A stretch of DNA of 64,000 bases from Brevundimonas fontaquae (GTDB lineage Bacteria > Pseudomonadota > Alphaproteobacteria > Caulobacterales > Caulobacteraceae): positions 620,001 to 684,000 of the forward strand of contig NZ_CP070968.1 in assembly GCF_017086445.1 (NCBI RefSeq), read 5' to 3'. Of this stretch, positions 1 through 64,000 are shown in pieces. Numbering within the stretch: the first letter of the stretch is position 1; each line of letters begins with the position of its first letter. The notes under the pieces were generated by a model. That model made no database searches and had not been told where the DNA came from. It was given only the letters and a program-made list of their open reading frames with translations. The position numbers and the translations under genes are program-made.

Positions 1-2
1 CG

Positions 3-155
3 GTCCTGTCGTCCTTCCCGATTCTGGAAGACGGGGCGATCTATCTCGTCCTCCCGTCGCGGACGGGCCTTCCATCGAAGTCGCGCGCGTTCGCCGACTG
101 GGTCGTTCAGGCCATGAACCCTCCGCCCTGGCGCGCCTTGCCGGGGCAAGATTAG
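3..155 (+). CDS. LysR-family regulator, C-terminal end only
   Basis: An open frame enters from the left edge and stops at TAG 153-155, giving 50 residues. The tail reads like the last strand and helix of a LysR substrate-binding domain (YLVLPSR followed by SRAFADWVVQAM, the usual 'LP..R.....RAFVDWL' ending). The N-terminal HTH lies outside the window, so this identification rests on the tail alone. A very similar tail recurs as a remnant near 2.5 kb on the other strand. Confidence 0.6.
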   Translation, partial: VLSSFPILEDGAIYLVLPSRTGLPSKSRAFADWVVQAMNPPPWRALPGQD

Positions 156-206
156 CTGATGGTCCAGATCCTGTGGTGGACCGCAAGCCGTGAGGCGGAG
201 CACGGT

Positions 207-662
207 TTAGAAGGGCGGTCGGCGCGGAGGTATGGGTTTGCGATGCACGATGCTCGTCCTGGTCCGGGCGATGTCGTGCAGAGGCCCCAGCAGGCGATCC
301 AGGTCGCTCACGTCCTTCAGCACGAACCGGGAGACAAAACAGGCCTCGCCTGTGACGACGACACAATCCACGACCTCCGGGATTTCGCGCAGGACCTGCT
401 CGACCGCTGCGAGTTTGCCCGGCAGGGGTTCGACGGTCAGGATGGCTTCGAGCACAAAGCCCAGCGCTCTCGCATTCAGGCGAACGCTGAAGGCTTCGAT
501 GACGCCGGTATCTTCCAGTCTGAGAATGCGATCACGCACCGCAGGCGCGGTCAGGCCGACGTCCGCGCCGATGGCGCGCAGGCTCATGCGACAGTCTTCG
601 ATCAGCAGATCGATGATGCGGCGGTCGATGTCGTCCAACGTTGATCTGCTCATGTAAGCCAT
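207..662 (-). CDS. Lrp/AsnC-family transcriptional regulator
   Basis: The protein begins with an AsnC-type winged helix (LDDIDRRIIDLLIEDCRMS, then GLTAPAVRDRILRLEDTGVI) and continues into the RAM ligand-sensing domain (VDCVVVTGEACFVSRFVL). About 150 residues is normal for the family. The longest frame starts at a TTG at 683; the ATG at 662 (MAYMSRS) or 653 (MSRS) is more plausible. It is transcribed away from the PhzF-family gene, the usual arrangement for a local regulator of its neighbour. The effector is unknown, probably an amino acid or related metabolite. Confidence 0.88.
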   Translation of the reverse strand: MAYMSRSTLDDIDRRIIDLLIEDCRMSLRAIGADVGLTAPAVRDRILRLEDTGVIEAFSVRLNARALGFVLEAILTVEPLPGKLAAVEQVLREIPEVVDCVVVTGEACFVSRFVLKDVSDLDRLLGPLHDIARTRTSIVHRKPIPPRRPPF

Positions 663-773
663 TTTCGCACATAAGCTTTCCAAAGTGACCCAATCATAGC
701 CGTTCGGCCTTTCGTCGCGTTGGTACTTTTCCGTTTGAGATCACTATCCTCCTCCGAAAGCAAGGAGATACCC

Positions 774-1604
774 ATGAGAACGATCCAGCGGATAGCGGCC
801 TTCACAGATCACGGAGCCGGCGGGAATCCGGCCGGCGTCGTCATCGGCGACACCCTGCCGGATGCCGCTGAAATGCAGCGTATCGCAGCGGAGGTGGGCT
901 TTTCCGAAACCGCGTTCGCCGCACCGCAGGGAGCGGGCTGGAAGACCCGTTACTATTCCCCCGAGACCGAGGTTCCCTTCTGCGGGCATGCGACGATCGC
1001 CCTGGGTGCTGCGCTCGCAAGAGCAAAGGGAGCGGGCCAATATCGCCTGTTCCTTGCGGACGGCGAGATCGAGGTGGAGGCGGGAGAAGAGGATGGCCGG
1101 GGCTATGCCACGCTTCGATCCCTTCCGACCCGCAACGAGGCCGTTCCCGACTCCCTCATCGAGGAGGCTCTCACGTTGTTCGGCTATTCCAGAGACGACC
1201 TCGATACGAGCCTTCCGCCGAGACGCATGAATGCGGGCGCCGGGCACCTGTTCATGGCGCTGAGCAGCCGCGAACGGCTCAGCACGATGCATTATGATCT
1301 GGAAGCGGGCCGTGAGTTCATGCGGCGTCATGGGTTTGTGACGGTGGCGTTCGTCTGGCGCGAGAACCAGGCGCTCTTTCACGCGCGTAACGCCTTTGCC
1401 TCGGGCGGCGTGCCGGAGGATCCGGCGACCGGTGCGGCGGCGGCGGCGCTAGGGGGACTGTTACGCGACACGGGTCTTCTGACGGAAGGCGAGATCACCA
1501 TCCTGCAGGGTAGCGATATGGGACGCCCGTCGCGGCTCCAGGTCCGTTACGGCGCGGAGGTCGGCACACCGGTCTATGTCAGCGGTGAATCCGTGGCGAT
1601 GTGA
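774..1604 (+). CDS. PhzF-family isomerase/epimerase
   Basis: The protein has the PhzF fold signature: an N-terminal FTDHGAGGNPAGVV segment, a catalytic-type glutamate in GFSETAF, the FCGHAT motif around residue 70, and the second-half GGVPEDPATGAAAAALGG motif. About 276 residues matches the family. PhzF proteins catalyse hydrogen-shift isomerisations; only the phenazine enzyme has a well-known substrate, so the reaction here is unknown. The ATG at 774 is chosen because AAGGAG lies just upstream; an in-frame earlier start at 720 has no such site. It is divergent from the Lrp/AsnC gene. Confidence 0.88.
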   Translation: MRTIQRIAAFTDHGAGGNPAGVVIGDTLPDAAEMQRIAAEVGFSETAFAAPQGAGWKTRYYSPETEVPFCGHATIALGAALARAKGAGQYRLFLADGEIEVEAGEEDGRGYATLRSLPTRNEAVPDSLIEEALTLFGYSRDDLDTSLPPRRMNAGAGHLFMALSSRERLSTMHYDLEAGREFMRRHGFVTVAFVWRENQALFHARNAFASGGVPEDPATGAAAAALGGLLRDTGLLTEGEITILQGSDMGRPSRLQVRYGAEVGTPVYVSGESVAM

Positions 1605-1860
1605 GTTGCGACCCGCTGGAGGTTTGAGCCGACGGCTTTCTGCCGATCGGCCGGATCCCGGCCTTGGCGTCACAGGCCGATTTTATGGGTCCTTGCGTCC
1701 ATGTCCGGCAGCGGTCGTCAGATGATCGACGTCCGCCCACCGGATGGGCGTCAAAGACCTGTTCGGGAGACGGGCGGGGACATGACGTTTGCCGACGCCT
1801 GGCCGACCGAGCCAGGAGTGAGGGATGGGTCAGTATTTCCGTCCAAGCCGTGACGCATGA

Positions 1861-2361
1861 TCAGATGGCCTTGTGGGCATCGCTGCCGACTTCCGGATCT
1901 GGATTTCGGCAGACGTCGACCCACGTCGCCTGCGTGATCGTCGCCAGTCGTTCCGGACTAATCCCAACGGCGGCGTTGACCGCGCCGGCGGCGGCGATCA
2001 CCACGGGGTGGGCCCGCAGGCTCACATCGCAATAGACGGGCAACGGCGTTGGCAATCCGAAGGGACAAACTCCGCCGACTGGATGTCCGGTCACGCGCTC
2101 CACGGTATCGCGATCCAGCATCGTCGCCTTGGCACCGAAGACCCTCTTGGCCTTGGCGTTGTCGATCCGCACCGTTCCGGACGTGACCACCAGAACGATG
2201 CGGTCTCCGATCTGGAACGACAGAGTCTTGGCGATCTGGTCGGGCTCTACCTCATGGGCTGCGGCGGCCTCCGCCACCGTCGCCGAGATTTGCGCGGTCT
2301 CGATGACGTCGAGTTCAGGGGCATGGACGCCGAAGAAGGCTTTGACAGTTTCCAGGCTCAT
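1861..2361 (-). CDS. YbaK/EbsC-family (ProX-like) aminoacyl-tRNA deacylase
   Basis: The 166-residue product matches the YbaK/ProX editing fold: AKTLSFQIGDRIVLVVTSGTVRI, then KAKRVFG, then GHPVGGVCPFGLP, the conserved substrate-pocket segment. Proteins of this family hydrolyse mischarged tRNAs such as Ala- or Cys-tRNA(Pro). The start at 2361 (MSLETVK) has GGAAAG nine bases upstream; a longer frame to 2424 lacks support. A fragment homologous to its last third lies at about 7.75-7.86 kb, so the island once held two copies. The gene stands alone with no clear operon partner. Confidence 0.88.
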   Translation of the reverse strand: MSLETVKAFFGVHAPELDVIETAQISATVAEAAAAHEVEPDQIAKTLSFQIGDRIVLVVTSGTVRIDNAKAKRVFGAKATMLDRDTVERVTGHPVGGVCPFGLPTPLPVYCDVSLRAHPVVIAAAGAVNAAVGISPERLATITQATWVDVCRNPDPEVGSDAHKAI

Positions 2362-2747
2362 GGACGTGACTTTCCAGGTCGAGTCTGTTTGACCCATCCC
2401 GATATAGGAGGCTTGGCCGGGCAACCAACTGCGTTAGGCACCCGTCGTCGCTAGCCACCGCGGGGTGCATCGCTTTGACCAGCCAGTCGACGAAGGCGAG
2501 CGATTCTGCATGATTTTCCGACGTGTGACGGCAGAGCAGACAGACCGCCCCCTCGACCTTGCCAGGAGAGTGGGGTAACCGAAGTCCATCCATTCTTCAG
2601 CGGGATCACATTCATGGGTTTGAAGACGTCGGACGAGTAAGCCGCAACGACAAATCTCGTTGTTGCGGCGTTCTTTAAGTTCCAGTCCAGCCAAATTGCT
2701 GAAATGCGGACGCTGCCCGGTATCTCTTATCGAGCGGATAATTTCCC
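2362..2747. other. 386-bp gap before the floR-like gene, holding a LysR remnant
   Basis: There is no intact gene. Apart from the LysR tail remnant on the minus strand, the stretch presumably holds the promoter of the floR-like gene, but I see no confident -35/-10 pair. The last 100 bases are AT-richer than the surroundings. Confidence 0.5.
2462..2557 (-). pseudogene. Remnant of a LysR-family C-terminus
   Basis: On the minus strand the frame reads VEGAVCLLCRHT, then ESLAFVDWLVKAMHP, resembling the terminal segment of LysR substrate-binding domains and the LysR tail at the left edge of this window (SRAFADWVVQAMNP). No HTH or further domain follows in frame. lysR-type genes are known companions of floR in mobile floR modules, so this may be a leftover of such a module, but the match is short and the assignment tentative. 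Confidence 0.4.
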
Positions 2748-3947
2748 ATGACCAAGACTCGCCCTGAATGGGCCTACACGCTCCCGGCAGCCCTGCTGCT
2801 GCTAGTGCCTTTCGACATCCTCGCGTCGCTAGCTATGGATATCTACCTTCCCGTCGTTCCAGCGATGCCTAGCATTCTGAACACGACACCCACCATGATC
2901 CAGCTCACCCTGAGCCTCTACATGGTGATGCTTGGCGTCGGCCAGGTCATCTTTGGTCCTCTCTCGGATCGCATCGGACGGCGACCCGTACTCCTAGGCG
3001 GCATCATGCTTTTCGCCGTTGCCTCGACCGCTGCGGCCTGGTCCACGACAGGTATTGCGTTTGTCGCGTTCCGTGTCGTGCAGGCCATCGGTGCATCGGC
3101 GATGCTGGTTGCGATGTTTGCCACTGTTCGCGACGTGTACGCTAAAAGGACTGAGGGGGTCGTCATCTACGGCCTACTGAGTTCGATGCTGGCGTTCGTT
3201 CCCGCAGTCGGTCCCATCGGTGGTGCGGTTATCGGCGAGTTTCTGGGCTGGCGCGCAATCTTCATCACGCTTGCTCTATTGGCGTTTGTGGCCGCAGCGA
3301 ACGCAAGCGTCCGCTGGCATGAAACGCGTCCTCTGGATCAGACAAGGATACGCCGATCCGCGTTGCCGATTTTCGCAAGCCCGGCCTTCTGGGTCTACAC
3401 CCTCGCCTTCAGCGCCGGCATGGGCTCCTTCTTCGTGTTCTTTTCGACGGCTCCTAGGGTGCTCATAGGTCAAGCTGGCTACACCGAGATCGGATTCAGC
3501 CTGGCCTTCGCCACTGTCTCGCTGGTCATGATCGTGACGACCCGTTTTGCAAGTATCTTTGTCAGGAGATGGGGCATAGCGGGATGTGTTGTGCGAGGCA
3601 TGGCATTTCTGGGTGGTGGCGCTGTTTTGCTGGGGATCGGGGAAGTTGTCGGCTCATCGCCCTTTCTTGGCTTCATCTTGCCAATGTGGGTTGTCGCCGT
3701 CGGCATCGTTCTCACCGTTTCCGTAACCGCCAACGGCGCTCTCGCGCAGTTTGACGACATCGCGGGGTCAGCCGTCGCATTCTACTTCTGCATCCAGAGC
3801 TTGATCGTCAGCGTTGGCGGCACGTTGGCGGTAACGCTGCTGAATGGCGATACGGCCTGGCCAGTGATCGTTTACGCCGTGACGATGGCGGTGATTGTAG
3901 TCCTGGGCCTCGCGCTTCTACGATCCCGGAACGTTGCGGGTTCGTAG
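2748..3947 (+). CDS. floR: FloR/CmlA-like amphenicol efflux MFS transporter
   Basis: The 399-residue, 12-helix MFS protein has the drug:proton antiporter motif GPLSDRIGRRPVLLGG after helix 2 and motif C-like GPIGGAVIGE in helix 5. Stretches such as PFDILASLAMDIYLPVVPAMP, FVFFSTAPRVLIGQ and WVVAVGIV.TVSVTANGAL closely match what I remember of FloR, the chloramphenicol/florfenicol exporter (about 404 residues), and match CmlA less well. It would pump amphenicols across the inner membrane. A divergent FloR variant is the best reading; another Bcr/CflA substrate cannot be excluded. It is followed by a hairpin and the convergent ECF gene. Confidence 0.85.
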   Translation: MTKTRPEWAYTLPAALLLLVPFDILASLAMDIYLPVVPAMPSILNTTPTMIQLTLSLYMVMLGVGQVIFGPLSDRIGRRPVLLGGIMLFAVASTAAAWSTTGIAFVAFRVVQAIGASAMLVAMFATVRDVYAKRTEGVVIYGLLSSMLAFVPAVGPIGGAVIGEFLGWRAIFITLALLAFVAAANASVRWHETRPLDQTRIRRSALPIFASPAFWVYTLAFSAGMGSFFVFFSTAPRVLIGQAGYTEIGFSLAFATVSLVMIVTTRFASIFVRRWGIAGCVVRGMAFLGGGAVLLGIGEVVGSSPFLGFILPMWVVAVGIVLTVSVTANGALAQFDDIAGSAVAFYFCIQSLIVSVGGTLAVTLLNGDTAWPVIVYAVTMAVIVVLGLALLRSRNVAGS

Positions 3948-4028
3948 CGGCCACAGCCAGTCGAAGCCTCGTGACAGGTCGCCTCGCGTACCCAACGGCT
4001 TACCTCGAGCGTAGGCTTCGCGCGTACG

Positions 4029-4054
4029 GGGTGGATTCCGTTTTGAATCCACCC
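4029..4054. terminator. Hairpin between convergent genes
   Basis: A perfect 10-bp stem, GGGTGGATTC and GAATCCACCC, encloses the 6-base loop CGTTTT. It sits between the 3' end of the floR-like gene and the convergent 3' end of the ECF sigma gene, so it could end transcription from both sides. There is no strong T tract, so this is a position-based inference. Confidence 0.5.
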
Positions 4055-4069
4055 TGATACGGCGGGTCG

Positions 4070-4951
4070 TCAGCCAATTCTTCGGACGATCGTCCTCAGC
4101 TTGTCCGGGTTTCGCATGATACGAATGCGGGATACGGCGTGGCCGTCGGCGCTCTCGAACCAGATCGCTGCGACGACTGTCGGCCCCTCGCGCAGAACAA
4201 TGCCGTATCCGAACGCCAGTCTTTTCATCGTCCAGTCGTATCCCCGCCACCAGTTGCGTGCCTGACCGAGGAAGGTGAGGACTTCCGCGCGGCCCTGGAG
4301 GGGGGCGGCGATGGTGATAGCCTTTCCGCCCCCATCAGCCTCAAGCCGCACGTCCTCGGCAAGAACGGCTGAGAACGCGGCCATATCATCGGTCAGGATT
4401 GCATTCTGGAATGCGGCGAGCAGCATCTGCTGCCGATCAGGAGCGAGGCGCTCACGCCGCTCGCTGGACGCCAAACGCTGGCGGGCGCGCGAGGCGAGCT
4501 TGCGGCTAGCGGCTTCGGTGACTCTCAGAGTGATGGCGATTTCAGCGTGCCCGAGCCCGAAAACATCGTGCATCAGGAAGGCCGCCCGTTCCTTCGGCGA
4601 CGTCTGCTCCAGGACGACCAGAAAGGCGGTTTCCAGGGCGAACGAAAGCTCGAGAGGTTCTCCGATCGTGGTGGCTGCCAACGGTTCTGGCAGCCAGGCG
4701 CCGACATAGTCCGACCGCGCGCGGGCGGACGATCGAAGCACATCGATCGCCCGCCGCGTACAGGCGGTCATCAGCCACGCGGCTGGATTGTCTATCCCGG
4801 CGCGATCGGCTTGGGACCAGCGAAGAGCGACGTCCTGCAGCACGTCTTCGGCATCCGCCACGGTGCCCAGCATTCGGTAAGCCATGCCGAAGAGCGCGGG
4901 CCGCGCGGCTGCCAGGGGCGCGAGCATCGCCGCTTCGTCCTTCATCGCCAT
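4070..4951 (-). CDS. ECF41-type sigma factor with SnoaL-like C-terminal domain
   Basis: The N-terminal half has sigma-70 region 2 (ALFGMAYRMLGTVADAEDVLQDVALRW) and region 4 (SPKERAAFLMHDVFGLGHAEIAITLRVTEAASRKLASRARQRL). The C-terminal ~120 residues form a SnoaL/NTF2-like domain with the NPDKL motif (residues RNPDKLRTI near the end), the hallmark of the ECF41 group. In that group the fused domain controls sigma activity and no membrane anti-sigma is needed. The ATG at 4951 overlaps the stop of the ABM gene (TGATG), so the two are translationally coupled. ECF41 genes typically sit beside a small oxidoreductase-like target gene, as here. Confidence 0.9.
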   Translation of the reverse strand: MAMKDEAAMLAPLAAARPALFGMAYRMLGTVADAEDVLQDVALRWSQADRAGIDNPAAWLMTACTRRAIDVLRSSARARSDYVGAWLPEPLAATTIGEPLELSFALETAFLVVLEQTSPKERAAFLMHDVFGLGHAEIAITLRVTEAASRKLASRARQRLASSERRERLAPDRQQMLLAAFQNAILTDDMAAFSAVLAEDVRLEADGGGKAITIAAPLQGRAEVLTFLGQARNWWRGYDWTMKRLAFGYGIVLREGPTVVAAIWFESADGHAVSRIRIMRNPDKLRTIVRRIG

Positions 4952-5250
4952 CAGCCGCCCTTGATCCATCGCGGTTCGAGGACGGTGACTTCTGGCTCCT
5001 GCGCCAACAGAGGTCGTGAGTCTTCCAGGTAGGCGAGATAGGCGGGCGATTGCAGGAATGTGTCGGCCTCCGGCTTCGAGCAATAGATCTGGAAAGCGCC
5101 AACGACATCAGGCTCTGCGCCGAAGCTGTAGATGTAGACGACGTGGCCGTCGTTGGCGTCGATCGCAGGCTTCATATGGCGCTGCCATACGGCTTCCAAT
5201 TCGTCGCGCCGACCCGGTTTGGCGCGATGTTTGAGGAAAAGAGCGTGCAT
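4951..5250 (-). CDS. ABM-domain (antibiotic biosynthesis monooxygenase-like) protein
   Basis: The product of about 99 residues (MHALFLKHRAKPGRRDELEAVW...) has the ferredoxin-like alpha/beta pattern of the ABM/YgiN superfamily, small dimeric cofactor-free monooxygenases acting on quinols or polyketides. The start at 5250 has CGGAG eight bases upstream. It lies upstream of, and overlaps, the ECF41 sigma gene and is its probable target. The sequence just before its start codon is also conserved in a broken copy near 7.9-8.0 kb. The substrate is unknown. Confidence 0.8.
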   Translation of the reverse strand: MHALFLKHRAKPGRRDELEAVWQRHMKPAIDANDGHVVYIYSFGAEPDVVGAFQIYCSKPEADTFLQSPAYLAYLEDSRPLLAQEPEVTVLEPRWIKGG

Positions 5251-5474
5251 GGTCGTGTCTCCGTTTGCAGAGGGCATCCGGCCCTGCAAACCCTGACGGA
5301 TCAGGTCGGAGAAACGTGACGCGCCCGGTCTGATTGTTCGCATTTTATCGGACGAACGCCGCATCTAGGGAACGATCGATTTTCCTGGGGGGCCTGAAGC
5401 TCGCCATCGTAAGCAAGAATGGCTGCGGGAACCCCTGGCGTTGAGGTCTCACATTCGTGGCCCGGCACCCCTCG

Positions 5475-5560
5475 ATTGACGTCGCGGAGCCCCGTTACGT
5501 GGTCGGAATCAAAGCCCGAGACAACGATGTTCATGATCTTGACCGCGCGATCCCCGTCGA
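5475..5560 (-). pseudogene. Fragment of a second alpha/beta-hydrolase gene
   Basis: The minus-strand frame reads DGDRAVKIMNIVVSGFDSDHV, clearly homologous to GDADRAVEIINIDVSGFDAEYV in the intact hydrolase at 8063-8860; the DNA matches too (8380-8460). Nothing else of the hydrolase is recognisable in the 350 bases between the ABM gene and the MocR gene. It lies upstream of sigma/ABM, so an older copy of the locus probably had a hydrolase-ABM-sigma order. Confidence 0.7.
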
Positions 5561-5596
5561 GCCCCGGTCCCCGAACATGATACTCGCGCCCCGCGC

Positions 5597-7030
5597 CTAG
5601 AAGACCTCCGTGTCCGGTGCCTTGGCACGCCGACCTGGCCGACTGTTCAGGTCGTCCCACGCCAGAGCCAGGACGTCGATCGCCGCAGCCAGCTCTGTCT
5701 CGGGCAAGCAAAAGGGCAACCGCAAGAAGCGCTGAAAGGCACCGTTCACGCCAAACCGCGTGCCGGGAGCGAGGATTAGGCCACGCTTGTGGGCCTCGGT
5801 GGCCAGAGCGCCAGCGACAGGGCGCGGCAACGCAACCCAGAGCGACAATCCACCCGATGGCCGTCGGGCCTGCCAATCCGGCAGGAATTGCGACAGTCCA
5901 CCATGAAGGGCGGCCTCTCGCGCCCCGAGGATTGCGCGACGATCCGAGACAGGTGTTTGGTCTCCCGTCAGGAGATGGGTGGCGGCCAACTGCTCGATGA
6001 CCGCGGCACCGAGATCCAGAGAAGCCCGCGCCCGCACGACGGCTTCGGCGATTTTCGGTTCCGCCCGGATCCATCCGATCCGGAGGCCGCCCCACCAGGT
6101 CTTGCTCATGGATCCCAAGCGGACGACATGGTCTCCCGGGCATGTAGGAGCAGGCGGTGGAGATGTGAACCACAGCTCTCTTTGAGTGTCGTCCAGGATC
6201 AGGAGCGCGCCATTTCGGGCTGCCGCTCGGGAAACGGCGGCCTCCTCCTCCGCGCTTATCACATGGCCAGTCGGATTCTGGTGGGCACCGATCAGATAGA
6301 TAAGGCGGGGACGAACCCTCGCGATTGTCTCGACAAGCCCGTCGATATCCCAACCCGTCGCTGTGAGGGCCACGGGGATGGGCCGCAGGCCCGCACGTAC
6401 GATCGCTTCGATCGCATGGGGATATGTGGGGTGATCCATCACGACCCCGTCGCCTGGCCGTCCGAATGTCCGCAGCAGGATGGCCAGAGCGTTCTGGGCA
6501 CCGGTGGTGACGACAATCTCTTTCGGGCCGGTCCGCAGGCCCGCAGCCTCGTATGTTTCCGCCGCCGCCAGCCTCAACGGCAACACTCCAACAGGATCAT
6601 AGCCGTGGCCCGGCAAATGCGGCGGCAGCGACTCCAGCGCCCTTGCATACGCCGCGTGCACAAAGGCTCCTGCCGGCATGACCGCCGCCGACAGGTTGAT
6701 CGTGCCAGGTTCCGGCAGGACAGAAAACCCATCCGGCGGACCGGCACCTCCCAGGGGCAAGGCGGTGTAGGTGCCGGACCCGACCCGGCTTGCCAGGAAA
6801 CCATCGGACCTCAACCGATCCATCGCCGCAGTGACGGTGATACGGCTGACGCCCAGCGCCTCGGCCAACCGGCGCTCTCCCGGCAGACGGGCGTCCAGCG
6901 GCAGGCGCCCGTCAAGCACCAGGCCCTTTAAAGCGTCCGCCAAGCTGCGATAGGCGACATCCTCGGTTCCGGATGCGCGCCAGTTCCCAAGATGGCGAGA
7001 GAGACTGTTGAGGTTGATGATGCCCGACAT
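5597..7030 (-). CDS. MocR-type regulator (GntR HTH fused to PLP aminotransferase domain)
   Basis: The 477-residue protein starts with a GntR winged helix (residues ~25-90: YRSLADALKGLVLDGRL, LPGERRLAEALGVSRITVTAAMDRL) and continues as a fold-type I aminotransferase with TTGAQNAL, a DHPTYP segment, GAHQNPTGH and the PLP lysine in GSMSKTWWGGLRIGW. MocR proteins use PLP chemistry as a sensor rather than for turnover. It is divergent from the YczE-like membrane protein, a pairing known from other MocR/YczR-YczE loci, so it probably regulates that gene. Confidence 0.92.
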   Translation of the reverse strand: MSGIINLNSLSRHLGNWRASGTEDVAYRSLADALKGLVLDGRLPLDARLPGERRLAEALGVSRITVTAAMDRLRSDGFLASRVGSGTYTALPLGGAGPPDGFSVLPEPGTINLSAAVMPAGAFVHAAYARALESLPPHLPGHGYDPVGVLPLRLAAAETYEAAGLRTGPKEIVVTTGAQNALAILLRTFGRPGDGVVMDHPTYPHAIEAIVRAGLRPIPVALTATGWDIDGLVETIARVRPRLIYLIGAHQNPTGHVISAEEEAAVSRAAARNGALLILDDTQRELWFTSPPPAPTCPGDHVVRLGSMSKTWWGGLRIGWIRAEPKIAEAVVRARASLDLGAAVIEQLAATHLLTGDQTPVSDRRAILGAREAALHGGLSQFLPDWQARRPSGGLSLWVALPRPVAGALATEAHKRGLILAPGTRFGVNGAFQRFLRLPFCLPETELAAAIDVLALAWDDLNSRPGRRAKAPDTEVF

Positions 7031-7089
7031 AGGGCCAGCGTCAAGAAAGTGGCCATGGATTGCAAGGCCGTTCTTGCTACCCTGAAGCC

Positions 7090-7695
7090 ATGTTCATCCG
7101 TCGCTTCATACAGCTCCAACTTGGCCTGCTGCTCTATGGGGTGTCCCTGGCCCTGATGGTTCGCGCCAACCTGGGACTGAACCCTTGGAGCGTCTTTCAT
7201 CAGGGCCTGTCCGAACTGACCGATCTCAGCCTCGGTCTGATCGTCAATCTCGTCGGAGGCCTGGTGCTCCTGATCTGGATCCCGCTCCGACAGAAACCGG
7301 GCGTCGGGACCATCAGCAATATTCTGGTCATTGGAACGGCCGCCGACCTCGCACTCACTATGCTTCCGCCCCTGGAAGGCCTTCCACTCCAAACCGCTTT
7401 TCTCGTGGGAGGGATCGTGCTCAACGGCGCGGCGACAGGGGCCTACATTGGAGCGGGTCTTGGGCCAGGTCCGCGAGATGGCCTGACGGTGGGTGGCGTG
7501 CGTCTGACCGGCTGGCCGGTGGGATGGGTGCGCACGGCGATCGAGGCGTGTTTGCTCGTGCTGGGCTGGACGTTGGGCGGGACCATCGGTCTGGGGACCG
7601 TTCTCTATGCTGTGTCGAATGGCTTCCTGATGCAGTTCTTCCTGCCGATATTTGAAATCCGCCAGCGACATACTTCAGGTTCGGCCGCGGTCTGA
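7090..7695 (+). CDS. YczE-family integral membrane protein
   Basis: The product of about 201 residues has five or so hydrophobic helices and the family motifs LGLNPWSVFHQGL, ISNILVIG, GTGAYIGAGLGPGPRDGL-like turn (GPGPRDGLTVG) and GWTLGGTIGLGTVLYAVSNG. The family is linked to MocR regulators; transport of a peptide or vitamin-like compound has been suggested but is not established. The ATG at 7090 is chosen over the TTG at 7060. Its ribosome site is weak. Confidence 0.85.
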   Translation: MFIRRFIQLQLGLLLYGVSLALMVRANLGLNPWSVFHQGLSELTDLSLGLIVNLVGGLVLLIWIPLRQKPGVGTISNILVIGTAADLALTMLPPLEGLPLQTAFLVGGIVLNGAATGAYIGAGLGPGPRDGLTVGGVRLTGWPVGWVRTAIEACLLVLGWTLGGTIGLGTVLYAVSNGFLMQFFLPIFEIRQRHTSGSAAV

Positions 7696-7744
7696 TGCCG
7701 CGCGCCCGGGATCGAACGCCTGCGGTCTGACACTCAGCTATCGC

Positions 7745-7858
7745 GGGCTTAGGGATTGAGGGGCGGCAGCCATCGACCCATTCGGCCTGTGTGATCATAG
7801 CCAGTCGGTCAGGACGTGCCCGAATGGCAGCGTTGACCGCACCTGCGGCGGCGATCAC
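7745..7858 (-). pseudogene. Fragment of a second YbaK-like gene (3' end)
   Basis: The minus-strand frame reads IAAAGAVNAAIRARPDRLAMITQAEWVDGCRPS, matching IAAAGAVNAAVGISPERLATITQATWVDVCRNP of the intact gene at 1861-2361. Only the C-terminal third remains; upstream the frame runs into unrelated sequence. The DNA-level similarity is also plain. Confidence 0.75.
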
Positions 7859-7910
7859 TCCGGAAAACCCCTCACCTGCGATCTTCGTCGCGACGACGCG
7901 GTGGTCTGGC

Positions 7911-8005
7911 GAGATGTCTGAGGAAGAGCGCGTGGGTAGACATGTCGCCGTTGACAGTGGGCATCCGGCCGTACAAGCCGTGACCGATGAGGCCGTCGAA
8001 TTATG
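7911..8005 (-). pseudogene. Fragment of a second ABM-protein gene (5' end)
   Basis: On the minus strand the sequence encodes GLIGHGLYGRMPTVNGDMSTHALFLRHLARP, parallel to LIRQGLQGRMPSANGDTTMHALFLKHRAKP around the start of the intact ABM gene (5220-5310). The similarity covers the leader and first dozen codons only. It lies between the intact hydrolase (8063-8860) and the YbaK fragment. Confidence 0.7.
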
Positions 8006-8062
8006 ATGTGCGAGGCGCAGTCTGCAGTTTGAGGCTATCGTGGTGAGCGCGCCTCACAGGCC

Positions 8063-8860
8063 TCAGTCCAGTCGCCGCTGCCGCACAATGACTTCTGAGA
8101 TGTACCGCGCGAGCGCGACGGGATCTTCGACGTGGGCGAGATGGCCCTGTCCGGCCAGACGGTCCACCGTGGCGGTTGGCATGGCGCTGGAAAAGCGATC
8201 GAACGCTGCGCCGTAGGGCGCATGACCGACATTCAGTTCGCCGATGATCAGGCTGATGGGTGCGCCGATCGCCCCGTAGTCCTCATAGGACGGCTCGAAC
8301 CGGTCGATCGCAGCGAGTTCTTCCGCGAGCGGCAGCGACAGTCGGCAGAGGTTTTCCCATGCGGGTGTCTGGCGCAGCACCCTTACATACTCGGCATCAA
8401 AACCCGACACGTCGATATTGATGATCTCGACAGCGCGGTCTGCATCGCCGCGGGCGAGCGCGCTGCGGATCGGGTCGATCGCTTCGGGGACGAAGGGACG
8501 CGATACGGGCTCGTAGGCCGTCAGCGAAAGCACGGGAAGACCTTGGGCCGCCGCCTCGACCGCAATAAGCCCGCCGTAGCTCCACCCAAACAGGTGCACG
8601 GGCTCTCCGATGGCGGATACCAGACTGGAGACATCGTCGATTTCGGTCGGGATACCATAGTCGGGTCCGAGATCCGGACTGGGCGTTCTTCCCCGACGGT
8701 TGACGATCACGACAGGATTAGACGCGGCGATCGCGTCTCCGACCGGCAGCCAGCTTTCGGCATCGGCCATCACGCCCGGAACGATCACCAACGGGGCTCC
8801 GCGGCCCGGACGGCGAAGGGCGCCCAAGTGGCCATATTCGATCGGCTCGTAGTCGGTCAT
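8063..8860 (-). CDS. Alpha/beta-hydrolase
   Basis: The 265-residue protein has the core alpha/beta-hydrolase layout: oxyanion-side segment VIVPGVMADAESW, nucleophile elbow GWSYGG near residue 94, and a C-terminal histidine in GQGHLAHVEDP. A cytoplasmic esterase or lactonase-like role is likely; the substrate cannot be told. AGGAG precedes the ATG. A fragment of a paralogue lies at 5475-5560, and a broken ABM gene follows it downstream, suggesting it once formed part of the ECF41-controlled unit. Confidence 0.85.
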   Translation of the reverse strand: MTDYEPIEYGHLGALRRPGRGAPLVIVPGVMADAESWLPVGDAIAASNPVVIVNRRGRTPSPDLGPDYGIPTEIDDVSSLVSAIGEPVHLFGWSYGGLIAVEAAAQGLPVLSLTAYEPVSRPFVPEAIDPIRSALARGDADRAVEIINIDVSGFDAEYVRVLRQTPAWENLCRLSLPLAEELAAIDRFEPSYEDYGAIGAPISLIIGELNVGHAPYGAAFDRFSSAMPTATVDRLAGQGHLAHVEDPVALARYISEVIVRQRRLD

Positions 8861-9170
8861 CTGTGCTTCTCCTCATCGGACGAGATGTCGTGGGAGGTTG
8901 GCCACTAATCAACCCAAGCGGCGATAGGGCCTGACGACATCTCCACCGTACGAGCGCTGGTCCGTTGGCGCTCAGAACAACTTGCCATGGCTGCAAGACG
9001 GTGGGTTCGCCGCTGCCCTGGCCGATCATGGAATTGGCCATGATGTTTGTTGCGCCGGTCTGCAGTGACCGTCGCCGACACAGTCGATTCAAGGGCATCA
9101 AGCGGAGTGTCGCGGCCTGATCAAGACGGCATTCATCCCTGGGCCGAACAGAAAGCAAAGGAGTGAGGCT
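8861..9170. other. 310-bp intergenic stretch
   Basis: This lies between two divergent genes (hydrolase and SDR). I see no ORF with family features. It must hold both promoters, but no convincing -35/-10 or operator palindrome stands out. AAGGAG at 9158-9163 is the SDR ribosome site. Confidence 0.4.
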
Positions 9171-9941
9171 TTGAATATGCTCAAGGATAAGGTCGCCATC
9201 GTTACTGGAGCGAGTTCCGGAATCGGTTATGCGTCCGCAAGGCTGTTTGCTCAGCAAGGGGCCAGGGTCGTCGTGGCCGCACGACGCAAGGTGGAACTGG
9301 ACGCGCTCGTCAGCGAAATCAAAAAGTCCGGAGGACAGGCGATCGCTTTGGCGGGCGACGTGCGGGACGAAGAGCATGCCAAGGCTCTCGTCGCGCTCGC
9401 AGTGAGCCACTTCGGCGGGCTCGATATCGCCTTCAACAACGCGGGTTCGAGCGGAGAGATGGCACCGGTACCAGATCTGTCCGTCGGCGGATGGCGTGAT
9501 ACGATCGACACGAACCTCACCAGCGCGTTCCTTGGAGCGAAGTACCAGGTACCTGCCATGATCGAACGCGGCGGGGGCTCGATCCTGTTCACGTCGAGTT
9601 TTGTCGGCAACACGGTGGGTTTCCCGGGCAGCAGTGCCTATGCGGCTGCGAAAGCGGGGGTCGTCGGCCTGACCAAGGTGCTCGCCGCTGAGTTCGGTGC
9701 GAAGGGTATTCGGGCCAACGCCATTCTTCCGGGCGGCACCGACACCCCGGCCAACCACGCCAATGCACCGGGAGCCCCAGACGGCACCCGCGAGTTTATC
9801 GAGGGTCTCCACGCCTTGAAGCGCTTGGCACAGCCCGAGGAGATTGCGCAGTCTGCCCTCCACCTCGTCTCCGACGCGTCAAGTTTCGTCACAGGCGTCG
9901 CGCTCCTGGTCGATGGCGGTGTTTCGATCAACCGTACCTGA
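9171..9941 (+). CDS. SDR-family oxidoreductase
   Basis: Classical short-chain dehydrogenase: cofactor motif TGASSGIG (residues ~12-19), NNAG around 90, catalytic Ser in ILFTSSF, YAAAK, and the C-terminal LVDGGVS. The arginine in VVAARRK suggests NADP(H). About 256 residues is typical. The start is decided by AAGGAG at 9158-9163, which is 7 bases from TTG 9171 but 13 from ATG 9177; a TTG start is therefore favoured. It precedes a SnoaL-like gene on the same strand. The substrate is unknown. Confidence 0.9.
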   Translation: MNMLKDKVAIVTGASSGIGYASARLFAQQGARVVVAARRKVELDALVSEIKKSGGQAIALAGDVRDEEHAKALVALAVSHFGGLDIAFNNAGSSGEMAPVPDLSVGGWRDTIDTNLTSAFLGAKYQVPAMIERGGGSILFTSSFVGNTVGFPGSSAYAAAKAGVVGLTKVLAAEFGAKGIRANAILPGGTDTPANHANAPGAPDGTREFIEGLHALKRLAQPEEIAQSALHLVSDASSFVTGVALLVDGGVSINRT

Positions 9942-10107
9942 CAATCAGCGTACTTCGGCAGAACTCCAGTCGGCGAAAATCGCATACGAAGTAGTTCGCG
10001 AAGAAATCGAACATGGCTGCTCGCGGCGTAGCGCTCCAGTGAAACCTATCCGGAACGCTGTGGATGGGTCAGTCGCAGCACGATTTAATAGTAGAAGGAA
10101 TGAAATT

Positions 10108-10557
10108 ATGACAAAAGAAGACTCCAACAAGACTGTTGTTGGCCGATGGTTTGATGGTTTCTGGGGTAACCCATGGAATCCCGATATCATCGACGAGCTT
10201 GCTGCTCCGGATATGCTTTTGCAATATTCGCTGCACGAGCCTCGCCGTGGCCATGATGACATCAGAGCGTTCATGCAGGGCTTTCGAGAGGCGTTCCCGG
10301 ATCTTGAGTTTGGCGGCGCGGCGGATCTCATCGCTGAAGGCGATTATGTCGTCGGGCGTTGGAAGGGAGGCGGTACGCACACAGGTCCCGCCTTCAGTGA
10401 TTTTCTTATCGGGTCGCTTCCTGCGAAATCGGGCCGGAAAATGCATTTTACCGGAACGACCGTTCTGCGCGTCGAGAACGGCAAGATCGCCGAAGAAATC
10501 GGTCTTGATGACGGGGTGGCCGCGCTTCAGCAACTCGAGCTCATCCGCGCGGTCTGA
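10108..10557 (+). CDS. SnoaL-like ester-cyclase-type protein
   Basis: The 149-residue protein (RRGHDDIRAFMQGFREAFPDLEF, then GTHTGPAF, then HFTGTTVLRVENGKIAEEIGLDD) is a typical SnoaL-like NTF2-fold polypeptide of the 'ester cyclase' group. Such proteins often bind or isomerise small hydrophobic molecules. AGAAGGA precedes the ATG at 10108. The leader between this and the SDR is AT-richer than its neighbours, a hint of separate origin. Confidence 0.82.
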   Translation: MTKEDSNKTVVGRWFDGFWGNPWNPDIIDELAAPDMLLQYSLHEPRRGHDDIRAFMQGFREAFPDLEFGGAADLIAEGDYVVGRWKGGGTHTGPAFSDFLIGSLPAKSGRKMHFTGTTVLRVENGKIAEEIGLDDGVAALQQLELIRAV

Positions 10558-10929
10558 GACAGTTCGACGTTGAATGCGTGGGCGGGTGATCCGACCCGAC
10601 AAGTATGTGTTCTGACCCGCTCAATGACTGTTGCCACGCCGCGACCCTGCAGGGTCGCGGCGTGGTGCGATGTCTCCGCATGCCCTGGGCGGGGATTGGA
10701 ACAGGCCTCGCAGCACATGACGAACAATAGGCCGGAGGTATTGTCTGCGCCGCATGCGAGCGGCGAGGTTGGCCCACGATAACAGGAGAAAGGGCAGACG
10801 ATATCGTCGGTACGGCAATGTCTGGACGCACGCGATGATAGTAGTCGATTTGAAAGCAAGACCCAGGGTGTGGGCAACGTCAAAGGTCGCCATGAGGATC
10901 CTGTACAAAGAAATCCGAAAGATCCAGCC
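10558..10929. other. 372-bp gap with a perfect palindrome
   Basis: No supportable gene lies here. The notable content is a perfect 32-bp palindrome at 10634-10665. The rest has several overlapping frames on both strands but none with recognisable family features. Confidence 0.4.
10634..10665. repeat. Perfect 32-bp palindrome without loop
   Basis: The half-site CCACGCCGCGACCCTG is followed directly by its exact reverse complement, centred on CTGCAG. There is no spacer and no T tract after it, so it is not a standard terminator. It lies about 75 bases past the SnoaL-like gene and 265 before ada. Confidence 0.85.
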
Positions 10930-12018
10930 ATGAGCCCGCATCCCGTACAACGGCCAAGTTCAAAGCAAACGACCACAACCGAGGACCCGCGTTGGGCGCG
11001 TGTTGTTGCGCGTGATCGGTCGATGGACGGTCAGTTCTACTATTCGGTTGCCACAACCGGAATCTATTGCCGCCCGTCGTGCGCATCGCGGACGGCCAAT
11101 CCGAAAAACGTACGCTTCCACGACAGCATCGCCGACGCGGAAGCCGCCGGGTTCCGGGCCTGCAGACGTTGCAAACCCGATGAGCCCTCCACCGACGTTC
11201 AGAATGCTAAACTGGTTGCGCGTGTCTGCCGTCTGATCGAGCAGGCAGAAGAGATCCCGTCGCTCGATGAACTGGCCAAGACCGTCAATCTGAGCTCAAG
11301 CTATTTCCATCGTGTTTTCAGAAGTGTGACCGGCGTGACGCCGCGTGACTATGCCGTGGCTCACCGCTCCCGCAAGGTTCGCGACCAGCTCGGCCGCAGC
11401 AACTCCATCACAGAGGCCATATACGATGCTGGATTCAATTCGAGCGGGCGCTTCTACGAAAAATCAGACGAGATGCTTGGCATGACTCCCTCTGACTATC
11501 GGGCAGGTGGAGCAAATTCCGAAATCCGTTTTGCCGTCGGCGAATGTTCGCTGGGCTCGGTCGTGGTGGCCAGGAGCGAGAAGGGTGTGTGCGCGATCCT
11601 GTTGGGCGATGACCCGGATGTGTTGGTGCGGGATCTGCAGGACCGCTTTCCTCGTGCGCGGCTCATCGGCGGTGATGCCCAGTTCGAAGCTCTTGTCGGA
11701 CAGGTGGTGGGCCTCATCGAGGCTCCGGCGCTCGGCCTGGACCTCCCGCTGGACATCCGGGGCACAGCGTTCCAACAGCGTGTCTGGGCGGCCCTCCGGC
11801 AGATACCCGTCGGCGCAACAGCGACCTATACCGACATCGCGCGAGAAATCGGAGCTCCCAAATCGGTCCGGGCGGTAGCGGGCGCTTGCGCGGCCAATGC
11901 CCTGGCGGTCGCGATCCCCTGTCACCGAGTGGTGAAAAGCGATGGTTCACTGTCGGGCTATCGGTGGGGGGTCGAGCGCAAACGCGCCTTGATCGATCGG
12001 GAAGCCCAGGCCGCTTGA
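10930..12018 (+). CDS. ada: Ada: methylphosphotriester/O6-methylguanine methyltransferase and regulator
   Basis: The 362-residue protein has the complete Ada layout. An N-terminal zinc/methyl-acceptor domain carries Cys47, Cys51, Cys78 and Cys81 (YCRPSC, CRRC); an AraC-type HTH follows (IPSLDELAKTVNLSSSYFHRVFRSVTGVTPRDY); the C-terminal MGMT domain has active-site PCHRV with Cys about 331. It removes methyl groups from DNA phosphotriesters and O6-methylguanine and, when methylated, activates the adaptive response. The ATG at 10930 begins MSPHP. A 2OG-Fe(II) oxygenase gene follows on the same strand, a common repair pairing. Confidence 0.95.
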   Translation: MSPHPVQRPSSKQTTTTEDPRWARVVARDRSMDGQFYYSVATTGIYCRPSCASRTANPKNVRFHDSIADAEAAGFRACRRCKPDEPSTDVQNAKLVARVCRLIEQAEEIPSLDELAKTVNLSSSYFHRVFRSVTGVTPRDYAVAHRSRKVRDQLGRSNSITEAIYDAGFNSSGRFYEKSDEMLGMTPSDYRAGGANSEIRFAVGECSLGSVVVARSEKGVCAILLGDDPDVLVRDLQDRFPRARLIGGDAQFEALVGQVVGLIEAPALGLDLPLDIRGTAFQQRVWAALRQIPVGATATYTDIAREIGAPKSVRAVAGACAANALAVAIPCHRVVKSDGSLSGYRWGVERKRALIDREAQAA

Positions 12019-12203
12019 ACCCTGCGGGTGCCGGGGCGACATGCCGTCTGCCGCCCAAGACGCGGCTCGATCCGAAAGCAACAATCGGAGTGTGGCTCCC
12101 GCGCCGTGGTGCGAAGGTGTCGGAGACGAATTGAATGGCGCCGCGATGGCCGCCACCGGCACCGTCAGACCGCGACGGCGCGAAGTCACCGGAAAGGGTT
12201 TCA

Positions 12204-12932
12204 ATGACTACTGCGACGGAATCCCCAGAGGAGGTCTGCCGCCTGGAGGCCATAGACTGGTCGACGGTTTCCGCAGATCTCAACGCAGAAGGCTGGGCCG
12301 TTCTGCCGAACCTCATTTCTGACCATGAGTGCGACGCGATCGCGGGGCGCTATGACCACGCAGAAGGCTTTCGAAGCCATGTCATCATGGCTCGACATGG
12401 CTTCGGGCGTGGCGAATACAAATACTTTGCCTATCCGCTGCCGGTTTTGATCGAGCGGCTACGTACCAAGCTCTACCGGCATCTCTCGCCGGTCGCCAAT
12501 CGTTGGTGCGAGACGATGGGGATGGATGTTCGTTTCCCCGACGATCACGCCGCCTTTATCGAGCGTTGCCGTGCGGCGGGTCAGGCCCGTCCCACGCCAT
12601 TGCTGCTCCGATACGGAAAGGGCGATTACAACTGCCTTCACCAGGATCTTTACGGCGAACACGTGTTCCCCCTGCAGGTCGCGGTCCTTCTCAACGAGCC
12701 AGGGGAGGATTTCGAGGGCGGAGAGTTCGTGCTGACCGAACAGCGCCCTCGCATGCAGTCGCGAGCGATGGTGGTTCCGCTGCGAAAGGGCGACGCTGTG
12801 GTTTTTGCCGTCAACAGTCGGCCGGTACAGGGCACGCGGGGATCCTATCGCGTGAACCTCCGCCACGGCGTCAGTAAGCTGCTGTCAGGCCGGCGCCATA
12901 CGCTGGGGATCATATTCCATGATGCCACCTGA
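12204..12932 (+). CDS. 2OG-Fe(II) dioxygenase encoded next to ada
   Basis: The 242-residue protein has iron ligands HxD in NCLHQDLYGE and a distal histidine/arginine block near SYRVNLRHGVS, with an EDFEGGEFVL strand typical of this dioxygenase fold. Relatives are regularly found beside Ada and are presumed to act in alkylation response, by analogy to AlkB, though it is not AlkB proper. GGAAAGGG upstream decides for ATG 12204. It lies 185 bases after ada, same strand. Confidence 0.85.
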   Translation: MTTATESPEEVCRLEAIDWSTVSADLNAEGWAVLPNLISDHECDAIAGRYDHAEGFRSHVIMARHGFGRGEYKYFAYPLPVLIERLRTKLYRHLSPVANRWCETMGMDVRFPDDHAAFIERCRAAGQARPTPLLLRYGKGDYNCLHQDLYGEHVFPLQVAVLLNEPGEDFEGGEFVLTEQRPRMQSRAMVVPLRKGDAVVFAVNSRPVQGTRGSYRVNLRHGVSKLLSGRRHTLGIIFHDAT

Positions 12933-13271
12933 TCTTTCGGCACTCATTCGCCCGCGCCATGCTGCCAAGGCTTCATCCGGCCAAGCGCGGAGTGATGCGC
13001 CGACGATCCGTCCCGCTTCCAGAGCATGCCTTGAAAACCACGGTTGAGGCGGCGTGGCAGACCCCGAGGTCGGACATCATTTCGCGCGTTGGATGATGTC
13101 GGTGGTTTGCTGGACCGCTTGGTTCCTTGGCATCATCCTATGACCGATCGACGCCGACGCCGCCAATGCCGTCGATGAACAGGATCACCGGCACCGACAA
13201 CTTGGTCACGACGCCCGCCACCTTCACGACGCTCGGCTCTGGGCATCGATAGCGCTCCGAGAGGTTCCGGA
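12933..13271. other. 339-bp gap between convergent genes
   Basis: No gene is supported. An 8-bp inverted repeat, GACATCAT at 13073-13080 and ATGATGTC at 13093-13100, could form a hairpin with a 12-base loop. A minus-strand frame ending near 13138 contains a Walker B-like VILFID segment but no other domain, too little to call. Confidence 0.4.
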
Positions 13272-14300
13272 TCAGGAAACCGATTGCGGCTGGAGCACGT
13301 CGCTTAGCGCCGCCAGGAACGTCCGCGCGTCGAAGAGTTCGCCCGGTGCGCGTACGCCCGCCCACGCCGGCTTCGCTCCGTCCAGCAAGCGAACGCAGGC
13401 TTCGACGACGAGCGGAGCGGTGACCGCGTAGATGTCCCGCCCACTCACTGTCGCCTCGCGCAGTTCCGACCCGTGCCGGGCGCGAACAGACATGGCGAAC
13501 TGCTGGTCCGATCGGCCGAGGGCGTCGCTCGCGCGCGGTGGGGGTGTCGACGTGTCGACCAGATCGGCAAGCGGCTTCCTGTTCATGTAGCTCGTGATCG
13601 CGTCAGCCTTCACGTGACGCGACAGGGAGATGATCTCGGATAACGCGACGCAGGTGACCGGCAGCGACCCGAACGGCTCGGGAAAGCGCCAGACCAGCGC
13701 CGGTGGGGGGGACGGAACGGGAACCAGCACCCCATCGCGAACGATGAGCCGGGTGGCCGTGTTTCGCTCCCCCGTAAGGCGAGTCCCAGGCGTCGGATGC
13801 CAGGAATCAAGCGCAACCGCTATGTCGATCGCGTCGACGTCGGGCCACCCGCCTACAATGCTGGTCACAAGCAGATCGGCAAGTCCGCCGAAAAAAGCCA
13901 TCGCCGGCATAACGACCCGGCCGGCGGACTTTGCACCGTCGTCGAATGTTGCGATCGTATCGAGGACGGTGACCTGTTCTGCGGTCACGTCGAGAACATG
14001 GCAGCCGGATTCGAGCGCCGCAGCGATCACCGGCCGGCCCGTGTCGAAGAACGGGCCGGCACAGTTTATCACAGCGCCAAGGCCGTCGAAGGCACGCATC
14101 AGAGAGGCAGGGTCGCTGACGGATGCGGTCCGAACCTCGCCGTGGTTCAAGGTTGCCTGAAGCGCCGATAACGCAGAACGATCGCGGCCTATCCAACGCG
14201 CGGCCAATCCTCGCCGCGCAAGTTCCGCAGCAACAAAGCGGCCAGTATGGCCATTGGCCCCGAAAATGCCCACGCAGCGGTCCGTCATGTCGTTTTCCAT
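13272..14300 (-). CDS. Saccharopine-dehydrogenase-like NAD(P)-binding protein
   Basis: The 342-residue protein opens with a Rossmann motif (GIFGANGHTGRFVAAELARRGL) and matches the saccharopine dehydrogenase-like family, with GAVINCAGPFFDTG and GCHVLDVTAEQ. These proteins, such as trans-acting enoyl reductases, reduce diverse substrates. ATG 14300 or 14288 (MTDRC) may be used. The start lies against the TetR-type operator at 14303-14341 and the gene is divergent from a TetR gene, so it is very likely TetR-repressed. Confidence 0.85.
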   Translation of the reverse strand: MENDMTDRCVGIFGANGHTGRFVAAELARRGLAARWIGRDRSALSALQATLNHGEVRTASVSDPASLMRAFDGLGAVINCAGPFFDTGRPVIAAALESGCHVLDVTAEQVTVLDTIATFDDGAKSAGRVVMPAMAFFGGLADLLVTSIVGGWPDVDAIDIAVALDSWHPTPGTRLTGERNTATRLIVRDGVLVPVPSPPPALVWRFPEPFGSLPVTCVALSEIISLSRHVKADAITSYMNRKPLADLVDTSTPPPRASDALGRSDQQFAMSVRARHGSELREATVSGRDIYAVTAPLVVEACVRLLDGAKPAWAGVRAPGELFDARTFLAALSDVLQPQSVS

Positions 14301-14302
14301 AC

Positions 14303-14341
14303 GCTACCGATCGGTATCGCTTTATGATACCGATCGGTAGC
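14303..14341. promoter_or_regulatory. TetR-type operator pair between divergent genes
   Basis: Two copies of TACCGATCGGTA (14305-14316 and 14328-14339) sit inside a larger perfect inverted repeat: GCTACCGATCGGTATC, 7-base spacer, then its exact reverse complement. Position between the saccharopine-dehydrogenase-like gene and the TetR gene indicates an operator for both. Two dyads suggest binding by two repressor dimers. Confidence 0.85.
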
Positions 14342-14392
14342 GCTGTCAATCAGCACATGGTAGAGCGTCAGTTGGCTTGGCCCCGGGAAATT

Positions 14393-14968
14393 ATGATCGA
14401 TTCTGTTCTCGCAACATCTAACAGCGCACGAGAGACCGTGCTGTGGATAGCCTCAGACCTGTTTTACCGCGGGGGTGTCCGTGCGGTTGGCATGGAACTG
14501 ATCGTCGAGAGGTCAGGCGTCGCCAAAACAACGATCTACCGTCACTTTCCCACGAAGGACGCGCTCATCGAGGCGTTCCTGGAGCGTGAGGACCATGATT
14601 TCTGGCGACAGTGGGAGGCGGTGGTCGGATCCCATGCGGGAGAGCCCCGACGGGCGCTTTCGGCCTTGTGCGACTGGATTGGCGACAGGGTATCGCGGGA
14701 CAGTTACCGGGGTTGCCCTCAAATCAATGTGGCTGCCGAGTTTGCCGACGTTGGACATCCCGCGCGAAAGGTCGCGCATCGCCATAAATCAGAGATGGTG
14801 GAGAGACTCACCGCGCTGTGTCGAGAACTGGATATGTCAACTGCACCGTTGCGGGCGCATCAGATCGGATTGCTTTTCGATGGCGCATTCATGAGCAACG
14901 GACGCCTCGGCAACGTCGGTGCCGCATGGATCCTCAACGACGCTGTGGAGCGGTTGGTCGGAAGTTGA
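14393..14968 (+). CDS. TetR-family repressor
   Basis: The N-terminal HTH is typical (AVGMELIVERSGVAKTTIYRHFPTKDALIEAFL) and the remainder is the helical ligand-binding domain; 191 residues fits. The ATG at 14393 places helix 1 about 12 residues in, as usual; an upstream ATG at 14357 is possible. It probably represses itself and the divergent saccharopine-dehydrogenase-like gene through the operator at 14303-14341. Confidence 0.9.
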   Translation: MIDSVLATSNSARETVLWIASDLFYRGGVRAVGMELIVERSGVAKTTIYRHFPTKDALIEAFLEREDHDFWRQWEAVVGSHAGEPRRALSALCDWIGDRVSRDSYRGCPQINVAAEFADVGHPARKVAHRHKSEMVERLTALCRELDMSTAPLRAHQIGLLFDGAFMSNGRLGNVGAAWILNDAVERLVGS

Positions 14969-15443
14969 AGTATCCCGAGGTGCGCCAAGCGCCCTTGCCG
15001 CCGATCGGCGTTGTCGAAATAAGGAAGCCACAGATTGACGGCGCGCCAGGCCCCGGATTTCTCCTTCAATCACCCACCCATGGGAGAGGAAGAGACGGGC
15101 AATCTCGCGCCTTTTGGCACGTGACGGCGAACCGGACTTGGTCGATCTCCGGAGAATCGAGCGTCGTTTGCTGGCGTCCGTGCAGAATATCGCGCCACGG
15201 CGTGCGGTCGGCGGCGCTGGCGTGCCACGCCCACGAAGATGAGCGCTAGATCTGCGCCACGGCCATCCAAGACCACACCCAACATCTGATGCGCCGATGG
15301 CCATTCACTGGGTCTCAAAAGCGATGGAAGCATTTCATTGTCGAGCGGCCAGAGATGGCGTTCCGGCGTGTGCCTGCGGGGCACTTCTGCGTGGTTCGTG
15401 CGTTTTTAACGCCGCTCGCAGTTCTGCCGTTGGAGACACAGAC
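14969..15443. other. 475-bp gap with a short repeat shared with 31.4 kb
   Basis: No gene is supported. Bases ~15182-15225 resemble 31371-31414 (shared blocks GCAGAA.ATCGC, GGCGT, GCTGGCG; roughly 30 of 44 positions). I cannot tell whether this is an IS remnant or an old gene fragment. The promoter for the SnoaL-like gene at 15444 should lie at the right end. Confidence 0.35.
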
Positions 15444-15857
15444 ATGGTATCGAAGAACGAGATGTTCGAAGACTTCCTGAGCCGCAGGGAATCAGTTTCC
15501 ACCGAGTACATCAATGGCGAGGCCGACGGCTTATTAGGCGTCTCCACATCAACCGATCCGGCAACCTTCTTTCCGCCCAGCGGTGCACGCATCAGGGGTG
15601 CTGATCGCGTGAACGCCGCAAATGAAGAAGGCGCACAAGCCTTCGGTCCAGGCAGTTCCGGCCGTTTCGAGATTTTGCAGTCCTGGTCGAGCGGTGATCT
15701 CGGCTTCTGGGCTGGGATCCAGCATGCCGAGGTCATGTTGCAGGGCAAGGATGTCCCTGTCGCGATGCAGTTGCGCACGACCGAAGTATTTCGTCGGGAG
15801 GATGGCGATTGGAAACTCGTGCATCGGCACGCCGACATGCTGGAGCCGGAAGGATGA
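15444..15857 (+). CDS. SnoaL/DUF4440-like protein
   Basis: The 137-residue product has the ketosteroid-isomerase-like pattern (FFPPSGARIRGADRVNAANEEGAQAF and, at the end, LRTTEVFRREDGDWKLVHRHADML), as in YybH/DUF4440 proteins. GGAG precedes the ATG at 15444. Its stop overlaps the start of the next hydrolase gene (ATGATG at 15854), so the two form an operon and probably act on the same small molecule. Confidence 0.82.
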   Translation: MVSKNEMFEDFLSRRESVSTEYINGEADGLLGVSTSTDPATFFPPSGARIRGADRVNAANEEGAQAFGPGSSGRFEILQSWSSGDLGFWAGIQHAEVMLQGKDVPVAMQLRTTEVFRREDGDWKLVHRHADMLEPEG

Positions 15858-16621
15858 TGCGGCGAACTTTCGTCAACGACGGGTTGACGTTCTCCTATCT
15901 CGACCAGGGCGGATCAGGCACGCCTATCATAGCGCTCCATGCCTATTGGATGGAATCCGGCACATACGAAGGCTTGGCCGAGGCCCTTGCGCCGGAGTGG
16001 CGCATTATCGCTCTCGATCAGCGCGGTCATGGTTATAGCAGCCATTCGAATGACCTTTCCTGGGATGCGTTCATCAGTGACCTTGGTGCGTTTCTGGACC
16101 ACCTGCATCTCGGCGACCCGGTGATACTCGCCGGCAACTCGCTTGGTGGAACGGTCGCCTTCCGGTTTGCGGCGCGCTATCCTCAACGGGTCAGCGCCAT
16201 GATCCTAGAGGAGTCTCCGGCGGAGGAGGATTCCGACCTGGACTTCATGCGCCAATGGGCCGGCGTCTACCCAACGCGAGAAGCGCTGAAGGAAAAGATC
16301 GGCGAGCGACTCGCCTGGTCAGTCGAACCGTCCTTCCGGCAAACGACCGAGGGGTGGACCCTGGCTTTCTCCCCCGCGGCGCTGGCCGACGCTCAGAGCG
16401 GGCTCAACGGCGACTTCTGGGACGACTGGCGTTCGACCGACTGTCCGACCTTGCTTGTTCGAGGTCGCCACAGTCGTGCCGTCGAGGGCGACGTCTTGGA
16501 AAGCATGTCCGTCGAGCGCCCCAATACGACCCTCGTCACGCTCGATGCGGGGCATGTGGTGCATCACGATAAGCCCGAAGCCTTTGCCGATGAGGTGCGA
16601 AAGTTTCTAACCGCCCGCTAG
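15854..16621 (+). CDS. Alpha/beta-hydrolase
   Basis: The 255-residue protein carries LDQGGSGTPIIALHAYWMES, DQRGHGYS, nucleophile elbow GNSLGG near residue 97 and a C-terminal DAGHVVHH histidine. It overlaps the preceding SnoaL-like gene by 4 bases. Its TAG stop lies in the palindromic CTAG at 16618-16621, which also supplies the stop of the convergent MerR gene. The substrate is unknown. Confidence 0.87.
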   Translation: MMRRTFVNDGLTFSYLDQGGSGTPIIALHAYWMESGTYEGLAEALAPEWRIIALDQRGHGYSSHSNDLSWDAFISDLGAFLDHLHLGDPVILAGNSLGGTVAFRFAARYPQRVSAMILEESPAEEDSDLDFMRQWAGVYPTREALKEKIGERLAWSVEPSFRQTTEGWTLAFSPAALADAQSGLNGDFWDDWRSTDCPTLLVRGRHSRAVEGDVLESMSVERPNTTLVTLDAGHVVHHDKPEAFADEVRKFLTAR

Positions 16622-16995
16622 GTCGCGATTGGCTGATGATTGCGGTCTCGTTCTAGGTTTTCATGAAAGGCCAAAAGCATGTCGCGACTGCCGGCAAGTC
16701 GCTCGATTTTTGCGTTCATGGCGTCGATCTCTCGGCGCAGAACTCTTTGCAACTCATCGCAGGGCTCGAAAGAAGAGCGATCATTGCGCAGGCAGGGCAT
16801 CAGTTCACGTATCACCGGCAGGGTCAGGCCCGCAGCGTTCAAAAGCTTGATGCGCTCGACAATGTCGGCGTCCGCAGCGCTGTAGTCGCGGTAGCCACTG
16901 TCCCTGCGCGCCGGAGAAAGCATTCCCTCGGTTTCATAGTACCGCAGCATCCGAACGCTGATGCCCGTTCGTCGCGCCAGATCGCCGACCTTCAT
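16618..16995 (-). CDS. MerR-family regulator
   Basis: The 125-residue protein starts directly with the MerR HTH (MKVGDLARRTGISVRMLRYYETEGML) followed by the dimer helix (YSAADADIVERIKLLNAAGLTL...). A single cysteine pair suitable for metal sensing is not evident (one Cys in MPCLR, one in EPCDEL), so an organic ligand or redox role is possible. It is divergent from the class IV aminotransferase gene, with a MerR-type promoter between. Confidence 0.92.
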   Translation of the reverse strand: MKVGDLARRTGISVRMLRYYETEGMLSPARRDSGYRDYSAADADIVERIKLLNAAGLTLPVIRELMPCLRNDRSSFEPCDELQRVLRREIDAMNAKIERLAGSRDMLLAFHENLERDRNHQPIAT

Positions 16996-17005
16996 TCGTT
17001 ACCTC

Positions 17006-17036
17006 TTGACCTTGACACCGCTGTCAGACTTTACAC
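17006..17036 (+). promoter_or_regulatory. MerR-type promoter/operator
   Basis: A -35-like TTGACC at 17006-17011 and -10-like TTACAC at 17031-17036 are 19 bases apart, the stretched spacing typical of MerR-activated promoters. The dyad TGACA-CCGC-TGTCA (17013-17026) fills the spacer. It faces the aminotransferase gene at 17075. Confidence 0.75.
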
Positions 17037-17074
17037 GTTTCAGCTCCCTTAGAACACACCACCGGAGCAACGAA

Positions 17075-17893
17075 ATGTTCGATACTGATGGACTGAGCCT
17101 GGCGCAGATCGACGGCAAACCGGCGACCGTCGCTGATCTGACACCGCTCGCCTTCGCCGGCTTTGCCCACTTCACCGCGATGCAGGTCCGCAATGGTCGC
17201 GTCCGAGGCCTGGATCTTCACCTCGAGCGTCTGCGCGACGCATCGCGGGCTCTGTTCGACGCGGACATTGCGGACGATCGGGTACGATCGCAGCTCCGCA
17301 GCGCTATCGCGGCAGCCGGCGGAGAGGCGCTGTCAGTAACGGCAACGGTCTTCACCCGGAGCGGAGAATTCACTGCGGCCGGTGAAAAGGGCGATCTGTC
17401 GCTTCTTATCCGCACCAGTCCCGCCTCCAACGGACCAGAAGGTCCGCTCAGACTCGCCGCGGTCCAGCATGAACGCGTTCTGCCCGGCTTCAAGCACAAC
17501 GGCGAGACTGCAAAAACCTACTATCTGCGGGACGCCATCAAGCGAGGCTTTGACGACGCGATCTTTCTTGACCGACAGAACCGTCTCAGCGAGGCGACGA
17601 TCTGGAACGTTGCATACTGGGACGGCTCGGCTGTCATCTGGCCGGTGGCAGACGTGCTGCATGGCGTGACCATGGGCATTCTGAAGCGCCAACTCACCGA
17701 ACTGGGTGTGTTGCAACGGGACGTGGCGGTCACGCCCGAGATGGTCGGCGGGTTCGCAGGCGCTGTGGTGATGAACTCCTGGACGCCGGGGGTCTCGATT
17801 ATCGCGATCGGAGAGACCGCAATCCCCGCCGCTCCGCAGTTCGTGGAACTCCTGCACAAGGCGTATCTGCGTGAGCCGAATGTGGAAATCTGA
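17075..17893 (+). CDS. Class IV aminotransferase-family protein
   Basis: The 272-residue product has the fold-type IV pattern: FTAMQVRNGRVRGLDLHLERLR at the start, the PLP-lysine region GFKHNGETAKTYYLRDA, FLDRQNRLSEATIWNVAYWDG, and MNSWTPGVSI near the end. The family includes branched-chain and D-amino-acid transaminases and aminodeoxychorismate lyase; the specific reaction is not clear. GGAGCAACGAA precedes the ATG. It is the likely target of the divergent MerR regulator. Confidence 0.87.
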   Translation: MFDTDGLSLAQIDGKPATVADLTPLAFAGFAHFTAMQVRNGRVRGLDLHLERLRDASRALFDADIADDRVRSQLRSAIAAAGGEALSVTATVFTRSGEFTAAGEKGDLSLLIRTSPASNGPEGPLRLAAVQHERVLPGFKHNGETAKTYYLRDAIKRGFDDAIFLDRQNRLSEATIWNVAYWDGSAVIWPVADVLHGVTMGILKRQLTELGVLQRDVAVTPEMVGGFAGAVVMNSWTPGVSIIAIGETAIPAAPQFVELLHKAYLREPNVEI

Positions 17894-18109
17894 CGGCTCC
17901 ACCCGTTATCCACGCGTGCCGCTTTTGAGATGAAGCCGCTCGAAGAGTAACACCCCGCGGCGCAATCGATGCCAGGGCTGACGACGTGCTTCCGCCTGAC
18001 GCGATGCCGCAACTATCGCCCCTGCGCCCGAATACCCACGTTACCACGCTTGACGTCCAATCTGCGGACCGGCGGGCCGCGCCTGACGATGAGGAAGATC
18101 TGAGATACC

Positions 18110-18619
18110 CTATGGCTTTCTGATGCCGTCGGCGTTCTGCTGTGATTGGATCAGTTTGCTGAGGAGCGCGGCAAGCTGACCTTGCTCCCGATCATCCAGA
18201 CCTCTGACGATGCTTTGCTGATTTGCGACGTGCGCCTCCACCGCGCGCTCGATCAACGCCAGTCCATGGCCGGTCAACGCCACCAGCGTTCCCCGCTTAT
18301 CCGCTGGATTGGGTCTCCGCTCGACAAATCCGGCCTTCTCCAGCCGGTCGATGCGGTTGGTCATGCTCCCCGAAGAGATCATCGCCGCTTCATAGAGCGC
18401 CGTGGGTGAGAGTGCATAAGGTGCGCCACTGCGCCGGAGCGTTGCCAGTACGTCGAACTCGCCGGGTTGCAGACCAAATTCCGCAAACAGCGGATTGAGC
18501 CGATCCCGCGCGATCAGCAGCGCGGCTTCACCCAACCGTCCCAGCAGAACCATCGGCCGGGTATCGAGATCGGGGCGTTCGCAAGCCCATTGTTCCGCAG
18601 CCGAAGCAGCCCTGTCCAT
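18110..18619 (-). CDS. MarR-family repressor
   Basis: The protein has the MarR winged helix: LQPGEFDVLATLRRSG, SPTALYEAAMISSGSMTNRIDRLEKAGFVERRPNPADKRGTLVALT. About 169 residues from ATG 18619, which follows AGGACGCGG. A 28-bp palindrome lies just upstream, between it and the divergent MFS gene, so it probably represses both. Confidence 0.92.
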   Translation of the reverse strand: MDRAASAAEQWACERPDLDTRPMVLLGRLGEAALLIARDRLNPLFAEFGLQPGEFDVLATLRRSGAPYALSPTALYEAAMISSGSMTNRIDRLEKAGFVERRPNPADKRGTLVALTGHGLALIERAVEAHVANQQSIVRGLDDREQGQLAALLSKLIQSQQNADGIRKP

Positions 18620-18643
18620 TCCGCGTCCTATCTTGACGTAAAG

Positions 18644-18671
18644 ATACATATCTCTATGTAGAGATATGTAT
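18644..18671. promoter_or_regulatory. MarR operator, near-perfect 28-bp dyad
   Basis: The arms ATACATATCTCTA (18644-18656) and TAGAGATATGTAT (18659-18671) are exact reverse complements around a 2-base centre. AT-rich, in a GC-rich context, and between divergent marR and MFS genes, it is the obvious operator and probably overlaps both promoters. Confidence 0.88.
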
Positions 18672-18714
18672 TGGACGGGGTGACCCTGACAAGCGCTTAG
18701 TGGCGGAAAACATC

Positions 18715-19881
18715 ATGCGAGAACCCTTCAGTCGGATGCTGCTTCCGACCGCAATCCTGCTCGTCGGCATGAATCTGCGGCCGGCGTTGGCCTCGGTCGG
18801 CCCTCTGCTCGACGCGATCCAGCGCGACACGGGTCTTGGCGACATCGGCGCGAGTTTGCTGACCACCTTCCCGGTGTTGTTGATGGGCCTCTGCCTGCTG
18901 GGAACGGCGCGGCTGCGCGGATGGATGGGAGAGCGGGCCGGCATCGCCGCTGGTGTCCTGCTCATTCTCCTCGCCTGTCTGGCTCGTTGGGTGTGGCCGC
19001 ATGCGGCAGCGCTGATTCTGACCGCCATCGTCGGTGGCGTCGGCATCGCCATCGTCCAGGCGTTGATGCCGGGCGTCATCCGCCGCCGGGCAGCAGCAGG
19101 CAGTGGACGCCTGATGGGCTTCTACTCCACAGCAATCATGGGAGGGGCGCTGATATCCGCTACGACCTGCGCCTGGATCGGACAGGTCTGGGGCTGGCCG
19201 GCCGCGCTGGGCATCTGGGCGCTGCCAGCGCTCCTCGGGCTCGGCATCTGGCTTCTGGTGGCGCAGGGCCCCCACGAGCCTGTGAGATCAGTGCAACGCC
19301 GCCCTGTGCGACATGCGCCGCGCGCCTGGCTGCTGATGCTCTTTTTTGGCCTTGGCACGGGTGCCTATACGCTTGTTCTCGCCTGGCTGCCGCCCTTCTA
19401 CACCCAGCTCGGCTGGTCCGAACAGGGCGCCGGCGCGATGCTCGGAGCCGTCACCCTGGCGGAGGTGGCCGCAGGCATTGCCGTATCGCTATGGGTCGAT
19501 CGGTCGCCGGATCGTCGCGCCATATTGTTCGCGGCAATCTTTTCGCTGCTGGCGGGAATGCTCTGCCTCTGCATTGCGCCACTGCAACTCGCATGGGTGG
19601 CGGCGTTGCTGGCGGGCCTCGGCATTGGCGCGCTATTCCCGCTGTCGCTGATCGTCGCGATGGATCACGGCGAGGATACCGATCAGGCAAGCGCACTCGC
19701 CGGTTTCGTCCAGGGCGGTGGCTATGTCCTGGCGGCCGCGCTGCCGCTGGCCGCCGGACTGCTGCGCCAGCGCCTTGCGGATCTCACCCCTGCCTGGTGG
19801 CTGATGGCGGGATTGTGCCTCGCACTGGCGCTGATGGCCGCGCGCTTTCGGCCGGGCGACCGACTTTCGCTTCCACACTGA
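18715..19881 (+). CDS. CynX/NimT-type MFS transporter
   Basis: The 388-residue, roughly 12-helix protein begins LLPTAILLVGMNLRPALASVGPLLDAIQ, the mark of the CynX/NimT (cyanate/2-nitroimidazole) MFS family, and has GWMGER as its motif A loop. Substrates in the family are cyanate, nitroimidazoles and others. ATG 18715 is chosen over GTG 18700 because of CGGAAAA upstream. It is divergent from the MarR gene and shares its operator. Confidence 0.88.
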   Translation: MREPFSRMLLPTAILLVGMNLRPALASVGPLLDAIQRDTGLGDIGASLLTTFPVLLMGLCLLGTARLRGWMGERAGIAAGVLLILLACLARWVWPHAAALILTAIVGGVGIAIVQALMPGVIRRRAAAGSGRLMGFYSTAIMGGALISATTCAWIGQVWGWPAALGIWALPALLGLGIWLLVAQGPHEPVRSVQRRPVRHAPRAWLLMLFFGLGTGAYTLVLAWLPPFYTQLGWSEQGAGAMLGAVTLAEVAAGIAVSLWVDRSPDRRAILFAAIFSLLAGMLCLCIAPLQLAWVAALLAGLGIGALFPLSLIVAMDHGEDTDQASALAGFVQGGGYVLAAALPLAAGLLRQRLADLTPAWWLMAGLCLALALMAARFRPGDRLSLPH

Positions 19882-20312
19882 CAACGGGGAGCCTTGGACC
19901 GCTCATGCCGGCGTCGGGGGACGGTTTCGTGCTTGGGAATCATTGGGCGGGAGAAGGCAGCTGAAAAGCACTCCGCGTGCGTAGCGACCGTGCTTCCCCC
20001 CAGCCTGTCCGCAAATGCGTTCTTCCGAAGCTGCCCAGCAGACAAGGACGAAAAAATCCGGCGAACGATGCGACTCTTGGGCCCTTAGAAGCGTCCTGAC
20101 CTGTTGACTGACGCACATGGGTGCCTGCGGCTTGCTCGTCTGCGATCACGACCGGCATATCCGGCCGCGCCGCACCCGGCGGCGTTTGCGTATCAGCCGG
20201 GAGGAATGTCGCAGGTGGTGTAAGATCAACGGGACTGGCCGGACTTGTCGTACTCCGCCCGATGATGAGCACCAGGTCTACGCTGCAGCCGTCCAACGCC
20301 GCACGAACTGGG
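19882..20312. other. 431-bp gap between convergent MFS and LysR genes
   Basis: Open frames here lack family features or start sites. I see no hairpin with a T tract. It may be remnant DNA. Confidence 0.4.
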
Positions 20313-21224
20313 TCACTTTTGTTCGTCGCCGTCGCGGAACACATCGGCAAGGAAATCGAGAAAGACCCTGAGTTTGGGAGCGAGGTGGTGGCGGGAGGGA
20401 TAGACCGCATACAGCACCGTCTCGACCATATCCCAATCCTCGAGCACCGCCTCCAGTCGACCCGCACCGAGATCGTTCTCGACATAGAGGCGGGGTATGA
20501 GGCTGGTGCCGAAGCCGGCGAGCAACGCATCGCGCACGGCGAGGCTGGAGGCGACGCTGTAGCGGCCACGCACCGGGATCCGCTCGACCCGGCCGTTCTG
20601 GCGGAACTCCCACAGGTCGGCATGGCCCGAATGGGTGAAGCGGACACATTCGTGTCCGGCCAGTTCGCCGGGGTGCGTGGGTCGGCGACGTGCGGTCCAA
20701 TAGGCCGGGGCGGCGACCAGGATGTGTTGGAGCGTCGTCAGCCTGCGAGCGATGAGGCTGGAATCTTCGAGGTTGTCGCTGCCGCGGATGGCAAGGTCAT
20801 AGCCATCGCGAAGAAGGTCAACTCGCCGGTCATCGAGATGAAGATCGAGCGAAATCTCCGGGTAGCGCGCCAGAAACTTCGGGAGGTGGGACGACAGGCG
20901 CATGAGCGTGATGCTGGCTGGCGCGGTCACTTTCAATGTTCCGACCGGATTTGCAGTCAGGGGCCCAAGCGCGCGCTCAGCCTCTTGGAGGTCATCCAGG
21001 ATGCGGCGAACATTCTCCAGATAGGCCGTGCCCGCTTCTGTGAGGTGAAGCCGCCGGGTGGTTCGATTGATGAGTCGGACCCCAAGGTGTGCCTCGAGTT
21101 CCGCGACATTCTTGCTGATGGCCGGTGGAGACAGGCGCAGACGACGCGCAGCCGCAGCGAAGCTGCCGAGTTCGGCCACGTGTCGAAACACCTCCAAAGC
21201 CTTCAAGCGGTCCAAAACGATCAT
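20313..21224 (-). CDS. LysR-family regulator
   Basis: The 303-residue protein has the LysR HTH (LKALEVFRHVAELGSFAAAARRLRLSPPAISKNVAELEAHLGVRLINRTTRRLHLTEAG) and the substrate domain with RYPEISLDLHLDDRRVDLLRDGYDLAIR. It resembles the CrgA/DmlR-like group. It is divergent, by about 100 bases, from the nitroreductase-EamA operon, which it likely regulates. Confidence 0.93.
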   Translation of the reverse strand: MIVLDRLKALEVFRHVAELGSFAAAARRLRLSPPAISKNVAELEAHLGVRLINRTTRRLHLTEAGTAYLENVRRILDDLQEAERALGPLTANPVGTLKVTAPASITLMRLSSHLPKFLARYPEISLDLHLDDRRVDLLRDGYDLAIRGSDNLEDSSLIARRLTTLQHILVAAPAYWTARRRPTHPGELAGHECVRFTHSGHADLWEFRQNGRVERIPVRGRYSVASSLAVRDALLAGFGTSLIPRLYVENDLGAGRLEAVLEDWDMVETVLYAVYPSRHHLAPKLRVFLDFLADVFRDGDEQK

Positions 21225-21323
21225 TCACCAGTACGAACTAGACCCTTCCACAATAATCCCATTATGCCGGTGATTGATATTAATTAGCTTGGGCTCATCC
21301 GGACGCTCCGATTGAGGCCAGCC

Positions 21324-21938
21324 ATGCAGCACGAAATCCTGACCCTGATCGAGACGCGCTTCTCTGCAAATCTGTTCGACGCTTCTCAAGGCGTCTCGGA
21401 CCAGGAGATTGAAACGATGGTCAGCTACGCCATCCGTGCGCCGACCGCCTACAACCTCCAGAACTGGCGCTTCGTCGCGGTACGGTCACCGGATGCAAAG
21501 GTGCGTCTGCGAGCCGCGGCGCACGACCAGCCCAAGGTGACGGACGCTGCAGTGGCGTTCATCATCATTGGCATCCTGCCAGATCCAGACGCCGTCGTGA
21601 CACGCCTGGCGCCAGCCGTTGATGCTGCGATCATGTCGAGAGATATGGCGGAACGCTGGCGCGACGGTGCGCGTACCCTCTACGCCGATCCGGCCATAGC
21701 GCGTGACGAGGCGGTGCGCAGCGCCACGTTCGGCGCAGCGACACTGATGTTCGCGGCCTCGGCCCTCGGCTTTGCGTCCGGCCCCATGGTGGGGTTCGAC
21801 GCCGCGGGTGTGCGGCGAGACTTCGACCTTGCCGATGACGAACTGCCGGTCATGCTGCTGGCGGTGGGGCGAGCCGCGCCGGGCAACTGGCCGCAGAAGC
21901 CCAGACGTCTCCTTGGGGATGTGCTGGAGTGGGTGTGA
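21324..21938 (+). CDS. Nitroreductase-family flavoprotein
   Basis: The 204-residue protein carries the nitroreductase pattern: an N-terminal RFSANLFDAS (RRS-like), APTAYNLQNWRFVAV near residue 40 for FMN binding, and AATLMFAASALGFASGPMVGFD. Such enzymes reduce quinones, nitroaromatics or flavins with NAD(P)H. ATG 21324 is preferred to 21312. Its TGA stop overlaps the GTG start of the EamA transporter, implying coupled translation. Confidence 0.87.
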   Translation: MQHEILTLIETRFSANLFDASQGVSDQEIETMVSYAIRAPTAYNLQNWRFVAVRSPDAKVRLRAAAHDQPKVTDAAVAFIIIGILPDPDAVVTRLAPAVDAAIMSRDMAERWRDGARTLYADPAIARDEAVRSATFGAATLMFAASALGFASGPMVGFDAAGVRRDFDLADDELPVMLLAVGRAAPGNWPQKPRRLLGDVLEWV

Positions 21939-22840
21939 GCACACGCCGCACAACGCTGGCACTGACCGCGCTGGCGCCCGCGATCTGGGGAACGACCTAC
22001 ATCGTCACGACGGAATGGCTCCCGGAAGGCTTCCCGTTGACCGTGTCGTTGCTGCGGGCACTGCCGGCCGGCCTGTTGTTACTGGCGATCGTGCGCGTGC
22101 TTCCGCGGGGAATCTGGTGGGGCCGGGTCCTGCTGCTGGGCGCCTTCAATTTTGCCATCTTCTGGTCCCTGCTGTTCGAAGCCGCCTATCGGTTGCCGGG
22201 CGGGGTCGCCGCTACGGTGGGTGCGGTGCAGCCGCTGATCGTGCTGATGCTGGCGCGGTTCTGGATTGGCGCGCCGCTTCGCGCGATGGCGATGCTTGCG
22301 GCGCTCGGGGGCGTGATCGGTGTGAACTTGCTTGTCCTGCGGCCCGGTGCGGCGTTCGACGCGGTTGGTATCGCAGCGGCGCTCGGCAGCGCGGCGTCGA
22401 TGGCGGTGGGCACCGTGCTGACCAAGCGATGGCAGCCGCCCGTTTCGGCTTTGACCTTCACTGCCTGGCAACTGGTTGCAGGCGGGGCCCTGCTCCTGAT
22501 TCCCGCTCTCATCCTGGAGCCCGGCTTGCCGGCACCAAGCACCACCAACCTGGTCGGCTTTGCCTGGCTCGCCCTTGTCGGGGCGGCGCTGACCTACATC
22601 CTGTGGTTTCGGGGCATCGCCGCCCTGGGGCCGGCCTCCGTCGCCCCATTGGGGTTCCTCAGTCCCATGACGGCCGTGCTGCTTGGCTGGCTCGTTCTGG
22701 GGCAGGAGCTTGCACTGCAACAGATCGCGGGCATCGTGCTTGTTCTTGTCAGCGTCTGGCTAAGCCAGCGCGCGCAGGCCACGAAGATCGCCGCCGCCTG
22801 CGATAGGGTGAAGGTCATCCGATCCTCTGACGGCGAGTGA
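21935..22840 (+). CDS. EamA/DMT-family exporter
   Basis: The 301-residue protein has ten predicted helices in two EamA repeats (LAPAIWGTTYIVTTEWLP at the start; WLALVGAALTYILWFRGIAALGPASVAPLGFLSPMTAVLLGWLVLGQEL in the second). It likely exports a metabolite across the inner membrane. The GTG at 21935 is used: GGAG lies 5 bases upstream and the codon overlaps the nitroreductase stop (GTGA). Confidence 0.9.
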   Translation: MSTRRTTLALTALAPAIWGTTYIVTTEWLPEGFPLTVSLLRALPAGLLLLAIVRVLPRGIWWGRVLLLGAFNFAIFWSLLFEAAYRLPGGVAATVGAVQPLIVLMLARFWIGAPLRAMAMLAALGGVIGVNLLVLRPGAAFDAVGIAAALGSAASMAVGTVLTKRWQPPVSALTFTAWQLVAGGALLLIPALILEPGLPAPSTTNLVGFAWLALVGAALTYILWFRGIAALGPASVAPLGFLSPMTAVLLGWLVLGQELALQQIAGIVLVLVSVWLSQRAQATKIAAACDRVKVIRSSDGE

Positions 22841-22898
22841 TGGCTATGGGAACATCTGAAGCCACAGCGCCCCGGTCAAGCAGCGGTCCCGGTCGAGG

Positions 22899-23357
22899 TC
22901 AAAAAGGACGAGTTACCGATCCTGCTTGCTCAGACAGGATGACGGTCGTCTCCACATCCCCGACCCCTTCGACCGTCCGAAGCCGATCAGCCAGTTCGGA
23001 AAGTGCCTGCGGGGACGTGACCAAGACCACAAGCACCGCGTCGCGGTCCCCGGCGATCGAGAATATTCGCTCTACCTCTGACCATGACGCGAGGTGATCG
23101 GTAACGCGGCTACATGGCCTCACCGTGATCGACAATGTCACCAGCGCAGAAACGCCCGTCTCCGCGTCCGAAGCGATCGTCGTGGTATAGCCGCGGATGA
23201 TCCCGTCGCGTTCCAGTCGCGCAATCCGCGCCTGCACGGCCGTTCGAGACAGGTTGAGGTCCCGGGCGAGCGCGGCGGTCGTCCTGCGAGCATCGCGACG
23301 CAGCAGTCCCACGAGTCTCTGATCGATCTCGTCTAGCCGTTTGCCTGTGCGGTTCAT
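22899..23357 (-). CDS. Lrp/AsnC-family regulator
   Basis: The 152-residue protein has the HTH LDEIDQRLVGLLRRDARRTTAALARDLNLSRTAVQARIARLERDGIIRGYT and a RAM domain. The ATG at 23357 (MNRTGKRL) is preferred; an upstream TTG at 23405 extends it. It is divergent from the cupin/DUF3995 pair. Confidence 0.9.
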   Translation of the reverse strand: MNRTGKRLDEIDQRLVGLLRRDARRTTAALARDLNLSRTAVQARIARLERDGIIRGYTTTIASDAETGVSALVTLSITVRPCSRVTDHLASWSEVERIFSIAGDRDAVLVVLVTSPQALSELADRLRTVEGVGDVETTVILSEQAGSVTRPF

Positions 23358-23449
23358 CAACACCTTCGATGCGTCGTCAATCACGGCGGTCTGAAATGTC
23401 GCCAAGCCGACTGCCTTTTAGCAGTCTGACGTCAAAGAAGGAGAACAGG

Positions 23450-23758
23450 ATGAAGATCGTCGAGGCGAGCCAGTTTGAAGGTCGGCGTGCGTGGGAGGCG
23501 CTCGACATCGCTGAAATCGACGGCGCGACCGTTCGTCTGCATTGGACGGATCAGCCCTACATTTGGCATGTGAACGATGGACCGGAAGTGTTCGTCGTCC
23601 TGGATGGCGTCGTCGACATGGAAGTCCGCGATGTCATCGAACGCGTCTATCGATTGACGCCGGGGTCGATTTTTCATGCTGAACAGGGCGACGCACACCG
23701 TGCCATCCCCATCGGCGTCGCGCGCATCCTGGTCATCGAGCGCAGAGGCAGCATCTAG
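23450..23758 (+). CDS. Small cupin-domain protein
   Basis: The 102-residue protein has a single cupin barrel (YIWHVNDGPEVFVVLDGVVDMEVRD, then LTPGSIFHAEQGDAHRAIPIGVARILVIER). Metal ligands may come from the two histidines of the second motif. AAGGAG lies before the ATG. Its function is unknown; it starts a two-gene unit with the DUF3995 protein, divergent from the Lrp/AsnC gene. Confidence 0.82.
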   Translation: MKIVEASQFEGRRAWEALDIAEIDGATVRLHWTDQPYIWHVNDGPEVFVVLDGVVDMEVRDVIERVYRLTPGSIFHAEQGDAHRAIPIGVARILVIERRGSI

Positions 23759-23774
23759 GACGGGAGGAATACGC

Positions 23775-24254
23775 ATGCCGAGATCATCCAGTGCCTTCTT
23801 CTGGGCAGCGGCGGTGTCCGGCAGTTTTCATGCCGGCTGGAGCGCCTACTGGCTAATGGGGGGAAGCCTCTTGCTTGAGAGCGTTGGGCAATGGGCCGCG
23901 ACAACGGGTGACAGCCGCGGCGGCGGGATAATGGCGATGTTGGCTGCGACGATGCTGGTAAAGCTGGGCGCTGCGTGGGTGCCGCTCCTGGCGGAGTACC
24001 GTATCCTCGCGGGCCGTAAGGCGTGGCGGACCACAAGCTGGATTGGTGCTGCCTGCATCACGCTCTATGGGTTGGCGAACATCGCCGCCAGCGGAGCCGC
24101 ACTACTCAACGTCTTGCCGACCGCTCCCGACAGTCGGTCGGCCCATCTCGGTCACGCTTTGCTTTGGGGACCGCTCTTCGTGTTATGGGGAATTGCTCTA
24201 TTGATCGCACTTGCCCGCTTCAAGCAGGACCAGGCTCGAGGATTGACCTGGTAA
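23775..24254 (+). CDS. DUF3995-type membrane protein
   Basis: The 159-residue protein has four hydrophobic segments and resembles DUF3995 proteins (FHAGWSAYWLMGGS near the start; LGHALLWGPLFVLWGIALLIAL at the end). GGGAGGAATACGC gives a strong ribosome site at ATG 23775, only 16 bases after the cupin stop. Inner membrane; function unknown. Confidence 0.8.
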   Translation: MPRSSSAFFWAAAVSGSFHAGWSAYWLMGGSLLLESVGQWAATTGDSRGGGIMAMLAATMLVKLGAAWVPLLAEYRILAGRKAWRTTSWIGAACITLYGLANIAASGAALLNVLPTAPDSRSAHLGHALLWGPLFVLWGIALLIALARFKQDQARGLTW

Positions 24255-24333
24255 CTTTTCCCTACAGGGGCGTCTCCAATCCAGTCTGCAGGGACGGTCG
24301 CAACACCTCAAACCAATATGGGGACCAAATCTT

Positions 24334-24690
24334 ATGACCAGATCGATGATGCTGCGCTCGTTCTATCTTGCGGCTGCCGTAGTGGGAACGGTTGTGCCAT
24401 GGGGGTTTTTCGCATCCTATTTCGCCGTCTCTGGCATTGAGGCAACCGGAATTATTCGTAATTTATTTAACAACGGTGCAGCCAGTGGTTTCGTATCGGA
24501 TGTATTGATATCCATACTTGTTTTCTGGGTCTGGTCTTGGGGCGACGCCATGCGCAATGGCGTCAAATATTGGTGGCTAGTGATCCCGGCGGGTTTTTTC
24601 GTAGGTCTGTCACTTGCGATGCCGCTATATTTTTTCTTTCGGGAGGTAAGCACTGGACCCGACGTCCGGCTTACGCGTCAGCCTCGATAG
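24334..24690 (+). CDS. DUF2834-type membrane protein
   Basis: The 118-residue protein has three hydrophobic helices and the DUF2834 layout: VVPWGFFASYF, then ISILVFWVWSWGDAMRNGVKYWW, then GLSLAMPLYFFFRE. The central part is noticeably AT-richer than neighbouring genes, suggesting a different origin. Function unknown. It may be cotranscribed with the DUF3995 gene 80 bases upstream. Confidence 0.8.
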   Translation: MTRSMMLRSFYLAAAVVGTVVPWGFFASYFAVSGIEATGIIRNLFNNGAASGFVSDVLISILVFWVWSWGDAMRNGVKYWWLVIPAGFFVGLSLAMPLYFFFREVSTGPDVRLTRQPR

Positions 24691-24903
24691 CCAGTCAGGG
24701 CTCGCATATGGCTGACCGGCTCCCCGTTTTCAGGCCGCAGATAAACTAGTCTTGGTTTCGTCATGCTCCTGGCGAGGGCGGGTGGTGAATTCGGCGGGTG
24801 ACATTCCGTCGGGTCTGATTTGCGGACGCACGGAGCTGTAGTCCGTCCGCCATGCCTCGGTGGATCCGCCTCGCTGCAGCCAGCGTTGGGAAGAGGGGCT
24901 CGC

Positions 24904-25695
24904 TTAGCCGTCACGGCCAAGTATCGACCGACGTGTGGTCTCGTCGGCAGGGTAGAAACATTCCAAAGTGAGTTCGGCAAGCGTCACGTCGGTCGCTGTT
25001 CCGAACACGGTCGTCGTCGAAATGAACGACAGGCGGCGTTTGGTGACCGGATCGCAGAGTGTCAGTGGCACAGCGATCGGGGGCGTGGGCGAGGGCGGGC
25101 ACCGGCCTGCGGAGATCGGAAAGGCGCGAAGTTCGTCGTGCAGGGCGAACAGGACAGGATCAGCGGTGCGATCCGCAGTGTCGCGCAAGCGCGCGAGCAG
25201 ATGATGGCGCCATTCGGCCAGGTTGATGATCGCTGGCGCGAGTCCTTTTGGATGCAGGCTGGCCCGCAGGACGTTGATCGGAGGGGTGAGCAACCCGGGA
25301 TCGATGCCGTCCAGGAGCGCGCTCGCCGCATCGTTCGCCAGGACCAAATTCCAATGGCGGTCGACCGCCAGCGCCGGAAACGGCGAATGACCGTGCAGCA
25401 CGGCCTCCACGGCCGTTAGGGCTGCTGCCATATCGGGCGCATCGATCGCGCGTTCGTCGTGGATCGGCGCGAACCCTGCGGCAAGTAAGAGGCGGTTGCG
25501 CTCGCGCAGCGGCAGCGCCAGCGGGTCGGCCAAGCGCATCAGCAGTTCGCGGCTCGGCGCCGCACGACCGCTTTCGACGAAGCTGAGGTGGCGCGTCGAC
25601 ACGTTCGCCTCGCCGGCGAGATCGAACTGGCTCAGTCGGCGCCGTCCTCGCCAGTCGCGCAGAAGGTGGCCAACTGTGTCCGATCTCGTGACCAT
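24904..25695 (-). CDS. XRE regulator with MmyB-like ligand domain
   Basis: The 263-residue protein has an N-terminal XRE HTH (LLRDWRGRRRLSQFDLAGEANVSTRHLSFVESGRAAPSRELLMRLADPL) and an MmyB-type PAS-like domain (FPALAVDRHWNLVLANDAASALLDGIDP, then NVLRASLHPKGLAPAIINLAEWR). Such domains are proposed to bind fatty-acyl-like ligands. It is divergent from, and probably controls, the four-gene operon at 25803-27700. Confidence 0.92.
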   Translation of the reverse strand: MVTRSDTVGHLLRDWRGRRRLSQFDLAGEANVSTRHLSFVESGRAAPSRELLMRLADPLALPLRERNRLLLAAGFAPIHDERAIDAPDMAAALTAVEAVLHGHSPFPALAVDRHWNLVLANDAASALLDGIDPGLLTPPINVLRASLHPKGLAPAIINLAEWRHHLLARLRDTADRTADPVLFALHDELRAFPISAGRCPPSPTPPIAVPLTLCDPVTKRRLSFISTTTVFGTATDVTLAELTLECFYPADETTRRSILGRDG

Positions 25696-25802
25696 ATCCT
25701 CCTTCTAGCGCTGTAAGTCGCCGCCGCGCCATTACCTGCGAGGTAATCGCATGCCACGTCCGCTGCCGTCATCCTTGATGCCAACATCCAAGGAGACGAA
25801 CG

Positions 25803-26165
25803 ATGACCGATCCGACAACGCTGGCCCGCGATTATCTCGCCTTGTGGAACGACGACGACGCCACCTCACGCCGTCGCCGCCTGGCCGACGGCTGGGATCC
25901 AGATGCGCGCTACGCTGACCCCATGATGGCAGGCGAAGGTTATGATGGCATCGCGGCAATGATAGAGAAGGCACGCGAGGGTTTTCCTGGCCACGCGTTC
26001 ACGCTTCGCGGCTTGCCGGACGGGCACGGCAGCTTTGTGCGCTTTTCTTGGACGCTTACGCCCGCGGGCGGCGCGCCGGTCGCGCATGGCACCGATGTCG
26101 TGCGGATCGAAGACGGCGGCCGCATCGCGGAAGTCATCGGTTTTCTCGACGGGGACGTCGCGTGA
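25803..26165 (+). CDS. SnoaL/NTF2-like protein, first gene of a four-gene operon
   Basis: The 120-residue protein (ARDYLALWNDDD, ARYADPMMAGEGYDGIAAMIEKAREGFPGHAF, DVVRIEDGGRIAEVIGF) is a SnoaL-like NTF2-fold polypeptide. AAGGAG precedes the ATG. Its TGA overlaps the GTG start of the next gene (GTGA). It probably binds the small molecule that the downstream hydrolase, thioesterase and ABM protein process. Confidence 0.85.
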   Translation: MTDPTTLARDYLALWNDDDATSRRRRLADGWDPDARYADPMMAGEGYDGIAAMIEKAREGFPGHAFTLRGLPDGHGSFVRFSWTLTPAGGAPVAHGTDVVRIEDGGRIAEVIGFLDGDVA

Positions 26166-26956
26166 GCCCTGCCTTCGTCCCGCGTGGAGACGGCCATGCG
26201 CTCTACGTCCGCGACTGGGGCGAGGGGCCTCCCGTCGTGCTGATGGCGGGTTGGGCGATGGACGGGCGCATCTGGGGTGAGACAATGCTTCATCTCAGCG
26301 CCGTCGGACTGCGTCCGATCGCCTATGATCGTAACGGCCACGGGCGATCGACTGACCGCCCCGGCTACGACTACGACGCGCTCGCCGACGATCTTGCTGC
26401 AGTGCTGGACGCGCTCGACCTCACCGGCGCAACGCTGGTCGCGCATTCGGGCGCGGGAGGCGAGGCGATCCGCTATCTGACTCGGCGCGGGCGGGCGCGG
26501 GTCAGTCGATTAATCCTGGTCGGTGCGACCGGCCCTCGCGTCATCGGCGAAGCCGGGGTCACGGCCGAGATAGTGGACCTGCTCTGCGCGCAACTGACCA
26601 CTGACCTGTCCGGGTGGATCGGCGCCAACATCGATCCCTTCGCCCCCGGTGCCCCGCCGCGCGTGAAGGACTGGATGTCAGGGATGGTCCTGGACTGTTC
26701 GCGCAGGGCGATCGTGGCGTTCCAACGCACGATCGCCGAGACGGATCTGACGGCGGACGCCGCGGCGCTCGACCTGCCCGTTACGATCATCCACGGCGAC
26801 CGCGACGCTTCGGCGCCGCTCGACGTCAGCGGTCGTCGATATGCCGCGACAATTCCGGACGCCGAACTCGTCGTATACGAGGGCATCGCGCACGGCGTGA
26901 TGGTGACCGACGCTCGCCGGCTGGCCGCCGACATTGCGCGACGGGTGCTCGGATGA
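26162..26956 (+). CDS. Alpha/beta-hydrolase, second gene of the operon
   Basis: The 264-residue protein has DGHALYVRDWGEGPPVVLMAGWAMDGR, a DRNGHGRSTDRP loop, nucleophile region LVAHSGAGGE near residue 98, HGDRDASAPLDVS and C-terminal GIAHGVMVTD histidine. The GTG at 26162 is taken because it overlaps the upstream stop; the longer frame reads into that gene. Its own stop overlaps the thioesterase start (ATGA). Confidence 0.85.
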   Translation: MSPAFVPRGDGHALYVRDWGEGPPVVLMAGWAMDGRIWGETMLHLSAVGLRPIAYDRNGHGRSTDRPGYDYDALADDLAAVLDALDLTGATLVAHSGAGGEAIRYLTRRGRARVSRLILVGATGPRVIGEAGVTAEIVDLLCAQLTTDLSGWIGANIDPFAPGAPPRVKDWMSGMVLDCSRRAIVAFQRTIAETDLTADAAALDLPVTIIHGDRDASAPLDVSGRRYAATIPDAELVVYEGIAHGVMVTDARRLAADIARRVLG

Positions 26957-27366
26957 GCGCGATCGAGCCCGCACAGGCGATTATCGCGGGGCGACTGCTC
27001 GGCTCGCCGGTCGCGCGCGCGATCGGGCTTGGCCTCGAAAGCGTGGAGACGGGCCTCGTACGCCTGCGTCTCCCCTTCGCTGAGACAAATGTCACCACCG
27101 GATCGATGGTCCATGGCGGGGTCATCGCGACGCTCGCGGACGTGGCGGCGGTAGCGGCCGCGGTCTCGTCTGCGCGAGAGCCTCCCGAAGGCGGGGCAAC
27201 GAGCAGCCTCACGATCAGCTACCTCGCCCCCGCAAACGGCTGCGCGCTCGTCGCCACCGCACGCACCCTGCGCAGCGGCACCCGACAGCATGTCGTGCGG
27301 GTCGAGATCGCGTGCGATGCGCAGCGTCCGATCGCCGAAGCGCTGGTGACGGTCGTATTGGCCTGA
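26953..27366 (+). CDS. PaaI-like hotdog thioesterase, third gene of the operon
   Basis: The 137-residue protein has the hotdog thioesterase motif VTTGSMVHGGVIATLADVAAVAAA and SLTISYLAPANG. PaaI-type enzymes hydrolyse aryl- or acyl-CoA thioesters. Coupled to the hydrolase gene by ATGA overlap. This suggests the operon handles an acyl or aromatic compound. Confidence 0.87.
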   Translation: MSAIEPAQAIIAGRLLGSPVARAIGLGLESVETGLVRLRLPFAETNVTTGSMVHGGVIATLADVAAVAAAVSSAREPPEGGATSSLTISYLAPANGCALVATARTLRSGTRQHVVRVEIACDAQRPIAEALVTVVLA

Positions 27367-27385
27367 CCTGGCAAGGAGACCATCG

Positions 27386-27700
27386 ATGCCCGAAACCTAC
27401 GTCATCACCTTTCACGTGAAAGTGGATCAGGTCGCCCGCTTTCACGCATTGCTCGGCCCTGTACTAGACGCGATGCGCGACGAGGCGACGTTTGTCCACG
27501 CGGCTCTGCACGTCGATCCCGACCGGTCAGACGTGTTCCAGCTTCATGAGACCTGGATCGATCGCAGCGACGTGCTGAATGTTCAATTGCAGAGGCCCTA
27601 TAGGCGCGAATGGCACGCAGCGTTGGACGACGTTCTTGCCGCGCCCCGCGAGATTGCCATTTGGCGCCTGCTGCGGTCCGACGCTCGACCACAGGCTTAG
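27386..27700 (+). CDS. ABM-domain protein, fourth gene of the operon
   Basis: The 104-residue protein (YVITFHVKVDQVARFHALLGPVLDAMRDEATFVHAALHVDPDRSDVFQLHETWIDRSD) is a YgiN/ABM-type small monooxygenase-like protein with the usual ETW motif. AAGGAG precedes the ATG, 19 bases after the thioesterase stop. The IS element lies 140 bases downstream. Confidence 0.85.
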   Translation: MPETYVITFHVKVDQVARFHALLGPVLDAMRDEATFVHAALHVDPDRSDVFQLHETWIDRSDVLNVQLQRPYRREWHAALDDVLAAPREIAIWRLLRSDARPQA

Positions 27701-27902
27701 GTTTGCGCATTCCCAGGGCTTCTTTGATTCAGACGCTTGCCATCGTTCCGGATGATCGCCGAGCGGGCGCGATGTCTGCACTATAGCCTTTTAACGCCGC
27801 GGGCACTCCATACGGCCGCCACTTGCTTAGCGGGGTTCGGTGATCCTCCCTCGGTTTGGTGGACACCCATGCTAGCTTTTCGGAGCTGGAGAGGAGTGTC
27901 TG

Positions 27903-28217
27903 ATGAGTGTTCAACGCCGGAACTTTCCGGATTCTTTCAAGCGCGAGGCCGTTGACCGCGTCGCCAACGGCGGCCTGAGCGTCGGGGCGGTGGCCCGCGA
28001 GCTTGGGCTGCACGAGACGGTGCTTCGTCGATGGATGACGCAGTTCGGGGTGCAGGCGACGGGGGCGTCGCGGCGCCCCACAACGCAGGCGTCGTCCCCG
28101 TCGCCGTCGGATCTGGCGGCGGAGGTGGCCCGGTTGCGGCGAGAGAACGGTCAGCTGCGGATGGAGCGGGACATCCTAAAAAAAGCCGCGCTCATCTTCG
28201 GAGCGGCCTCCCGATGA
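27903..28217 (+). CDS. IS3-family OrfA (HTH subunit)
   Basis: The 104-residue protein has the OrfA layout: FPDSFKREAVDRVANGGLSVGAVARELGLHETVLRRWM helix-turn-helix and a leucine-zipper-like end LAAEVARLRRENGQLRMERDILKKAALIF. It binds the IS ends and, through frameshifting, makes the OrfAB transposase. Confidence 0.93.
   Translation: MSVQRRNFPDSFKREAVDRVANGGLSVGAVARELGLHETVLRRWMTQFGVQATGASRRPTTQASSPSPSDLAAEVARLRRENGQLRMERDILKKAALIFGAASR
28178..28184 (+). other. Slippery A7 frameshift site of the IS
   Basis: Seven A residues followed by G lie in the OrfA codons for ILKKAAL, just before the OrfB frame (-1) opens. IS3-family elements make the OrfAB fusion by -1 slippage at such a run. Confidence 0.8.
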
Positions 28218-29074
28218 AGTTCGGGTTCGTCGATGAGCATCGTCAGGTCTGGCCGGTTCGCGTGATGTGCGCGGTCCTGGGCTTGTCGGCCAGCGGTTAC
28301 TACGCCTGGCGCGGTCGCCCCGAGAGCCAGCGGTCTGTCGCCAATCGCGAGCTGACCGAGGATATCCGGCTGATCCATGCGGAGAGCAGCGGCTGTTACG
28401 GCTCGCCGCGCGTTCACGCCACCCTGCGGCGGCATGGGCGTCGGGTCGGTCGATCCCGCGTGGAGCGGCTGATGCGCCGCGCCGGCCTGCGGGGCTTGGC
28501 GGCCTTGCCGCGTCGCGCCCGGACGACGAACAGCCGCCACGGTTATCCCATCGCGCCCAACAGGCTGGCCCGGAACTTCGAGGCGGCGGCGCCCAACCAG
28601 GTCTGGCTCGCCGACCTCACCTACATCCCGACCGGCGAAGGCTGGCTCTATCTCGCCGCCATCCTCGACCTGCACACCCGCAAGATCGTGGGCTGGTCCA
28701 TGCGCCAGACCCTGCACACCGAGATCGCCCTCGACGCCCTCAACATGGCCGTCGAACGTCAGCGCCCCGCGCCCGGCCTGATCCATCATTCGGACCGGGG
28801 CATCCAATACGCAGCCGAAGCCTATCGATCAGCCCTGGCCCGATCCGGCATCACCCCGTCGATGAGCCGAAAGGGCGACTGCTGGGACAATGCCCCGATG
28901 GAGAGCTTCTTCCACACCCTCAAGACCGAACGCGTTCATCACCGCGTCTACGCCACCCGAGACCAGGCGCGGCGAGACCTGTTCGGATACATCGAGGGCT
29001 TCTACAATCCCCATCGCCTGCACTCAGCACTGGGCTATATCAGCCCCGCTGAGGCCGAGCGCAAAGCGGCTTAA
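28214..29074 (+). CDS. IS3-family OrfB (DDE transposase domain)
   Basis: The 286-residue frame has the integrase-like DDE core: LADLTYIPTGEGW (D), HSDRGIQY (D) and PMESFFHTLKTE (E), then NPHRLHSALGYISPAE. Intact, no stops. The ATG at 28214 overlaps the end of OrfA; in vivo it is probably made mostly as the OrfAB fusion. Confidence 0.93.
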   Translation: MKFGFVDEHRQVWPVRVMCAVLGLSASGYYAWRGRPESQRSVANRELTEDIRLIHAESSGCYGSPRVHATLRRHGRRVGRSRVERLMRRAGLRGLAALPRRARTTNSRHGYPIAPNRLARNFEAAAPNQVWLADLTYIPTGEGWLYLAAILDLHTRKIVGWSMRQTLHTEIALDALNMAVERQRPAPGLIHHSDRGIQYAAEAYRSALARSGITPSMSRKGDCWDNAPMESFFHTLKTERVHHRVYATRDQARRDLFGYIEGFYNPHRLHSALGYISPAEAERKAA

Positions 29075-29161
29075 CCCCGTCCACTTTTACGGGGGAAGAT
29101 CATCGGAGCCATCACCATATGCTCGACATCCTTGATGCCGTCCTACGTTGGCAACAGCCGC

Positions 29162-29761
29162 TCAACCGAACATCTGATCCAGATGGCGCTGCATTAAGCT
29201 CAAAGCCGATTCGGCTGTTCGTTGGCCGACCAGCACGCTTGTTCCAAGGCCGTGATTTATTGCGAGCAGGCGGGCGGCCTCGAAGGCGTTGTCTAGCTCG
29301 TGCGGCAGCTCGCCGTTCGCCTGTCCCTGCTTCAGCAAGTTTGCGAGCTGCAGCTCCAGGCGATTTGGACCCTCGACGAACGGCTGTTCGGCCAGTTCGG
29401 GCTCGGTCATCGCCAGCACCGCATATGAGGTCCACACGAGGTGGAATGTCTTACGACGCTCATCCATCGGCAGTGCTTCAGTAAGCAAGGCGTCCAGGAT
29501 CGAACGCACAGACTGTGGTGATTTTGATTCAGCAAGTCGGGCCGACCATCGGGCGTTGCTTTGTTCTTCGAGACGCTGGAGCGCCGCATGCATCAGTTGG
29601 GCCTTGGTCTCGAAATAGTATTGCACGAGCCGCAGCGACACACCCGCCTCAGCAGCCACCGACCGCATCGTGACAGCGTGAAGGCCGCGGCACCCTGCGA
29701 CACGTACGAGCCCGTCGGCGATCACCGCGCGACGTTCAATATGATCGACAATCTTCGGCAT
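29162..29761 (-). CDS. TetR/AcrR-family repressor
   Basis: The 199-residue protein (BetI-like) has the HTH RGLHAVTMRSVAAEAGVSLRLVQYYFETKAQLMHAAL and a helical effector domain. It is divergent from the DHA2-type MFS gene with a dyad between, and probably represses it. Confidence 0.92.
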   Translation of the reverse strand: MPKIVDHIERRAVIADGLVRVAGCRGLHAVTMRSVAAEAGVSLRLVQYYFETKAQLMHAALQRLEEQSNARWSARLAESKSPQSVRSILDALLTEALPMDERRKTFHLVWTSYAVLAMTEPELAEQPFVEGPNRLELQLANLLKQGQANGELPHELDNAFEAARLLAINHGLGTSVLVGQRTAESALSLMQRHLDQMFG

Positions 29762-29787
29762 CGGCTTCCCCGCCCCGCTTTATTGGC

Positions 29788-29813
29788 CATTGTGATACAC
29801 ATGTATCATAATG
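29788..29813. promoter_or_regulatory. TetR operator between regulator and MFS genes
   Basis: The dyad CATTGTGATACA-CA-TGTATCATAATG has 11 of 12 matching pairs, with a perfect TGATACA/TGTATCA core. It lies 27 bases upstream of tetR and 70 upstream of the MFS gene. Confidence 0.85.
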
Positions 29814-29883
29814 GCGTTTGGGGACGCCAGGAAACGAATGCTGATCCCATGGTGGGAGGCACGGCATCTAACATCGAGGTTCT

Positions 29884-31299
29884 ATGACCATGAAAGACGC
29901 AGAGCCCCCCGGCGAACCACTGCCGGATATTCCGGCACGGATATGGGGCATCGCCGCTGTGACCGGCGCAGGCGCATTCATGGCGATGCTTGACTCGACC
30001 GTCGCCAATCTTGCGATCGAACCCATCCGCGCCGCCTTCGGATCGACCCTCCCGCTCATGCAATGGATCGCCACGGCGTACCTTATCGCCCTAGCCGTCT
30101 CGTTGCCCGCCGCCAGTTGGCTTGGAAACCGACTGGGATATGGGCGCGTCTGGACCGGCTCGCTGATGATATTCACCGTCGCTTCCGCGCTTTGCGCTCT
30201 TGCGCCGGAGCCATGGACGCTCATCGGCGCGCGCTTCGTACAGGGACTCGCAGCCGGATTGATGATCCCAATGGGACAAGCGGTGATCGGCGCGGTTGCG
30301 GGACCCAAACAGCTTGGCAGACTTATGGGAGCCCTTGGTTTGGTGATCAGTCTTGGACCCGCGGTGGGCCCGGCGTTCGGCGGAGTTGTGCTGGACGTGA
30401 GTTCCTGGCGATGGCTGTTCTGGATCAACGTCCCCATCGGGCTTGCCGCGCTTGTTGCCGCACGGGGTCTGGTGCCCAGCGGTGTCAAGGATCATGAACG
30501 TCCATTGGATCGACTTGGGCTTTTGCTGCTTGGCCTGGGGTTGCCGCTGTTGCTTTACGGGACCGCGGAAGTCGGTTCTGAGGAAGCCACACCTACGACG
30601 ATCGTCGCGCTCGTTGCAGGTGGCGTTATGGTATCTTGGTTCGTCTTCGCGGCGAGAACTACGAAATACCCACTCATCGACCTGAGCCTGTTTCGTCGCG
30701 GCACCTTTGCGGCCGCGACGGCAACCGCCGGACTCACCGGTGCGAATATGTACGGTGGCCTTCTATTGCTGCCTCTGTATCTGCTGCTTATCGTCGGCAT
30801 GGACGCCTCACAGGCCGGCGTGATGCTCCTTGCCATGGGGTTGGGCAGCGCAGCAGCGCTCTACACCGGCGGCAAGATGACCGATCGGTTTGGTGCCGGG
30901 CCTGTCGCGATCACGGGATCGATTTTGTTGGTGCTGACCACGATCCCCTTCCTCCTTCCAGGGGTTCTTTCTACGATTGCACTGGCGGCTGTTTTCGTCG
31001 CGCGCGGCGTGGGCATAGCCCTCGCGCAAATGCCTGCAATGACCGCAGCCTATGCCTCAGTCACGACGGAGGAGGTCGGGGACGCATCGACGCTGGTCAA
31101 TATCGCCCAACGAATAGGTGGCGCTATAGGCGCGATCGTGGTCGTCGTGGTGCTGGCGCAGGCTGGTGGCGGGAGCGACCGCGCCAGTCACGCATGGGCA
31201 TTCACGGTCCTAGCCGTCGTTTCAATTGCCACCGTCGTTTCGGCGGTCACCCTCCAACATCTCGACCGGCGAAGCAGTCAAAAGGCTGTCGCAAGCTGA
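29884..31299 (+). CDS. DHA2-type MFS drug exporter (EmrB/QacA-like)
   Basis: The 471-residue, 14-helix protein has the DHA2 motif D1 (AFMAMLDSTVANLAI) at helix 1, WIATAYLIALAV, and a motif C-like VISLGPAVGPAFGGVV. It would export drugs or toxic organics by proton antiport. ATG 29884 has GAGG just upstream. The TetR gene and operator lie immediately upstream. Confidence 0.92.
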   Translation: MTMKDAEPPGEPLPDIPARIWGIAAVTGAGAFMAMLDSTVANLAIEPIRAAFGSTLPLMQWIATAYLIALAVSLPAASWLGNRLGYGRVWTGSLMIFTVASALCALAPEPWTLIGARFVQGLAAGLMIPMGQAVIGAVAGPKQLGRLMGALGLVISLGPAVGPAFGGVVLDVSSWRWLFWINVPIGLAALVAARGLVPSGVKDHERPLDRLGLLLLGLGLPLLLYGTAEVGSEEATPTTIVALVAGGVMVSWFVFAARTTKYPLIDLSLFRRGTFAAATATAGLTGANMYGGLLLLPLYLLLIVGMDASQAGVMLLAMGLGSAAALYTGGKMTDRFGAGPVAITGSILLVLTTIPFLLPGVLSTIALAAVFVARGVGIALAQMPAMTAAYASVTTEEVGDASTLVNIAQRIGGAIGAIVVVVVLAQAGGGSDRASHAWAFTVLAVVSIATVVSAVTLQHLDRRSSQKAVAS

Positions 31300-31628
31300 G
31301 GCGGCGGCTTCTTCATATGGGCCGCGCTTACTTTGCATTAATGGCGTTATCGAGGGGGCTTAGCCATCGCGCAGAACATCGCACCATGGCGTAGAATCCG
31401 CGGGGCTGGCGGAGCGTCCGGGATTCGAACGGAGCGGTTTAGACAGCAATGCCGCTTCCCCCTAGCCAGCCTCAAGCTTCGGTTGGCGTCATCCAGTCTA
31501 AGCCCACAAGTTTGAAGCGCCGCCGGGCGGTCGCCGTGGCGTGAAGCCCGGCTTCACAGGGCATTCAGCCAAAGGCAGGTTTTTCAGATCGCATGAGCGT
31601 CTAGGTCAGCCACGTACAGGAGGCGGAC
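31300..31628. other. 329-bp gap with a tRNA-like 3' end
   Basis: No gene is supported. It contains a tRNA 3'-end-like block on the minus strand and a segment (31371-31414) resembling 15182-15225. CAGGAGGCGGAC just before 31629 is the ribosome site of the next gene. Confidence 0.4.
31407..31430 (-). other. tRNA(Ser)-like 3'-end fragment (possible att-site remnant)
   Basis: On the minus strand it reads GTTCGAATCCCGGACGCTCC followed by GCCA: a T loop, the 3' half of the T stem, a 7-base acceptor strand, discriminator G and CCA, as at the end of tRNA-Ser. No matching 5' acceptor or anticodon arm is found nearby, so it is not a tRNA gene. Such 24-base ends are typical integrase target sites. Confidence 0.45.
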
Positions 31629-32558
31629 ATGACGAACGAAGAGGCTCGAAAGGATCGCAGGCGGCTTTTGGGCGGCCTTGCGGTCGGAACGGTCGCCGGC
31701 CTGGTCGGAGCCGCAGCGGGGGCGGCTGTCGCCCATGACGCAAACGCAGTGCCGCCACCTCGGATCGAGGGACCGAAGCGGTTCAAGGGCAAGGTCGTGC
31801 TGATCACGGGTGGCACGTCCGGGATAGGGCGGGCCTCGGTGATCGCCTTCGCGGACGAAGGCGCCAAGGTCGTCTTCTGCGGCCGCAGACGTCCGCTGGG
31901 AGCAGAGGTCGAGGCGCTTGTGCGGTCACGCGGCGGGGACGCCGCCTACGTCTGGGCGGACGTCCGACAAGACGCTTCTATCAAGGCCCTGGTCGCGGAG
32001 GTGAAGCGCCGTCACGGTCGATTGGACGTGGCGTTCAACAACGCCGGCGTCTCCGTCGGGCGACCGCTGCATGAGACCTCTGTGGCGGACTATGAGAACG
32101 TGATGGACACCAATGTGCGCGGCGTCTTCCTCTGCCTGCGCGAACAGATACCGTTGATGCTCGACCAGGGCTCGGGCGTGATCCTGATCACCTCTTCGGT
32201 CCAGAGCGTGGCGACGCGCCCCGGCAGCGCAGCCTACTCGGCCAGCAAGAGGGGGCTTTTGGGACTGATGCAGGTGGCGGCGCTGGAATATGGCGCGCGA
32301 GGTATCCGGGTGAACGCCCTGTGTCCCGAAACCGTCGATACGCCGATGGTGCGCGATCTTGGCGGAGCTGCCGATCTGCCGGATCCGGCATGGGCGATCG
32401 CCGCAAAGGCTTGGGGTCGTCAGAACGTCCCGGGCCTGGAGCGAATGGCGACGGCCGACGAGATGGCGCGAGCCGCACTGTGGCTGTCGTCCGACGAAAT
32501 GTCCTATCTCAACGGCTCGGCTGTGCTGGTGGACGGCGGGATGACCTCGGCGCTGTAG
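31629..32558 (+). CDS. SDR oxidoreductase with Tat-like signal
   Basis: The 309-residue protein starts with a twin-arginine-like region (DRRRLLGGLAVGTVAGLVGAAAGAAVA) and continues as a classical SDR: TGGTSGIG, NNAG, catalytic Ser in ITSSV, YSASK and LVDGGMTSAL. It may be exported folded to the periplasm with its cofactor, unusual for SDRs. CAGGAGGCGGAC gives a strong ribosome site. It is a single gene followed by the convergent ANT(6)-like gene. Confidence 0.87.
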   Translation: MTNEEARKDRRRLLGGLAVGTVAGLVGAAAGAAVAHDANAVPPPRIEGPKRFKGKVVLITGGTSGIGRASVIAFADEGAKVVFCGRRRPLGAEVEALVRSRGGDAAYVWADVRQDASIKALVAEVKRRHGRLDVAFNNAGVSVGRPLHETSVADYENVMDTNVRGVFLCLREQIPLMLDQGSGVILITSSVQSVATRPGSAAYSASKRGLLGLMQVAALEYGARGIRVNALCPETVDTPMVRDLGGAADLPDPAWAIAAKAWGRQNVPGLERMATADEMARAALWLSSDEMSYLNGSAVLVDGGMTSAL

Positions 32559-32694
32559 TCAGATCCTTGTGAGCTGACTGGAGCGGAGGTGCTTTTGGGG
32601 GAGCCCGAAGTGGTGATCGGATGTCACGGTGCGAGGAGAGGCGAAAATGCCATTCCGAAAGGTCGCGATGACTCACTGGCTCAAAGCACTCGGG

Positions 32695-33567
32695 CTATGA
32701 CACAGGAGGCCGAATTTCAGCATTTGCCGCCATGCTCAGGATGTTTCTGACTTCGGTTTGCATCGCTTCGTGGCTGAAATCTTTCAATGCAGCCACGGCG
32801 GCGGTCCGGACCGCCACGTCCCTGAAGAGATCCAGGGTGGCGAGAAGCGCTTCACGACTGTCAGAAAGATCAAATGACGCCCAGCACGCGTCAAGTCGCT
32901 CCTGGACGTCGATGTCCATCCAGCCTCGCATGCGGGTCCCCAGATACCTCACGTCGATTTTGTCGCCGTAACGGGCGACGTGATCCCACTCTATGAGCCG
33001 TAGCAACTCGGTCTTGAGGTCATTGTCCCGAACCTTGACGGTCCACGGTTCATCTCTGACGATGGCTTTTGCGATCATGAAGGCTGATGCATAGCCCCAG
33101 TTCAAACATTCGTCGAAAGCATCTTGATCGACCGGCACATGAGATGGCGCATCAGTTCGGAAGTCCGCAGCGTCACCATCCTTGTCGAGCAAAACCTCAT
33201 ACGGTCGATCGTAGACGCCGCGTTCGCCGCGCGTATCGACCAAGGTAAAATCAAGCTTGCCGCCAACGTAGTACACGAGGCGCGTTGGCTGGTTGTCGCC
33301 GTTTTCCAGCCGCTCGACGGCGAGTACGTCACCCAGCCGACTCCACCAGGAATCATCCCGTTCAAGCGTTTCGATATCGCGTACATGAATTTCCAGATCG
33401 CGATCGGAAAGCGGATGGGCAGTCGCGGATGCGGCCGAACCCGTGAGCACAACACAGCGCACTGTCTCCGTTCGGTCCGCCCACGCCAGTAATGATTTGA
33501 GCGCACTGTCATAGTCCACGAACGTTTCTCCGATGCCAGTTTCATCTATCGAAGGACACACCATCAT
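32695..33567 (-). CDS. ANT(6)-like aminoglycoside nucleotidyltransferase family protein
   Basis: The 290-residue protein has the nucleotidyltransferase motif VLTGSAASATAHPLSDRDLEIHV (G-S, D-x-D), DSWWSRLGDVLAVERLENGD, LDFTLVDT, LLDKDGDAADF and LLRLIEWDHVARYGDKIDVRYLG, matching the AadK/ANT(6) family order. Typical members adenylate streptomycin. Divergence from clinical enzymes is large, so resistance is not assured. Its start has GAGG directly before the ATG pair. Confidence 0.82.
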   Translation of the reverse strand: MMVCPSIDETGIGETFVDYDSALKSLLAWADRTETVRCVVLTGSAASATAHPLSDRDLEIHVRDIETLERDDSWWSRLGDVLAVERLENGDNQPTRLVYYVGGKLDFTLVDTRGERGVYDRPYEVLLDKDGDAADFRTDAPSHVPVDQDAFDECLNWGYASAFMIAKAIVRDEPWTVKVRDNDLKTELLRLIEWDHVARYGDKIDVRYLGTRMRGWMDIDVQERLDACWASFDLSDSREALLATLDLFRDVAVRTAAVAALKDFSHEAMQTEVRNILSMAANAEIRPPVS

Positions 33568-33627
33568 CCTCGACGGCTGGCAGGTTCAAGCGGCACTTTT
33601 GTGACCTGATCGGCATCGGGATCCGGC

Positions 33628-34563
33628 TCAGGATGAGGCCACCGCATCGGTAAGCTTGAACCGGTTTCGAGCAAAGCCGGCGAAGGCCTTGAGGGTCGGT
33701 GATCCTTGACGATGACGAGGATAGTAGAGATGGACCCCGTCGCTCGAGGGCATTGAATCTTCCAGTAGAGAGATGAGCTCCCCTCTGCCGATCGCGGCCG
33801 CGACGAGCGGTGCCGCGCTATAGGCCAGCCCGAGACCTGCCCGTGCGGCGGCCAGATTGGCCTCGGTCATATCGACGACCATGCCGCCGGAGACAGACAC
33901 TGACAGAGGGCGGTCCCCCTGCACGAACTCCCAACGATAAATCTCGCCTGACGACGCGGAGCGCACCCGGATGCAACGGTGGTCTGCGAGGTCCCTGGGG
34001 TGGACGGGCGTCCCATGACGAGCAAGGTAGGCTGGCGACGCCACCACGGCGAACGGGAAAGGCGGCGAAAGCCGAACGGCGACCATGTCGAGCGCGACGA
34101 GTTCGCCCAGGCGGAACCCGCCGTCGAAACCGTCGCGAACGACATCGACCATCCGGTCGTTGGCGCTTAACTCGATCTCGACGTCAGGGTGTTCGGCGCA
34201 GAACGGACCTACGACGGCGTCGATCAACAACGGCGCGAGAACCGAGGGCGTGGTGAAGGCGAGGCGTTGAGCGGCTCCGGCATTCACCTGAACAGCCGCA
34301 AAAGCTTCGGAAAGACCCTTCAGCACGGGTTCGACCTCACTCAGAAACGAGCGTCCGGCTGTCGTCAGGGCCGTGCTTCGCGTCGTACGGGTCAGGAGGG
34401 CGACCTTGAGGTCCGCTTCGAGTTCCCGCACGGCCTGGCTGACAGCTGATACGGAGAGGCCAAGACGATCCGCAGCCGTACGAAAACTGCCCGTTGTGGC
34501 GACGGCGACGAACGCCTTGGCTCCCTTGAGTTGCCGGGGCCCGATGGTCAGATTTGACGTCAT
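33628..34563 (-). CDS. LysR-family regulator
   Basis: The 311-residue protein has the LysR HTH (LKGAKAFVAVATTGSFRTAADRLGLSVSAVSQAVRELEADLKVALLTRTTRSTALTTAG) and a substrate domain (HPDVEIELSANDRMVDVVRDGFDGGFR). Not divergent from an enzyme gene here; its target may be elsewhere or lost. Confidence 0.92.
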   Translation of the reverse strand: MTSNLTIGPRQLKGAKAFVAVATTGSFRTAADRLGLSVSAVSQAVRELEADLKVALLTRTTRSTALTTAGRSFLSEVEPVLKGLSEAFAAVQVNAGAAQRLAFTTPSVLAPLLIDAVVGPFCAEHPDVEIELSANDRMVDVVRDGFDGGFRLGELVALDMVAVRLSPPFPFAVVASPAYLARHGTPVHPRDLADHRCIRVRSASSGEIYRWEFVQGDRPLSVSVSGGMVVDMTEANLAAARAGLGLAYSAAPLVAAAIGRGELISLLEDSMPSSDGVHLYYPRHRQGSPTLKAFAGFARNRFKLTDAVASS

Positions 34564-34775
34564 GGGTATGTGCTCACGCGACAGGACAGGCGCCGCCGAT
34601 CTCCGTCATAACGAACGCAGCGTGTTGGGGCTATTCCAGCGCCTTGGAGCCAGACCACATGCCGTGCGGCATGCCTCGCACGCTGGACGGCAGACTGCGC
34701 GGAGCGGGGGCTTGGCCTCTTTGAGGGCGGCAAGCACCCGATCGATCAGAGAGGTCCGACGGGCCGGGAGCGAGC

Positions 34776-35642
34776 TCAATCGGGAGCAAATGCCGGCGCC
34801 TTGGCAAAGAGGGTGATCAGGTGGTCCGCCACCGCGCGGACGGCGGGCGACTTGCGGATATCGGCATGGGTCACCAGCCAGATCGTGCGGACCGGCGGGG
34901 TGGCGTCCGGATCGACCGGGACGAGCTCCGGATCCGGGGCGGCCATGAACCGGGGCAGCATGGCGACGCCCAGGCCAGAGCGGGCCGCGGCAATCTGGCT
35001 GTTGACGTCGCTGGAGCGCATCACGACCGCTCGATCGCCCGCGTAGCGCTCGAACCAGTGATGGTGCGGAACATGAGCCAGGGCGGCGTCGTAGCCGATG
35101 AAGGTCCAGTCGGTCGGCGGCATGGCGGCCATCAGTGGCGCCGCATAAAGACCCAGATGCACCGCGCCGATCGCCCGGGCGATATGGGACAGATGGTCGG
35201 GGCGAACCAGACGCACGGCGATGTCCGCCTGACGCTGTTCCAGCGAAACCAGGCCGACGTCGCCGGACAGGGACACCGCCAGACCGGGGTAGCGTTCCCG
35301 CAACGACCCCAGGCTCCCGGCAATGAAATGCGACGCGAGTACCGGCGGTGCGCTGATGGTCACCGTCCCGCTCAGGGAGGTCGAGGCGTCGCGGGCGCGG
35401 CGTTGCAATCGCTCTGCCGCGTCGGCCATGCTTCGTGCCAGTTCGGCAAACTCCGCGCCGACGTCGGTCAACGGCGTGCCTTTCGGCAATCGATCGACCA
35501 GCCGGACGCCCAGTTCTGCCTCCAGACTGGCCAGACGTCGACCGACCGTCGCGTGATCGACACCCAGTCGGCGCGACGCGGCTGTCAGCGAGCCTGTATC
35601 GGCCACAGCGACGAAAATCCTCAGATCATCCCAGTTCAACAT
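34776..35642 (-). CDS. LysR-family regulator
   Basis: The 288-residue protein starts LNWDDLRIFVAVADTGSLTAASRRLGVDHATVGRRLASLEAELGVRLVDRLPKGTPLTDVG, a LysR HTH of the group with W-D-D-L-R starts. ATG 35642 (MLNWDD) fits the family start; the frame extends to 35720. It is divergent from the lactonase-like MBL gene and is its likely regulator. Confidence 0.9.
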   Translation of the reverse strand: MLNWDDLRIFVAVADTGSLTAASRRLGVDHATVGRRLASLEAELGVRLVDRLPKGTPLTDVGAEFAELARSMADAAERLQRRARDASTSLSGTVTISAPPVLASHFIAGSLGSLRERYPGLAVSLSGDVGLVSLEQRQADIAVRLVRPDHLSHIARAIGAVHLGLYAAPLMAAMPPTDWTFIGYDAALAHVPHHHWFERYAGDRAVVMRSSDVNSQIAAARSGLGVAMLPRFMAAPDPELVPVDPDATPPVRTIWLVTHADIRKSPAVRAVADHLITLFAKAPAFAPD

Positions 35643-35737
35643 CGGTGCAAGATTGCACATCTGAGGTGCGGTGATGAGCAGTTTGTCTGGGGCCCGGTCT
35701 GACCGATCTAGGAAGATCAATCATAAGGACCTCCCCC

Positions 35738-36571
35738 ATGCGCCTCGCCGCCAGCCTGTTCGCCATCACCGCAATCCTGGCCGGAACGGCGCATGCCGAA
35801 CCCGCGGATCCTCTCCAGCTCTACACCCTCGACTGCGGCACATTGGAGCTTCAGGACATGGCTATGTTCTCCGACACCGGGGAACATGCCGGTGAACCCG
35901 GCGTCATGGCCGTGCCCTGCTATCTGATCCGGCACGGCGACGACTGGTTGTTGTGGGATACGGGTCTGGGCGACGATCTGGCGGCTCTTCCAGAGGGCAA
36001 GGATCAGCTAGGCGGTCGTTGGACGGTGCGCCGCACCCTGACGTCCCAACTCGCCGACCTCGGCCTGGTGCCGCGAGACATCGACTACGTCGCCCTGTCG
36101 CATCTGCATGCCGATCACAGCGGCAATATCGGCCTGTTCCCCGCCTCGACCTGGCTGCTGCCCGCCGAAGAACTGCGCTGGGGTGCGGCGGCGCCCGCGC
36201 CGCTCGGCGTCGATGCGGCCCTGGTGGCGCAAATCCCCAAGGACAAGCTGCGGTTTCTGGACGGCGATCATGACGTCTTCGGAGATGGCCAGGTCATGAT
36301 TCTGCGTGCGCCGGGCCACACGCCCGGCCATCGCATCCTGCTCGTCAAGCTTCCAAAATCCGGGCCGGTCCTCCTGTCCGGAGACCTCTTCCATACGCGC
36401 GAGAACTACGAGCAGTCCCGGGTGCCGACGGTGAACGTCGATCGCGCCGATACCCTGGCCTCGATCGATCGTTTCGCCGGCCTGGCCGCCTTCCTCCACG
36501 CGCGGGTGGTGGTTCAGCACGCGCCTGAGGACTTCGCCGCCATGCCGGTCTTTCCGGCCTTTCTGGATTGA
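35738..36571 (+). CDS. Exported metallo-beta-lactamase-fold hydrolase (AHL-lactonase-like)
   Basis: The 277-residue protein has a Sec signal peptide (MRLAASLFAITAILAGTAHA) and the MBL zinc motif SHLHADHSGN (His122, His124, Asp126, His127), GHTPGH, SGD and a late QHAPED histidine, as in N-acyl-homoserine lactonases. Lactone hydrolysis in the periplasm (quorum quenching) is possible; family members also cleave other lactones. It heads a unit with the MDR dehydrogenase. Confidence 0.85.
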   Translation: MRLAASLFAITAILAGTAHAEPADPLQLYTLDCGTLELQDMAMFSDTGEHAGEPGVMAVPCYLIRHGDDWLLWDTGLGDDLAALPEGKDQLGGRWTVRRTLTSQLADLGLVPRDIDYVALSHLHADHSGNIGLFPASTWLLPAEELRWGAAAPAPLGVDAALVAQIPKDKLRFLDGDHDVFGDGQVMILRAPGHTPGHRILLVKLPKSGPVLLSGDLFHTRENYEQSRVPTVNVDRADTLASIDRFAGLAAFLHARVVVQHAPEDFAAMPVFPAFLD

Positions 36572-36643
36572 AGCGGCTGAGGACGTCGCTGCCCAGTTGT
36601 GGGGGCGGCTCAGACAAACACACAACACCTGGAAGGATAGACG

Positions 36644-37669
36644 ATGGCTGAAACCATGAAGCGCTGGGAGATGTCGGCGATCGGACGGGAGCATCTGGCC
36701 CTGACCGAGGTCGCTATCCCCAAGGCGCGTGCGGGCGAGGTGCTGGTGCGCGTCCATGCCGTCTCGCTCAACTATCGCGACAAGCTGGTGATCGAGACGG
36801 GAATGGGGTTGCCTCTCGCCTTTCCCTTCACACCGGGGTCCGATCTGGCCGGTGAAGTGGTCGGGATGGGCGAGGGCGCCGATCGGTTCGCGGTCGGCGA
36901 TCGGGTCATTTCCACTTTCACCCCCGGATGGTTGGACGGCCGGCCCGCCGGCGATGCGCGCCATCCGCCGTACAAGACCCTGGGCGGGGCCTGGCCGGGC
37001 GTGCTGTCGCAATATGTCGCCTTCCCTCAGGACTGGTTCGTCCGATCGCCCGAAACCCTCGACTTTGTCCAATCGAGCACCCTGCCATGCGCCGGCCTGA
37101 CGGCCTGGTTCGCCCTGGTCGAGCGCGGTGATCTCCAGTCCGGACAGACGGTGGCGTTGCAAGGAACCGGGGGCGTGTCTCTTTTGGCGTTACAGATCGC
37201 CAGGTCCCGTGGAGCCCGGGTCGTCATCTCGTCCGGCGACGATGAGAAACTCGCCCGCGCCGTCGCCCTGGGCGCCGATCTCGGCGTCAATCGTCACGAT
37301 GAAGACTGGGTGGAGGCTGTCCGCACCTTCACCGACGATGCCGGGGCGGATCACATCCTCGAACTGGTGGGCGGCGCTCATCTGAACCGCTCGCTGGAGG
37401 CCGTTGCCGTCCAGGGGCGGATATCCCTGATCGGCGTCCTCGACGGCTTCGACTTCTCCGGCTCGTCCGGACTGCTGATCACCAAGTCTCCCGTGATCCA
37501 GGGGATCAACGTCGGCCATCGCCGCGCCCTGGAGGATTTCGTGGCCGAGATCGACCGGATCCAGCTGAAGCCGGCCGTCGATACGGTCTACCCGCTCGCT
37601 GAACTCCCTGCAGCGCTCGACCATCTCGATCGTGGTGCCTTCGGCAAGATCGTGATCACCCTGGTTTGA
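36644..37669 (+). CDS. MDR-family (zinc-free, quinone-oxidoreductase-like) alcohol dehydrogenase
   Basis: The 341-residue protein has the MDR layout: GROES-like half (VSLNYRDKLVIETG, FTPGSDLAGEVVGMGEGADRF) and Rossmann half (ALQGTGGVSLLALQIARSRGARVVISSGDDEKLARAVALGAD). The catalytic zinc ligands are absent, as in zinc-independent members. Substrate unknown. It follows the MBL gene by 72 bases and is probably cotranscribed. Confidence 0.9.
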   Translation: MAETMKRWEMSAIGREHLALTEVAIPKARAGEVLVRVHAVSLNYRDKLVIETGMGLPLAFPFTPGSDLAGEVVGMGEGADRFAVGDRVISTFTPGWLDGRPAGDARHPPYKTLGGAWPGVLSQYVAFPQDWFVRSPETLDFVQSSTLPCAGLTAWFALVERGDLQSGQTVALQGTGGVSLLALQIARSRGARVVISSGDDEKLARAVALGADLGVNRHDEDWVEAVRTFTDDAGADHILELVGGAHLNRSLEAVAVQGRISLIGVLDGFDFSGSSGLLITKSPVIQGINVGHRRALEDFVAEIDRIQLKPAVDTVYPLAELPAALDHLDRGAFGKIVITLV

Positions 37670-37786
37670 TGGGACCGATCTTGGGCGACGCCGACGTCTG
37701 AGGACGGATCAGCGTGGTCAGCGTCATGCTAGTCTCTCGACCGCGATCGTGGATGGCCATAGGGAGTCTCGGTGTCCAGCAGTCGG

Positions 37787-38149
37787 TCAGACCGTCGCGC
37801 CGTCCGGAGCGGTGAAACGATCGTCAAGAACATCGCCCGTGTTCCGAACGGCCGCGGGTTCAAAGATCAGGATCTCGGCCTCCTCGTCGGCGGCTGTCCG
37901 GTGCTCGACACCATGGGGCACGACCACAAACTCGCCGGGTCCCATCTCGACGATGCGATCGCGAAACTCGATGCGAAAGCGGCCCTTCCAGACGAGAAAC
38001 ATCTCGTCCTCATGCTCATGCCGATGCCATGGGAACGTCCCGGAGACCTTGACCAGCTTGACCTCCTGACCGTTGAGCTCCGCAACCACCTTTGGCCGCC
38101 AATGCTCCTGGAACAGGGCGAACTTCTCTTCGATCACAACCTTCTGCAT
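37787..38149 (-). CDS. Cupin-domain protein
   Basis: The 120-residue protein is a cupin: GTFPWHRHEHEDEMFLVWKGRFRIEF (motif 1, His ligands) and PGEFVVVPHGVEHRT (motif 2). CAGGAGTTGACC precedes the ATG at 38149. It is convergent with the MDR gene. Function unknown; a metal-dependent isomerase or dioxygenase-like fold is possible. Confidence 0.87.
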   Translation of the reverse strand: MQKVVIEEKFALFQEHWRPKVVAELNGQEVKLVKVSGTFPWHRHEHEDEMFLVWKGRFRIEFRDRIVEMGPGEFVVVPHGVEHRTAADEEAEILIFEPAAVRNTGDVLDDRFTAPDGATV

Positions 38150-38395
38150 GGTCAACTCCTGTAGGTTATGGCGGGCGTGGGGCGGTTCGTAGGGCTTCGG
38201 GATCCGGGTACGACCGACGGCGTGGCGGCTGGGTATCGGTTCAGCGCTTGTGCTGCCTGGATGCAGGTGGGGACCGGCGATCGTATGGCAAGACCGGCCT
38301 GCCCGGGATGCTCGATCGGGAACCGGGCATAGGCGCACGTTGTAACACGCGCGCCCTCAGGTCGCTGTCGGCGCAGGACGGCATGATGGAATGTT

Positions 38396-39319
38396 CTATG
38401 TCTGGGAGCCTGTCAGCTGCTCCACCAGGAAGTCGATAAAGACCCGTACGCGAGCGGGTGTGTTGCTCCCTCCGACGAAGACCGCGTGTATCGCCTCGCG
38501 GTCGCCGGGATTGAAGGCTTCCAGCAAGGGGACAAGCCGTCCCTCGCGGATATCGTCCTCGGCGCTGAAGGCCCCGACACGGGTGATCCCCACCCCGTCA
38601 CGCGCCAACTGGGTCAGGGTCTCGCCGTTGTTGGCCTCAGCCGGCCCCTTGACCGTGAGGGCGAAATCGACACCGTCGCGGCGGAACGGCCAGACCGGTT
38701 CGGCGCGGCGGAAGCTGAAGTTCAGACAGTCGTGGTCGTGCAGGTCTTCCGGCGTGATCGGCTCCCCGCGCCGCGCGAGATAAGCGGGCGACGCCACGAC
38801 GACCCGGCCCGTCTCACCCAGCTTTCTGGCCGTCAGGGCGCTGTCGGGCAGACGCCCGAACCGGATCGCCACGTCCGCCTGGCCCGCGGCCACATCGATC
38901 ATGACGTCGGTCAGGCTGATCTCGAGCAGGATGTGGGGATACAGCGCCACGAACGCTTTCAGGAGAGGCACGACCACCAGTCGGCCGTGCGCCAGGGCCG
39001 CACTCACCCTCAACCGTCCTCGCGGAGCCCCCTGATCCGAGACTGCCTGCTCTGCGTCGTCCAGGTCCGCCAGGATCCGTCGCGCCGCGCTCAGATAGGC
39101 CTGACCCTCCGCCGTCAGGGTCAACTGCCGGGTCGTTCGCAGCATCAACCTGACACCCAATCGGGTCTCGATCCGACCGACGGTCCGACTGATCGCCGAC
39201 GGGGTCAGCCCCAGAATCCGCCCTGCCGCCGACAGACTGCCGACGTCCGCCACGGCGGCGAACACCTCCATCTCTCGCGCCCGGTCCGTTCCGGCGTTCA
39301 CGAATGTCTTTGCGTTCAA
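38396..39319 (-). CDS. LysR-family regulator
   Basis: The 307-residue protein has the HTH REMEVFAAVADVGSLSAAGRILGLTPSAISRTVGRIETRLGVRLMLRTTRQLTLTAEG and a typical substrate domain. It is divergent, with an 88-base gap, from the aldo-keto reductase gene and likely regulates it. Confidence 0.93.
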   Translation of the reverse strand: MNAKTFVNAGTDRAREMEVFAAVADVGSLSAAGRILGLTPSAISRTVGRIETRLGVRLMLRTTRQLTLTAEGQAYLSAARRILADLDDAEQAVSDQGAPRGRLRVSAALAHGRLVVVPLLKAFVALYPHILLEISLTDVMIDVAAGQADVAIRFGRLPDSALTARKLGETGRVVVASPAYLARRGEPITPEDLHDHDCLNFSFRRAEPVWPFRRDGVDFALTVKGPAEANNGETLTQLARDGVGITRVGAFSAEDDIREGRLVPLLEAFNPGDREAIHAVFVGGSNTPARVRVFIDFLVEQLTGSQT

Positions 39320-39407
39320 ATCACAGATCCTTGGCCTGAAGTCTTACTAACGTCGGGCGAGACCCGCGTCCATCTGTGCCTTCATCAACACCATCTGGAG
39401 CTCAGCT

Positions 39408-40442
39408 ATGGACTATCGCCAACTTGGATCGTCGGGATTGCGCGTCCCGGTCCTCAGCTTCGGCACGGGCACCTTCGGCGGCACGGGCCCCCTGTTCGGT
39501 GCCTGGGGCACCAGCGACGTCGCCGAGGCGCGCCGCCTGATCGACATCTGCCTGGAGGCGGGCGTCAATCTGTTCGACACCGCCGACGTCTATTCCGACG
39601 GCGCCTCCGAACGCGTGCTGGGCGAGGCCGTCAAGGGCCGCCGCGACCAGGTCCTGATCTCCACCAAGACCGGCCTGCCGACCGGCGACGGTCCGGGCGA
39701 CTGGGGCGTGTCACGTGGCCGGCTGATCGCCTCCGTCGAGGCGGCGCTGAAACGCCTCGGCACGGACCACATCGACCTCCTGCAACTCCATGCCTTTGAC
39801 GCCTCGACCCCGGCCGAGGAGCTTCTGGCGACGCTCGACACGCTCGTGACGTCCGGCAAGGTCCGTTACACGGGCGTCTCCAACTATCCGGGCTGGGCCC
39901 TGATGAAGGCGCAAGGCATCGCCGAGCGCGATGCACGCCCGCGCTTCGTCGCCCATCAGGTCTACTACTCCCTGATCGACCGCGCCTATGAGGCCGATCT
40001 GATGCCTCTGGCCGCCGATCAGGGCGTCGGCTCACTCGTCTGGAGCCCGCTCGGCTGGGGCCGTCTGACCGGCAAGATCCGTCGCGACGCGCCGATCCCC
40101 AAAGGTAGCCGTTTGCACGAGACCGCTGCCTTCGCCCCGCCGGTCGAGGACGAACACCTCTACCGCGTCGTCGAGGCGCTCGACGTCGTCGCCGCCGAGA
40201 CCGGCAAGACCGTGCCCCAGATCGCCATCAACTGGCTGCTCCAGCGCCCGACCGTCTCCTCGGTCATCATCGGCGCCCGCAACGAGGAGCAGCTGCGCCA
40301 GAACCTCGGCGCGGTCGGCTGGACCCTGACGCCGGAACAGATCGCCACGCTCGATGCCGCCAGCGACGTCCTGCCGCCCTATCCGCACACCCCCTATCGC
40401 CAGCAGGAAGGGTTCGCGCGTCTGAACCCGCCCCTGGTCTGA
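39408..40442 (+). CDS. Aldo-keto reductase
   Basis: The 344-residue protein has the AKR catalytic set Asp57, Tyr62, Lys87 and His128 (NLFDTADVYSDG, ISTKTGL, DLLQLHAFD), and the NADPH-binding VIIGARNEEQLRQNLGA. It reduces aldehydes or ketones with NADPH; the specific substrate is unknown. Expression is likely under the divergent LysR. Confidence 0.93.
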   Translation: MDYRQLGSSGLRVPVLSFGTGTFGGTGPLFGAWGTSDVAEARRLIDICLEAGVNLFDTADVYSDGASERVLGEAVKGRRDQVLISTKTGLPTGDGPGDWGVSRGRLIASVEAALKRLGTDHIDLLQLHAFDASTPAEELLATLDTLVTSGKVRYTGVSNYPGWALMKAQGIAERDARPRFVAHQVYYSLIDRAYEADLMPLAADQGVGSLVWSPLGWGRLTGKIRRDAPIPKGSRLHETAAFAPPVEDEHLYRVVEALDVVAAETGKTVPQIAINWLLQRPTVSSVIIGARNEEQLRQNLGAVGWTLTPEQIATLDAASDVLPPYPHTPYRQQEGFARLNPPLV

Positions 40443-40450
40443 GAGGCCCC

Positions 40451-40519
40451 ATGAAACTCAATCCCCCACTCCTGGCGCTGGCCGCCGGCGCCTTGGGTTT
40501 GCCCTTCGCGTTCCAATAG
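40451..40519 (+). pseudogene. Signal-peptide start of a lost gene, fused to a lysR remnant
   Basis: An ATG 9 bases after the aldo-keto reductase stop begins MKLNPPLLALAAGALG, a signal-peptide-like start. At about 40490 the sequence abruptly becomes the antisense of the lysR remnant and the frame soon ends. A secreted-protein gene was probably truncated by the same deletion that cut off lysR. Confidence 0.5.
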
Positions 40520-41043
40520 GTCGGGCTCATGACCGGATAGAGGGCGTCGTCCATCAAGGGCTCGCACACCAGATCGGGCCAGGGACCGTTTCCCATGCGT
40601 AGGCTCAGATCGGCACCGTCAGCTGCGGGATCGGACAATCTCGGCTGGATGACGACGGAGACCTCGACTCACGGCGCGATTTCGCTCAGACGCGGCAATC
40701 GGGGGAGCAGCCAGCGGGCGGCAAGAGACGCTGTGGTCGATATGGTCACGCCATTGCCGCGCCGCCGCTCACGAACCGTCGCGACCGCCTGGTCGAGAGC
40801 GTTCATATGCCGGGACGCCGCCTGTCCCAGCGCCTCTCCGGCGGGGGTAAAGGCCAGAACCTTTCGACCCGGGACCCCCTCCAGGAGTTTAACCCCCAGC
40901 CATCCTTCCAGCTCGCGCAGATGCCGGCTGACGGCGGCATGGGACACCTGAAGGCGACGCGCGGCTGGCCGAACTCCACCCGTCTCATGGATTGCCGCCA
41001 GGGCGCGAAGCGCGGACAGGGGAAGGTCATGCATGGTGATCAA
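40490..41043 (-). pseudogene. lysR pseudogene (in-frame stop, 3' end deleted)
   Basis: The frame starts with a good LysR HTH (LPLSALRALAAIHETGGVRPAARRLQVSHAAVSRHLRELEGWLGVKLLEG) and runs to a TGA at 40669-40671. The same frame then continues with clear LysR sequence (SVVIQPRLSDPAADGADLSLRMGNGPWPDLVCEPLMDDALYPVMSP), so the stop is a nonsense mutation, probably GGA to TGA. Homology ends at about 40490. Even if the stop were read through, the last ~100 residues are missing. It is divergent from the GST gene at 41125. Confidence 0.85.
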
Positions 41044-41124
41044 ATACTACCAAACCGGCATTATTAGTCACCATCAATCCTGCTCCGCGCATCCTATCCT
41101 GAGCCCGCAGCACAGGAGTTTTAC

Positions 41125-42144
41125 ATGGGCATGGTCATCGACGGGCAGTGGAGCGACGAGGATCGCATCATTGAGGACGGTGCGTTCAAGCGCGCGCCAA
41201 GCCTTTTTGATCTGGAGATCCCCCGTGAAGTCGTGAACGCACTGCGCAACGAGTCCGGTCGTTATCACCTGATCGCTTCGATGAGTTGCCCATGGTCGCA
41301 GCGGGCGATCCTCGCCCGTCAGCTGAAGGGCCTGGTCGCCGATGTTCCCTTGCATCTGGCCGGCGGTGAGCGGATCGAGGGCTATCCGGCCAATGGCGGC
41401 GACCCGTGGCGCGTTCCGGGCACCGACCGCGACGTCGTCCACCTGCACGAACTCTATACGCTCAGCCTGCCCGACTACACCGGCCGAGTGACCGTGCCGA
41501 TCCTGTGGGACAGCCAGACCCTCCGGATCGTCAGCAATGAATCGGCTCGCATCATGCGGGCGTTCGACGCCTCCCCCGATCCGAACAGCCTCGACTACAC
41601 ACTTGTGCCCGACGCCCTGTCGGTGGCGATCGACAGGCTGAACCTTCAGCTTCACGACGGCCTGTCCAACGCCGCCTACAGGGCTGGATTTGCCGAAAGC
41701 CAGGCGGCCTACGACACGGCAGTCAGGGATGTGTTCAAGACTCTGGACGGTCTGGAGACACGGCTAGCGTCGCAACGGTTCTTGCACGGTCCCGTCATCA
41801 CCGAGAGCGATTGGCGGCTGTTTCCCACACTCGTGCGCTTCGACATCATCTACTATCTGTTCTCGCGCTGCACCCTGCGCCGCCTCGTCGACTATCCACA
41901 TCTCTGGGCCTACGCCCGTGACCTCTTCAGCTGGCCCGGCGTGGCCGACACCGTCGATTTCGACGCGATCCGCCGGGCCGCCTATGTTGACCATCCCGAG
42001 ACCAATCCCTTCGGCATTCTGGCCATTGCCCCCGATATCGACTGGCGCGCGCCGCATACGCGCGCCCAACTGGGGCCAGCGCTCGTCGCCACGAGGACTG
42101 GCGACTACCGGACGGTCGAACCGGTCAAGCGGACCGCAATCTGA
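41125..42144 (+). CDS. Glutathionyl-hydroquinone reductase-type (xi-class) GST
   Basis: The 339-residue protein has the xi-class motif SMSCPWSQR with active Cys55, the WRVPGTDRDVVHLHELYTLSLPDYTGRVTVPILWDSQTLRIVSNESARIMRAFD stretch and LFPTLVRFDIIYYLFSRC. These enzymes reduce S-glutathionyl-hydroquinones, often of chlorinated origin. AGGAG precedes the ATG. Its presumed LysR regulator (upstream, divergent) is broken. It is directly followed by the LysE gene. Confidence 0.9.
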   Translation: MGMVIDGQWSDEDRIIEDGAFKRAPSLFDLEIPREVVNALRNESGRYHLIASMSCPWSQRAILARQLKGLVADVPLHLAGGERIEGYPANGGDPWRVPGTDRDVVHLHELYTLSLPDYTGRVTVPILWDSQTLRIVSNESARIMRAFDASPDPNSLDYTLVPDALSVAIDRLNLQLHDGLSNAAYRAGFAESQAAYDTAVRDVFKTLDGLETRLASQRFLHGPVITESDWRLFPTLVRFDIIYYLFSRCTLRRLVDYPHLWAYARDLFSWPGVADTVDFDAIRRAAYVDHPETNPFGILAIAPDIDWRAPHTRAQLGPALVATRTGDYRTVEPVKRTAI

Positions 42145-42741
42145 ATGCTCGCCCTCCTGCAGGTCGCGGTCCTGATTTTTGCTGCGGCGATCACACCTGG
42201 CCCCAACAATGTCATCGTCATGAACGCAGGAGCACGGGGCGGTCTGGCCGGCGGTTGCCAGGCCGTGGCGGGTGTGATCGTGGGCTCGCTCCTTCTTCTG
42301 GCGCTTTCGACCGGAGGCGTCGCAGCGTTGATCGTTGGGGAACCTCGCGCGCACCAGGCCCTTTCCTGGTTGGGCGCTGGCTGGCTGATCTGGACTGGAG
42401 GAACGATGATCCTCCGCGCCGGTGTCGTCGCCGACGCGACCGGCTCCACCTTGCCTGGCACGGTTCTGGGCGTGGCCGCGTTTCAACTGATCAACCCCAA
42501 GGCCTGGCTGCTCGTGCTCACCGCGACCGCAACGGCGACAGTCGGTGACGGCGACCTGCAGCCCAAAACCGTTGTCGCACTCGCCGCTGTTCTTGCGGGC
42601 GTAACGAGTGTCTGTCTCGCACTTTGGGGACTGGCCGGCGCTGTCCTTGGCCCTTGGCTTGCTGCGCCGACCCGTCGCAAGGCGTTCGACCGCCTGATGG
42701 GCTCGGTTTTGATCGCGTCCGCCATACTGCTGTTGATCTGA
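42145..42741 (+). CDS. LysE/RhtB-family exporter
   Basis: The 198-residue protein has the LysE start (LLQVAVLIFAAAITPGPNNVIVMNAGARGGLAGG) and NPKAWLLVL, with five to six helices. It likely exports an amino acid or small metabolite. The ATG follows directly on the GST stop (TGAATG), so coupled expression is likely. Confidence 0.9.
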   Translation: MLALLQVAVLIFAAAITPGPNNVIVMNAGARGGLAGGCQAVAGVIVGSLLLLALSTGGVAALIVGEPRAHQALSWLGAGWLIWTGGTMILRAGVVADATGSTLPGTVLGVAAFQLINPKAWLLVLTATATATVGDGDLQPKTVVALAAVLAGVTSVCLALWGLAGAVLGPWLAAPTRRKAFDRLMGSVLIASAILLLI

Positions 42742-42963
42742 TTTCCACCGGACACGTCAAAACCGACGCATCCCGTGACCTCATTGAACAGCGACTATCC
42801 AGCCGAGGCCCAGTCTTGGTATTGCTGGCCGGGAAGCAGGCTACGGCTGGATCTCATGTTCGACAGCTTGGGCGATCTCACGACAATGGGCGCTAGTCTG
42901 AACAGGCACGCCTGCGCGACGAACAGGCCCCCCCAGTACGGCCGAGCCGGTGCGACACACGCC

Positions 42964-43368
42964 TCAGTTTCCGCCTTCACGGCCTCCTGCCGCCCGGAGC
43001 AAATCTCCGACGCTCCTGCCGTTGAGACGACAGGCCGCGATCACCCGATCATAGACGCGGACCCGACCATTTCGCCCTCGAACCGCGACGCAGGCCAGCC
43101 TTCTTCCTCGCACGAGCCGAGACAGGCGATCGCGGTCGGCACGGCCCGTCGGACTGCGGAGTTCCGGGGCGTCGAAGTCCGCCAGTCTCACTTCAATCCA
43201 GGTCGCTGGATCGATGCTCGGCCCGACGCACAGACTGTCGCCATCCCCCACATATCGAACGATCCCGGAGAATGTCTCTCCAGCGCGCGTCGGTAGCCGT
43301 CCCTCACAAGGATCGGCACGGGCGATGGCCGGCAAGGCGAGGAAGGCGGCGACGGCAATCCACTTCAT
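42964..43368 (-). CDS. Exported thermonuclease (SNase)-like protein
   Basis: The 134-residue protein has a signal peptide (MKWIAVAAFLALPAIARADP) and an SNase-type core (VRYVGDGDSLCVGPSIDPATWIEVRLADFDAPELRSPTGRADRDRL). Short SNase-like genes are often found in conjugative elements of this kind. It is divergent from radC by about 100 bases. Nuclease activity is plausible. Confidence 0.85.
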   Translation of the reverse strand: MKWIAVAAFLALPAIARADPCEGRLPTRAGETFSGIVRYVGDGDSLCVGPSIDPATWIEVRLADFDAPELRSPTGRADRDRLSRLVRGRRLACVAVRGRNGRVRVYDRVIAACRLNGRSVGDLLRAAGGREGGN

Positions 43369-43469
43369 CGCGCCAACCTGACGTCGGCGCGATAGCGCTG
43401 CAAGTGCCGGGAGGGGAAAGGAAGGCTGATGGCGGAGCGCTCCAGGACGGAGCGGCAGAGGAGACCGCC

Positions 43470-44156
43470 ATGAGACAGACCTTGAACCGGACGGACAACG
43501 TCTGCGGTGACCCGCAGCCCTTTTCCGCACTCGCCTATGAAACCCTGGATGATCAGACCTTGCTGGGCCTGATGCTGACACGGTCGGATCGCAGCCCCGA
43601 AGCCTCGGCCCCTGCCCTGGCGGCCGCTCTGCTCGCGCGTTTCGGATCGATTGGCGCGGTCTCGGCCGCGGACCATCGCGAGCTCCTTCGCGTCAACGGT
43701 GTCGATGCGATCCTTTTGGCGGATCTGAAGATCCTGCGCGAACTTGCCGTTCGTCTGGCGCGCATAGACGCCTGCCGTCGACCGGTCATCGCATCATGGA
43801 CGTCCCTTGTGGCCTACGCCCGCGCCGCCCTGGCGCATCAACCGAGGGAGCAGTTTCGGGCGCTCTATCTCGACCACCGCAACAACCTGTTGGGCGATGA
43901 ATTTGTCGCCGACGGAACGATCGACCACGCGCCGGTCTACCCCCGGGAAGTCATCCGCCGCGCGCTCGAGCTCTCGGCTTCGGCGCTGATCCTCGTGCAC
44001 AATCATCCGTCTGGCGACCCGACGCCGTCACGGGCCGATATCGAGATGACGCGGCAGATCGTCGACGCGGCGCGCGTGTTTGGCCTGCAGGTCCATGACC
44101 ATCTCGTCATCGGCCGCCAGGGCACGGCCAGCTTCAAACAGCTCGGCCTGTTCTGA
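43470..44156 (+). CDS. radC: RadC-family JAMM-domain protein
   Basis: The 228-residue protein ends with the JAB1/MPN+ metal motif VHNHPSGDPTPSRAD (residues 176-190) and has the preceding FRALYLDHRNNLLGDEF. The helix-hairpin-helix start is typical. RadC-like proteins are common in ICEs and plasmids; their exact role is unresolved. GGAG precedes the ATG at 43470. The primase gene follows by 7 bases. Confidence 0.93.
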   Translation: MRQTLNRTDNVCGDPQPFSALAYETLDDQTLLGLMLTRSDRSPEASAPALAAALLARFGSIGAVSAADHRELLRVNGVDAILLADLKILRELAVRLARIDACRRPVIASWTSLVAYARAALAHQPREQFRALYLDHRNNLLGDEFVADGTIDHAPVYPREVIRRALELSASALILVHNHPSGDPTPSRADIEMTRQIVDAARVFGLQVHDHLVIGRQGTASFKQLGLF

Positions 44157-44163
44157 GGCGGCC

Positions 44164-45069
44164 ATGACCCTGCACGCCATCGTCGCCGCCCTGGGCGGCG
44201 ATCTCTATGCCGGGGGGACGCGAGCCAGCATCCCCGCACCCGGCCACAGCGCAGACGACCGATCGGTTTCGCTGATGTTGTCTGATGATCGGGTGATCAT
44301 CCACGGGTTCGGGGGCGCCGACTGGCGGGCCGCTCGGGATGATCTCCGCGTTCGAGGCTTCATCGATGACGCCGGCCGGCTGATCGGCGGTGGGCGTGGG
44401 CGCGCCTCTTCCCCCAGGCCGGACCGCGCCCTTCGTATCGAGACTGCGTCGCGTCTGTGGACCGCGACGACCGAGCGACCGCCCCACGGTCCGGCGAGTC
44501 TCTATCTGCGGCGGCGCGCGGTCATGGGGGGAGCCGCCGCCTCCAACCTTCGCCTGCACCCCTCGGCGCCACTGTCGGTCTACCAGGCCGATGGCCGAAC
44601 GCGCCCTGCTCTGATCGCCCGGATCAGCGACGCCGACGATCGTCTAACGGCGGTCGAACTGACCTATCTCGAGGCCAATGGTCTGCCCGCCAACGGTCTG
44701 CGTCTGGCTCGCAAGACCGTGGGTCAGGTCCCGCCCGGCGCGGCCGTTCGCCTCTCGTCTGCGGCCGAATACATGCTGGTGGGTGAAGGGGTGGTCACGA
44801 CCCTGTCGGCCATGGACCGGTTCGGTCTTCCCGGTTGGGCCCTCATGGCCGCCAACAACCTCGCCGTCTGGAGCCCGCCCGCCTGCGTGCACAGGGTCCT
44901 GGTCGCTGCCGACCGGGGCGAGGCCGGTGAGGCTGCGGCGGCCCGGCTCCGCCGCCGCCTGGTCCATGACGGTCTTGAGGTTGAGGTGTCATGGCCCGAG
45001 CCGCCGTTCGGCGACTGGAACGAGGTTGCGGTCGCGGCGACATCGCAAAGGAAGGAGCGAGGGGGCTGA
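44164..45069 (+). CDS. Toprim-domain primase/helicase-like protein
   Basis: The 301-residue protein has an N-terminal CHC2-like zinc-binding-type region without clear cysteines (LGGDLYAGGTRASIPAPGHSADDRSVSLML) and a Toprim fold (YMLVGEGVVTTLSAMDRFGLPGWALMAANN, then HRVLVAADRGEAGEAAAARLRRRL, holding the E and DxD-like residues). It resembles DUF7146-type primases of mobile elements. It probably primes element replication. Confidence 0.85.
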   Translation: MTLHAIVAALGGDLYAGGTRASIPAPGHSADDRSVSLMLSDDRVIIHGFGGADWRAARDDLRVRGFIDDAGRLIGGGRGRASSPRPDRALRIETASRLWTATTERPPHGPASLYLRRRAVMGGAAASNLRLHPSAPLSVYQADGRTRPALIARISDADDRLTAVELTYLEANGLPANGLRLARKTVGQVPPGAAVRLSSAAEYMLVGEGVVTTLSAMDRFGLPGWALMAANNLAVWSPPACVHRVLVAADRGEAGEAAAARLRRRLVHDGLEVEVSWPEPPFGDWNEVAVAATSQRKERGG

Positions 45070-45120
45070 GGGGTGCCGGAGCGGCGGGGATGGACCCCGT
45101 CGCCCGGTAGGAGAGACCTC

Positions 45121-47223
45121 ATGGCCGACCGCATTCCCGTTATCACCCCCACAGTCCCGACCGCAGAAACCACGACCCCGGCCGTCATTTTCACGCCCGT
45201 GGAACGCATCGTCCGCCTCGGGGACCTCGGCATCGCGCGGGAGAACCTGCGCTACGGCGAACCGCCGGACGAGGACATCCCGACCCTGGCCGCCACCCTG
45301 AAGGCGGCTGGCCAGTTGCAGCCCGTCACCGTTCGCCCAGGTCGCGGCAAGAAGGAGCAGGCGTTCATGGCACTGGACGGCCGCCGGCGTCGCCTGGCCT
45401 TGGCGCTTCTGCTCGAGGCCGGCGACATCGACGAGGACTATCCGGTCCGGACCTATGTCGAGACCGATCCGGCGCGCCAGGCGGCGGCGGCTCTGCTGAC
45501 CAACACCGCCGTTCCGGTCCATGTGGCCGATGTCATCGCCGCCATTGGCCGGATGCTGAAGTCGAAACTGACGATAACGGCCATGGCGCGGGCGCTCGGT
45601 TATGACGAGATCGAGATCAAGCGGCTGGCCGCCCTGTCCGGGGTGGCGCCGGCCGCCCTGGTCGCGCTGAAGGCGGGACGCATCACGCTTCGCCAGACCC
45701 GGCTGCTGGCGCGCCTGCCGGATCGACAGGAGCAGGAGGACATCGCCCAGATGACGCTGGACGGCCAGGGCTTCCAGGAGTGGCGGGTCAAGGAGCGGCT
45801 CGACGACAGCCGGGTCACGACGCGCGATCGCCGCTGCGCCCTGGTCGACCTTCGTGCCTATGCCGACGCCGGCGGGCGCACCGAGACCGATCTGTTCGGC
45901 GAACTGCCGCCGGTCCTGCTCGACCCGGACATTCTGACCGAGGTCTGGACCCGTCGCGCACGCGCGATTGCGGCCGTGTTCGAGGCCGAAGGGATCGCGG
46001 TCCACGTGACCGCCGGCCCGGAACCCGAACTGCCCGACGATCTGCAGCCGCTCGGCTATGTTTATGGCGGTTCGCTCCCGACCGAGGAGATGGCGGGCTA
46101 CCGGGCTCAGCGCGACGTCTATAACGGACGGGTCGAGCAAGCCCGTCTGGCTCTGGAGGACAAGGATCGACCGGATGTCGCCGATCTCGCCATCGTCGAC
46201 ATGATCCACGCCAGGCTCGCGGCCGATCAGACCGGCTGCGGCGGCCGGGTCGTGACCACCATGGTGATGTGGCCGGCTACGGGGGCGGGCGTGGAGGTTC
46301 GCTGCTATACGCCGGACGAGCCCGAGATCGAGAATGACGAAGACCTCGACACCGAGACCGCGCGACGTCCTTCGGCGCCGCCGGCCTATGTCCCGCCGGA
46401 AGTCGAGGCTCCGGAGCCGGAGACACAAGGCGTCAACCATGCCCTGCACGCCGTGCGGACCGATGTAGCGACGCGCGGTCTGATCCGCGCCTTGGCCGAC
46501 GATCCCGGGGCGGCGCTGACGGCCTTGATCGCCCGGCTGTTCACCGTCCTTGTCCGGCGCGCCCATGTCGCGCGCACGGACTCGGCCCTCGCCATCACGG
46601 CCAGCGGGTTTAATCCGGCGAATGGCCGCGTCATCGAGACCCTGGACGGCGACGTTCGGCGACGGCTCGACGATCACCGCACCGCCTGGGAGGCGTCCGG
46701 CGAAACCGTCATCGCCTGGGTCCACGGCCTTGCCCACGGCGAGAAGATGGGACTGCTGGCGGAACTGACCGCCATCAGCCTCGATGTTCGCGAGGAAAGG
46801 ACCTTCTCGATCCGGCGCAGCGCCCGGGCCGAGGCGGCGGAACTGGCCGCGCTGTGCCAGGCGGACATCACCTTGCACTGGACGCCCGACGCCCCCTTCC
46901 TGCAGCCGCATTCCAAGGCGCTGTTGACGGGGATGCTCGAGACCATGGGCACCGAGGACGAGCGGGCAAAGACGCTCCGCAAGACCGAGCTGGTCGATTG
47001 GGTGGCTGAACAGGCCGCGCAACGGAGCTGGGCTCCGGCCGCCCTGTCCTGGGCCGCTCCGATCGATGCCGAAAGCGTCCCGGACGCCCAGAACATCGAG
47101 AACGATGACGATGTCCTCGCGGCCGGAGGAGAAGGGAGCGAGGTCGATGAGGACGACGAAGGGGCCGGGGCCTTCGCCGTCACACCGGCTGGCGAAGCGG
47201 CTCTGGACTCTGCCGCCGCCTGA
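45121..47223 (+). CDS. Large ParB/Spo0J-like protein
   Basis: The 700-residue protein has a ParB N-terminal CTPase-like domain at ~27-100 (VERIVRLGDLGIARENLRYG, then FMALDGRRRRLALALLL), a KorB/HTH-like segment at ~130-200 and a long C-terminal part with an acidic tail. It is much longer than chromosomal ParB (about 300) but like element-borne ones. It is presumably a DNA-binding maintenance or regulation factor, not a simple partition protein; no ParA is adjacent. A terminator follows. Confidence 0.87.
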   Translation: MADRIPVITPTVPTAETTTPAVIFTPVERIVRLGDLGIARENLRYGEPPDEDIPTLAATLKAAGQLQPVTVRPGRGKKEQAFMALDGRRRRLALALLLEAGDIDEDYPVRTYVETDPARQAAAALLTNTAVPVHVADVIAAIGRMLKSKLTITAMARALGYDEIEIKRLAALSGVAPAALVALKAGRITLRQTRLLARLPDRQEQEDIAQMTLDGQGFQEWRVKERLDDSRVTTRDRRCALVDLRAYADAGGRTETDLFGELPPVLLDPDILTEVWTRRARAIAAVFEAEGIAVHVTAGPEPELPDDLQPLGYVYGGSLPTEEMAGYRAQRDVYNGRVEQARLALEDKDRPDVADLAIVDMIHARLAADQTGCGGRVVTTMVMWPATGAGVEVRCYTPDEPEIENDEDLDTETARRPSAPPAYVPPEVEAPEPETQGVNHALHAVRTDVATRGLIRALADDPGAALTALIARLFTVLVRRAHVARTDSALAITASGFNPANGRVIETLDGDVRRRLDDHRTAWEASGETVIAWVHGLAHGEKMGLLAELTAISLDVREERTFSIRRSARAEAAELAALCQADITLHWTPDAPFLQPHSKALLTGMLETMGTEDERAKTLRKTELVDWVAEQAAQRSWAPAALSWAAPIDAESVPDAQNIENDDDVLAAGGEGSEVDEDDEGAGAFAVTPAGEAALDSAAA

Positions 47224-47239
47224 TCGTCCGTCTACGGAA

Positions 47240-47275
47240 ACACGGCTCCGGCGATCTGCCGGGGCCGTGTTTTTC
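47240..47275 (+). terminator. Rho-independent terminator after the parB-like gene
   Basis: Stem ACACGGCtCCGGC, loop GATCT, stem GCCGGgGCCGTGT, followed by TTTTTC. It ends the radC-primase-parB transcript. Confidence 0.88.
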
Positions 47276-47388
47276 TGTTGTCACCGTGAGCGGGCCCAAC
47301 GGCCGGGAGACGGAGAAAGGGCGGGGCGAAGCGAGCCTGGAGGACCGAGAGGGAGGAGCCCTCCGCTCCAGGCGCTCGGAGCCTTCCC

Positions 47389-50175
47389 ATGTCCAAGACC
47401 CGCAACCTGTCCCTGTTCGCTGACGCCGCCACCGGGGATGCTCCGGCCAACATCCTGGCGGCCGCCCGTGCCCTGACCGTCCACCTCGCCCGGTCCCGCC
47501 CGCTGGATCGACGCCTCGTGGCCGAGGTGATGACCACCGCCTTCGGCGCATCCGACGCGGAAGGCGGCTGGACCTGGCGGGACGCCTATGACGCCATAGA
47601 GGCGGCGACAGTCCTCCAGATCCGCCGCCTCGGCCCGCAGGTCGCCCGGCTCGAGGACGCCCCGGCCGAGATCGCCGCTCTGCTCGCCGGGGTCTCAGCG
47701 CTTGGCCTGACCCACAGCCGGCGCAGCGAGGAACAGGTCGCGCTGGACCAGTTCTCCACTCCGCCCCAACTCGCCGCTCTTGCGGTGCTGGCGGCGCAGG
47801 TCCGACCGGCGGACCGTGTCCTGGAGCCGTCGGCGGGGACCGGATTGCTGGCCGTGGTTGCGGAAGCGTGCGGGGCGAGCCTGACGCTGAATGAGCTTGC
47901 GCCCACGCGCGCCGCACTCCTCGACGGGCTGTTCGCCGGGTTGACGCGCCGGCGGCACGACGGCCGCCATCTAGCCGACCTCCTTGAGGACGCCGGGTCG
48001 TTCGACGTCGTGGTCTGCAACCCGCCCTTCTCGGATCTTCAGGCGCATTTGATTGCGTCGCTCAAGGTTCTGGCGGACGGCGGCCGGATGGCGGCGATCG
48101 TGCCCCTCACCGCCCTTGCCGACACCGATTTGAGGCGGGAGCTCGAACGACATGGCGTCATGGTGGCCGCCGTGGCGTTTCCCGCACGCGCTTTCGCCAA
48201 ACACGGCACCTCGGTCGAGACCGGCCTGCTGGTTATGGATCGCGGCGGGACAGCCGTCTGCGATGGCCTCCTTCACCAGCCCGAAGATCTGGAGGCGACC
48301 GCCCGGATCCTCGCGCGCCTTCCGGATCGTGGCACCGCTCGTCCGCGCGTGCGGTTGACGTTGGACGCCGCCGCCTTCCTCTCGCCGCGCGAGCGCGGTC
48401 TCGCCCTCCCCATCCATCTGATGGAGGCGGTCGAGGATGACGACGGGAACGTCACCATGGTCCCGGTCATGGATGAGGGGCGGCCCGCCGTCAGCCAGGA
48501 GGCGCTCGTCCTGCGTGAGGCCCTGATCGAGCGGATGGCCTGCCTGCCCGCCGTTCCGGGTGTGCTCGACGCACTGCTGGAGGCTTTCGGCACGGACGCC
48601 GTCGCCGAGATCACCGGGCGGTCACGCCGGGTGGTGGTGCGCGACGGGCGTCGGTTGGTGGAGCGACGCGGCGCCTCGGCGGCCCGGGCCGAGACCGACG
48701 CCTTTATGTCCGGTCGCAAGCGGGTGCTGATCTTCTCTGACGCTGGCGGCACCGGGCGCAGCTACCATGCCGATCTGTCGGCTCCGAACCAGCAGCGGCG
48801 GGTGCACTATCTGGTCGAGCCGGGCTGGCGGGCCGACGCCGCCATCCAGGGCTTGGGCCGCAGTCACCGCACCCACCAGGCGTCAGCGCCGCTGTTCCGC
48901 CCGGTCACCACCGACATTCAGGGCGAGAAGCGGTTCACCTCGACGATCGCCCGACGCCTGGACTCCTTGGGTGCCCTCACGCGCGGGGAGCGACGCACCG
49001 CCGGTGCGGGCCTCTTCCGGGCCGAGGACAATCTGGAAAGCCCTTGGGCGCGCCGCGCCTTACTGGTTTTCTACGGCGCGCTCGCCTTCGGAGAGCTGGA
49101 CTCGATGACACTCGAGACCTTCATGGCCAGGACGAGCCTGAGGCTGCTCGATGACGACGGCGGGCTCAAACCTTCCGATGACCTGCCGCCGATCCATACC
49201 TTCCTCAATCGGCTGCTGGCGCTGCGCATCGCCGACCAGAACGCCCTGTTCGCGGACTTCGACCGCATCCTGTCGGGCATACTCGAACGCGCCGCCGCCT
49301 CGGGTGATCTGGACAGGGGCCTGGAGGACATCGAGGCCGAGGCGCTTGAGGTCACGGACCAGGAAACGATCCGGACCGATGTGTCGACAGGGGCCGAGAC
49401 AGCGCTTGTGACCTTCTCGCTCAAGGTCCGGCGCGAGATCCTCGTCTCTGACGATGCCCTGACCTGGGCGGAGGATGTCGCCCACCAGCTGGTCATTAAC
49501 GAGAAGTCCGGCCGGGCGGCGATCGCCGAACTGGGCCTGACCACATCCACGGAGGAAAACCGCCTGATCACCGCGGTGAGGCTTGTTCGTCCCGATGATC
49601 GGCAGACCATGCCCGAGAAGACATTCGCGGAATCCGCGTGGAAGCCGGCGGACAAATCGGACTGGTGTCGCGTCTGGGACGAGGAGGTCGCCCGCACCGA
49701 CCCTTGGCGGACCCGCGAACTCACCTTGGCCACCGGTCTATTGCTGCCGATCTGGGGGCGTCTGCCGGCGCGGGGCTGTTCCGTCCGTCGCGTCCGGGCA
49801 CCGGACGGGCGCCGCTGGCTGGGGCGGGTGTTGGACGCCGTCCAGGCCCTCACGCTCAAGACGAGCCTTGGCCTGACCGACGTCGCCGAAGCCTGGGCGG
49901 ACGGCCCGAAGACCGCCGCCACGATCCTGGACCGCAACGTCCAGCTCTCGCTCGAGGGCGGGCTATGGCTCAAGCGGGCGCGAGTGATGGACCGCTGGCG
50001 CATCGAGGTGGTGGGCGGTCGGACGGATCGTGACGTCCTCGTCGCGCTCGGCTGTTTCGTCGAGATCATCGCCTTCACGCCACGGGTCTTCATACCGATC
50101 GATCGACCGACCGTGTTGGAAGCGGTCCTGCGCCGTCATCCCGTTCAGACGGCCCTCGACCGGCAGGCCGCCTGA
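47389..50175 (+). CDS. Strawberry-notch-type methylase/helicase lacking the first helicase lobe
   Basis: The 928-residue protein has an N-terminal methyltransferase fold with VLEPSAGTG (~144-152) and NPPF (211-214), then the SNO C-terminal helicase domain (IFSDAGGTGRSYHAD at 448-462; QGLGRSHRTHQ motif VI at 487-497) and the SNO tail. Typical relatives are about 1400 residues because an ATP-binding lobe with Walker A (GTGVGKGR-like) and DE-H motifs lies between. Here methylase sequence passes directly to the C-lobe (MEAVEDDDGNVTMVPVMD) at ~350; no Walker A is present. The frame is intact, so this is an in-frame loss. Confidence 0.87.
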   Translation: MSKTRNLSLFADAATGDAPANILAAARALTVHLARSRPLDRRLVAEVMTTAFGASDAEGGWTWRDAYDAIEAATVLQIRRLGPQVARLEDAPAEIAALLAGVSALGLTHSRRSEEQVALDQFSTPPQLAALAVLAAQVRPADRVLEPSAGTGLLAVVAEACGASLTLNELAPTRAALLDGLFAGLTRRRHDGRHLADLLEDAGSFDVVVCNPPFSDLQAHLIASLKVLADGGRMAAIVPLTALADTDLRRELERHGVMVAAVAFPARAFAKHGTSVETGLLVMDRGGTAVCDGLLHQPEDLEATARILARLPDRGTARPRVRLTLDAAAFLSPRERGLALPIHLMEAVEDDDGNVTMVPVMDEGRPAVSQEALVLREALIERMACLPAVPGVLDALLEAFGTDAVAEITGRSRRVVVRDGRRLVERRGASAARAETDAFMSGRKRVLIFSDAGGTGRSYHADLSAPNQQRRVHYLVEPGWRADAAIQGLGRSHRTHQASAPLFRPVTTDIQGEKRFTSTIARRLDSLGALTRGERRTAGAGLFRAEDNLESPWARRALLVFYGALAFGELDSMTLETFMARTSLRLLDDDGGLKPSDDLPPIHTFLNRLLALRIADQNALFADFDRILSGILERAAASGDLDRGLEDIEAEALEVTDQETIRTDVSTGAETALVTFSLKVRREILVSDDALTWAEDVAHQLVINEKSGRAAIAELGLTTSTEENRLITAVRLVRPDDRQTMPEKTFAESAWKPADKSDWCRVWDEEVARTDPWRTRELTLATGLLLPIWGRLPARGCSVRRVRAPDGRRWLGRVLDAVQALTLKTSLGLTDVAEAWADGPKTAATILDRNVQLSLEGGLWLKRARVMDRWRIEVVGGRTDRDVLVALGCFVEIIAFTPRVFIPIDRPTVLEAVLRRHPVQTALDRQAA

Positions 50176-50180
50176 GCGGG

Positions 50181-50612
50181 TCAGGCGGGCGTCGCCTTCG
50201 GTGGCGACCGGGATGGATTCAAAAGGGGAACGCCCCGACCCGTCACATCCTTGATGTTGGCGGTAACGAGGGTCAGACCGTGGACCAGTGCGGTAGCGGC
50301 CAAGGCGGTATCCTCCTCATCGCCGTCTCGCTCGGCCAGCATCCGGCCCCAGGCCGCCGCTACGGTTTCGCTGATGGGCAGGATACGGCCCTGATAGGCG
50401 GCGATGACCGCGTCCACCCCGTGTGTGATCGCCGGTGCGGTCGGATGGCCCGCGGCTGTCGCCCGCGCCGCTCCGTACCGCATTTCGCGGACGGTCATGG
50501 CGCTGATGCACAGGTCGTGGTCATCGACCGACCGGAGCCAGGCCAAGATGTTGGCGGACGGTTTGGGCTTGCTGCTCTGGCTGACGATGTTGGTATCGAG
50601 CAGATAGATCAT
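50181..50612 (-). CDS. PIN-domain toxin (VapC-type)
   Basis: The 143-residue protein has the PIN start MIYLLDTNIVSQSSK (acidic Asp), AMTVREMRYGAARA and DEEDTALAATALVHGLTLVTANIKDV. It is a presumed RNase toxin. Its ATG overlaps the antitoxin stop by 4 bases (ATGA). Transcribed opposite to the surrounding core genes. Confidence 0.92.
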   Translation of the reverse strand: MIYLLDTNIVSQSSKPKPSANILAWLRSVDDHDLCISAMTVREMRYGAARATAAGHPTAPAITHGVDAVIAAYQGRILPISETVAAAWGRMLAERDGDEEDTALAATALVHGLTLVTANIKDVTGRGVPLLNPSRSPPKATPA

Positions 50613-51217
50613 CCCCTCGGCCGCATGAACCGCTCGAGCCCGGTAAGGTCAGCCCCCTGCATCGCGCGCTTCGCCGACGTTGCCGGGTAAGGACGACCGG
50701 ATTTGGGATGGGCGCGTGCATAAGCGGTCGCCGCCTTGATCTTGGCGAGCGTCAGCGACGGATAGTCCTCAAGGATCTCCTCATCGGTCGCCCCGCCAGC
50801 CGAGAGTGCCGCCAACCGGTGGACCTCGATGTCGGTGCCTCTCACGACGGGAGCGCCGTGCTTGATCTCTATGGCGCGATCCACAGCCTCCAGCGCCTTC
50901 AGGCGTTGCGCGACATTGGTCCGATGCCGCTTCAGGTGGACGATGAGTGGCCCGACAGAGACGCTGGCGGATTGCGCAGGCTCCTTGGCCACGGCGACGT
51001 AGAGGTCGTCGAGCGCGGAAGGCGTCAGGGTGTGGCGATAGGTGGCCACCATGTCGAGATAGACGAGATCGGTCAGACCGACGCATCGCACGGCGCGTCT
51101 GGACGGGCCCGAGGCCTCTGGTTTGAGCGGTCTCCGATTGACGTCGCGTTTGATCGCGTCGAGCGGTTGATCAAGGACGAACGCCGCTTCGGGCAAGGTC
51201 CACTGGGGATCGGGCAT
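50609..51217 (-). CDS. DUF433-domain antitoxin (VapB45-like)
   Basis: The 202-residue protein has a helical N-terminal HTH-like part and a C-terminal DUF433 domain (GTDIEVHRLAALSAGGATDEEILEDYPSLTLAKIKAATAYARAHP). DUF433 antitoxins pair with PIN toxins, as in VapBC45. The gene is directly upstream of the PIN gene. AT-rich repeated motif ATATTGGA/ATATTAGGA just before the start may be the promoter-operator. Confidence 0.87.
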   Translation of the reverse strand: MPDPQWTLPEAAFVLDQPLDAIKRDVNRRPLKPEASGPSRRAVRCVGLTDLVYLDMVATYRHTLTPSALDDLYVAVAKEPAQSASVSVGPLIVHLKRHRTNVAQRLKALEAVDRAIEIKHGAPVVRGTDIEVHRLAALSAGGATDEEILEDYPSLTLAKIKAATAYARAHPKSGRPYPATSAKRAMQGADLTGLERFMRPRG

Positions 51218-51397
51218 CGAACAGGTCTCCTAATATAATCCAATATAGGATCGCATTGGGATTCGGCAATGTCGATGTGGTCCAGGATCGCGTGCGTGAC
51301 CGAACACCGTCCAAAGGAGCGGAGGAAGGGAGGCTTCGTGTGAAGTGGAATGAGGGAGATCCGCTCTCTCGGCGCTTCGGATCCATAGGAGACTGAC

Positions 51398-51754
51398 ATG
51401 CAAAACGTAATGTTCACCGGCCGATTGGCGGCCGACCCCCAGATCACCGACGATTTCGGCAAGGCCGTGTTTCGCCTGCTCGAGAGCCGTGGCGTCGATA
51501 ATGCCGGCAAGGATAGGCTGGTCGGCGTCAACTGCGTCAGCTGGTCCAAGGGCCTGAACGAAAAGGTCATCGCCCGGGGCCTCGCGCAGGGGTGTGAGGC
51601 CGTCGTCATCGGCGCCTTCATCGACACCGCCTATGCGGCAAAGAACGGCACCGAGCGGACGGCCAAGGAACTGGTCATCAACCGGCTCACCGTCCTCGAC
51701 TGGGCCGAGGACCGCGGCACCCAGGACAGCAGCGCCGACCGCGCCGCCGCCTGA
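51398..51754 (+). CDS. SSB-like OB-fold protein 1
   Basis: The 118-residue protein (MQNVMFTGRLAADPQITDDFGKAVFRLLESRG..., VNCVSWSKGLNEKVIARGLAQGCEAVVIGAFID) is a divergent single-stranded DNA-binding protein. The acidic DDIPF-type tail is missing. It is encoded next to a second SSB-like gene. Confidence 0.85.
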   Translation: MQNVMFTGRLAADPQITDDFGKAVFRLLESRGVDNAGKDRLVGVNCVSWSKGLNEKVIARGLAQGCEAVVIGAFIDTAYAAKNGTERTAKELVINRLTVLDWAEDRGTQDSSADRAAA

Positions 51755-51788
51755 CCCTTATCAACATTTAATTCTCAGGAGACCGACC

Positions 51789-52214
51789 ATGCAAACCGTG
51801 ATCATCGAAGGCTATCTGACAGCCAACCCGTCCGTCCTGGCCGCCCAAGGCACGGGCAAGAAGCGCGCGAGCTTTCGCGTGCTCGAGACCACCCGATTCC
51901 GCAAAGCCGATGGCACGCCCGGCGAACGGACCACCGGCTTCAACTGCATCTGCTTCAACGAGGCGACGGCCGAGAAATACATCGGGTCGTTCGCCCGGAA
52001 AGGCAGCCGCGTCGTGATCCAGGGCCACGTCGAGAATGACACATGGACCGGCAAGGACGGCGTCGAACACTACGATATGCGGCTGATTGTCGGAGATATC
52101 CGCCTGAAGAACAGGCGCGAAGCTTCCGAGGGCGGCGCCGCGGACGGGGGCTTTGGCCGCCAGGTCCAGGAGCCGGCGAGCGGTTACGACCTGAACGACG
52201 ACATCCCGTTCTAA
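51789..52214 (+). CDS. SSB-like protein 2 with acidic tip
   Basis: The 141-residue protein has an SSB fold (VIIEGYLTANPSVLAAQGTGKKRASFRVLETTRF, FNCICFNEATAEKYIGSFARKGSRVVIQGHVE) and the classic C-terminal tip DLNDDIPF that recruits partner proteins. It would coat element DNA in replication or transfer. GGAG precedes the ATG; a terminator follows. Confidence 0.92.
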   Translation: MQTVIIEGYLTANPSVLAAQGTGKKRASFRVLETTRFRKADGTPGERTTGFNCICFNEATAEKYIGSFARKGSRVVIQGHVENDTWTGKDGVEHYDMRLIVGDIRLKNRREASEGGAADGGFGRQVQEPASGYDLNDDIPF

Positions 52215-52231
52215 ACGGCGGACGGAAGAGG

Positions 52232-52263
52232 GCGGCCCGGCGCGCGAGCGTCGGGCCGCTTTT
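52232..52263 (+). terminator. Rho-independent terminator after the ssb pair
   Basis: Stem GCGGCCCG...CGGGCCGC with GC-rich inner pairing and GCGA loop, followed by TTTT, closes the ssb1-ssb2 transcript. Confidence 0.82.
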
Positions 52264-52335
52264 CCTTGTGGCGGGAGGTGAAGGCAGGACGGCGCGGGGG
52301 TGAGCCGATCGGGTTCGTCAGCCTCGGAGCTTCCC

Positions 52336-52800
52336 ATGACTGCCTCTGCCTGGACCGATGACCGCATCGGTCGTCTGAAGAAACTCTGGCTCGAGGGCCA
52401 GACCGCCGCGCAGATCGCGCGCGATCTCGCCAATGGCATCACGCGCAGCGCCGTGCTCGGCAAAGTCCATCGCATGGGTCTGTCGGCCGGCCGGTCCGGC
52501 CGTCCGCCCAAACGACCCGACGCCGGTCCAAAGCCGCCAACCTTCGCACCGACCAGGTCCCTGGCGGCCCGGCCGATTGACGCTCCCCCCGAGGTCGCAA
52601 AGCAGCATGGGCTGGCCACAGTTCTCTCGGTTCGGCGCTGCCAGTGCCGCTGGCCTTTCGGAGAGCCCGGCGCCGCTGACTTCAGTCTGTGCGGTCAGCC
52701 GGTCACGCGCGGAGCCTTCTGTGCCGTGCATGCCGCCGTCGCCTATCGGCCGGCGGCGGACACGCCCCGCATCCTCGATCGGCTGGCGCGGCTTGACTGA
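52336..52800 (+). CDS. GcrA-family cell-cycle regulator, element-borne
   Basis: The 154-residue protein has the GcrA N-terminal DNA-binding domain (WTDDRIGRLKKLWLEGQTAAQIARDLANGITRSAVLGKVHRMGL) and its C-terminal cysteine-rich part (CRWPFGEPGAADFSLCGQPVTRGAFCAVHA). GcrA in Caulobacterales works with sigma-70 at promoters methylated at GANTC sites by CcrM. A copy on a mobile element could tie element genes to the host cycle. It has its own terminator at 52843-52878. Confidence 0.92.
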   Translation: MTASAWTDDRIGRLKKLWLEGQTAAQIARDLANGITRSAVLGKVHRMGLSAGRSGRPPKRPDAGPKPPTFAPTRSLAARPIDAPPEVAKQHGLATVLSVRRCQCRWPFGEPGAADFSLCGQPVTRGAFCAVHAAVAYRPAADTPRILDRLARLD

Positions 52801-53893
52801 GATTTGCCACGCCCTTGCTACAATCTTGAGGCAATATGATCGGAACGGCGGCCTCTGCGAGGTCGCCGTTCGTCTTTTGTCCGGGTCGCCAAGGTCGAGC
52901 TGCCCGCTGTTCGGCCTCCTCCCGCGGAATGCGTGCGCCGATCGCTTTTCCCTCAGGGGTATCGTGGATGGCGACATGGGTTTCGCTGCCGTCCGATTTG
53001 ATCGCGCCCTGCAAGACCATCTCGATCAGGGGGCGCCGCATCTTCATCGTCAGGCTGGCGCCTGGGGTGCCCATTGTAACGCTCGCTCTCACACCGTTGA
53101 GCAGGAGCGGAAAGAACATCGACCCGAGCGACATCGGTCGGTTGAAGAAGTTTTCCGCAGTCGCCGAGTTCAATCCCACGACGCGCCCTTCGGGGGTGAT
53201 GATCGGGCCGCCGCTCTGGCCATGGGCGATGGCGTTATCGAAGGCGAAGCAAGGACCGTTGGTAAAGCCGGCCGCGAACCGCTGGGTGAAAATCTTCTCG
53301 ACCGTCCCTTCGGTCACGACGAACCGGTGCCGGTAGTGTTTCGCCCAGTCGAAAGATCCGTTCTGGATATCCTCCAGAAGAATGCCATCCTTGGGTTCGA
53401 AGTCGGTGTAGCCCAGACTCCAGACCGTCGATCCGATCCTCGGAGGATCGAAGCTGATCGGAAGCGCCCAGGTCGTTCTGCCGGCCTCGAAGCGGGGAAA
53501 GCCGAAGGCGACATCGCCGGGCGGACCGGCGTCGACGGATTCGAGCGGTATCAGGGTGATCCGACCACCATCGGCCGTGCAATCGTCCTGATGCAGGACG
53601 TAGAAGGCGCAATTCGTCAGATCGAGGCTCGCCGGCAAATTCCCCGCTGCCAGAAAACGCTCGTAGCGCGGCTCATGACGCAGGGCCTCGGCGATACAAT
53701 GCAGAGCGGTCATGACGAAGGGCGCATTGCCGCCCAGCCAATAGGCGGTGCCGATCGGCATGAGGCGTGGGCCGATGCGGATAAATAGCGGCAGCACGCC
53801 CTTGGAGAGCACATGCCCCCAGGGCGGGAGGTCCCACGTCCGCGCTTCGGGAGAGGGGCGGTGGTCGTAAAGATTGACGGTCGCCAAAGCCAT
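52703..53893 (-). CDS. Trypsin-like serine protease (3' end overlapping gcrA)
   Basis: The 396-residue protein has the trypsin triad in order: His65 (MTALHCIA), Asp127 (GDVAFGF), Ser227 (HGQSGGPIITPEGRVVGLNS). No signal peptide is seen, so a cytoplasmic role is likely. ATG 53893 follows GGACCCC. The last ~33 residues are read antisense through the gcrA gene, and the ~13 before them cross the gcrA terminator, so the original C-terminus was probably lost. The protease domain itself is intact. Confidence 0.85.
   Translation of the reverse strand: MALATVNLYDHRPSPEARTWDLPPWGHVLSKGVLPLFIRIGPRLMPIGTAYWLGGNAPFVMTALHCIAEALRHEPRYERFLAAGNLPASLDLTNCAFYVLHQDDCTADGGRITLIPLESVDAGPPGDVAFGFPRFEAGRTTWALPISFDPPRIGSTVWSLGYTDFEPKDGILLEDIQNGSFDWAKHYRHRFVVTEGTVEKIFTQRFAAGFTNGPCFAFDNAIAHGQSGGPIITPEGRVVGLNSATAENFFNRPMSLGSMFFPLLLNGVRASVTMGTPGASLTMKMRRPLIEMVLQGAIKSDGSETHVAIHDTPEGKAIGARIPREEAEQRAARPWRPGQKTNGDLAEAAVPIILPQDCSKGVANLSQAAPADRGCGACPPPADRRRRHARHRRLRA
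52843..52878 (+). terminator. Terminator of gcrA, inside the protease gene's end
   Basis: Arms GAACGGCGGCCTC and GAGGTCGCCGTTC (one G-T pair) enclose TGC and are followed by GTCTTTTG, 43 bases after the gcrA stop. It lies within the 3' coding end of the convergent protease gene. Confidence 0.75.
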
Positions 53894-54270
53894 TGGGGGG
53901 TCCTCCGTCCGGCAATTATGCACCGGTCTTTCTTCACGCCTGACATGGTGATCATGCTCGAAATGACCATGTCTTCGCCAGGAAACGGCGCGGCCAAGTC
54001 TGGCCGCACTGGACAGGCCAGTACCCGGATCGTCGTCCGTATCGGCGCAAGCGATGCGCCGAGTTGTGTCGTCGTCGCGAAGGGCGACGACGACTTGCCC
54101 CCACACAACGCCCTCCGATTTTGTCATATCACCCCGGAAGTCAACGGCTGCGCCGTTCCCCTCCACGGAGGACAAGCGGCCCTCCGCTCCGGTGACTGCC
54201 GGGGACCCCGATATTGCCAAAACCGGGGTCGTTGCGCATGGGGCGCTCGACATTCTCAAGGAATGTTCCA
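53894..54270. other. 377-bp gap between divergent protease and DUF2493 genes
   Basis: The frame running through this stretch has no family features. It has a perfect 11-bp hairpin at 54068-54094 and presumably the promoters of both genes. Confidence 0.4.
54068..54094. other. Perfect 11-bp hairpin in the intergenic region
   Basis: Arms GTCGTCGTCGC and GCGACGACGAC enclose GAAGG. No T tract follows, so it may be a regulatory structure or replication/transfer-related hairpin, not a terminator. Confidence 0.7.
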
Positions 54271-55215
54271 ATGACCTTCTACAGCCGTCCCTTCACCGCC
54301 TCCGCTTCCCAGAAGTCCGACTCCGCCTTCGACGACCTGACCGCGTCCCTGGGAGACGGGCGTCCGCACCCGACCGAAGACGCCCTTGTCCAGCTCGGGC
54401 GGGCGCTCATGACCGAGTTGATCGACGTCATCGCCGACACCGCGCTGGAGGATTTCCAGACCATCCTGGGAGAGGCCCTGATCGGCGCCTTCCATTCGGC
54501 AGCCGGGCGGATCGAACGGGATGCGGACCGGGCGCGGGACACGATGCGATCGCTCGACCGGGACTTCGACGGATCGGAGGCTGCGGACGTCGAACTCCAG
54601 GAAGCGACGGCGAAGGCTCGAGCAGGCGATGCGGCGACGCAGGCCTGTGAACTGATCCGGGATGCGGCCTCCGAAACCTGGACGGTGGCGACCGGAGAGG
54701 TCTGGACGGCCTGGCGCGGATCGCGGCGCGGCACCCATCTGACGGCGGCGCAGCTGGAAGCGAAACAGGCGATCCGGGCGATCCGCAACCGGAAATCGGG
54801 AGAGGCGGATCCGGCCGGTCCTGTCATCGCCTTCCGGGGCGCGCCGACGGCGGACACGTCGGAAGATGCGGGCCGGATATTCGACGCCCTCAACTGGGCG
54901 AAGCGGGAGTGGCCCGACATGGCTCTGGCGACGACCGGGGCGAAGGGCTCCGAGAAGCTGGCGATCAAATGGGCCCAGCAAAAGGGCGTGAAGCTGATCC
55001 TCGCCCGGGCGGATTTCGACACCCACGGCAAGGCCGCTCCCTTCCGGGCGAACGATGACTTGATCGCGCTCGAGCCGGAGGTCTGCCTCACCCTGGTCCA
55101 TTCGGTGGCGGGGATGAGGGAGGATCAGCGGCCGTTCGGACCGGCGCTCAACCTCGGGCAGAAGGCGATGGAGTCCGGGCTGCGGCATGTGCCGATCAAG
55201 GCACGCGCAGCCTGA
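54271..55215 (+). CDS. DUF2493-domain protein
   Basis: The 314-residue protein ends with a DUF2493 (SLOG-like, Rossmann-type) domain (VIAFRGAPTADTSEDAGRIFDALNW, MALATTGAKGSEKLAIKWAQQKGVKLILARADFDTHGKAAPFRANDDLI). Such genes are regular residents of the same element family. The function is not established; SLOG domains may bind nucleotide ligands. A terminator follows. Confidence 0.87.
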   Translation: MTFYSRPFTASASQKSDSAFDDLTASLGDGRPHPTEDALVQLGRALMTELIDVIADTALEDFQTILGEALIGAFHSAAGRIERDADRARDTMRSLDRDFDGSEAADVELQEATAKARAGDAATQACELIRDAASETWTVATGEVWTAWRGSRRGTHLTAAQLEAKQAIRAIRNRKSGEADPAGPVIAFRGAPTADTSEDAGRIFDALNWAKREWPDMALATTGAKGSEKLAIKWAQQKGVKLILARADFDTHGKAAPFRANDDLIALEPEVCLTLVHSVAGMREDQRPFGPALNLGQKAMESGLRHVPIKARAA

Positions 55216-55546
55216 CAGACCACAACTGAAATCGACGACCCGCTCGGCTTCGGCCGGGCGGGTTTTTGTTTGTCATCCGGCGGCTCGATCCGATCGACGG
55301 CCTGTGCAGTGTGTGTATCTCGCTTCCGGTCACCAACCCTGATGACTGTTGATAGGGTGTGTCGGCATGTGATTTCGATGGATGACAATCTGCAAAAAGG
55401 GACGGAGGGCAAGATAAAAGGGTGTTTTTGGCTGTGCCGTTTTCTCCTATTCTGTCCGGGAGTTATCGGCAGCCCGGGACGGGATTGACGACTTGTCTTG
55501 AGTTGTCGTCCTTCGAGGGTTCTGCGCTTGCTCTGGAGGACTGAGA
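55216..55546. other. 331-bp gap before the relaxase, candidate oriT region
   Basis: A terminator lies at its left end. The rest is AT-richer than the flanks, with an imperfect inverted repeat GACGAC...GTCGTC at 55488-55511 and a purine-rich AAAAAGGGACGGAGGGC block. Position just upstream of the relaxase suits an oriT, but I cannot identify a nic consensus. Confidence 0.35.
55239..55268 (+). terminator. Terminator after the DUF2493 gene
   Basis: Stem CCCGCtCGGC, loop TTCG, stem GCCGgGCGGG, then TTTTTG. Confidence 0.87.
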
Positions 55547-56791
55547 ATGCTGATCCGGAACGAGATCGACGGGCGAGTTTCCGCCGGCTCCGGCCAGGTT
55601 GCCGACGCCGTGCGGATCGGTCTGCCGCTGTCCCTCAAGACCGAGCGGATGAACGTCAAGAACGGCATGCTCAAACGTCTAGCGAGCTCGAAAGCCTTCG
55701 CCCTGGGCAACCGGTCCGGGGTGCTCAAGGCGGCCCAGAATCGGTCAGGCCGCGCCTTCCGGCTGGACGTTCGCCAGAAGGTGATCGTCAAGGCGCTGGT
55801 CTCGCGACACATGGGCAAGGGCGCCGATCGGGCAGCCGCGCTCGCCAAACATATGGCCTATCTCGGACGTCAGGGCGTCGGCGTCGAAGGCGAGCGGCCG
55901 GAGTTTTTCGACCGATATGTCGATGGCGTCCTGCCCGGCGTCGAGACCGAAGGCTGGAGCGAAGACCGCCATCATTTCCGTTTCATCATCTCGCCCGAAC
56001 ACGGGGAACGGCTCGATATGAAATCCTATGTTCGCGAGGTCATGGGACGGGTCTCGGCGGACCTCGGAGAGCCCAATCTGAGATGGGTGGCGACCTGCCA
56101 TTTCGACACCGATCAACCCCATGCCCATGTGCTCGTTCGGGGGCGTCGCGAGGATGGCCGAGACCTCGTCATTCCGCGCGACTACATCGGCTATGGGTTT
56201 CGCGCACGGGCGCAGGAAGTGGCCCAGGAACGGCTGGGGGATCTCTCGCGGGTAGAGGCCGAACGGCGCATCTGGAAAGAGACCGAGGCCGACCGTTTCA
56301 CGGGGTTCGACCGGCGGCTGATCTCGGAGACGGACAAGATGGGGATGGTCGATGACGGGGTCGGATCGACCGACGCCTGGGCGGCTCTGACGCGGGGGCG
56401 GCTAAGGCACCTGGAGCGACTCGGCCTCGCCACGCGAAGCGGGCGACGGTATCGGCTGGACGGCGAAATGGAGACGAAACTGCGCAGGCTTCAGGTGCGG
56501 CGCGACATCATCCGTACCCTCAATCAGCGGCGGCTGGAGGGTGCGAGAGATGTGCGGGTTCTGGGGAAGGACAACGTGCGGGGTGTGGTCGTGAAGACTG
56601 GGTTTCATGATGAGGCGGGGGCTTCGCCATGGGCGGTGGTGCGAGATGGATCGGGTGTGGAACACTACGCCAGGCTTCGGACGGGGCACGTTGGCGTTCG
56701 TCTAGACCAGGGCGTGACCCTGGTTCCATCGACGAACGGCGTCGCTCAACTTATTGTCGGCAAAGGAGCGGACCTGAGCTGCGGCAGTTAG
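55547..56791 (+). CDS. DUF3363-type relaxase, short version
   Basis: The 414-residue protein has the relaxase histidine motif CHFDTDQPHAHVLVRGR (~184-200) and FRFIISPEHGERLDMKSYVREVMGRV, then the DUF3363 start (VGSTDAWAALTRGRLRHLERLGLATRSGRRYRL). It nicks oriT and leads the strand into the recipient. GGAGGA precedes the ATG. Relatives I recall are about 600-690 residues, so the C-terminus may be shortened. Confidence 0.87.
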   Translation: MLIRNEIDGRVSAGSGQVADAVRIGLPLSLKTERMNVKNGMLKRLASSKAFALGNRSGVLKAAQNRSGRAFRLDVRQKVIVKALVSRHMGKGADRAAALAKHMAYLGRQGVGVEGERPEFFDRYVDGVLPGVETEGWSEDRHHFRFIISPEHGERLDMKSYVREVMGRVSADLGEPNLRWVATCHFDTDQPHAHVLVRGRREDGRDLVIPRDYIGYGFRARAQEVAQERLGDLSRVEAERRIWKETEADRFTGFDRRLISETDKMGMVDDGVGSTDAWAALTRGRLRHLERLGLATRSGRRYRLDGEMETKLRRLQVRRDIIRTLNQRRLEGARDVRVLGKDNVRGVVVKTGFHDEAGASPWAVVRDGSGVEHYARLRTGHVGVRLDQGVTLVPSTNGVAQLIVGKGADLSCGS

Positions 56792-56885
56792 ATCCCCTGC
56801 CGGTGGTCGGACCCGCCAACTCCAATACAGGCTGGGCCGGGACAGTGCGGACCGTGCATGTCGGCTTGTGGAGATTTGGCGGCTA

Positions 56886-57107
56886 CTAACTCTGGCTGAC
56901 TTCTTCCTGCAGAAGGACCAAGGCATCCACTTCGAGCGCTCGGGCGATCCGTTCAACAACCTTCAGCGTTGGATTGCGCCTGCCACGTTCCAACTCACCG
57001 ACATAGCTGTAGGATAAACCAACGTCGTGAGCGAGCGCTTCAAGGGTGATTCCCCTATCGAGGCGCCGCCGCCGTACGTTCGTTCCGAAAACGCCTGCTA
57101 ACCCCAT
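56886..57107 (-). CDS. Small XRE regulator 1
   Basis: The 73-residue protein is a single XRE HTH (FGTNVRRRRLDRGITLEALAHDVGLSYSYVGELERGRRNPTLKVVERIARALEVD). ATG 57107 is chosen; a TTG at 57125 extends it. It is about half identical to the next XRE gene and shares its operator motif (57143-57156), so one may repress both. Confidence 0.87.
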   Translation of the reverse strand: MGLAGVFGTNVRRRRLDRGITLEALAHDVGLSYSYVGELERGRRNPTLKVVERIARALEVDALVLLQEEVSQS

Positions 57108-57142
57108 TTGGGCTAACACAACCAAGCAGCGCGCTAGAGCCA

Positions 57143-57156
57143 GTTACTATAGTAAC
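57143..57156. promoter_or_regulatory. XRE operator copy 1: GTTACTATAGTAAC
   Basis: A perfect 14-bp palindrome 36 bases upstream of XRE gene 1; TATAGT within it could be a -10 box on the minus strand, so binding would block the promoter. Confidence 0.8.
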
Positions 57157-57219
57157 CAAGCAGGTCGCGACCCTCTGATTGCGGGCGGATGCTGCAGATG
57201 GAGCGTTTACGCCGGAAGT

Positions 57220-57426
57220 CTAGCTTTCGAACAGCCGTGCAACGTCTATGCCTAGGCCCTTCGCCAATGACTCCACGACATCAAGAGTTGGATTTCGGAG
57301 TCCCCGCTCGATTTCACCCACATAGCTGTAAGATAGCTCGCTGTGGTGGGCTAAGCCCTCGATAGTCATGCCTTTGGCTTTCCGGCTGCGGCGGACGTTA
57401 AGCCCAAATTTCTCCCGCAACTCCAT
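57220..57426 (-). CDS. Small XRE regulator 2
   Basis: The 68-residue protein is an XRE HTH (FGLNVRRSRKAKGMTIEGLAHHSELSYSYVGEIERGLRNPTLDVVESLAKGLGIDVARLF), closely similar to XRE 1. ATG 57426 is chosen; a GTG at 57459 would put the start right by the operator. Probably autoregulated. Confidence 0.87.
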   Translation of the reverse strand: MELREKFGLNVRRSRKAKGMTIEGLAHHSELSYSYVGEIERGLRNPTLDVVESLAKGLGIDVARLFES

Positions 57427-57461
57427 CACCACAGCCGGCTGGAAATCGCAAAACTCCACCA

Positions 57462-57475
57462 GTCACTATAGTAAC
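57462..57475. promoter_or_regulatory. XRE operator copy 2: GTCACTATAGTAAC
   Basis: The same palindrome as copy 1 with one mismatch, 36 bases upstream of the ATG of XRE gene 2 and about 60 before the fecI-like gene, so it could control both. Confidence 0.8.
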
Positions 57476-57537
57476 CATTCAACCCGTCCGTTAGGATTCA
57501 GCCACCGCATTTGATTTGCTTTTGGGCGGAGGTAGCC

Positions 57538-58050
57538 ATGTCGGATGTGAAGACCGGCGCAGTGTCCGCTATGTCGAGCTCGCGTCGTCGAACTCAGCTT
57601 GAAGGGTTCTACCGCCGCTACTCGCCTTGGCTTGTGGCAAGACTTCGTCGTCGGTTTGGGGCGGACACCGAAGATCTCGTCCAGGAAATCTGGCTCCGGA
57701 TGGAAGCCATCGAGGCGGATCTGGATATCCGCCATCCGCGGGCCTTCCTCCTGAAGATCGCCTTCAACATCGGTCTCAGCGGGGATCGCCAGACGCGGCG
57801 ACGGCGGCAGATTCTAGACAGCGCCGTTCCATTGGGGGCCGTGACCTGTGAGCCGGCCCAGGACGCAGTCGTGCAGATCCAGGAGATCGTGCTCGCCTTG
57901 CCACAACCTCTTCGGGATGTCTTTGTGTTATCCAGATTTGGCGGTCTGACGACCAACCAGATCGCCGAACGACTGGGCATCAGCCCGAAGACCGTCGAGT
58001 GGCGCATGACCAAGGCCTTGGCTCAATGCGCCGCCGAGCTTCGGCGCTAG
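57538..58050 (+). CDS. FecI-like ECF sigma factor
   Basis: The 170-residue sigma factor has region 2 (FYRRYSPWLVARLRRRFGADTEDLVQEIWLRM) and region 4 (LPQPLRDVFVLSRFGGLTTNQIAERLGISPKTVEWRMTKAL). GGAGG lies before ATG 57538. It is followed by fecR and a TonB receptor gene, the standard surface-signalling set. Confidence 0.92.
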   Translation: MSDVKTGAVSAMSSSRRRTQLEGFYRRYSPWLVARLRRRFGADTEDLVQEIWLRMEAIEADLDIRHPRAFLLKIAFNIGLSGDRQTRRRRQILDSAVPLGAVTCEPAQDAVVQIQEIVLALPQPLRDVFVLSRFGGLTTNQIAERLGISPKTVEWRMTKALAQCAAELRR

Positions 58051-58064
58051 GAATGGGGCGCATC

Positions 58065-59042
58065 ATGGCCAACCCGAAGGCACGGGTTGAAACGGCGGAC
58101 CGGGAAGCGGCCGAGTGGCACGAGCGCCTCGGCGCGCGCAGTGTCACGACCGAGACAATCCGGGCATTTTTTGACTGGCGGGCATCTCCGGCCAATGCGG
58201 ACGCCTATCGGCGGGTCGAGATGATCTGGACCGAATCCCGCAAGCTCTCGGGGCAGCCGGAAATTGCGGAGGCGCTCACCGACGCCATGTCACGTCGCCT
58301 GCGCAAGACACCCGAGGATCGAACGAGCAGACCCCTGATGGGACTGGTCGCCATCAGCGCGACTGCGGCCCTTGTGATCGGCGGATGGACCTGGTGGCAG
58401 GCGCGATCCACCTTCGCGACCGGCGTCGGCGAGCAGTGGGTCGTGCAACTGGCGGACGGGTCTTCGGTTCGCCTCGACACCGATTCCCGACTGAAGGTCC
58501 GGTTCAGCGACGGGCAACGCCTTGTCGATCTTGAACGTGGACAGGCAATGTTCACCGTAGCCCACGATGCTCGACGCCCGTTCGTCGTCACGGCTGGAGA
58601 CGCCCGGGTCACAGCTGTCGGGACCGTGTTCGATGTCCAGCGGCAAGGCGCCGGCGTCAGCGTCACCCTTGTGAACGGTGCCGTGGATGTGACCCGGGCA
58701 TCTGCAGCCGACAAGCCGTTGCGCCTGGCGGCAGGACAGGAGGCGCGGGTGACGGCGGCCGGGACCGTCCGCCGCCCTGTCGACGTGCCCACAGCGATCA
58801 GCTGGACGGAGGGACGGATCGTGTTCCGGGACACGCCGATGAGGGAAGCCGTGGCCGAGGTGAACCGCTATCTCACCGACAAGATCGTTCTGGAGGCGCC
58901 GAGATTGTCGACGGTGCCGGTCAACGGCGTGTTCAAGACGGGGGATCGCGACGCCTTCGTCTCTGCGGCCTCGGGCGCTTTCGGTCTGGAGGCGTCCGCA
59001 GGGCCCGGCGGCTCGATCCGATTGTCGGAACGCGGAAAATAA
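58065..59042 (+). CDS. FecR-like anti-sigma/sensor protein
   Basis: The 325-residue protein has an N-terminal cytoplasmic FecR domain with a conserved W-E-R-L-like region, one membrane helix (LMGLVAISATAALVIGGWTWW ~88-108) and a periplasmic FecR domain (GEQWVVQLADGSSVRLDTDSRLKVRF, DLERGQAMFTV, VTAVGTVFDV). It relays the receptor signal to the sigma factor. Start could also be 58053. Confidence 0.9.
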   Translation: MANPKARVETADREAAEWHERLGARSVTTETIRAFFDWRASPANADAYRRVEMIWTESRKLSGQPEIAEALTDAMSRRLRKTPEDRTSRPLMGLVAISATAALVIGGWTWWQARSTFATGVGEQWVVQLADGSSVRLDTDSRLKVRFSDGQRLVDLERGQAMFTVAHDARRPFVVTAGDARVTAVGTVFDVQRQGAGVSVTLVNGAVDVTRASAADKPLRLAAGQEARVTAAGTVRRPVDVPTAISWTEGRIVFRDTPMREAVAEVNRYLTDKIVLEAPRLSTVPVNGVFKTGDRDAFVSAASGAFGLEASAGPGGSIRLSERGK

Positions 59043-59120
59043 ATCCTTCGAGGCTCCGGGGTCGCCCGGGGCCTCGATCACCTCCTCTTCGACGCCGCGT
59101 GGCGTGAGGGGAGCCTGAAT

Positions 59121-60540
59121 ATGAATCGCTTGAGTCTATTGTCCGGCAGCGCGATCGTCGCCTGCGCCGTCGCCATCAGCGCGACGGCCTGTGCTCAGGA
59201 TGCGCGTGAGTTCAACATACCCGCAGGCTCGCTGCGCGATGCGTTAAACCTGTTCGCCACACAGTCCGACCAGCAGATCCTTTTCTCCGGCGATCTCGTG
59301 GCTGGCCGCACGACGCCGGGTCTGACGGGACGCTTTGCGCCTCGTGACGCTCTCGATCGACTCCTCGCTGGCTCTGGGATTTCCTGGTCGCAAGGTCGGC
59401 CGGGCGTCATATTCCTGCGGCGTTCGACCGAAACCCTGGCGAACACAGAGACCGTAACCGCGCTTGAGGACATCATCGTCACGGGCACGCTGTTGAAGCG
59501 CTCCGGCGACCTCGCTTCGCCGGTCGTCGTGTTCGACCGCGACGCCCTTGACCGCCGGGGATTCGGCACCGTGGCGGAGGTTTTGACCGACCTCCCGCAA
59601 AACTATGCGGGGTCCGGCACACCGATCGTGCAGATGACCGCTTCGGATCGCCAGGGATCGAATGCCGTCAATGCGACGGGCGTCAATCTCCGCGGCCTGG
59701 GACCGGCCTCCACCCTGACCCTCGTCAATGGCCGACGGGTGGCGGGGACGGGCTTCCGGGGCGAGTTCGGTGATGTATCCGCGCTTCCGTCCGCCGCCGT
59801 AGAGCGTGTCGACGTCCTGCTCGACGGCGCTTCCGCCCTCTACGGCGCGGACGCCGTCGCTGGGGTCGTGAACGTCGTCATGCGACAGGTTTTCGACGGC
59901 CAGGAAAGCCGGGCGAGAGTCAGCCTCGCCGAAGGCGGTGGCGAGGACGTCATTGTCTCGCACCTTGCGGGCCGGTCATGGTCCACCGGTTCGGCCTATC
60001 TGTCGTATGAATACCAGACCTCGAACCCGCTGAGCTCGCTGGATCGCAGCTATACGGCTACGGGAGACTTGCGGCCGTTCGGTGGAACGGACCATCGCGC
60101 GCTTTACAGTGCGCCAGGGAACATCCTGTCCTTCAATCCGGCGGCGGGCGCCTATGTGGCCCAATACGCCATCCGGCCGAACGCCTCGGGCACGGCGCAG
60201 ACGGCCGCGGACTTTGTTGCCGGAGGGGCCAACCTCCAGGCGATCAGTCGCGGGGTCGATCTGACACCCAGCCTCGAACGCCACAGCGCTTACGGTCGAA
60301 TTCACCAATCGGTCGGGGATCGCCTCGAGCTGACGGCCGATGTGCGTTATAACCGCCGGACCTACGAGTTCGCGGGCGCGGCCAGTATCGGGGTTTTCAA
60401 CGTCACGCGTTCAAACCCCTATTTCGTCTCGCCGACAGGGGCGGCGTCCCACATCCTCGGCTATTCGTTCGCTGCCGATCTGGGCAATACGCGTCAGAGC
60501 GGCGCTTCGGAAAGCCTTGGCGCGCAGGTTGGCAGAGCCC
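59121..60540 (+). pseudogene. TonB-dependent receptor with STN domain, 3' half missing
   Basis: The start has a signal peptide and an STN domain (EFNIPAGSLRDALNLFATQSDQQILFSGDLV), then the plug (IVTGTLLKRSG, GVNLRGLGPASTLTLVNGRR, VDVLLDGASALYGADAVAGVVNVVM) and the first barrel strands. At ~60540 it passes into the antisense of the XRE gene, though the frame stays open to 61010. Receptors of this type are about 900-1000 residues; only about 470 remain, so no functional barrel can form. Confidence 0.87.
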
Positions 60541-60980
60541 TGCTCGAGCCAGTCCTGAGCCGGATCGGTACCACGCAGCGCCTCCGCCAGGTCTTCGAAC
60601 ATCCGGACGATGGCGGTGATGAGGGTCCGGCTGTCGAGGCGGCGGATATTCTCGCCCAGAAGGTGATCGAACTGCTCCAGCCCGATGGTGTAGATGGAGC
60701 CCATCTGGTTCTCTGCGCACCGCCTCGCGTGCTCGGGCGATCCGATCGCCACCGCCATCAGAATCGCCTGAGCATCGCTTCGCGTCGCGGCCGCGAAGCG
60801 ATGGATGTAGTCCAGGTTGAGCCGGGTTTCTCCGGCTTCAAAACGGGCGTATGTCCGGATGGCGATCCGCATGGCTCCGGCCGTTTCCGCCTTGGTCATC
60901 CTGCGGTAGCGGCGAACCGACTTCAGGGTCGCCGACAACAGCGCGCCATCATTGCGAAGTTCTGGCTCGTCTCGACTCAT
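60411..60980 (-). CDS. XRE-family regulator, 3' end fused to the receptor gene
   Basis: The N-terminal HTH (RYRRMTKAETAGAMRIAIRTYARFEAGETRLNLDYIHRFAAATRSD) is a standard XRE fold. The rest is a helical domain ending in TIGLEQFDHLLG... DWLEQGSANLRAK. The last ~40 residues are read antisense to receptor sequence, so the original C-terminus is probably lost. It stands at the junction of receptor and transfer genes. Confidence 0.8.
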   Translation of the reverse strand: MSRDEPELRNDGALLSATLKSVRRYRRMTKAETAGAMRIAIRTYARFEAGETRLNLDYIHRFAAATRSDAQAILMAVAIGSPEHARRCAENQMGSIYTIGLEQFDHLLGENIRRLDSRTLITAIVRMFEDLAEALRGTDPAQDWLEQGSANLRAKAFRSAALTRIAQIGSERIAEDVGRRPCRRDEIGV

Positions 60981-61208
60981 CCGCGCTGGCCCCTCCGTGA
61001 TCAGACGTAGAATCAGTCCGTCGGCTGATCAACGATCAGGTTTGTAGGCGTGTAAGAAAACAGGAGAATCGGCCATAAACCGACCTGTCTGACGGCAGCT
61101 TCCGACCGACGGGCGGACGATTTTCGTCACAGACGGATCACCGGCTCCTTCAACCCATTGGCGAGGCGTGAACAGCCGCCATAGTGGGCGTCGTCACTGG
61201 AGGCCGCC

Positions 61209-61835
61209 TTGATCCGCAAGCACGACCCATTCACGCTCGCCCTCGACAGCCTTCGCGCCCGGGCCGAGGAGGGAGCCTTCACGCCGGGGGCTCCCGTCGT
61301 GATCATCGACGAAGCGAGACGTCTGAATTTGTCCACGACCCCCGTTCGCGAAGCCTTGGGCTGGCTCTGCGGTTTCGGTCTGATCGAACGGGCACCCCTG
61401 GGAGGATTTCTGGCCCCTCGGGTGGACGCCGCCTTCGTGCGTGATCGACTCGCTTTCCGGCTGTTGTGCCTGACGACCAGCCTGAAGCGTGGAGAACGGA
61501 ATCCGTCCTCGGCTGCAGGCGGCGGCGGGCTTCAGAAATCGTGCCGTAGCCTGTCCGACCACATGCTCAGGACTGTGAAGAAGACCGGCAGTGCGGCTCT
61601 GGTGGACGCCTATGAACGGGTGAACAGCCCTCTGCTCCAGCTGGCCAAGGCGGAGCGCCGGGTATTCGACGACATCGAACCAGAGTGCCAGAACTTGGTG
61701 AGGCTGTTCAAGCAGCCGTCGGGGGCCGACTTGGTCGATGCCCTGACAACCTACCATCATCGTCGCATGGATGCGGCGCCCTTGCTGATCCTGGAATCCG
61801 AGGCTGGCCGCGACATCCAGCCTCCGGAGTTCTGA
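61209..61835 (+). CDS. GntR-like winged-helix protein before virD4
   Basis: The 208-residue protein has a GntR-type winged helix (LDSLRARAEEGAFTPGAPVVIIDEARRLNLSTTPVREALGWLCGFGLIERAPLGGFLAPRV) and a helical C-terminal part. The start is a TTG: GGAGG lies 5 bases upstream. It may regulate the transfer genes that follow. Confidence 0.8.
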   Translation: MIRKHDPFTLALDSLRARAEEGAFTPGAPVVIIDEARRLNLSTTPVREALGWLCGFGLIERAPLGGFLAPRVDAAFVRDRLAFRLLCLTTSLKRGERNPSSAAGGGGLQKSCRSLSDHMLRTVKKTGSAALVDAYERVNSPLLQLAKAERRVFDDIEPECQNLVRLFKQPSGADLVDALTTYHHRRMDAAPLLILESEAGRDIQPPEF

Positions 61836-61836
61836 C

Positions 61837-63708
61837 GTGTGGGCGCGGCTGACAGGATTGGCGCTCGGTCTCCTCGTGGGTGCCCAGGTGGCCACGGAGA
61901 TCTTCGCCTGGACCTACCAATGGGACCATGTTCTTGGGCCGGCCCTCCGACTGGGTGACGATTTTGCGCTCTATCCTCCCTGGGCCATCTTGAGATGGCG
62001 CGCCGCGTTTGGAGCAGAAGCCCAGGCGGCGATTTCCCGCAGCGCACCTTTGATTCTGCTCGGCGGCGTCGCGGGACTGGGGCTGGGGGCGATGATAGGC
62101 GACAAACCTCATCGACGTGTCCGGGGCTGGGGCGGTTTCAAGGACGCCAGGGCCGCCGGTCTGACGGCGGCTGGAGGCTGCATTCTCGGCATTCTCGGGC
62201 GAAAGGTTCTCGCCACAACCGACCTCCGGCCAAGCCTGGTGACCGGCGGCACCCGGTCGGGCAAGGGGCGTGGCCATGTCATGCCGACGCTGCTTTCCTG
62301 GAACGCGAGCGTCCTGGTCCATGATCCCAAGCGCGAGCTCTGGCGGTTGAGCAGCGGCTGGCGTGCCCGGTTCAGCCATGCGCTGTATTTCGATCCCCGT
62401 GATCCGGCATCGGCTTGCTGGAACCCCCTCGCCGAGATTCTGCCGGGGCCCGGAGAGCTCGCCCATATCCAGCGCCTGGTCTCGATCCTGTCCGACCCCG
62501 GCGGCGCCCGCGACGACGAGGCGATCTGGGACAAGGCGGCGTCGGAGATCCTCGAGGCGTTGATCCTGCACGTTCTCTACACGGCCGAAGATGACGACAA
62601 GACCCTGCTCAAGGTCCGTGAGATGCTCGCCGATCTCGACGCTGCCGCCGAGGTCATGGCACGGGCGCTGCACCGGCTCGGGCCCAGCGGAGAGCCGGAG
62701 ACCCACCCGTTCATCGCCACGGCGGTCAAGGGCTATGCGGCGATGCACGACCGCTTCCGCACCTCGGTTCAGGGGACGGCGCGCTCCTACCTCAAATGGC
62801 TCGCGGGCGAAGACATCGAGCGCTCCCTGTCCCGTTCGGATTTCTGCATGGGGGACCTGATGTGCGCCGAGGCGCCCCTGTCCCTCTACGTCCAGGTGGC
62901 GCCTGCCGATAGCGCCGCGCTGCGGCCCCTGGTGCGTCTCTTCTTCTACGCGGCCGCACAGTCCCTGACGATCCGCGAGACCGAGGCGGCCGATGGGCGG
63001 CCCAAGCGCCATAACCTGCTCATGCTGATGGACGAGTTCCCGCTGCTCGGTCGGGTCAGTTTCTTCGAGAAATCCCTGCGCCTCCTCAGCGGTTACGGCG
63101 TCAAGGTGATGTTCGTGGCCCAGTCGCTCAACGACATCGTCGAGACCTATGGCGTCAACAATACGATCCTCGACAACTTGCATGTCTACACGGCCTTCAG
63201 CGCGCTCGACCCCCTGACCCAGGACAAGGTCTCGAAGCTGACCGGGTCGGTGCTTGAGACCCGGACCAGCCGCAGTTCTCCGGCAGGTCTGGCGGCCGGC
63301 CGGAGCTCGGTGTCCCGCTCGCAGATCGAGCGACCGCTGCTGGAGCCTGGCGAGGTCCGGGCCCTGCCGGACGACATACAGTTGGTCTTCGCAGCCGGCG
63401 CTCGACCGCTGAGGACCACCAAGCTCCTCTATGATGTGCGCGAACCCTTTCGCACCCGGGCGCGCGACGTCGCGCCCGATCAGGTCGCCCGTCTGGATGC
63501 GCCGCCCGGAGCGCCAAACCCGTGGACGGGTCGCCGCAGTCTGGGCGAGAACGCCGAGGCCTCGCTTCCTCTGTTCAAGGAGGTGGCTGCGGCCATGGAC
63601 GACAAGAAGGTCGCGGCGCGTGTGGCCGATATCTACGGGCGTGTGGCGCAGGAAATGGCCGCACAGGATGCCGCGCTGGATCATTTGCGAGGACTGACCA
63701 ATGGCTAG
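61837..63708 (+). CDS. virD4: VirD4/TraG-type coupling protein
   Basis: The 623-residue protein has N-terminal membrane helices (~1-25 and 70-90, perhaps a third at ~108-125), Walker A GGTRSGKG (137-144), Walker B LLMLMDEFPLLG (~390) and VKVMFVAQSLNDI. It is the inner-membrane ATPase linking relaxosome and T4SS. The GTG at 61837 follows CCGGAG. Intact. Confidence 0.95.
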   Translation: MWARLTGLALGLLVGAQVATEIFAWTYQWDHVLGPALRLGDDFALYPPWAILRWRAAFGAEAQAAISRSAPLILLGGVAGLGLGAMIGDKPHRRVRGWGGFKDARAAGLTAAGGCILGILGRKVLATTDLRPSLVTGGTRSGKGRGHVMPTLLSWNASVLVHDPKRELWRLSSGWRARFSHALYFDPRDPASACWNPLAEILPGPGELAHIQRLVSILSDPGGARDDEAIWDKAASEILEALILHVLYTAEDDDKTLLKVREMLADLDAAAEVMARALHRLGPSGEPETHPFIATAVKGYAAMHDRFRTSVQGTARSYLKWLAGEDIERSLSRSDFCMGDLMCAEAPLSLYVQVAPADSAALRPLVRLFFYAAAQSLTIRETEAADGRPKRHNLLMLMDEFPLLGRVSFFEKSLRLLSGYGVKVMFVAQSLNDIVETYGVNNTILDNLHVYTAFSALDPLTQDKVSKLTGSVLETRTSRSSPAGLAAGRSSVSRSQIERPLLEPGEVRALPDDIQLVFAAGARPLRTTKLLYDVREPFRTRARDVAPDQVARLDAPPGAPNPWTGRRSLGENAEASLPLFKEVAAAMDDKKVAARVADIYGRVAQEMAAQDAALDHLRGLTNG

Positions 63709-64000
63709 GAAAGAAGCGGCGCGCGCGCGTGTGCAGGTCTATCTGACCGATCCCAAGGTCGTGTCCGGTCTCAATCGCGAAGCGCGCAGCGGCAGGATGC
63801 CCCTAAGCCAGGCGGCGGGCCGGGCCATCGCACGCGGTCTGCAGAAAAGCCCCCAGGCCGATCCCGAGGACCGTCTCCTGCAGCTTGAACGGTCCCTTCG
63901 CGACCATATGAGGTCCACCGCGCGCGACATGCAGATCGTCCAGGAACTGCTGATCGAGGTGGCCAGAGCCTTCTTCATCCGGCTGCCGGATGCGGTCGTC
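63701..64000 (+). CDS. CopG-like small transfer protein (cut by window end)
   Basis: The frame opens with MARKEAARARVQVYLTDPKVVSGLNREARSGRMPLSQAAGRAIARGL, a ribbon-helix-helix-type start, overlapping virD4 by 8 bases. In related elements a CopG-like gene sits between virD4 and trbB. No stop before 64000. Confidence 0.78.
   Translation, partial: MARKEAARARVQVYLTDPKVVSGLNREARSGRMPLSQAAGRAIARGLQKSPQADPEDRLLQLERSLRDHMRSTARDMQIVQELLIEVARAFFIRLPDAVV

Follow-up and report, generated by a model that had tools for sequence, protein, structure and literature searches.

A strawberry-notch gene without its ATP-binding lobe on a conjugative element of Brevundimonas fontaquae, probably a young deletion allele

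Methylase-helicase dyads have been described as systems in which a SNF2-like translocase moves an adenine methyltransferase along incoming DNA, marking or protecting it, and strawberry-notch members are named among them (PMC5512222). The same paper names the NPP(Y/F) motif of the adenine methyltransferase. In DarB of phage P1 and in the dyad of polyvalent proteins, which are carried by mobile elements, a methyltransferase with this motif is placed N-terminally to an SF2/SNF2-type module (PMC5512222), and the protein analysed here is arranged likewise. Its motor is incomplete, unlike that of DarB and the dyad, and for the full-length protein an antirestriction role is presumed. The mechanism of DarB has been termed undefined, and an effect of cloned darB was traced to plasmid DNA and not to the protein, which calls for caution on cloned-gene assays (PMC11109961). 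Among the papers listed for strawberry notch together with plasmid, bacterial elements appear only in PMC5512222, as judged from titles and the starts of abstracts.

The window, the whole stretch of DNA analysed here, comprises 64,000 nucleotides of the Brevundimonas fontaquae genome (G000; positions 620,001 to 684,000 of contig NZ_CP070968.1), and coordinates are counted from its first letter. The strawberry-notch (sno) gene without the AAA_34 lobe, located at 47389..50175 on the plus strand, was defined by its open frame, Pfam matches and alignment to relatives of 1420 aa. Translation gave 928 codons free of stops, in agreement with the original prediction that the frame is intact. Residues 1-340 (47389..48408, plus strand) comprise N-terminal helices and a class I SAM methyltransferase of N6-adenine type, assigned by Foldseek, pLDDT and an N6_Mtase match (PF02384) whose 22.2 bits are barely over the cut-off of 20.4. 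In the translated sequence, VLEPSAGTG is found at residues 144-152 (47818..47844, plus strand), NPPF at residues 211-214 (48019..48030, plus strand) and QGLGRSHRTHQ at residues 487-497 (48847..48879, plus strand). The C-terminal lobe of strawberry-notch proteins is present as a Pfam match to Helicase_C_4 (PF13871) at residues 392-647 (48562..49329, plus strand), with 314 bits over positions 2-271 of the 271 of the profile. No match to the ATP-binding lobe (AAA_34, PF13872) was obtained by Pfam in the 928-aa protein. String search located EPSAG (146), NPPF (211) and QGLGR (487) in the protein, and three strings of the Brevundimonas relative P0001, namely GDGTGCGKG (473), FDEAH (581) and SATGATT (626), are missing from it. 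We take EPSAG and VLEPSAGTG to be SAM motif I, NPPF to be the catalytic motif and QGLGR and QGLGRSHRTHQ to be motif VI, and the missing strings to be Walker A, the DEAH box and motif III, respectively. Both Pfam and the motif strings bear out the earlier claim that the methyltransferase and the C-terminal helicase lobe are kept and that Walker A and the DE-box are gone. Judged by its sequence, the protein is a shortened strawberry-notch homologue, incomplete as a member of the family, and the ATP-binding lobe belonging to the ATP-driven translocation of a dyad is missing. According to sequence and predicted fold, a methyltransferase of N6-adenine type is fused at its N-terminal side, the target base being a predicted one.

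In P0001 (1420 aa), AAA_34 covers residues 386-712 (Pfam scan). The 928-aa protein is 93% identical to P0001 in alignment; the methyltransferase, the Helicase_C_4 lobe and the C-terminal region all align and the gene neighbourhoods are alike, whereas P0001 residues 341/342-832, including the entire AAA_34 lobe, have no counterpart. The alignment stops after residue 340 and picks up at P0001 832/833, so that one clean gap of 492 codons, in frame, separates the two proteins. A change at about residue 350 and a loss of about 450-500 residues had been predicted, and both position and size need small corrections. The distance between both edges is 1476 bp in six of the seven relatives measured, the anchor sequence having found no match in the seventh (L010). 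In L005-L008 the deletion edges are GCCCTTCCC and GCCTTTCCC, an imperfect repeat identical at 8 of 9 bases, and when the window was compared by BLASTN with five elements, intact or broken, the matches overlapped by 9 bases at the same place. This junction (48403..48411, no strand), defined by BLASTN against intact elements and by the edges in L005-L008, reads as the footprint of a short-homology deletion.

A sno match was obtained in 43 of the 131 genomes of the genus, 120 of the 390 genomes of the family and 26 of the 290 genomes of the class. The halves are joined without the lobe only in the source genome within the genus, and among the matches listed for the family and for the class only this genome is without the lobe. 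Of 40 related loci in GTDB, a set that may omit records very near the source genome, 38 keep at least 325 of the 327 residues of lobe 1; in L080 (0 of 327) and L103 (137 of 327) the locus runs off the end of its contig, and the halves are joined in neither. A degenerate pattern of the junction gave 0 matches in GTDB r220 contigs and 0 matches in viral contigs, and records very near the source genome may be outside both searches. Furthermore, 647 plasmid records match sno, and among those listed (the 40 best and 60 spread over the 647, with records partly overlapping) all matches with at least 80% query coverage span at least 4.08 kb, leaving room for the lobe. On the basis of the genus, family, class, GTDB locus and plasmid comparisons, an architecture common to many relatives was rejected, and the many relatives sharing it together with a separately encoded N-lobe, which had been considered at the outset, were not seen.

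Database relatives with E up to 0.001 number 7,872, and both PF13872 and PF13871 are present in 119 of the 120 that were listed. The exception is P0025 (781 aa, on a contig of 4,995 bases), whose junction is identical to that of the window and which equals the window protein at residues 48 to 807 before its frame shifts. Either it comes from the same strain, entered a second time with a sequencing error, or it comes from a nearly identical strain in which the frame is already broken. The search for the same junction elsewhere has therefore yielded this one database protein and none of the other genomes or loci listed. Broken sno copies of other kinds (pieces, frameshifts or stops) are found in six other genomes of the genus (G003, G045, G047, G079, G088 and G100), and loss of the gene is therefore common.

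By AlphaFold2, the methyltransferase and the C-terminal region were modelled well, residues 21-310 being mostly above 84 pLDDT with one block at 74, and 18 ten-residue blocks of residues 371-550 are at 38-63 pLDDT. As a control, a homologue that has lobe 1 was modelled (67% identity over the part common to both; 68 and 60 rows in the alignments); of its 18 equivalent blocks, the leading 8 are at 79-92 pLDDT and the remaining 10 at 37-77. The structure prediction recommended earlier thus gave a divided answer, which is only suggestive of a lobe 2 modelled worse without lobe 1, since part of it is poor in the control also. The Foldseek neighbours of the methyltransferase include M.BseCI and M.TaqI alongside numerous other class I enzymes, with query TM-scores of 0.14-0.20, which are low because one domain matches; when solved structures were searched by sequence, two weak matches to L11 methyltransferases came up. 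Without lobe 1, the 928-aa protein would be unable to bind ATP between two lobes.

The gene is surrounded by a conjugative element that is colinear with elements of other genomes (BLASTN). Pfam detected RadC, Toprim and ParB-HTH genes upstream of sno, and the ParB-HTH-like gene (45073..47223, plus strand) is kept in the compared elements. After sno, there are PIN, DUF433, SSB and GcrA genes, followed by an RlxS-like relaxase (55547..56791, plus strand) and a TraG/VirD4-type coupling protein (61837..63708, plus strand), both full length by domain match and comparison with relatives. For the relaxase, TraG and each ORF at 63701-65094 and 75560-83622 (from the window start), a homologue aligns almost from end to end, and we take the ORFs in these two ranges to be a Trb-type region. 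Since the relaxase, TraG and the other compared transfer ORFs are full length, the element is not dead. There is a second deletion, of about 6.7 kb in comparison with G126 and G045, with its junction at about 60497-60516; a FecA-like TonB receptor gene (59121-61010), whose product has 989 aa in G126 and G045, is cut at about residue 471. The frame of the truncated receptor continues into unrelated sequence. From the deletions in sno and the TonB receptor and the full length of the compared transfer genes, the element is eroding in accessory genes and not in the transfer core, as far as compared. No tRNA was found in the window or in L035-L038 when these were searched for an attachment site. 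A GcrA-domain gene (PF07750) at 52300-52800 is close to the predicted adenine methyltransferase. GcrA is a methylation-linked cell-cycle regulator, so this gene and the putative methylase may couple the element to the regulation of its host.

With regard to selection on what remains, 30 intact relatives have 441 columns without variation, and the window protein differs at 3 of these; intact relatives, when left out one by one, differ at 0-10 of 441-451 invariant columns. The N:S on the G000 branch is 17:109, as compared with 20:86 for L005 and 25:133 for L009 (Fisher p 0.28 and 0.62, respectively; the counts are approximate for codons that changed more than once). Relaxed selection was thus found in the remaining codons neither by invariant columns nor by branch N:S, and this means either that the deletion is very recent or that the remnant still serves a function. 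Under an assumed neutral N:S of about 2.6 (2.2-2.7 for three transition weights) and with two comparison branches, at most about 3% of the G000 branch, or about three synonymous changes, could be neutral, so that the function, if lost, was lost recently.

Other shortened sno proteins were collected with lobe-less queries, for each of which about 8,000 candidates were scored and the best 120 listed; the queries were so short that proteins of 1420 aa lay beyond the length limit, and they are biased to lobe deletions. PF13872 is absent from P0228 (1003 aa) and P0169 (1083 aa) by Pfam scan and from P0293 (1053 aa) by precomputed domains, and is kept only in part in P0177, P0218, P0050 and P0051 (Pfam scan); P0200 has a gap at P0001 690-850 and P0235 at P0001 213-386. 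Like the window protein, P0228, P0293 and P0169 have an open frame from the methyltransferase to Helicase_C_4 over the missing first lobe, and P0177, P0218, P0050 and P0051 have an open frame over a shortened first lobe. The endpoints in these seven proteins are unlike those of the window protein, and endpoints vary between shortened sno proteins. As far as seen, the deletions have no common descent with that of the window protein, and P0228, P0293, P0169, P0177 and P0218 belong to clades about 41-47% identical to it. P0050 and P0051 have intact relatives (P0036 and P0047) at about 95% identity or slightly less, and their deletions are therefore recent too. P0203, in which sno residues 1-358 are joined to a GcrA domain, is consistent with another deletion that would reach into the downstream gcrA gene. 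Deletions starting after the methyltransferase recur in sno proteins; each case among the lobe-less query results consists of one or two sequences, and no lineage that inherits the lobe-less form was present there. Since the queries favour such deletions and protein databases contain open frames only, recurrence alone is no evidence of selection.

We regard it as quite probable that the gene is a young deletion allele in one strain, whose product makes no use of ATP and has at most methylation or DNA binding left, and the deletion is most likely a recent accident and not a new kind of enzyme. In the course of events we propose, a single illegitimate deletion joining two short near-identical DNA stretches would recently have removed 1476 bp and with them the ATP-binding lobe, staying in frame by chance, as one in three such deletions would. 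The protein would then be unable to hydrolyse ATP or to translocate; its methyltransferase would still fold and may methylate, and lobe 2, deprived of its partner lobe, would be passive or unstable. The antirestriction role presumed for the full-length protein would be lost or weakened, and the allele would be young and likely to disappear. Counted for the deletion allele are the short homology, the absence of PF13872, the rarity of the junction, the other broken sno copies of the genus, the second deletion in the element, a second sno fragment described below and the small neutral share of the branch allowed by N:S. Against it, this copy shows no positive sign of decay and its 3 differences of 441 also fit a working protein, the lobe-less open frames P0228, P0293 and P0169 are independent, the compared transfer ORFs are full length, and P0025 is at least one further record with the junction. 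The three options offered at first, namely a decaying element, a version working with another ATPase, and a pure methylase or clamp, have found partial support; decay is favoured, given that none of the other genomes and loci listed has the architecture and that the element has a second deletion, although the frame of sno is intact.

If the shortened protein were a stand-alone adenine methylase or a passive DNA clamp maintained by selection, its intact methyltransferase motifs, confidently modelled domain and lack of relaxed selection, with the remainder conserved as in intact genes, would be as expected, and the independent origin of the lobe-less open frames P0228, P0293 and P0169 points the same way. 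However, these independent cases are one or two sequences each and show no inherited lobe-less lineage, the searches favour lobe-less proteins in databases of open frames only, and lobe 2 is poorly modelled without lobe 1, though partly poor in the control too. We consider such a motor-free version unlikely, and similarly doubtful is the wider proposition that the sno motor is dispensable, with ATPase-free forms recurring by in-frame deletion and persisting under selection as adenine methylases or clamps. A protein working with an ATPase supplied in trans is extremely improbable: lobe 2 and motif VI are retained, but PF13872 has no match in the entire genome of 3,300,602 bases, the same search being positive in five of five control genomes, and no gene adjoining sno was recognised as a lobe-1 protein, which leaves unrelated ATPases as conceivable partners. 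A separately encoded N-lobe was rejected on this ground, and in this sense the original option of another ATPase is not supported. The second sno fragment in G000 (C1:1097453-1098358; L004:9454-10359) corresponds only to P0001 residues 1119-1420, at 72% identity. The ORF of this fragment carries an unrelated N-part, and the ORFs adjoining it resemble the leftovers of a different transfer region. That the junction near 48.4 kb is an artefact of sequencing or assembly is very unlikely; it does sit in a short repeat, but the window is free of N, and P0025, whose origin may or may not be independent, has the identical junction and the same sequence up to residue 807, which disposes of the assembly gap that had been feared. 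An imperfect repeat of nine bases does not have the length needed to lead an assembler astray.

The gene is a real and precise deletion allele within a known family, and probably a young one, its motor most likely being lost in one strain. If the shortened protein works, the methylating role would be separable from the ATP-driven role of the sno family, which is widespread on conjugative elements, as the number of matching plasmid records indicates, and little tested. If it does not work, the locus would be a clean case of accessory-gene loss by short-homology deletion with the transfer genes intact. Natural lobe-less alleles are ready material for asking what the motor does.

In seven loci that were chosen for a split sno match (L053, L054, L055, L106, L107, L108 and L109), which are plasmids of Sphingobium, Sphingomonas, Pseudosulfitobacter, Dinoroseobacter and Sulfitobacter, the sno genes are interrupted by tyrosine recombinase trios (RIT-like), and two insertion sites recur. 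The site at P0001 codons 719-722 is occupied in five of the seven loci (L053, L054, L055, L108 and L109) and that at P0001 codons about 823-825, with conserved REYVLDYL, in four (L053, L106, L107 and L109), both being occupied in L053 and L109. For RIT elements, no convincing target or binding site is reported in the available part of PMC3414803, and a literature search joining tyrosine recombinase with strawberry notch found no paper. It looks as if the trios target specific sites in a gene conserved on conjugative plasmids. The right deletion edge in the window (P0001 codon 832) is about eight codons from the trio site at codons 823-825, and this closeness is probably a coincidence.
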